DNA of 20,136 nucleotides. Source: a virus. The notes under the pieces are model-generated. The model saw only the letters and a list, made by a program, of their open reading frames with translations, made no database searches and had not been told where the DNA came from. Below are positions 1 through 20,136 of this stretch, piece by piece. A program made the translations under genes and the position numbers. The DNA lies in the IMG/VR virus record IMGVR_UViG_3300045131_000564, positions 1 to 20,136 of that record; one strand, 5' to 3'. Position 1 is the stretch's first letter. Each line of letters opens with the position of its first letter.

Positions 1-212
1 AAGCAGGTTCTGCAAATGACGTAGGTGACGCTGCGATAAGTGATCTTTTGAATAATGCGAATACAGATACGACAATTGCACCGGCAACAAATACAATATT
101 TGGAAGACCTAACGGGGCACTCTCTCAAGTTACGAACAACGGCTACCAAACTACGAATAACGGGATGTATGTTCCTAGTTTGACATTAGGCTTAAACAGA
201 AAGGTGGTGTGA
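1..212 (+). CDS. C-terminal part of a phage virion-like protein (partial, 5' end outside window)
   Basis: The frame beginning at base 3 is open to the TGA at 210-212 and gives about 69 residues. It is rich in Asn, Thr and Gly. Its last 40 residues carry the pattern TIFG.P....QVT...TNNG.Y.P...LG..R, which recurs at the end of the next gene (214-831). The stop is one base before that gene's ATG, so the two are co-transcribed. The shared C-terminus suggests paralogues, perhaps with a common virion-docking or assembly role (inference). No enzymatic motif is visible. The reading frame is well supported by the matching paralogue, but the function is unknown because most of the gene is outside the window. 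Confidence 0.75.
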   Translation, partial: AGSANDVGDAAISDLLNNANTDTTIAPATNTIFGRPNGALSQVTNNGYQTTNNGMYVPSLTLGLNRKVV

Positions 213-213
213 T

Positions 214-831
214 ATGGGTTGGATGGAAGACATGTTAGGTGACATTAGTGATATGCAGGGTGAGATTGATTTCGGAGACATGTTGGGTACTATTCAGGAT
301 ATGCAGGGTGAGATTGATCTCGACGGCATATCTATGCAAAGCGACCCGTGGTCAATGTTGGGTGACCCGAATTCAGCCCTATTGAACCCGGATAATTGGG
401 GAGCAGGTTACCGCCCTACGTCCGATCTGTCACAGACGTTGTTTCCAGATTTAGGTAGTGATGCAAGTCAATCAGATATATTGAACTTATTTGGCTTCGG
501 TGGAGAGGGTTCAGCTTCTACAAGTTCTAGTTCAAATTCGGGAATACTTAAAACAGTCAAAGACGCGCTTTCAAAAGCGGTTGGTGGGGATAAGAATGCT
601 CAATTGTTGATGAGTGCCATTATTGCCGGTATTAAGAGTAAGCAAGCAAGTAGCGCAAATAATGCGGGTAAAAACGCTATAATGGCAACAATAAATCGGG
701 GTGATTCTGCTAGAGCGGGGGCAACACCACAAGGAACCATTTTCGGTGTGCCGAAAGTTACTGCTCAACAAGTGACACCTGCAACAAACGGTATCTATTC
801 ACCTACTAATCTAGGAATGTCGAGAGGATAA
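214..831 (+). CDS. Putative phage virion protein with N-terminal tandem repeat
   Basis: This is a 205-residue protein of unrecognised family. Residues 6-19 and 22-35 are two copies of an acidic DMLG..(S/Q)DMQGEID unit. The centre is Ser/Gly/Asp-rich (about 85-115). A short helical stretch follows (about 112-145), with an alanine/isoleucine-rich segment LLMSAIIAGI. The C-terminus, with TIFGVPK, QVT, TNGIYSPTNLG and a final Arg-Gly, matches the end of the preceding partial gene. The ATG follows a GGTGGTG purine-rich sequence, and the gene sits in a run of virion-type genes with 1-base gaps. A structural role is inferred from context and composition; nothing points to catalysis. Confidence 0.75.
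   Translation: MGWMEDMLGDISDMQGEIDFGDMLGTIQDMQGEIDLDGISMQSDPWSMLGDPNSALLNPDNWGAGYRPTSDLSQTLFPDLGSDASQSDILNLFGFGGEGSASTSSSSNSGILKTVKDALSKAVGGDKNAQLLMSAIIAGIKSKQASSANNAGKNAIMATINRGDSARAGATPQGTIFGVPKVTAQQVTPATNGIYSPTNLGMSRG
229..318 (+). repeat. In-frame tandem duplication, two 42-nt units with 48-nt period
   Basis: Bases 229-270 and 277-318 encode DMLGDISDMQGEID and DMLGTIQDMQGEID. By eye about 35 of 42 bases match, and the last 21 bases of each unit are identical, which points to a fairly recent duplication inside the gene. Confidence 0.85.
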
Positions 832-832
832 T

Positions 833-1771
833 ATGGCCGATACAACTACAACAGTCGCACAACCTGGGACGGTTAATAATATCGCCACCTCCTATACGAT
901 GCCGGGGTATGTAACTGCCCCGAGTCAGCAGTTTGGAGGCTTCCTACAAGACTACTACAACAGCATGATCAATCCGACCACCGGCATGACGGGTGGTTAC
1001 ACTGGACAAATGAGTGCTGGAATTGATCCTCTGCAACAGAGTGCGTTGAACCAAGTACCCAATGCAGTCGGGGCATGGGGTGACAACTATGCTGCTGGCA
1101 ATACCATGATGCAAAACGCAGGCACCGCCTCCGCTGGTTTGGGTGTGTTTGATCCTGCGAAAATGCAGCAACAGTTGAACCCTTATTTGTCTGGCGTCAA
1201 TGATCAGATCGCAACACTTGGCAATCGCAACCTTATGGAAAATGTTCTTCCTGGGGTGAATAGTACGTTTGCTGGAAATGGTCAATTTGGCTCGACACGT
1301 AATGGTGATTTCACAAATCGTGCAATCAGGGATAATCAACAGGCGATCAGCAATGCTCAGGGTACAGCAATGAATCAAGCGTACAACCAAGCTGCGACAA
1401 ACAACCTTGCCTGGAATACCGCAGGACAAGCCGCTGCAAACGGTGCATTGCAAGCTGGACAAAATATTTACACTGGCGCATTGCAGGCAGGACAGCAGAA
1501 CTGGAACGATTTAAGCAATACGTTCAACATGGGTGCTCAGAACAGAGCAGTCAATCAAGAAGGTTTGACTGCCGATTTCAACAACTGGCAAAACACTTGG
1601 AATATGCCGCTTGATGCAATGGGCAAGATGGGTGGTGTGTTGAACCAACTCAAGTCAGGAATAAATCCGACAACACAGCAAGTCAACACCACGTCTGCCG
1701 ATCCGAACTCTGCGCTTTATTCTTGGTTGACTGAACAACTGGCAGGTATCGCCCCTGGAACAACTCAGTAA
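833..1771 (+). CDS. Putative podovirus internal virion / DNA-ejection-type protein
   Basis: This 312-residue protein is rich in Gln, Asn, Ala and Gly. The segment NPYLSGVNDQIATL (about 123-136), then a P-x-V-N-S-T-F-A-G-N-GQFGSTRNGD stretch (about 143-163) and an Ala/Gln/Asn-rich helical region (about 170-245), fits a widespread phage virion family that I recall as '..NPY...V.......GQFGSSR.G...'. Those proteins sit next to large internal core or lytic proteins in podoviruses. A heptapeptide GALQAGQ occurs twice. The ATG is preceded by GAGGATAAT and starts one base after the upstream stop. The family match is from memory; the ejection role is inferred from the neighbours. Confidence 0.7.
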   Translation: MADTTTTVAQPGTVNNIATSYTMPGYVTAPSQQFGGFLQDYYNSMINPTTGMTGGYTGQMSAGIDPLQQSALNQVPNAVGAWGDNYAAGNTMMQNAGTASAGLGVFDPAKMQQQLNPYLSGVNDQIATLGNRNLMENVLPGVNSTFAGNGQFGSTRNGDFTNRAIRDNQQAISNAQGTAMNQAYNQAATNNLAWNTAGQAAANGALQAGQNIYTGALQAGQQNWNDLSNTFNMGAQNRAVNQEGLTADFNNWQNTWNMPLDAMGKMGGVLNQLKSGINPTTQQVNTTSADPNSALYSWLTEQLAGIAPGTTQ

Positions 1772-1780
1772 GGATTACAA

Positions 1781-3397
1781 ATGGACAACATGCTGACCCC
1801 TGTCGCTAATCTTGGTGCAACTGATCCTACTGCAAGCATGCCAGATGAAATCAAACAGCTTCTGGCCGAATTGCCTAGCTGGATACAACAACGCAACGAC
1901 GCTATGGGTGGAATCAAACGAGCCTACGATGAAGACCCTCGTTTAAAAGAAACGCCTTTCCAAGCCAAGGTCAGGGGAATGTTCAACAACGACGCCCCGA
2001 CAAACGCAGCATATTCCGTTGCCAGAGGCAGTGAAGCAGAACAAGCACAAAAAGAATGGCTGTTTAAGCACAAACTCGGAAGAGAAGAAGCGGTTCTTAA
2101 AAACCTAGATCTAGATACCTTTGATAAGATGTATTCAAAGGTCGCTAAAAACGTCAACAGTAGTAAAGACGATTGGGTTGTCCATGGGGCTCCAGATACA
2201 GGTTTTTATCGCATAAACAAAGTTACGGGTGAACAAAAACTCGTTATTCCTGGCGTCATGCAACAACGTCAAAAATCTATTTTGCGTAATATCCTCTTGA
2301 CTGAACGCTTAAAACAAGGTGGGGACGATAAAGAAGCTGCAAACTATGCAGACAAAACAGCTCACGATATAATCTTCAAGTATGGACCAGAAGAGGTAGA
2401 ACGGTACATCAATGAAAACGGTAACGCAACTACTCTGGTTGCTGATCAGAAACTTCTTCCAAAAACTGATGAAACATATCAAGCGTTAGATATACAACAG
2501 ATTGATAAGGAGTTGGCACGCCCTGGGATTTCCCCTACCACAAAAGCGACTCTACTTGAACAAAAACAACGGTTGACTGTCCCCACTGCACCCGCTTATC
2601 AAGGTACACCTAGGCAAACAGCTTCTGTTGATAAAATGGCTACTGTATCAGGGCTTCCACCTTTACAAACTCCTGCACAATTGAAACATGCTGCTGAATA
2701 TGAAGGTGAAGCGGGTAAGTTGGCTTCTGAAGAAGCGGGCAAGGTCATACCTGAAGCAATTACTCAGCACGGAGCTATGCGTAAGAATATAGTTCCTATG
2801 GAATCGATGGTTCTGAGTGGTAAATTGAATACTGGCCCATTGCACGAGTTTAAATCCGAGCTAGGCGGTTTCGTAAACTATTTTGATCCTGAGCAAAAGA
2901 TCGCACAATCTAGTTCAAATGACCAAGCTTACTTCGGTAATCTTATGAATGTGGCACGTGAAAAGATCAAGGCTCTGGGTTCCGGAACAGCTGTATCTAA
3001 CCTTGACTTGATAACGACTCTCAAATCTTTGGGGGATCTGCGTAACAATCCTCAAGGTATCTTGAAACTTACAGGATTATTGAATTATTTGTCAGTTTTG
3101 CAAGAAGATCAGTTGAAGAATAAGCAGAAACATATCGTCAAAGAAAAGCGTATGGACAATTGGACTCCTGATACTAAGAACTTCAGCCATGCGTTGACTT
3201 ATAAGCTTGTATCTGTTCCAGGTACCGATAAAACACTTTGGCAGATGATTCCTATCAGTAAGCAAGAATGGGCAGATTCGCACGGTGGTAAAATGCCAAA
3301 TGAACGTGATTGGAACGAATTTGCTGCCAAATCGTTCAGAGGTTCTGCTGATATAGACGCTTATATCAGTTCTTACCAAAAAGGAAAGAAGAAATGA
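1781..3397 (+). CDS. Large phage protein, probable internal virion protein, family not recognised
   Basis: This 538-residue protein is hydrophilic and mainly helical in character, with many Lys, Glu and Gln residues. There is no signal peptide, transmembrane segment or nucleotide-binding motif that I can see. The C-terminal part (about 330-440) has amphipathic helices such as the EEAGKVIPEAI and LTGLLNYLSVLQEDQLKNKQKHIVKEK stretches. The start at 1781 is supported by AAGGA about 7 bases upstream. The stop overlaps the next start as ATGA (3394-3397), so the two products are translationally coupled. Its position between a GQFG-type virion protein and a Gly/Ala-rich putative ejection protein suggests part of the internal core or tail. 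The function remains unknown. Confidence 0.7.
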   Translation: MDNMLTPVANLGATDPTASMPDEIKQLLAELPSWIQQRNDAMGGIKRAYDEDPRLKETPFQAKVRGMFNNDAPTNAAYSVARGSEAEQAQKEWLFKHKLGREEAVLKNLDLDTFDKMYSKVAKNVNSSKDDWVVHGAPDTGFYRINKVTGEQKLVIPGVMQQRQKSILRNILLTERLKQGGDDKEAANYADKTAHDIIFKYGPEEVERYINENGNATTLVADQKLLPKTDETYQALDIQQIDKELARPGISPTTKATLLEQKQRLTVPTAPAYQGTPRQTASVDKMATVSGLPPLQTPAQLKHAAEYEGEAGKLASEEAGKVIPEAITQHGAMRKNIVPMESMVLSGKLNTGPLHEFKSELGGFVNYFDPEQKIAQSSSNDQAYFGNLMNVAREKIKALGSGTAVSNLDLITTLKSLGDLRNNPQGILKLTGLLNYLSVLQEDQLKNKQKHIVKEKRMDNWTPDTKNFSHALTYKLVSVPGTDKTLWQMIPISKQEWADSHGGKMPNERDWNEFAAKSFRGSADIDAYISSYQKGKKK

Positions 3398-5205
3398 GCG
3401 ACTTTTCTCCAATCTACGAAGACAATTTCGGCCCTTCTTCTGAAGATTTATCCCCTGAACACCCTGAATCTTTTAAACTTCCTGAATATGCCAAGGGGTA
3501 TTCAGGAGGTGAAGCTGGGGCCATTGGTGTGGGAAGAGGGCTCACAAAAGCAGGGCACGGTGTACTAGATCTAGGATACAAGTTACTTGGTAAAGATAAA
3601 GAACGAGCTGCTCTTAAGAAGGAAGATGAAGAAAACGATAAGTACTGGAATCAAGGTATAGCTAATCAACAATCTCCTAATCGTTACTACGCCAAAGGCG
3701 GTGAATTTGCAGGTGAGGTTCTGCCTTCGTTAGCAATTCCGGGTGGTACAGCGAAGACATTGTTAGGTCGCGCAGGATTAAACGGTTTGATCGGAGGAGG
3801 TTACGAAGCTCTTACTTCGTCAGGTGATCTTACAGAGCGAGGTCTAAAAGGCGCTCTAGGGTTTGCAGGAGGAGCAATTGGTTCCGCTGGAATCGAGACC
3901 GTTGGTAAAGGTGCGGCCGGACTCGCTGGAAAGTGGGGTAACAAATCAGCACAACAAGCTGACAAAGTTGCTAAAGATATGGGGTTGAAACCAGGCATAG
4001 GTGATCTGCTACCTCCTGACGAAGGAACTCTCATTCGTTCTGGTGAAAACTTCCTTACAAATCTTCCTTATGGTCATGGGGCGCATAATAAAAACACTGA
4101 AAAACTTCGCAAACTGATTGTTCCAGATGGTGACACTGGCGTAAACAAAGTAACGAAATCTGTTTTAGCAACTGATGAGAAGGTTAGACAACATGCTGAC
4201 GCTATCTATGCTCCTGTGAAACAAAAGATAGGAAGGACAACCATACTTATAGACGCTCCCAATATGCATATGGCGGCTTCTCAACTTAGAAAGAATTATC
4301 CTAAAATATTTGAAGATTCTTATTACAAGACTTCAGAAATAGAGAAGTTCAACGACTTCATAGATAACCCCAGTGCGCTAACTTACGATGAATTTAGAAG
4401 CATCCAACAAATGCTCGGTTCTGCACAAGGAAGGGCAAAGAGCCTTGTCAACAAGGGAGAAATCGTTGGGAATGCTGTTGGAGATGCAAAACAGGCTTAC
4501 AAGAGTTCTAAAACTGATTTTGATTCATGGGGTCAGAATAGTTCCCCTAGTACCAGATCTAAGTATGCCAATATTGTTAAAGAGCACAATGACGCAACTG
4601 CTCGTTGGGAAAAAGAAGTACTTCCTTGGAGAAAGTCTGATGTCGCACATAATCTAAGGAATGTTGAAGAATTAGGTGCGCCTAAAACAGCAAGTATCAT
4701 TGGAAATGAAGCAGACACTCAGGCGATAGACCGTGTTCGTAAGTATCTTAAACAATATGGTCCTGACGGTAATTCTGATCTAGTTGACACTTTAGCACTA
4801 ATGCGCCGCAATGCAGAAGATTTAAGTTCTGTACCTGATCGCACACTTCATTTAAGTTCTATTGGTGCAACTGTTGCAGATACAATGGGTTTAGGTCTGC
4901 CTAGCACAGTAATGCGCGCCTCAAAAACTCCATTTGGAAAAGGATGGTACTTCGGCGATAGTTCACACTTCATGCCAAGTGATTTTGGTGGAAATGCTCC
5001 ATCAGAACTATTGGACCAAATCATGCAAGGTGGTACTCGTACAGGTATCGGTATTGGAAGAGAAACGGCAGATGCTCAGCTGTCAACTTTGAAGTTCATA
5101 AGCGATATGAAGAAGAAACACCTTGGTAACGCTGAAGATTCAAATATTTCAAGTGCCAATCAAGCGGGTACACGTGGAAACAACCCAATTGAAAGCGGTT
5201 TTTAA
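3394..5205 (+). CDS. Putative internal virion / DNA transfer protein with Gly/Ala-rich hydrophobic region
   Basis: This is a 603-residue protein. Residues about 34-60 and 106-180 are Gly/Ala-rich and hydrophobic: GEVLPSLAIPGG, then GLIGGGYEAL, then GALGFAGGAIGSAGIETVGKG. Such a block is typical of podovirus ejection proteins that are thought to enter the host envelope. The rest (about 185-560) is soluble and helical. It has the segment SGENFLTNLPYGHGAHNKNTEKL, which I have seen in similar phage proteins, given here only as a family impression. The protein ends with a polar, Asn/Ser-rich tail. The ATG overlaps the upstream stop and has AAGGAA upstream. It is the last gene before a 623-base gap, so it likely closes the late operon. 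The ejection role is inferred, not shown. Confidence 0.7.
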   Translation: MSDFSPIYEDNFGPSSEDLSPEHPESFKLPEYAKGYSGGEAGAIGVGRGLTKAGHGVLDLGYKLLGKDKERAALKKEDEENDKYWNQGIANQQSPNRYYAKGGEFAGEVLPSLAIPGGTAKTLLGRAGLNGLIGGGYEALTSSGDLTERGLKGALGFAGGAIGSAGIETVGKGAAGLAGKWGNKSAQQADKVAKDMGLKPGIGDLLPPDEGTLIRSGENFLTNLPYGHGAHNKNTEKLRKLIVPDGDTGVNKVTKSVLATDEKVRQHADAIYAPVKQKIGRTTILIDAPNMHMAASQLRKNYPKIFEDSYYKTSEIEKFNDFIDNPSALTYDEFRSIQQMLGSAQGRAKSLVNKGEIVGNAVGDAKQAYKSSKTDFDSWGQNSSPSTRSKYANIVKEHNDATARWEKEVLPWRKSDVAHNLRNVEELGAPKTASIIGNEADTQAIDRVRKYLKQYGPDGNSDLVDTLALMRRNAEDLSSVPDRTLHLSSIGATVADTMGLGLPSTVMRASKTPFGKGWYFGDSSHFMPSDFGGNAPSELLDQIMQGGTRTGIGIGRETADAQLSTLKFISDMKKKHLGNAEDSNISSANQAGTRGNNPIESGF

Positions 5206-5211
5206 GCAATA

Positions 5212-5251
5212 GAGCAAAGTGCGGTAGGCTACCATAGCTACCCACTTGCTC
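5212..5251 (+). terminator. Large imperfect hairpin after the late operon (possible terminator)
   Basis: GAGCAAAGTG (5212-5221) pairs with CACTTGCTC (5243-5251) with one bulged A. GGTAG (5223-5227) then pairs with CTACC (5238-5242), leaving a 10-nt loop. It begins 7 bases after the stop of the last virion gene. No U-tract follows, so it may be a processing or 3' protection hairpin rather than a classical intrinsic terminator. Confidence 0.5.
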
Positions 5252-5342
5252 AAACCCTGCTGCTGGTCGTCTCCTGGGCTGCAATAACGCAATTTTGTGG
5301 CCGTTTTGCCCAGTTGTTTACACCACACCGCACATCGTCTTT

Positions 5343-5380
5343 AACTTGTAAACATTCAGTAGACTAGATGTTTACAAGTT
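5343..5380. repeat. Perfect 13-bp inverted repeat with 12-nt spacer
   Basis: AACTTGTAAACAT (5343-5355) is the exact reverse complement of ATGTTTACAAGTT (5368-5380), separated by 12 bases. A further TTGTTTAC half-site lies at 5314-5321. It could be an operator, an origin element or a bidirectional terminator. The stem is A/T-rich and no clear T-tract follows. Confidence 0.85.
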
Positions 5381-5466
5381 TGCTCAGCAACCTAACAGTG
5401 TGCTACCGATTTAGCATATAGGGTATATTGCACTGCAACACAACATTGGGGGTTAGCTAAGTTTAT

Positions 5467-5502
5467 TGCCAGCCAAACACTACGCAAAATAAAAAGCTGG
5501 CA
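5467..5502. repeat. 7-bp inverted repeat TGCCAGC / GCTGGCA
   Basis: TGCCAGC (5467-5473) pairs perfectly with GCTGGCA (5496-5502) across a 22-nt loop. The same left arm, as CCAGCCAA, can instead pair with TTGGCTGG at 5552-5559. The meaning is unknown; it belongs to the repeat-rich part of the intergenic region. Confidence 0.5.
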
Positions 5503-5594
5503 TATATTACTAGCCTAACTAACTAAACATTGGTGTAAGTTGTTGTTTTTATTGGCTGGTTCACTAAACACAAATCGATCACTTTAACTTTAGT

Positions 5595-5623
5595 GTGACA
5601 GCATAAGCAAACGCTTATATAGG
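5595..5623 (+). promoter_or_regulatory. Candidate sigma70-like promoter with operator-like dyad in the spacer
   Basis: GTGACA (5595-5600, one mismatch to TTGACA) is followed after 17 bases by TATAGG (5618-5623). Within the spacer and touching the -10 lies the perfect dyad ATAAGC-AAAC-GCTTAT (5603-5618), a typical layout for repressor control. It would drive the replication operon beginning at 5829. The -10 match is only 4 of 6, so the call is tentative. Confidence 0.35.
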
Positions 5624-5828
5624 TTGGCTAAAATGTCGTTTTAAGAGTTTGTGCAGTGCAACATTTGCTAAGGAATCTACTCTGTCGCGGGATAGAATAT
5701 TATATATTATTTTCTTTGAGAATTGAGACGATATGGGTGGTCGAAGGACGATTGTTTGAGCAACTGTTGCTGCGACGTTTGGTTTGTGCCACAATGGCAA
5801 TGCTGTTTAATAGGTTAAAGGAGAAGTT

Positions 5829-6062
5829 ATGGTTAAAGGATGGATTGCGTTCTCGATAGAGATCTTTGTATTATTGATCGTTGGTTTACTTGGTTACGCT
5901 ACAGGCTATGAAGTAGGGCAAAGATCAGTCAAACAGATTGATAAGATTTGCCCTGAGCAGAAAGCAAAGTTGATAACTTCCACTCATTCGAATATTGAAA
6001 CGATCTGTGTCTACCAAGAACCTTGGAAAACAACAGGTAAAGTCAAAAGGGTTAAACTATGA
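5829..6062 (+). CDS. Small single-pass membrane protein of unknown function
   Basis: This 77-residue protein has one hydrophobic helix at about residues 5-27 (WIAFSIEIFVLLIVGLLGYA), followed by a charged segment with two cysteines (about 42 and 58) and a basic C-terminus. A good AAGGAG (5818-5823) lies 5 bases before the ATG. The stop overlaps the next start as ATGA, so it is the first gene of the replication operon and is coupled to the helicase. I do not recognise the family. Phage products of this type can be host-takeover, exclusion or lysis-related peptides, but nothing here decides between them. Confidence 0.7.
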   Translation: MVKGWIAFSIEIFVLLIVGLLGYATGYEVGQRSVKQIDKICPEQKAKLITSTHSNIETICVYQEPWKTTGKVKRVKL

Positions 6063-7510
6063 TTTTCAAACGCAAGCCGCGTGATTATCAGCTTGAAGAC
6101 TTTGAGCTGTCGAAAGACCTGCGTAACTTCGCCCTTCTATTCGAGATGGGATTAGGGAAGAGCAAAGTAACGAATGACACTGCGTTACACTTATACAGCA
6201 AGGGAAAGATTAACGCTGTTGCGATAATTGCCCCGAAAGGCATTCATGCAAAATGGGCGAAGGAAGACTTTCCTAACGATTTTCCAGATACATTGGCTTA
6301 TCGTGTAGCAGTTTGGCGTTCTGGTGATAAGAAGTCAATGGTCGCGTGCGAATGTTTATTTGATCCAGGAGAACGTCTACGCGTCCTTTGTATGAACATT
6401 GAAGCGTTGAGCCGTGATAAAAGCGATGCTGAGAAGTTCTTGACACGCTTTCTTCAGTCTACTGATTGTATGTTGGTCGTTGATGAGTCTGACACAATAA
6501 AGAATCCAGATGCCAAACGGACAAAACGTTTGTTGAAGTTGGGTGATAAAGCGTCTTATAAGCGGATATTGACAGGTACACCGATCAATAATTCAGTGTT
6601 TGACCTGTATTCGCAGATGTCGTTTCTTGACACTGACATTTTTGGTCAGTCGTTTACGAGTTTCAAGCACACTTACGCAGAAATTCTACCCCCTACGCAT
6701 CCTACAATGTTGGCAATCATGCGAAAGGGTGCGCGTTTTGCTCCGGTATTGGTTGACAAAGATGCTGACGGCAAACCGAAGTGGAAGAATCTTGACAAGT
6801 TGAAAGAAGTGATGAAACCGTATGTCGCAATACGGCTCAAGAAAGACCACTCAGACCTACCTGATAAGATCTATCAGTCGATTTATTACGAACTTGAGGC
6901 ACGACAGCGCAAGATTTACGATGAATTGAAGCTAAAAGCCAAGGTAGCACTTGAAGATGACACTGTGACAGTCCTGCATAAGATGACATTGATCATGCGG
7001 TTGCAGCAAGTGTTGTCAGGTTATCTTCCAGGTGATACGACAGAAGGATTGACCTATCTGTTCAAAGATCCAAAAGATAATCCTCGCATTGAAGCCCTGA
7101 TGACCTTGTTAGAAACTACGAGCGGTCAGGTGGTTATTTGGTGTCGCTTTGTTGATGATATCAAGCAAATTGCACAGGCGTTAGGTGAAGAATGTGTGAC
7201 TTATTACGGCGAAACAAAGAATCGTGAAGAGAAGATTGAATTATTCAAAACCGGAAAAGTTCGGTATCTGGTTGCCAATACTTCAGTCGGAGGTATCGGG
7301 CTTAATTTGACCAACAGTGCGACTGCGATTTACTATTCAAAAGATTTCAGTTACAGAACACATGCTCAATCTGAAGACAGACAACATCGCATAGGTCAAA
7401 CTGAGATAGTAACGTGTATCGATATCATTGCTGACAACACTGTCGATGAATATATCACCAAAATCCTTCGTGACAAGAAGGATATAAGTCACGAAATGAT
7501 GACGTTGTAA
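6059..7510 (+). CDS. SNF2-family (superfamily 2) DNA helicase/translocase
   Basis: This 483-residue protein has a complete set of SNF2/SF2 motifs. They are an RDYQ N-terminus (8-11), Walker A MGLGKS (30-35), Walker B with DESD (142-145, a variant of DEAH) in VVDESDTIKNP, TGTP (172-175), NTSVGGIGLNL in the C-terminal lobe, and QSEDRQHRIGQ (about 437-447) as motif VI with two arginine-finger candidates. The length fits the single-module phage version, without accessory chromatin domains. Such proteins are ATP-driven duplex DNA translocases; in phages they are found with replication and recombination genes. It overlaps the preceding membrane protein by ATGA. The family assignment is very secure, the exact role (fork remodelling, recombination or protein displacement) is not. 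Confidence 0.95.
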   Translation: MIFKRKPRDYQLEDFELSKDLRNFALLFEMGLGKSKVTNDTALHLYSKGKINAVAIIAPKGIHAKWAKEDFPNDFPDTLAYRVAVWRSGDKKSMVACECLFDPGERLRVLCMNIEALSRDKSDAEKFLTRFLQSTDCMLVVDESDTIKNPDAKRTKRLLKLGDKASYKRILTGTPINNSVFDLYSQMSFLDTDIFGQSFTSFKHTYAEILPPTHPTMLAIMRKGARFAPVLVDKDADGKPKWKNLDKLKEVMKPYVAIRLKKDHSDLPDKIYQSIYYELEARQRKIYDELKLKAKVALEDDTVTVLHKMTLIMRLQQVLSGYLPGDTTEGLTYLFKDPKDNPRIEALMTLLETTSGQVVIWCRFVDDIKQIAQALGEECVTYYGETKNREEKIELFKTGKVRYLVANTSVGGIGLNLTNSATAIYYSKDFSYRTHAQSEDRQHRIGQTEIVTCIDIIADNTVDEYITKILRDKKDISHEMMTL

Positions 7511-7577
7511 CACCGCTTGCATTGACTACTAAAAGCTATTAAACTGGCTGCACATTAGTATTTGTATAGGTAACAAA

Positions 7578-7925
7578 GTGTCCAAAGTATATTGCGTGAC
7601 TGAACCGATTACCTACCGAGACGGTAACCCGGTTCCATTGTTTGATATTACGCCAGCGGCTGAATATGGCGAGATTGAAGTATTGACGCGTCATAATCAG
7701 TCAATGATGTTTAGTGTTCCGATGATTAGAAGTTTACGTGAAAAGTTGAAGGATTTCAATGACAATGATTTCATTCTTCCTGTCGGTGATCCAATAACTA
7801 TCGGTGCGGTATGTGCCGTCGTTGCAGATATAAATGGTGGGTTTTACAAGGTACTCAAGTGGGACAAGAGAACTAGGAAGTATCTTCCCATTGAGATTCA
7901 AGTGTGGGGTAGTCAACTTTCATAG
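7578..7925 (+). CDS. Conserved phage protein of unknown function (115 aa)
   Basis: This 115-residue protein starts at GTG 7578, the only plausible start, since the next Met codons are near residue 43. A weak AGG lies at 7568-7570. The C-terminal half has the pattern DFILPVGDPITIGAVCAVVADINGG, then a KVLKWDKR..KYLPIEIQ ending. I recall similar 'GDP..IG...A.AAD.N.G....L.WDR...Y.PI' proteins in replication regions of other podoviruses, always without assigned function. The composition suggests a compact alpha/beta fold. The 67-base gap upstream is the largest inside this part of the operon. Its stop overlaps the AGGTGA site of the next gene, so the two are probably coupled. Confidence 0.75.
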   Translation: MSKVYCVTEPITYRDGNPVPLFDITPAAEYGEIEVLTRHNQSMMFSVPMIRSLREKLKDFNDNDFILPVGDPITIGAVCAVVADINGGFYKVLKWDKRTRKYLPIEIQVWGSQLS

Positions 7926-7934
7926 GTGATATAA

Positions 7935-8444
7935 ATGGAAAAAGAATTTACGTTAAAAGACTTGATCTTTGCTGCGAAATTACAGCAGGACATTGAGAAT
8001 CAGGTTATATACGCAGAAAACAGGTTAAAAGAACTAAAAGAACAATTGAACGCCCAACGGTACGAAATTGTTCCAGGTATGATGCAAGAACTGGGTATCA
8101 ACTCTTTTGAACTCGATAACGGTTATAAGGTCAGTATCAAGGATGAATATTACGCTAAGATACCCGACGAGAAACAGTTTGAATGTTTCGAGTGGTTACG
8201 TAAGAACGAACTTGACGGTATAATCAAGACTGCGGTAAACCTTAACTTCGGAAAGGGTGAAGACGATTTAGCTAAAGAGGTTCTAGAGCTATTGAGTGAC
8301 ATGGGTTTTGTACCTAATGTCAAAGAAACTGTTCACCCGATGACTTTGAAGACATTTGTTAAAGAACGTATGTCGGCGGGGCTTGAACTTCCTGTTGACT
8401 TTTTCGGAGCCTCTGTCGTTAAAACGACGGTGATTTCGAAGTAA
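7935..8444 (+). CDS. Conserved phage protein of unknown function, N-terminal coiled coil
   Basis: This 169-residue protein starts at ATG 7935 with AGGTGA (7924-7929) upstream. Residues about 10-42 form a probable coiled coil (QQDIENQVIYAENRLKELKEQL). A beta-rich middle (about 58-72) follows, then WLRKNELDGIIKTAVNLNFGKGEDD and a C-terminal signature VHPMTLKTFVKERMSAGLELP..FFG. That last signature is, as I recall, common in proteins of tailed phages beside single-strand-binding-like and primase genes, with no known activity. The position directly before the candidate ssDNA-binding gene supports a replication or recombination accessory role (inference). Confidence 0.75.
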   Translation: MEKEFTLKDLIFAAKLQQDIENQVIYAENRLKELKEQLNAQRYEIVPGMMQELGINSFELDNGYKVSIKDEYYAKIPDEKQFECFEWLRKNELDGIIKTAVNLNFGKGEDDLAKEVLELLSDMGFVPNVKETVHPMTLKTFVKERMSAGLELPVDFFGASVVKTTVISK

Positions 8445-8450
8445 AGAGCA

Positions 8451-8586
8451 TGACCATACACGATCGGTCAGTCCAGACGTTGCGACGGGCCTGGATTTAA
8501 ATGATTCGTGTGACAGACCGGAGAGACGGCCATTCTTCAAACTGTGGCAAGTTTGAAGTCTCTCCTAATTGCCAATTGAAAAGGAG
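8451..8586 (+). promoter_or_regulatory. Structured leader with alternative helices that can hide or free the ribosome binding site
   Basis: Pairings seen directly are: ACACGA (8458-8463) with TCGTGT (8506-8511); CGGTC (8465-8469) with GACCG (8516-8520), which crosses the first helix as in a pseudoknot; TCCAG (8472-8476) with CTGGA (8491-8495), capped by CGT/ACG; and GGAGAGA (8520-8526) with TCTCTCC (8559-8565), enclosing a perfect 9-bp hairpin CTTCAAACT/AGTTTGAAG (8535-8543/8550-8558). CTCCT (8562-8566) can instead pair with the Shine-Dalgarno AGGAG (8582-8586). The two uses of CTCC exclude each other, so the layout could work as a translational switch. The folding was done by eye only. Confidence 0.5.
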
Positions 8587-8592
8587 CCGATC

Positions 8593-9378
8593 ATGGCGAA
8601 AACCGAAGTTGCTGTAAAAGAAAATACCGCTGTTGCAATTGCTGATGATGTCTATTCACAAGATGCAGGAAGTGGTTTTGAGGAAACGTCGCAAGAAAGT
8701 TATGCGATTCCGTTCCTGAGTATCCTTCAGTCCGGTAGCCCGCAAGTCAAGAAGTCTGATGGGGCATATATCAAGGGTGCTGAAGAAGGTATGCTCTTCA
8801 ACTCTGTCACTCAGGAGTGCTACGGTGAAGAAGGTGTTGAAGTCATCCCCTGTCATTACACGCAACGCTTTATTGAATGGGGTACACGTGAATCCGGCGG
8901 TGGTTTCTTTGGTGAGCACTTGCCGTCTGATCCAATTTGCAGCACTACGACTCGTGATGAAAAAGGTCGTAATCTGTTGCCGAATGGTCATGCGCTAAAT
9001 GACACGCGCAATCACTATGTCTTGATCCGTCGCAATGGGCAGTTGTCACCGGCCATCATGAGTCTGAGTTCTACCCAAATCAAAGCGTCCAAACAGTGGA
9101 TGTCGATGATGCAAGGTATCAAGCAAAAGAACCCAGCGACAGGTATGTTTGAAATTGCCCCGATGTTCAGCCATGCGTACAAAATCAACACTGTTGCTCA
9201 GTCTAATGACAAGGGTTCTTGGTTTGGTTACAAGTTCACTATGGTCGGTAAGGTGACTGATACGGCAGAGTACGAGGAAGCCAAGTCGTTCAACCATATT
9301 GTCAAGTCTGGTCTGGCAAAGGTCGAGCGCAAGATGGAAACTGAGGCTGCAAGTAACGAAGCCAAAGAAAAGTTCTAA
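8593..9378 (+). CDS. Conserved phage protein, candidate ssDNA-binding or recombination protein
   Basis: I chose ATG 8593 (261 aa) because AAGGAG at 8581-8586 sits 6 bases before it; an in-frame TTG at 8569 is a poorer start. Visible segments are YAIPFLSILQSGSPQVKK (37-54), an EGMLFNSVT..CYGEEGVEVIPC block (about 65-87), RFIEWGTRESGGGFFGEH (92-109), and a polar charged C-terminal tail ending in Phe. The family, as I remember it, is common in phages next to primase and helicase genes and is mostly called hypothetical or, in some, single-strand DNA-binding. A charged tail ending in Phe also occurs in known SSBs such as T7 gp2.5. The gene is flanked by structured non-coding RNA on both sides. The gene is certain, the function is an inference. 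Confidence 0.7.
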   Translation: MAKTEVAVKENTAVAIADDVYSQDAGSGFEETSQESYAIPFLSILQSGSPQVKKSDGAYIKGAEEGMLFNSVTQECYGEEGVEVIPCHYTQRFIEWGTRESGGGFFGEHLPSDPICSTTTRDEKGRNLLPNGHALNDTRNHYVLIRRNGQLSPAIMSLSSTQIKASKQWMSMMQGIKQKNPATGMFEIAPMFSHAYKINTVAQSNDKGSWFGYKFTMVGKVTDTAEYEEAKSFNHIVKSGLAKVERKMETEAASNEAKEKF

Positions 9379-9388
9379 TAAGGTGCAA

Positions 9389-9482
9389 GGGTTAGAGGTT
9401 CACTAATCTCCAAGCGGGTGAAAAGCCCGTACGAATATTGCAGCATTACCGGGCAGGGTGTAAAGTAACAGCCCAAACCCGG
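9389..9482 (+). ncRNA. Three-hairpin structured intergenic RNA, unassigned
   Basis: The 137-base gap between the ssDNA-binding candidate and the primase holds three hairpins. H1 is GGTTAG (9390-9395) with CTAATC (9403-9408). H2 is CGGG (9415-9418) with CCCG (9426-9429). H3 is CCGGG (9449-9453) with CCCGG (9478-9482), and inside it GGGTGT (9456-9461) with ACAGCCC (9468-9474) carrying one bulged G. The H1 loop TTCA (9399-9402) is complementary to TGAA in the H2 loop (9419-9422), which would allow a kissing contact. It could be a 3' element of the upstream gene, a leader of the primase or a processing site. I find no match to a known riboswitch or ribozyme core. Confidence 0.4.
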
Positions 9483-9515
9483 CATAGGGTCACATAGAAA
9501 ACAAAGGCACGAGTG

Positions 9516-11021
9516 ATGAGTCTTGCAGAACGCTTTTTCAATCTTTATGGTGGTCTAGACAGGGCAAGAGGTAAAAACAAAACAACCTCAAAAGTTGGTA
9601 AGAACGGTAAACGGGATTCAAGTAATCAAACCTTACGCGAACCTTACGATGTGAGATGTTGGGACAAACATCTAAACGGTGAAGAAGGTCTTGGCGTTAT
9701 CCCTATTACTGACAATGCGACCTGTAATTGGGGCGCAATTGACGTAGACATCTACCCACTCGATCTGATTGAACTTGAAGCTAAGGTCAATGGTCTAGAA
9801 CTTCCGTTTGTTGTGTTGCGTACCAAGTCAGGCGGAGCACACCTTACAGCGTATTTCAAAGAGTTTCAATCGTGCGCTGAAGTGCGGGCAAAGATGGCTG
9901 AAGCCAGTTTTGCTCTAGGTCTTGGAGAACGTGAGTTTTATCCCAAGCAAGTCAAGTTAGCGAACTCAAGTGATATTGGAAATTGGCTCAATATGCCATA
10001 TTTCCAGGGCGCATTGACAGAACGCTATGCAATTATTAACGGAAAACCAGCGACACCTGAGCAGTTCCTTGATTACGCTGAATCAAAGAGACTTGATGAT
10101 GTTATCAGTTTTGAAGTACCAGAAACAATGTCTGAATTTTCAGACGGCCCGCCTTGCTTGCAAGCGATCACAAGTTCCAAAGCTGGCGAAGGTGAGCGAA
10201 ACACAGTCTTGTTCAATATCGGAGTTTATTGCCGAGCCAAATATGAATCAAGCTGGGAAGATAAACTCAGCGAGTTCAATCATCAGTTCGTAGCCCCGCC
10301 ACTCAACCATCGTGAAGTCACGGCGATTGTAAAGTCACTTGAGAAAAAGAATTATGCGTACACTTGCAACAACGTTCCTTTATGCAATAACTGTAATCGA
10401 GAGACGTGTAAAGGTAGAGATTTTGGAATTCATGCTTTTCAGCACATTGATGTTGGTATCGCACTAGACAGCATAACCAAGATGAATTCTGAGCCACCGA
10501 TGTGGATTTTGTCCATTGAGGGTGTGCGTACAGAAGTAGAAACAGAAGATATATTGTCGCAAGAACGTTTCAAGATTGTTTGCGTCAACACCATAAACAA
10601 GATCCCAGGTAAGATGAAGAACGAAGAATGGGACAAGTTTATGCGAAACAAGTTATCATCGATAGAGATTATAGAAGTACCAAGAGAAACGAGAATGAGC
10701 GATCGTATTACAGATCACTTGACACGTTACTTTGCAACAACCCCACCAGCAAGATCGCCAACAGATATCAACATCGGGCGTTGGGTTGATGAACCAGACG
10801 GTTATTATACCCGAGGTTCTGACTTTATGGACTATTTGAAACGGCAGAACATTGAATTTGATGCTCGTAAAGTTTGGGTACTGATGATGGACTTAGGTGT
10901 TAAACCGATATATTATAGGAAAAATGAATGTTGGATTGTACCGAAAGAAGTGTATGACCCAAATGGTAAAGAGAAGAAGTTACCCCTACCTCCAAAGGAT
11001 ATAAAGCATGAGGATTTCTGA
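9516..11021 (+). CDS. Archaeo-eukaryotic primase (AEP, TOTE-like) with C-terminal cysteine cluster
   Basis: This is a 501-residue protein from ATG 9516; an in-frame GTG lies immediately before at 9513, and the ribosome binding site (AAAGGC) is weak. The AEP core is visible as motif I GAIDVD (73-78, metal-binding D76 and D78), motif II SGGAH (105-109, H109), and NWLNMPYF (156-163), as in TOTE-type primases. A conserved C-x5-C-x2-C-x4-C cluster (C284, C290, C293, C298; CNNVPLCNNC..) followed by GRDFGI probably binds zinc or an iron-sulphur centre. The remainder (about 305-500) is helical and may be a DNA-binding or helicase-contact region. It would make primers for the family B polymerase encoded downstream. 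The helicase start lies inside its 3' end (14-base overlap). Confidence 0.85.
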   Translation: MSLAERFFNLYGGLDRARGKNKTTSKVGKNGKRDSSNQTLREPYDVRCWDKHLNGEEGLGVIPITDNATCNWGAIDVDIYPLDLIELEAKVNGLELPFVVLRTKSGGAHLTAYFKEFQSCAEVRAKMAEASFALGLGEREFYPKQVKLANSSDIGNWLNMPYFQGALTERYAIINGKPATPEQFLDYAESKRLDDVISFEVPETMSEFSDGPPCLQAITSSKAGEGERNTVLFNIGVYCRAKYESSWEDKLSEFNHQFVAPPLNHREVTAIVKSLEKKNYAYTCNNVPLCNNCNRETCKGRDFGIHAFQHIDVGIALDSITKMNSEPPMWILSIEGVRTEVETEDILSQERFKIVCVNTINKIPGKMKNEEWDKFMRNKLSSIEIIEVPRETRMSDRITDHLTRYFATTPPARSPTDINIGRWVDEPDGYYTRGSDFMDYLKRQNIEFDARKVWVLMMDLGVKPIYYRKNECWIVPKEVYDPNGKEKKLPLPPKDIKHEDF

Positions 11022-12540
11022 TAATCAGTCGTTAATACTTGGTCCGCCAGGATGCGGCAAAACGACGAAAGTGTTAAGCGAGATTGACGCGTTGTTGCAA
11101 TCCGGGGAATCACCTGATAGGATTGCATTTGTCAGTTTTACAAAGAAGGCGATTGCAGAGGCAACGGGACGGGCGGGTGAAAAGTTCAATCTGAAGCCGC
11201 GTCAGTTACCAATGTTCAAAACAGTTCATGCAATGTGTTTCGCTGGACTCGGTATAGGTAAGAGTGACGTTGTTGGTAAGGAGCATTATAGGGAACTTGG
11301 AGAATGGTTGGGTTATCGATTTGAAGGGACTTGGGATGAATCTGAAGGTGTACCTGTTGGAAGTGAAAAAGGTGATACATTATTATTCTTGGATAATCTT
11401 GCGCGTGTCACACAACGCCCTCTTAAAGAAGTGTGGGAAGAGAATTATCACGAATGCGAGTGGGAAGAACTAGAGCGCTTCCAAGAAGGTTATCAAGACT
11501 TCAAATCCAGCAAGTATGTCATGGACTTCACCGACATGTTGTCGGCCTATATTGCAATGTGCGACCCCTCGCCGGCAAGACAGGTTATTGTTGATGAAGC
11601 ACAGGACTTGTCTTCACTCCAATGGTCTGTTTTGAAGCACGCTTACGGTAATGTTCGACAAACAATAATTGCGGGTGACGATGATCAGAGTATCTATAAG
11701 TGGAGTGGAGCCGATGTCAATGCGTTTCTGGCGCTAGAAGGTGACAAAACAATTCTTAGCAAGTCATACCGCTTGCCGCGTTCTGTTCATGAAATTGCCA
11801 ATGGTATTGTTCAAAAGATTGAGAATCGTTTTGACAAACCGTTTGACCCGCGTGATTCAGAAGGTGAAGTCAATTTCATGACTTCGCTAGAAGAAGTTGT
11901 GGTAGTAGAGGAAAGTACGCTATTCCTTGTTCGCAACACCTACCTTGCAAGGAAGGTACAAGATTACATGCACCGGATGGGAATCCCTTATACAAACAAA
12001 TACGGCTTCTCATCAGTACGTTCGGCACATATTAAGGCGATTGAAGGTGTGGAGAAGTTGCGTAAAGCTGAAATGGCAACAGGTGCAGAAGTCAAGGCAA
12101 TGTATGACAATATGCGAATTGGTGAATATCTAGCTCGCGGTTTTAAGGTCAAGGTTGCTAACCTTAAAGATACAGACCTGTTTAGCTTTGCAGAACTGCG
12201 AAATAATTTTGGCCTGTTAGACATTGCACCGTGGTACGCTTGTTTACATGGTATTGGGGACGACCTTATAGCCTATTACCAACGCTTGGGAGCAAATGGG
12301 CACGGGCTAAGCGCCACACCAAAGTGCTCTATTAGCACGATACACGCAGCGAAAGGTGGTGAAGCGGACCACGTTGTGTTATTGAGCGACATGGCTTATA
12401 GGTCACATCAGGAGTATATAAAGCAACCAGACAATGAACGTCGCGTTGCTTATGTTGGGGTAACAAGGGCAAAGGAAAAATTGACCATCGTTCTTCCTTC
12501 TTCAAAACTATATTACGACTATTATGGTGATTCGCAATGA
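11008..12540 (+). CDS. Superfamily 1 UvrD/Rep-type DNA helicase (compact)
   Basis: This 510-residue protein has Walker A GPPGCGKT (12-19), motif Ia FVSFTKKA (41-48), Walker B VDEAQD (195-200), motif III GDDDQSIYKWSGA (223-235), motif IV SYRLPRSVHE, and the C-terminal pair ISTIHAAKGGEADHV and YVGVTRAKE (motifs V and VI). It is shorter than E. coli UvrD (about 720 residues), because the 1B and 2B insertions are reduced. These enzymes unwind DNA 3' to 5'. AAAGGA (10994-10999) lies 8 bases before the ATG, and the gene starts inside the primase gene, so the two proteins are translationally coupled and may act together at the fork. Confidence 0.95.
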   Translation: MRISDNQSLILGPPGCGKTTKVLSEIDALLQSGESPDRIAFVSFTKKAIAEATGRAGEKFNLKPRQLPMFKTVHAMCFAGLGIGKSDVVGKEHYRELGEWLGYRFEGTWDESEGVPVGSEKGDTLLFLDNLARVTQRPLKEVWEENYHECEWEELERFQEGYQDFKSSKYVMDFTDMLSAYIAMCDPSPARQVIVDEAQDLSSLQWSVLKHAYGNVRQTIIAGDDDQSIYKWSGADVNAFLALEGDKTILSKSYRLPRSVHEIANGIVQKIENRFDKPFDPRDSEGEVNFMTSLEEVVVVEESTLFLVRNTYLARKVQDYMHRMGIPYTNKYGFSSVRSAHIKAIEGVEKLRKAEMATGAEVKAMYDNMRIGEYLARGFKVKVANLKDTDLFSFAELRNNFGLLDIAPWYACLHGIGDDLIAYYQRLGANGHGLSATPKCSISTIHAAKGGEADHVVLLSDMAYRSHQEYIKQPDNERRVAYVGVTRAKEKLTIVLPSSKLYYDYYGDSQ

Positions 12541-13073
12541 ACAATATAATGCTTGACCTTGAAACATTGGGTACTGGAAATAATGCTGTCATTATTTCAA
12601 TAGGTGCGGTTTTGTTTGACAAAGACGGTGTAGCGAATGAAACGTTCTATTTGCGAGTCAACCCTCAGTCCTGTGTTGACGTCGGTATGGAAATGTCAAC
12701 TTCAACCGTCATGTGGTGGATGAAACAAAGCGACGAAGCCCGTGCAGAGTTTGACAAACCTTCTTATACGATTGGTGCGGTTTTGCAAGACTTTTCAGCA
12801 TGGATTGACGCCAATAGTGATAACTTCAAAGACCGCAAAATCTGGGGCAACGGTGCTACGTTTGATAACGTAATACTTGACAACGCTTACAGAAAGTGTA
12901 AACTTGAAAAACCGTGGCCGTATTGGGGCGACACATGTTATCGCACGTTGAAGAATCTATTTCCTGAAGTAAAGATGGAACGAACTGGTACGTTTCACAA
13001 CGCACTTGACGATGCGCGTAGTCAAGCCGAACATTGTATCCGTTTGCTGAAAGCGGCAGGAGTATGGAAATGA
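12537..13073 (+). CDS. DEDDh 3'-5' exonuclease (RNase T / DexA-like, PF16473-type)
   Basis: This 178-residue protein begins MLDLET, giving catalytic D7 and E9 (ExoI). The ExoII region is NGATFDN, with D110. ExoIII is H154-x4-D159 in HNALDDA. The first half contains SIGAVLFD and MSTSTVMWWMKQSDEAR, typical of the single-domain phage exonucleases related to T4 DexA and the Rv2179c-like family. The ATG overlaps the helicase stop as ATGA. It would trim 3' ends of DNA or RNA and could serve in proofreading, recombination or degradation of host nucleic acid. The catalytic set is complete, so activity is likely; the substrate is not predictable. Confidence 0.9.
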   Translation: MNNIMLDLETLGTGNNAVIISIGAVLFDKDGVANETFYLRVNPQSCVDVGMEMSTSTVMWWMKQSDEARAEFDKPSYTIGAVLQDFSAWIDANSDNFKDRKIWGNGATFDNVILDNAYRKCKLEKPWPYWGDTCYRTLKNLFPEVKMERTGTFHNALDDARSQAEHCIRLLKAAGVWK

Positions 13074-13963
13074 CTGAAATGGAAGAGTTGTTCGTTTATT
13101 GGGTAAAAGAACGTGAAGCAATTCGTGTCAAGAAAGAAGCGGGTGCGCCAAAACCGTGGACTAACGATCCTATTTTACAGACTTACAAGTTCTGTAACGT
13201 GAAACGTGAAGATGATACGGTCAGCAAGTGGATCACTGAAAACTGGATTAAGCCAAACGACCCGCATCCGAATATGTGGTTTGCGATGATCGTTGCACGT
13301 TTGTTCAATTGGCCTCCGACGTTAGATTTAATCGGTTTTCCGAAATATCGATTAGGTGAGAAAGAAACATTCTGGCCTGAATTAAAAGAACTTTGGAGAG
13401 ATCAGTTAAAAGTTTATCGCGATAGACTAGGTGCTAAGATCTTCACAGGCGCATATCTTGTTTCAACCAATGGTGTAAGTATGGACAAGATTGATTATAT
13501 TCTTGACCGCGTGTTGACACCTATTTGGGAACGTGGGCGTGCTCCTATGACCGTAGCTCTTTCGTTCGATGCAAAGAACAATGATAGTCAAGAATCACTC
13601 GAAAGTTACTGGAATCACTTGCGCCAATTCGACGGCCTCGGTAGTTTTATGGCAGGACAAGTGGTTGCCGATCTGAAGTTCACATCTGAACTCAAAGATG
13701 CACCAGACTGGTGGACTTGGGCACCTCTCGGTCCCGGTTCAATTCGTGGCTTGAATCGCATTCACGGGAGACCCCTTGAGAAAGGTTTACGCCAAGATCA
13801 AGGGTTGAAGGAAATGCTAGTGTTGCAAGATCTATTGATTAAAGAACTTGATTGGAAACTACCTGTTCACAATGTTCAAAATTGCTGTTGCGAATTCGAT
13901 AAGATGATACGTGTCAAGAATGGAGAAGGTCGCCCTCGTTCACTTTACCCAGGAGTTAAATGA
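13070..13963 (+). CDS. 5-hmdU DNA kinase helical-domain / amino acid:DNA transferase family protein (thymine hypermodification)
   Basis: I chose ATG 13070 (297 aa): AGGAG at 13058-13062 is 7 bases upstream and the start overlaps the exonuclease stop as ATGA. Upstream TTG and ATG codons in the same frame are worse placed. Signature segments are the FCNVKREDD motif (41-49), LFNWPP (78-83), FTGAYLVSTNG (125-135), GSFMAGQVVADL (191-202), GPGSIRGLNR (221-230), and CEFDKMIRVKNGEGRPRS (274-291). These match the family once called alpha-glutamyl/putrescinyl thymine pyrophosphorylase, now split into a helical domain of 5-hmdU DNA kinase and amino acid:DNA transferases. They attach groups to hydroxymethyl-dU in phage DNA. 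There is no P-loop kinase domain, so the transferase branch is the better guess. A thymidylate synthase homologue lies close downstream. Confidence 0.85.
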   Translation: MTEMEELFVYWVKEREAIRVKKEAGAPKPWTNDPILQTYKFCNVKREDDTVSKWITENWIKPNDPHPNMWFAMIVARLFNWPPTLDLIGFPKYRLGEKETFWPELKELWRDQLKVYRDRLGAKIFTGAYLVSTNGVSMDKIDYILDRVLTPIWERGRAPMTVALSFDAKNNDSQESLESYWNHLRQFDGLGSFMAGQVVADLKFTSELKDAPDWWTWAPLGPGSIRGLNRIHGRPLEKGLRQDQGLKEMLVLQDLLIKELDWKLPVHNVQNCCCEFDKMIRVKNGEGRPRSLYPGVK

Positions 13964-14292
13964 TGCAGATCAAAGTTTGCGGTTTACCGTTCGATGTTTC
14001 CTTTGTTGAAGGTGGGCACGCTGTTAGCCATACCAGCGTACGTGGGCATCTTTACGGCGAAGTCTCGTACGATAAAGAATCGATTCGCATTGACAACACC
14101 AAGTCGTTGGAGATGATGAACCAAACGTTCTGGCATGAAGTCGTGCACGTTATCGTTGAACGACTTCAGATTCGTGAGTTGATGGACCATGAGAATATTC
14201 ATTATGAAACACCGATTGATCAAATTGCCCTAGGTATCTTCAATGTTTTGAACTCGTTAGATCTTGATGTGATTAAAGATAAGGAAGTGTGA
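13963..14292 (+). CDS. Mini HExxH metallopeptidase-like protein (ImmA/IrrE or minigluzincin type)
   Basis: This 109-residue protein starts at ATG 13963, with AGGAG (13951-13955) 7 bases upstream. An alternative ATG one codon earlier overlaps the previous stop. The core is WHEVVH (57-62), giving zinc ligands H58 and H62 and the catalytic E59. The following E77 or E82 in ENIHYETPIDQIALGI may be the third ligand. The N-terminal beta strands GLPFDVSF, GEVSYDKESIRID match the ImmA/IrrE-like minimal metallopeptidase layout. Such small phage proteins are often of unknown role. It sits between a DNA-hypermodification family gene and a thymidylate synthase homologue, which is notable. The catalytic residues are present, so activity is possible but unproven. 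Confidence 0.75.
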   Translation: MQIKVCGLPFDVSFVEGGHAVSHTSVRGHLYGEVSYDKESIRIDNTKSLEMMNQTFWHEVVHVIVERLQIRELMDHENIHYETPIDQIALGIFNVLNSLDLDVIKDKEV

Positions 14293-14294
14293 AA

Positions 14295-15257
14295 ATGTTA
14301 GTTATCCGTGGTCAAAATGTAAATGACGTCCTGCCAGTCGGTATCATGCACTTGAAGAATGGAGAAAAACGTGACTCAAGAAACGGACCTGTCCTTGAAA
14401 TCCCAACAACTGTTTGCGTCCATTATGACTACCCCGACGAACGAGTCCTCTTTGAACCTTTACGAGACGCTAATCCATTCTTTCATCTCTTCGAAAGTCT
14501 CTGGATGCTTGCAGGAAGAAACGACGTTGCCTTTCTTAACGAATACAACTCCAGAATGGCACAGTACAGCGACGACGGCAACGGCTTCAACGCCGCCTAT
14601 GGGCAACGTCTCCGCTCCGGATTTGGATTTGATCAACTCGATGTCGTTATACAGCGACTTAGAAAGGACCCTGACGACAGACGCGTCGTTTTACAGATTT
14701 GGGATCCTGCAGATTTAAATAAAGAGTCAAAAGACTACGCCTGTAACTTAGTCATCACCCCGCGCATTCGCAATGGTAAACTCGACTGGACAGTGTTCAA
14801 TCGTAGCAATGACTACTTGCTCGGTATGACCGGGGCTAACGTGGTTCACATGTCAATCATTCAAGAATATGTTGCTCGTATGGTAGGCGTTCCGATGGGA
14901 AGTTACGAGCAGATCAGCAATTGCCTACATGTTTATACAGAATTGACGCCGCATTGGGAACGATTGAAAGATCTTCCATTGACTGTTGATTGCCCATACA
15001 AAGAAGCCCGCGTGTCGTCGTTCCCGTTGATTACCCACAAAGAAAGCTGGATGTCAGATCTGTACACTTGGATGGACAAACCGTGGGGTGGACAGGTTTA
15101 TTCTGATCCATTCTTCAACTACGTTGCGAAACCTATGGCGATTGCACATCGGGCGCACAAAGACAACCGCAACGGGTTACAATATGTAAATGCTATACAG
15201 GCAACTGACTGGAGATTAGCTTGTGAACAATGGCTTACAAGGAGAGAAGTGAAATGA
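14295..15257 (+). CDS. Thymidylate synthase homologue (thymidylate synthase or dUMP hydroxymethylase)
   Basis: This 320-residue protein starts at ATG 14295 with AAGGA about 9 bases upstream; a GTG at 14289 is in frame. The fold is recognised from FHLFESLWMLAGRNDV, the SDDGNGFNAAYGQRLRS block, the phosphate-binding DDRR (127-130), a catalytic Cys in YACN (Cys150), RSND..LGMTGAN (170-182), and H212-x-Y214. Asn182 stands near the site that selects uracil (Asn) over cytosine (Asp), so the substrate is probably dUMP. Phage members that make 5-hydroxymethyl-dUMP have this same overall pattern, and sequence alone does not tell them from true thymidylate synthase. The neighbouring hmdU-DNA family protein makes hydroxymethylation attractive. 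It is coupled to the next gene by ATGA. Confidence 0.9.
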   Translation: MLVIRGQNVNDVLPVGIMHLKNGEKRDSRNGPVLEIPTTVCVHYDYPDERVLFEPLRDANPFFHLFESLWMLAGRNDVAFLNEYNSRMAQYSDDGNGFNAAYGQRLRSGFGFDQLDVVIQRLRKDPDDRRVVLQIWDPADLNKESKDYACNLVITPRIRNGKLDWTVFNRSNDYLLGMTGANVVHMSIIQEYVARMVGVPMGSYEQISNCLHVYTELTPHWERLKDLPLTVDCPYKEARVSSFPLITHKESWMSDLYTWMDKPWGGQVYSDPFFNYVAKPMAIAHRAHKDNRNGLQYVNAIQATDWRLACEQWLTRREVK

Positions 15258-15706
15258 GTGCAAATGAAAAGCAAATCGGTGGTGATCACTACGATAAAAG
15301 CGGTGAGCAACATTGGGATAGGCAATACCGTTTGAATGGCCGTGGATATTTTGTTGGATGTGCTACAGGTTACATCGAACGTTACCCTTTTAAGAACGGT
15401 AAACAAGATCTCGAAAAGGCAATTCACTTTCTTCAGAAACTGATCGAACTTGAGTACCCTGAAGAAAAGGCTGAACCGAAGAAAGTAGCACCGCTGGAAA
15501 AGCTGTCTAACGAGATTGAAAAATTATCTCAAGCAATCACGTCTGCACCAGATCATCTTAAAGAGTTCGTACCTACACCGTGGCAACAAGAGGTCGCTGC
15601 TAAGTTCGATGATCTACGTGAAAAACATGCCATCAGTCCGATGTTACAGAGATTTTTGAAAGAGACAGATGAACCGTATCCGAACGGTTATGTTAATCAG
15701 GACTGA
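15254..15706 (+). CDS. DUF3310 (SaV-like) protein
   Basis: I chose ATG 15254 (150 aa): AAGGAG (15239-15244) is upstream and the start overlaps the thymidylate synthase stop as ATGA. An in-frame ATG at 15230 lies further upstream without its own site. The N-terminal IGGDHY (8-13) and the YIERYPFKNGKQDLEKAIHFLQKLIE segment (40-65) are the DUF3310 signature. Members are frequent in phage nucleotide-metabolism clusters and are sometimes labelled nucleotide kinase, but I know of no proven activity. The C-terminal half (about 80-150) is helical and less conserved. Confidence 0.85.
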   Translation: MSANEKQIGGDHYDKSGEQHWDRQYRLNGRGYFVGCATGYIERYPFKNGKQDLEKAIHFLQKLIELEYPEEKAEPKKVAPLEKLSNEIEKLSQAITSAPDHLKEFVPTPWQQEVAAKFDDLREKHAISPMLQRFLKETDEPYPNGYVNQD

Positions 15707-15708
15707 AT

Positions 15709-16368
15709 ATGGAAGACAATCAGCAACACTACCACAGTTCGGACAGGTTTCCATCTCGTGACACTCTGCTATGGCTCGACAGTCTTGAGAATGTACGAGC
15801 AGTTTCATCCAACTACACTGTAACTGCTTCGGATGATTATCTGCTTGTTGATACGACCTCGGGTGACGTGACTGTTACGTTGCCAAATGCTATCAATGGT
15901 CGCAAGTTGCACGTAGTAAATTACGCAGGAACAAACGATGTCATTGTTACATCTACGGTTGACATAAACGGTTCTGCGTCCGATTTCACAGTAGCGTCTG
16001 GAAACATTGCTTCTGTAAAGGATGTTGGCGGAGAATGGGTCACTTCTCCGATGACCTTCTCTTCAGGTGGCCCTGGGAGCGATCCGGGTGCGTCAGGTTC
16101 TACGACAATCGATTTCGGTGCATCCCCTGCAACAGAAGCTTCGGTCACCGTGTCGGGTCAAACAGGGTTGTTAAGCACGTCACAGATCGAAGCGTTTGTT
16201 GTTGCCAGAGGTTCAGGGGCGACCCTTGCAAATCAGCAGTTTGCAGCTATTGCTTTTAGGCTAATATGTGGGGAAATAACACCCGGAGCGAGTTTTGTCA
16301 TTCGGGCGTATTGCACCATTGGCTATGCCGAAGGTACTTTTGAAATAGATTGGACTTGGAGAAATTGA
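15709..16368 (+). CDS. Beta-rich virion-like protein (tail fibre/decoration-type domain)
   Basis: This 219-residue protein is rich in Ser, Thr, Gly and Val. Residues about 33-112 (NYTVTASDDYLLVDTTSGDV, then TLPNA.NGRKLHVVNYAGTNDV) match the short beta repeat often found in phage tail-fibre and decoration proteins. A Gly/Pro/Ser linker (about 117-130) leads to a second beta domain with VTVSGQTGL, SQIEAFVVARGSGAT, and a final YAEGTFEIDWTWRN. It lies 2 bases after the DUF3310 stop with AGGA about 7 bases upstream. It stands out among enzymes of DNA metabolism and pairs with the next gene. A surface-exposed virion role is inferred. Confidence 0.7.
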   Translation: MEDNQQHYHSSDRFPSRDTLLWLDSLENVRAVSSNYTVTASDDYLLVDTTSGDVTVTLPNAINGRKLHVVNYAGTNDVIVTSTVDINGSASDFTVASGNIASVKDVGGEWVTSPMTFSSGGPGSDPGASGSTTIDFGASPATEASVTVSGQTGLLSTSQIEAFVVARGSGATLANQQFAAIAFRLICGEITPGASFVIRAYCTIGYAEGTFEIDWTWRN

Positions 16369-16369
16369 T

Positions 16370-17821
16370 ATGAGCGGATTCTTACAAAAGATCATCGGTT
16401 ATGTTACGGGTAACGGACTTGAAGTCAATTCAAGCAACGAAGCAAAGGTAGTAACCGACAAAACAAGATCGAGCGTCACTTTATTCTCTGAGAACGATCC
16501 CGGCACTATCACAGGGGTGCCTCTTTTAATGGCACCCGAGATTTCAGCGGATTATCGTCTGCGTGTTGGTATCGACACGGTGTTGTTTACAGATACGTTC
16601 AATGCGACAACGCAGAACTCGAATCTCTGGGCTTACACCCTTGCCACGTTGACCTGCACGCAACCGGGTGGATATCTTCAATTCGGTACGGTACAAGGTA
16701 CAGGTGCGGGTCATGGGGCATTCATACGTTCGTTTCAATACTTTCCATTGGTGGGCACGGCTCCGCTGTCTGTTGAATTCTCAGGCTCAAGCAATACGTC
16801 TGCCCTTGTTCCCAACGAAGCGTTCTACGCGGGTCTAGGTCTTCCCTCTGCTGCCGCTACGATTCCAACAGACGGTTGCTGGTTCAAGATGACATCTTCA
16901 GGACTGTTCGGTGAACTTCAATACAACGGTGGCACAGTTGTTCAAGTCACTTTGATGAATACCCAGATTCCATTAGCAACCAATGCGAAATTTGCGATGG
17001 TCGTCGGTGAAGATGCAATCAGGTTCTGGGTTGATGATGTTCTGTACGGCAGCATCACAATCCCCGCAGGTTACGGCCAACCGTTTATGACAGGTTCGTT
17101 GCCAGTGTTTTTGCAGAAAATCTGCACAGGGACGGTAAGCAACACCAACACAATCAGAATCACTGACGTCACTGTCTCCTTGATGGATTTGGCAACAGGT
17201 AAACCGTGGTCGCATCAAGTTGCAGGCATGGGGCAACACGCGCTGTTCATGCAAAACGGTACGACTATCCCTACCACGGGCGCGAAAACAACGGTATGGG
17301 CAAACAATACTGCGCCAACTGCTGTTGCATTGACCAACACCGCTGCATCATTTACTGGTCTCGGTGGTATTGCCGCTGTTCTTCCTACGTTGACGGCAAA
17401 CAATGATGGCAAACTGTTCACGTACCAAGTTCCGGCAGGTACGATCAACCTGACAGCACGTAATCTGTACATCACACGAGTCACGCTGAAAGGTGCTGTA
17501 TCCGTGGTCCTTGTCGGTGGTCCGGTGATCTACGCTTACGCTCTGGCAGTGGGACATACGGCAACTTCGCTGGCTACTGCAGAAACTGCATCCTTTGCCA
17601 CTGCTACAGCACATGCGCCGCGTATTATGGCATTGGGTATGGAATCCTACGCAGCTACCGCAGCAGTTGGTACGTTGGGAACAGGTATCGATTTGAACTT
17701 TGATACCCCGATCTGTGTACGTCCTGGCGAGTTTGTGGACATCATCGCTCGTAACATCGGCACTGTAACCACAACTGGAGCAATAACTATCGTAGCTTCT
17801 GTAGGCGGTTATTGGGAGTAG
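16370..17821 (+). CDS. Large beta-rich virion-like protein, possible lectin-type (concanavalin-like) fibre or head decoration
   Basis: This 483-residue protein starts 1 base after the previous stop, with GGAG about 11 bases upstream. The N-terminus (1-30) has GNGLEVNSSNEAKVV, a pattern I have seen at the start of other phage virion proteins. Residues about 75-260 have a jelly-roll-like pattern of alternating beta segments (for example FTDTFN, GCWFKMTSSGLFGELQYNGG, DAIRFWVDDVLYGS). Residues about 330-483 form a second beta/Gly/Ala/Thr-rich domain (TYQVPAGTINLTARNLYI). No enzymatic motif is visible. It is followed by a strong hairpin, so it closes a two-gene cassette. Host-surface binding or decoration is inferred. 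Confidence 0.7.
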   Translation: MSGFLQKIIGYVTGNGLEVNSSNEAKVVTDKTRSSVTLFSENDPGTITGVPLLMAPEISADYRLRVGIDTVLFTDTFNATTQNSNLWAYTLATLTCTQPGGYLQFGTVQGTGAGHGAFIRSFQYFPLVGTAPLSVEFSGSSNTSALVPNEAFYAGLGLPSAAATIPTDGCWFKMTSSGLFGELQYNGGTVVQVTLMNTQIPLATNAKFAMVVGEDAIRFWVDDVLYGSITIPAGYGQPFMTGSLPVFLQKICTGTVSNTNTIRITDVTVSLMDLATGKPWSHQVAGMGQHALFMQNGTTIPTTGAKTTVWANNTAPTAVALTNTAASFTGLGGIAAVLPTLTANNDGKLFTYQVPAGTINLTARNLYITRVTLKGAVSVVLVGGPVIYAYALAVGHTATSLATAETASFATATAHAPRIMALGMESYAATAAVGTLGTGIDLNFDTPICVRPGEFVDIIARNIGTVTTTGAITIVASVGGYWE

Positions 17822-17850
17822 TTGTAAACGATTTAAAGCTGTTGTAATAT

Positions 17851-17884
17851 GTAGTTATGCCGCTATGTAGCGCGGCATAACTAC
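17851..17884 (+). terminator. Strong hairpin, probable intrinsic terminator after the virion cassette
   Basis: GTAGTTATGCCGC (17851-17863) and GCGGCATAACTAC (17872-17884) form a perfect 13-bp stem with an 8-nt loop. It lies 30 bases past the stop at 17821. The tail TAATCTTATA is only moderately T-rich, so termination may be partial. The next gene starts 18 bases later. Confidence 0.7.
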
Positions 17885-17902
17885 TAATCTTATAGGTGAC
17901 AT

Positions 17903-18082
17903 ATGACAAAATACGGAACATTGCCAGCCAAACCTATTATAGAAGAGGTTGATGAAGTTATCATTTGCCCCAAATGTGGGTCAGAAGATATTTCGCATAT
18001 CCATCACGAAGGTGATTATGCTGTTCCTGAAACAGACTATCATCATTGCAATGACTGCAACCTTTCTTGGGGGTTTGAATAA
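17903..18082 (+). CDS. Zinc-ribbon microprotein 1 (59 aa)
   Basis: The frame from ATG 17903 to TAA 18082 gives 59 residues and is the first of two adjacent small zinc-ribbon genes. Cysteine pairs CPKC (23-26) and CNDC (49-52), with a His-rich stretch between them, form a plausible zinc ribbon. AGGTGA (17893-17898) lies 4 bases before the ATG, and the stop overlaps the next ATG as TAATG. Zinc ribbons of this size in phages may bind nucleic acid or host transcription machinery, but the target is unknown. Confidence 0.75.
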   Translation: MTKYGTLPAKPIIEEVDEVIICPKCGSEDISHIHHEGDYAVPETDYHHCNDCNLSWGFE

Positions 18083-18270
18083 TGATATGCCCTAACTGTC
18101 GTGAAGATGTGCAAGGTGCGTGGCACGATACAGGTATCGGCACTTATGAATATTGGGGGCAGAAATGCAACGATTCTAAAATGGAATTCTGTTGCGAACT
18201 ATGTGATACACCTCTTGAATCTGAACAATCTTATGAAGAATATCTTGCCGATATTCGAGGAGAGGAGTGA
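18082..18270 (+). CDS. Zinc-ribbon microprotein 2 (62 aa)
   Basis: This 62-residue protein opens with CPNC (3-6) and has a second pair in FCCELC (C37 or C38 with C41), a zinc-ribbon arrangement, followed by an acidic C-terminal tail. It overlaps the previous small zinc-ribbon gene by one base and the next gene as TGATG, so all three are probably translated together. The two zinc-ribbon proteins are similar in size but differ in sequence, so they look like separate relatives rather than a recent duplication. Function unknown. Confidence 0.8.
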   Translation: MICPNCREDVQGAWHDTGIGTYEYWGQKCNDSKMEFCCELCDTPLESEQSYEEYLADIRGEE

Positions 18271-18683
18271 TGCAAACCTTCCTCCCTTATCCTGACTTTG
18301 CCGAATCTGCCAAAGTTCTTGACTACCGCCGACTCGGCAAGCAACGCGTTGAAGTACTTCAGTTGTTGAAGGCGTTACAGGCAGGTGGCGGATGGTCAAA
18401 TCACCCTGCTGCAAAGATGTGGAATGGCTACGAAAACGCGCTTGTTTCTTACGGTTTATTTATCTGTAAAGAGTGGATTGGACGAGATTATAACGATACA
18501 TGTTTTGACAAAATTCTGTCGTATTGTGACGAAGACGCCAACACAACTCTACCACCTTGGCTCGGCAACGAAGACTTCCACGCCGCGCACCGTTCCAACT
18601 TGCTTCGAAAAGACCCGATTCATTACGGCCAATTCGGCTGGACTGAACCTAACGACTTACCTTACATCTGGCCCATAACATGA
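18270..18683 (+). CDS. MSMEG_6728 / Pyr_excise (PF03013) family protein
   Basis: I chose ATG 18270 (137 aa), with AGGAG (18258-18262) 7 bases upstream; a GTG at 18267 is in frame. The sequence carries the family pattern: MQTFLPYPDF, LDYRRLGKQRVEVLQLLKAL (17-36), NHPAAKMWNGYENALVSYGL (44-63), CKEWI (66-70), and LPPWLG.EDFHAAHRSNLLRKDP (93-115). The family was named for a pyrimidine-dimer DNA glycosylase relationship, but most members are biochemically uncharacterised. It overlaps the polymerase start as ATGA, which suggests a DNA-linked role. A repair or base-processing function is an inference; the family assignment is secure. Confidence 0.85.
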   Translation: MQTFLPYPDFAESAKVLDYRRLGKQRVEVLQLLKALQAGGGWSNHPAAKMWNGYENALVSYGLFICKEWIGRDYNDTCFDKILSYCDEDANTTLPPWLGNEDFHAAHRSNLLRKDPIHYGQFGWTEPNDLPYIWPIT

Positions 18684-20136
18684 CCGATAAACTCTTCCTC
18701 GACCTTGAATGTTATCCAAATTATTTCCTTGCCAAACTCATGAATGATGAAGGTCGTTTTCGTGAGTTTGAAACGTACGAAGGGCAAGGATTAGATGTTG
18801 CCAAACTTCGGGCGTTACTGAACAGTTATACCGTTGTCACCTTCAACGGTGTGAACTACGATTGGCCTATTCTGTCACTTGCTTTAAACGGTGCAGATAA
18901 CGAACAGCTTAAAGAAGCTTCCGATGCGATTATTGTCAACGACATGAAACCTTGGAACTTCTACAAGCATTTCCGTTGTCAAGCGTTGAGCTATGACCAC
19001 ATTGACATCAAGGAAGTTGCACCGGGCGTGATGGTCAGTTTGAAGTTGTATGCAGGGCGACTCCATGCGCCAAAGATGCAAGACCTACCCTATGACCCTG
19101 ATTCATTGTTGACACGTGAACAGATGCAAGCGGTCAACCTGTATTGCGGCAATGACTTGCACGTGACAAAGCAGTTGTACGACGCAATCAAGGGGCGTGT
19201 GACATTGCGGGAAACCATGTCGGCAGAGTACCGCACCGACCTCCGCAGCAAGTCAGACGCCCAAGTGGCTGAGGCGGTTATTAAGACTGAGTTGTTCCGG
19301 TTGACCAATAAGAAACTTGCCAAACCTTCAGTAAAGGAAAAGGAATCCTTTTACAAGGTTCCGGAGTACATGAAGTTCCAGTCTGACCAGTTGAACAATA
19401 TATTTGAAATGGTCAAGCGTAGTCCGTTTACTGCCAAGACCAACGGGCAGATTGAAATGACTGAGGAACTGGCTAAGACACTGATACATATCAACGGTAC
19501 GACTTATAAGCTAGGTATCGGTGGTCTGCACAGTCAGGAAAGTGAGATAAGTTATCAGGCTGACGATGAGTGTATGATCGTTGACCGTGATGTTACTTCG
19601 TACTATCCTAGCATTATTCTTAATCAAGGTTTATACCCTGAAACCCTTGGTCCGCATCTGTTGGAAGTTTTTAAGGTGTTGGTTGACCGCCGCGTTGCTG
19701 CAAAGCGTAAGAACCGTGAGCTCAAGAAACTGGGAGTGAAAGGTCACGCGCATAGAAGTAAACTGATTAAAGAGATAGCTAATTTAGAAAAGTCAAACAG
19801 TGATGCGATATTTCCATGTACAGAATATATGGAACTCATTACTCTCGAACAAGACCTAGACTTTGACCGTTCTGTCACTGTTATGGATTCCTTGCGAATC
19901 ACAATTAACGGGGCGTTCGGCAAGTTGGGTTCTGTTTATTCTGCTTTGTATGCACCTGACTTGATGATTCAGGTTACTGTTACCGGGCAGTTGACTTTGC
20001 TGATGTTGATTGAGCGTTTTGAAATGGCGGGTATTAAGGTTATCAGTGCCAATACCGACGGTATTGTGACCCGTTACGCACGTTCAAGACATGAAGAAAT
20101 CGCTGCACTTGTTAGGCAGTTTGAACAAGAGACGCA
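18680..20136 (+). CDS. Family B DNA polymerase with 3'-5' exonuclease domain (partial, 3' end outside window)
   Basis: The frame from ATG 18680 is open to the window end, giving 485 residues. Exonuclease motifs are DLEC (8-11), FNGVNYD (55-61) and YCGND (155-159). Polymerase motif A is DVTSYYPSI (304-312). Motif B is R406-x3-N410-GAFG. Motif C is SANTDG (456-461). The usual first Asp of the YGDTDS motif is Asn458, while the catalytic second Asp (D460) is kept. Related phage polymerases that I recall share the NGAFGK and SANTDG forms. It is the replicative polymerase, presumably working with the AEP primase and the helicases upstream. The ATG overlaps the previous stop as ATGA. Thumb and C-terminal parts lie outside the window. 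Confidence 0.95.
   Translation, partial: MTDKLFLDLECYPNYFLAKLMNDEGRFREFETYEGQGLDVAKLRALLNSYTVVTFNGVNYDWPILSLALNGADNEQLKEASDAIIVNDMKPWNFYKHFRCQALSYDHIDIKEVAPGVMVSLKLYAGRLHAPKMQDLPYDPDSLLTREQMQAVNLYCGNDLHVTKQLYDAIKGRVTLRETMSAEYRTDLRSKSDAQVAEAVIKTELFRLTNKKLAKPSVKEKESFYKVPEYMKFQSDQLNNIFEMVKRSPFTAKTNGQIEMTEELAKTLIHINGTTYKLGIGGLHSQESEISYQADDECMIVDRDVTSYYPSIILNQGLYPETLGPHLLEVFKVLVDRRVAAKRKNRELKKLGVKGHAHRSKLIKEIANLEKSNSDAIFPCTEYMELITLEQDLDFDRSVTVMDSLRITINGAFGKLGSVYSALYAPDLMIQVTVTGQLTLLMLIERFEMAGIKVISANTDGIVTRYARSRHEEIAALVRQFEQET

Follow-up and report, generated by a model that had tools for sequence, protein, structure and literature searches.

The window, as the whole stretch of DNA analysed is called here, is a virus record of 20,136 bases. 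It carries a cassette of two intact ORFs, ORF1 and ORF2, between a DUF3310-like gene and a zinc-ribbon ORF (Table 1). We consider it moderately probable that this cassette codes for an accessory two-component virion fibre built of a native anchor, an acquired docking domain, and a lectin-like tip. The N-terminal domain of ORF1 (ORF1-N) would anchor the fibre to the particle, and the C-terminal domain (ORF1-C) would form the tip of this anchor and act as a socket, into which the opening ~34 residues of ORF2 (ORF2-N, the plug) fit. The remaining part of ORF2, with a jelly roll and a second beta domain, would be the distal part that binds a surface sugar. Socket, plug, and tip would form one module traded among unrelated phages, where it is located among virion genes, and the ORF2 bodies would be swapped behind a constant plug. 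In the present lineage, the module would have been joined to a native anchor and placed between the DUF3310 and zinc-ribbon genes. The domain architecture, the exchange of the module, the covariation of its parts, the empty sites of relatives, the G+C contrast, and the gene contexts are observed, while incorporation into the virion, physical docking, sugar binding, and a role in adsorption are inferred.

Table 1. Features of the cassette and of its neighbourhood, with positions in the window.
Feature	Position	Strand	Remarks
DUF3310-like gene	15230..15706	+	left neighbour of the cassette; PF11753 E 5e-4, below its cut-off; phrog_5839 E 3.7e-21
ORF1	15709-16368	+	219 aa; intact
ORF1 residues 1-112, N-terminal domain	15709..16044	+	proposed virion anchor; motif SDRFPSRDTLLWLDSLE and small beta domain
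ORF1 residues 113-125, Gly/Ser-rich linker	16045..16083	+	from sequence; low pLDDT
ORF1 residues 126-219, C-terminal beta domain	16084..16368	+	proposed docking domain for ORF2; pLDDT mostly above 90
ORF2	16370-17821	+	483 aa; intact
ORF2 residues 1-34, variable N-terminal segment	16370..16471	+	proposed plug; covariation with ORF1-C
ORF2 residues 58-274, concanavalin-like jelly roll	16541..17191	+	proposed glycan-binding domain; structural matches
ORF2 residues 331-483, C-terminal beta domain	17360..17821	+	role unassigned; strands in model; outside the structure matches
Perfect inverted repeat	17851-17884	.	13-bp arms, 8-nt loop; assigned to the site rather than to the cassette
Zinc-ribbon ORF	17903..18082	+	right neighbour of the cassette; weak zinc-ribbon matches

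Genome arrangement around the cassette

ORF1 begins 2 nt after the DUF3310-like gene, and ORF1 and ORF2 are tightly packed. The genes around them belong to DNA metabolism (AEP-type primase, UvrD helicase, exonuclease, 5-hmdU DNA kinase-type protein, thymidylate-synthase-type protein, and pyrimidine-dimer glycosylase), and such a gene row is an odd place for a structural gene. An earlier sequence-only reading of the window had described a two-gene cassette at this place, far from the other virion genes. Both statements hold, as the coordinates were confirmed and the virion genes of the window, at 833-5205, code for ejection and DNA-transfer proteins and are ~10 kb from the cassette. An artefact or a chimera was considered as an explanation of the cassette and was ruled out, as four more contigs, from other records (L001-L004), carry the identical cassette.

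The insertion site in related viruses and base composition

According to the thymidylate-synthase-type protein, the closest relatives are L036-L039 (93%) and L040 (90%), followed by L041 (72%) and L042 (71%). ORF2 is present at the site in 0/7 relative records that cover it (L036, L037, L039, L040, L041, L042, and L043) and ORF1-N in 2/7. Among the closest relatives, L036-L039 look like repeated copies of a single phage type and do not count as independent, and L038 is left out of the site count as it ends ~108 bases past its DUF3310 gene. L041 has only the N-domain of ORF1 at the site, and L042 has the N-domain with a different C-terminal half. The cassette-bearing L004 and the cassette-free L036 share the metagenome number 3300044952. 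The cassette is thus missing from the closest relatives and is not universal at this position; universality had been named in the sequence-only reading as an outcome that would speak against its proposal.

The G+C content of ORF1-C with ORF2 is 0.502, while 725 other windows of that length have a mean of 0.436 and a maximum of 0.477, so that 0/725 reach it. For ORF1-N the value is 0.459, which is ordinary for the genome. This contrast agrees with the homology pattern, in which ORF1-C and ORF2 look imported and ORF1-N native. Together with the sites of the closest relatives, the deviating composition supports the late insertion that had been proposed.

RNA genes and inserts appear to accumulate at the site between DUF3310 and the downstream genes. 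L041 has here ~260 non-coding bases with long end segments in inverted orientation (L041:12154-12413), and a 17-base motif GTAAACTNGGCACGTTG occurs twice in L041 (11755 and 12378). In the more distant L043, five tRNA genes (Pro, Thr, Met, Ser, and Leu) lie between the DUF3310 and glycosylase genes (L043:1988-3215).

Hairpin and transcription signals

A perfect 13-bp hairpin had been reported behind the cassette, and it is present as the inverted repeat in Table 1. Its length is beyond chance, as a simulation of 20 windows that kept the base-to-base transitions yielded none as long. In the sequence-only reading it served as the cassette's own terminator. That role is unsupported, because hairpins occur at sites without the cassette, the sequence downstream is TAATCTTATAGG where an intrinsic terminator would have a T tract behind its GC-rich stem, and the repeat is missing from the output of the terminator scan; the hairpin was therefore rejected as a cassette terminator.

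In the cassette-free L036, L037, and L039, an 11-pair hairpin with similar flanks lies between the DUF3310 and zinc-ribbon genes, and L042 has a hairpin of different sequence in the same place. In L040, a tRNA-Met (CAT) gene (11576-11652) occupies the place of the hairpin. Since relatives without the cassette have a hairpin or a tRNA there, the hairpin belongs to the site and not to the cassette. The acceptor stem of the L040 tRNA, extended by GTAGTT/AACTAC, agrees with the arms in the window at 11/13 positions in each arm, and each of the two differences has a compensating change on the opposite arm. The hairpin at 17851-17884 may be a remnant of a tRNA, or the L040 tRNA may have been inserted into the loop of a hairpin.

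No promoter of the cassette's own was seen; the upstream spacer is 2 nt long, and a promoter could lie inside DUF3310. Promoter-like sites in the window are at chance level (18 vs 15.5 expected, sd 4.4). An extended -10-like motif TGTTGTAAT is present at 17840, before the hairpin, but such motifs are at about chance level and no promoter is claimed. No Rfam family reached its gathering threshold in the window. Another perfect hairpin of 13 bp (5343-5380) lies inside a gap of ~620 bases without a convincing gene (5206-5828), between the ejection and DNA-metabolism genes.

Domains of ORF1

ORF1 looks like two parts joined together, with a first half native to the phage group and an imported-looking second half. 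By homology, ORF1-N is native to the group: the search recognized 8 loci, of which four are this strain and the rest are four relatives of the same phage group only. The match to phrog_15797 has E 2.5e-4. In G004 (a 69.6-kb record), ORF1-N is the N-terminus of a 519-aa tail-fibre-like protein (phrog_18345, tail fibre, E 1.8e-16) coded in the virion module beside phrog_3287 and next to other fibre-like genes. In G005 (70.2 kb), it is a 119-aa ORF behind phrog_3287, also in the virion module. G006 and G007 (the latter a 69.0-kb record) have ORF1-N at the DNA-metabolism site, and the virion module of G007 contains other fibre-like genes and no ORF1-N copy. Each of the records G004-G007 has one copy, as read from 69-70 kb records classed as linear, for which completeness is not given. 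The window's own virion module lies only partly inside the window, and a second copy there is possible. On these grounds, ORF1-N would attach ORF1 to the virion.

No solved fold was matched by ORF1-N above noise. All its structural matches have Z 6.5 or less, which is within the noise range stated for the tool; this includes the alignment of ORF1 residues 27-106 to residues 88-179 of CBA120 TSP4 (Z 5.7-5.9), examined in the search for a T4gp10-like docking domain. In the ORF1 alignment used (A6), four of the N-terminal homologues were shortened to some 60-70 residues.

The model of ORF1 has a mean pLDDT of 76. The best PDB matches of ORF1-C are C-terminal domains of tailspikes, namely LKA1 gp49 (Z 9.3 over 82 residues, 2.3 A), phi297 gp61 (Z 8.4), and Sf6 (Z 8.3). 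Discoidins, pyocin fibre tips, and H-type lectins follow with Z about 7-8; the H-type lectins SLL-2 and Helix agglutinins, at Z 6.8-7.3, are under 8 and below the tailspike matches. In a library of predicted viral structures, the ORF1 model is similar to ~90-aa proteins of uncultured Caudovirales phages (TM 0.81-0.84) and also to a collagen-repeat protein.

In unrelated phages, homologues of ORF1-C are coded in front of ORF2. All 17 loci examined, the window included, have a beta-type domain that ends immediately upstream of ORF2, and only in the L130/L132 group and in L141 is this domain not of the ORF1-C type. Some of these upstream proteins have stalk-like features, such as poly-Gly linkers or, in L137, a collagen-like repeat with tail-fibre matches.

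Domains and family of ORF2

The sequence-only reading had regarded both proteins as beta-rich, and the predicted structures agree, as the models are almost all strand; that of ORF2 is weak, with a mean pLDDT of 56.8. Residues 58-274 match GH16 enzymes and L-type lectins with Z 14.5-16.6, where GH16 glucanases reach 16.6 and lectins follow within about 1 Z unit. The catalytic motif of GH16 is E-x-D-x-(x)-E. Neither this motif nor that of PL7 was found inside the jelly roll in any of the 14 members searched; matches to the GH16 motif occur only in L136 and L137, at residues 40-41, before the jelly roll. As a lectin-like domain, the modelled jelly roll would bind a surface sugar.

Homologues of ORF2 were recognized in viral contigs at 22 loci, four of them of this strain and 18 others in 13 contexts, a grouping made by eye on the basis of equal identities and sequences. 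In 13/13 outside contexts, there is a virion gene at a distance of no more than about 10 kb. The genes beside these loci code for terminase, portal, major head, head-closure, DNA-transfer, ejection, and other virion structural proteins. These contexts, together with the position of ORF1-N on the tail-fibre-like protein of G004, support the earlier description of the pair as virion-like proteins with fibre- or decoration-like features, serving host recognition or capsid decoration. Proteins that are absent from virions and fold as enzymes had been named as the opposite outcome; the contexts are those of virion genes, and the jelly roll is without the motifs searched, GH16 enzymes being nevertheless among its matches.

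No ORF2 homologues were found in genome contigs, and neither ORF1 nor ORF2 had sequence matches in 50,697 phage records or, apart from one row at chance level, in solved structures. Pfam gave no match for either protein and PHROGs none for ORF2. By eye, the cassette proteins showed neither a signal peptide nor a membrane segment.

Covariation of the proposed socket and plug

Identity in the upstream C-domain tracks identity over the N-terminal ~35 residues of ORF2 (Mantel r 0.53, p 0.0023, 13 pairs), whereas ORF1-C and the ORF2 body do not correlate (r -0.03, p 0.57, 13 pairs), and neither do ORF2-N and the ORF2 body (r -0.12, p 0.87). The window was included in these pairs; L143, with ORF2 cut by the contig end, and the copies L130, L133, and L142 were excluded. 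Along ORF2, r is 0.53 at columns 1-43, 0.04 by columns 61-103, and then between -0.20 and 0.11. When the two atypical upstream domains were removed, r was 0.69 (n = 11, p 0.0004), and with 8 pairs it was 0.64 (p 0.0033). For the socket and plug of the window, the nearest counterparts are in L134 (60% and 62%), while for its ORF2 body the nearest is that of L126 (78%). L139 and L141 have a 91% common ORF2 body behind different upstream domains.

Covariation confined to the N-terminus of ORF2 agrees with the docking prediction, and ORF1-C and ORF2-N are putative physical partners on this basis. Adjacency or linkage with recombination inside ORF2 would also give such covariation. As a more tentative proposal, which is possible but doubtful, the ~95-aa tailspike-tip-like socket and the ~34-aa plug could be a previously undescribed fibre standard. 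It would be a matched pair inherited across very different tailed phages, with lectin-like bodies freely traded and a tie to the virion operon loose enough for it to settle in a DNA-metabolism row and be made early. If so, the type of socket would predict the type of plug, a simple rule for uncultivated phages that swap putative host-binding parts, and a name would be given to a widespread family of lectin-like virion proteins that is missing from both Pfam and PHROGs. A fibre gene could then live outside the structural operon, where annotation pipelines and host-range predictions would miss it.

Alternative explanations

The cassette could also code for a head fibre or decoration, with ORF1 on the capsid and ORF2 coating the head with a sugar-binding domain. 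ORF2 homologues lie between terminase, portal, and major head genes in L126, L129, L132, and L140, and the capsid spike 9ny6 is among the structure matches of ORF1-N, at Z 5.9 and thus within the noise range. Against this, ORF1-N heads a tail-fibre-like protein in G004, near other fibre-like genes, and the matches of ORF1-C are dominated by tailspike tips. The anchor thus points to the tail and many homologue contexts to the head region, and we hold a head fibre to be rather unlikely. An active glycan-cleaving depolymerase of GH16-like fold, carried as ORF2 on the fibre, would suit the GH16 glucanases at Z 16.6 among the best structural matches, but it is improbable given the missing motif in 14/14 jelly rolls and the lectins of the same fold so close in Z.

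It is a little less probable still that the cassette codes for a non-virion protein made together with the DNA-metabolism enzymes and acting in or on the infected cell, such as a surface lectin or a factor of superinfection exclusion. Its position 2 nt behind DUF3310 in the same gene row is what such a protein would have, and co-expression with the DNA-metabolism genes would be expected. The outside homologues are nevertheless found in virion modules in all 13 contexts, the anchor domain is carried by the tail-fibre-like protein of G004, and inspection by eye noted neither membrane segment nor signal peptide. The sequence-only reading had compared the cassette with a moron. Absence from the site in relatives and deviating G+C content speak for this; an own terminator was not borne out, no separate promoter was seen, and the first half of ORF1 is native by homology. 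A strict moron, which would be foreign throughout and bring along both a promoter and a terminator, is very improbable: close relatives lack the cassette and its composition contrasts with the genome, but the hairpin occurs without the cassette and has no T tract in the window, the 2 nt upstream leave no room for a promoter between DUF3310 and ORF1, promoter-like sites are not above chance, and ORF1-N comes from the phage group itself. An accessory fibre with a native anchor is the reading preferred here.

Comparison with known systems

Anchor-branched RBP systems are described for podoviruses and other phages, e.g., G7C gp66/gp63.1, KP32, KP34, and K1-5, in the part of Latka et al. 2019 (PMC6872550) available to us. 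There, an anchored first protein carries a second one via a short conserved N-terminal peptide, and the distal parts are exchanged horizontally. To the extent of that account, the cassette is similar in its phage-specific putative anchor with a proposed docking domain, a short N-terminus that would dock, and exchanged distal parts. An N-terminal anchor conserved in the phage group, as expected of the first protein, was found by homology for ORF1-N, and a short N-terminal segment matching the first protein, as expected of the second, is suggested by the covariation of ORF2-N with ORF1-C. Unlike the systems in that account, the docking domain models as a tailspike tip or H-type lectin and not as a demonstrated T4gp10-like domain, the second protein would be a jelly-roll lectin-like protein and not a depolymerase, and the genes are located in a DNA-metabolism row. 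A narrow literature search found no fibre genes relocated to the early region, which is no proof of absence in print.

The predicted fold of ORF1-C resembles C-terminal domains of tailspikes (LKA1 gp49, phi297 gp61, and Sf6 TSP) and H-type lectins with Z 6.8-9.3. Unlike these, domains of the ORF1-C type in the loci examined either stand alone as a ~95-aa protein or end a longer upstream protein, with an ORF2-type gene next, and there is no sequence match to solved structures. ORF2 residues 58-274 are predicted to fold as the concanavalin-like jelly rolls of GH16 glucanases and of the L-type lectins ERGIC-53 and Emp47p (Z 14.5-16.6), but ORF2 differs from GH16 glucanases in the missing motif and in a sequence family absent from Pfam and PHROGs. 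With phage morons, as the portion of PMC7067206 at hand describes them, the cassette shares extra genes missing from the site of near relatives and a deviant base composition. It differs from that description in having no terminator of its own, no sign of its own promoter, and a native first half of ORF1, and in being probably a part of the virion and not a benefit to the lysogen.

Other features of the genomes

The UvrD helicase of L040 (5415-7760) has an in-frame insert of ~271 aa, which starts with C and ends with HN before S, and which we take to be intein-like from this signature; the copy in the window is without the insert. In the window, the 5-hmdU DNA kinase-type protein (13034-13963; PF18723, E 2.3e-39) adjoins the thymidylate-synthase-type protein (14289-15257), and judging from these two genes, the phage DNA probably carries a hypermodified thymine.
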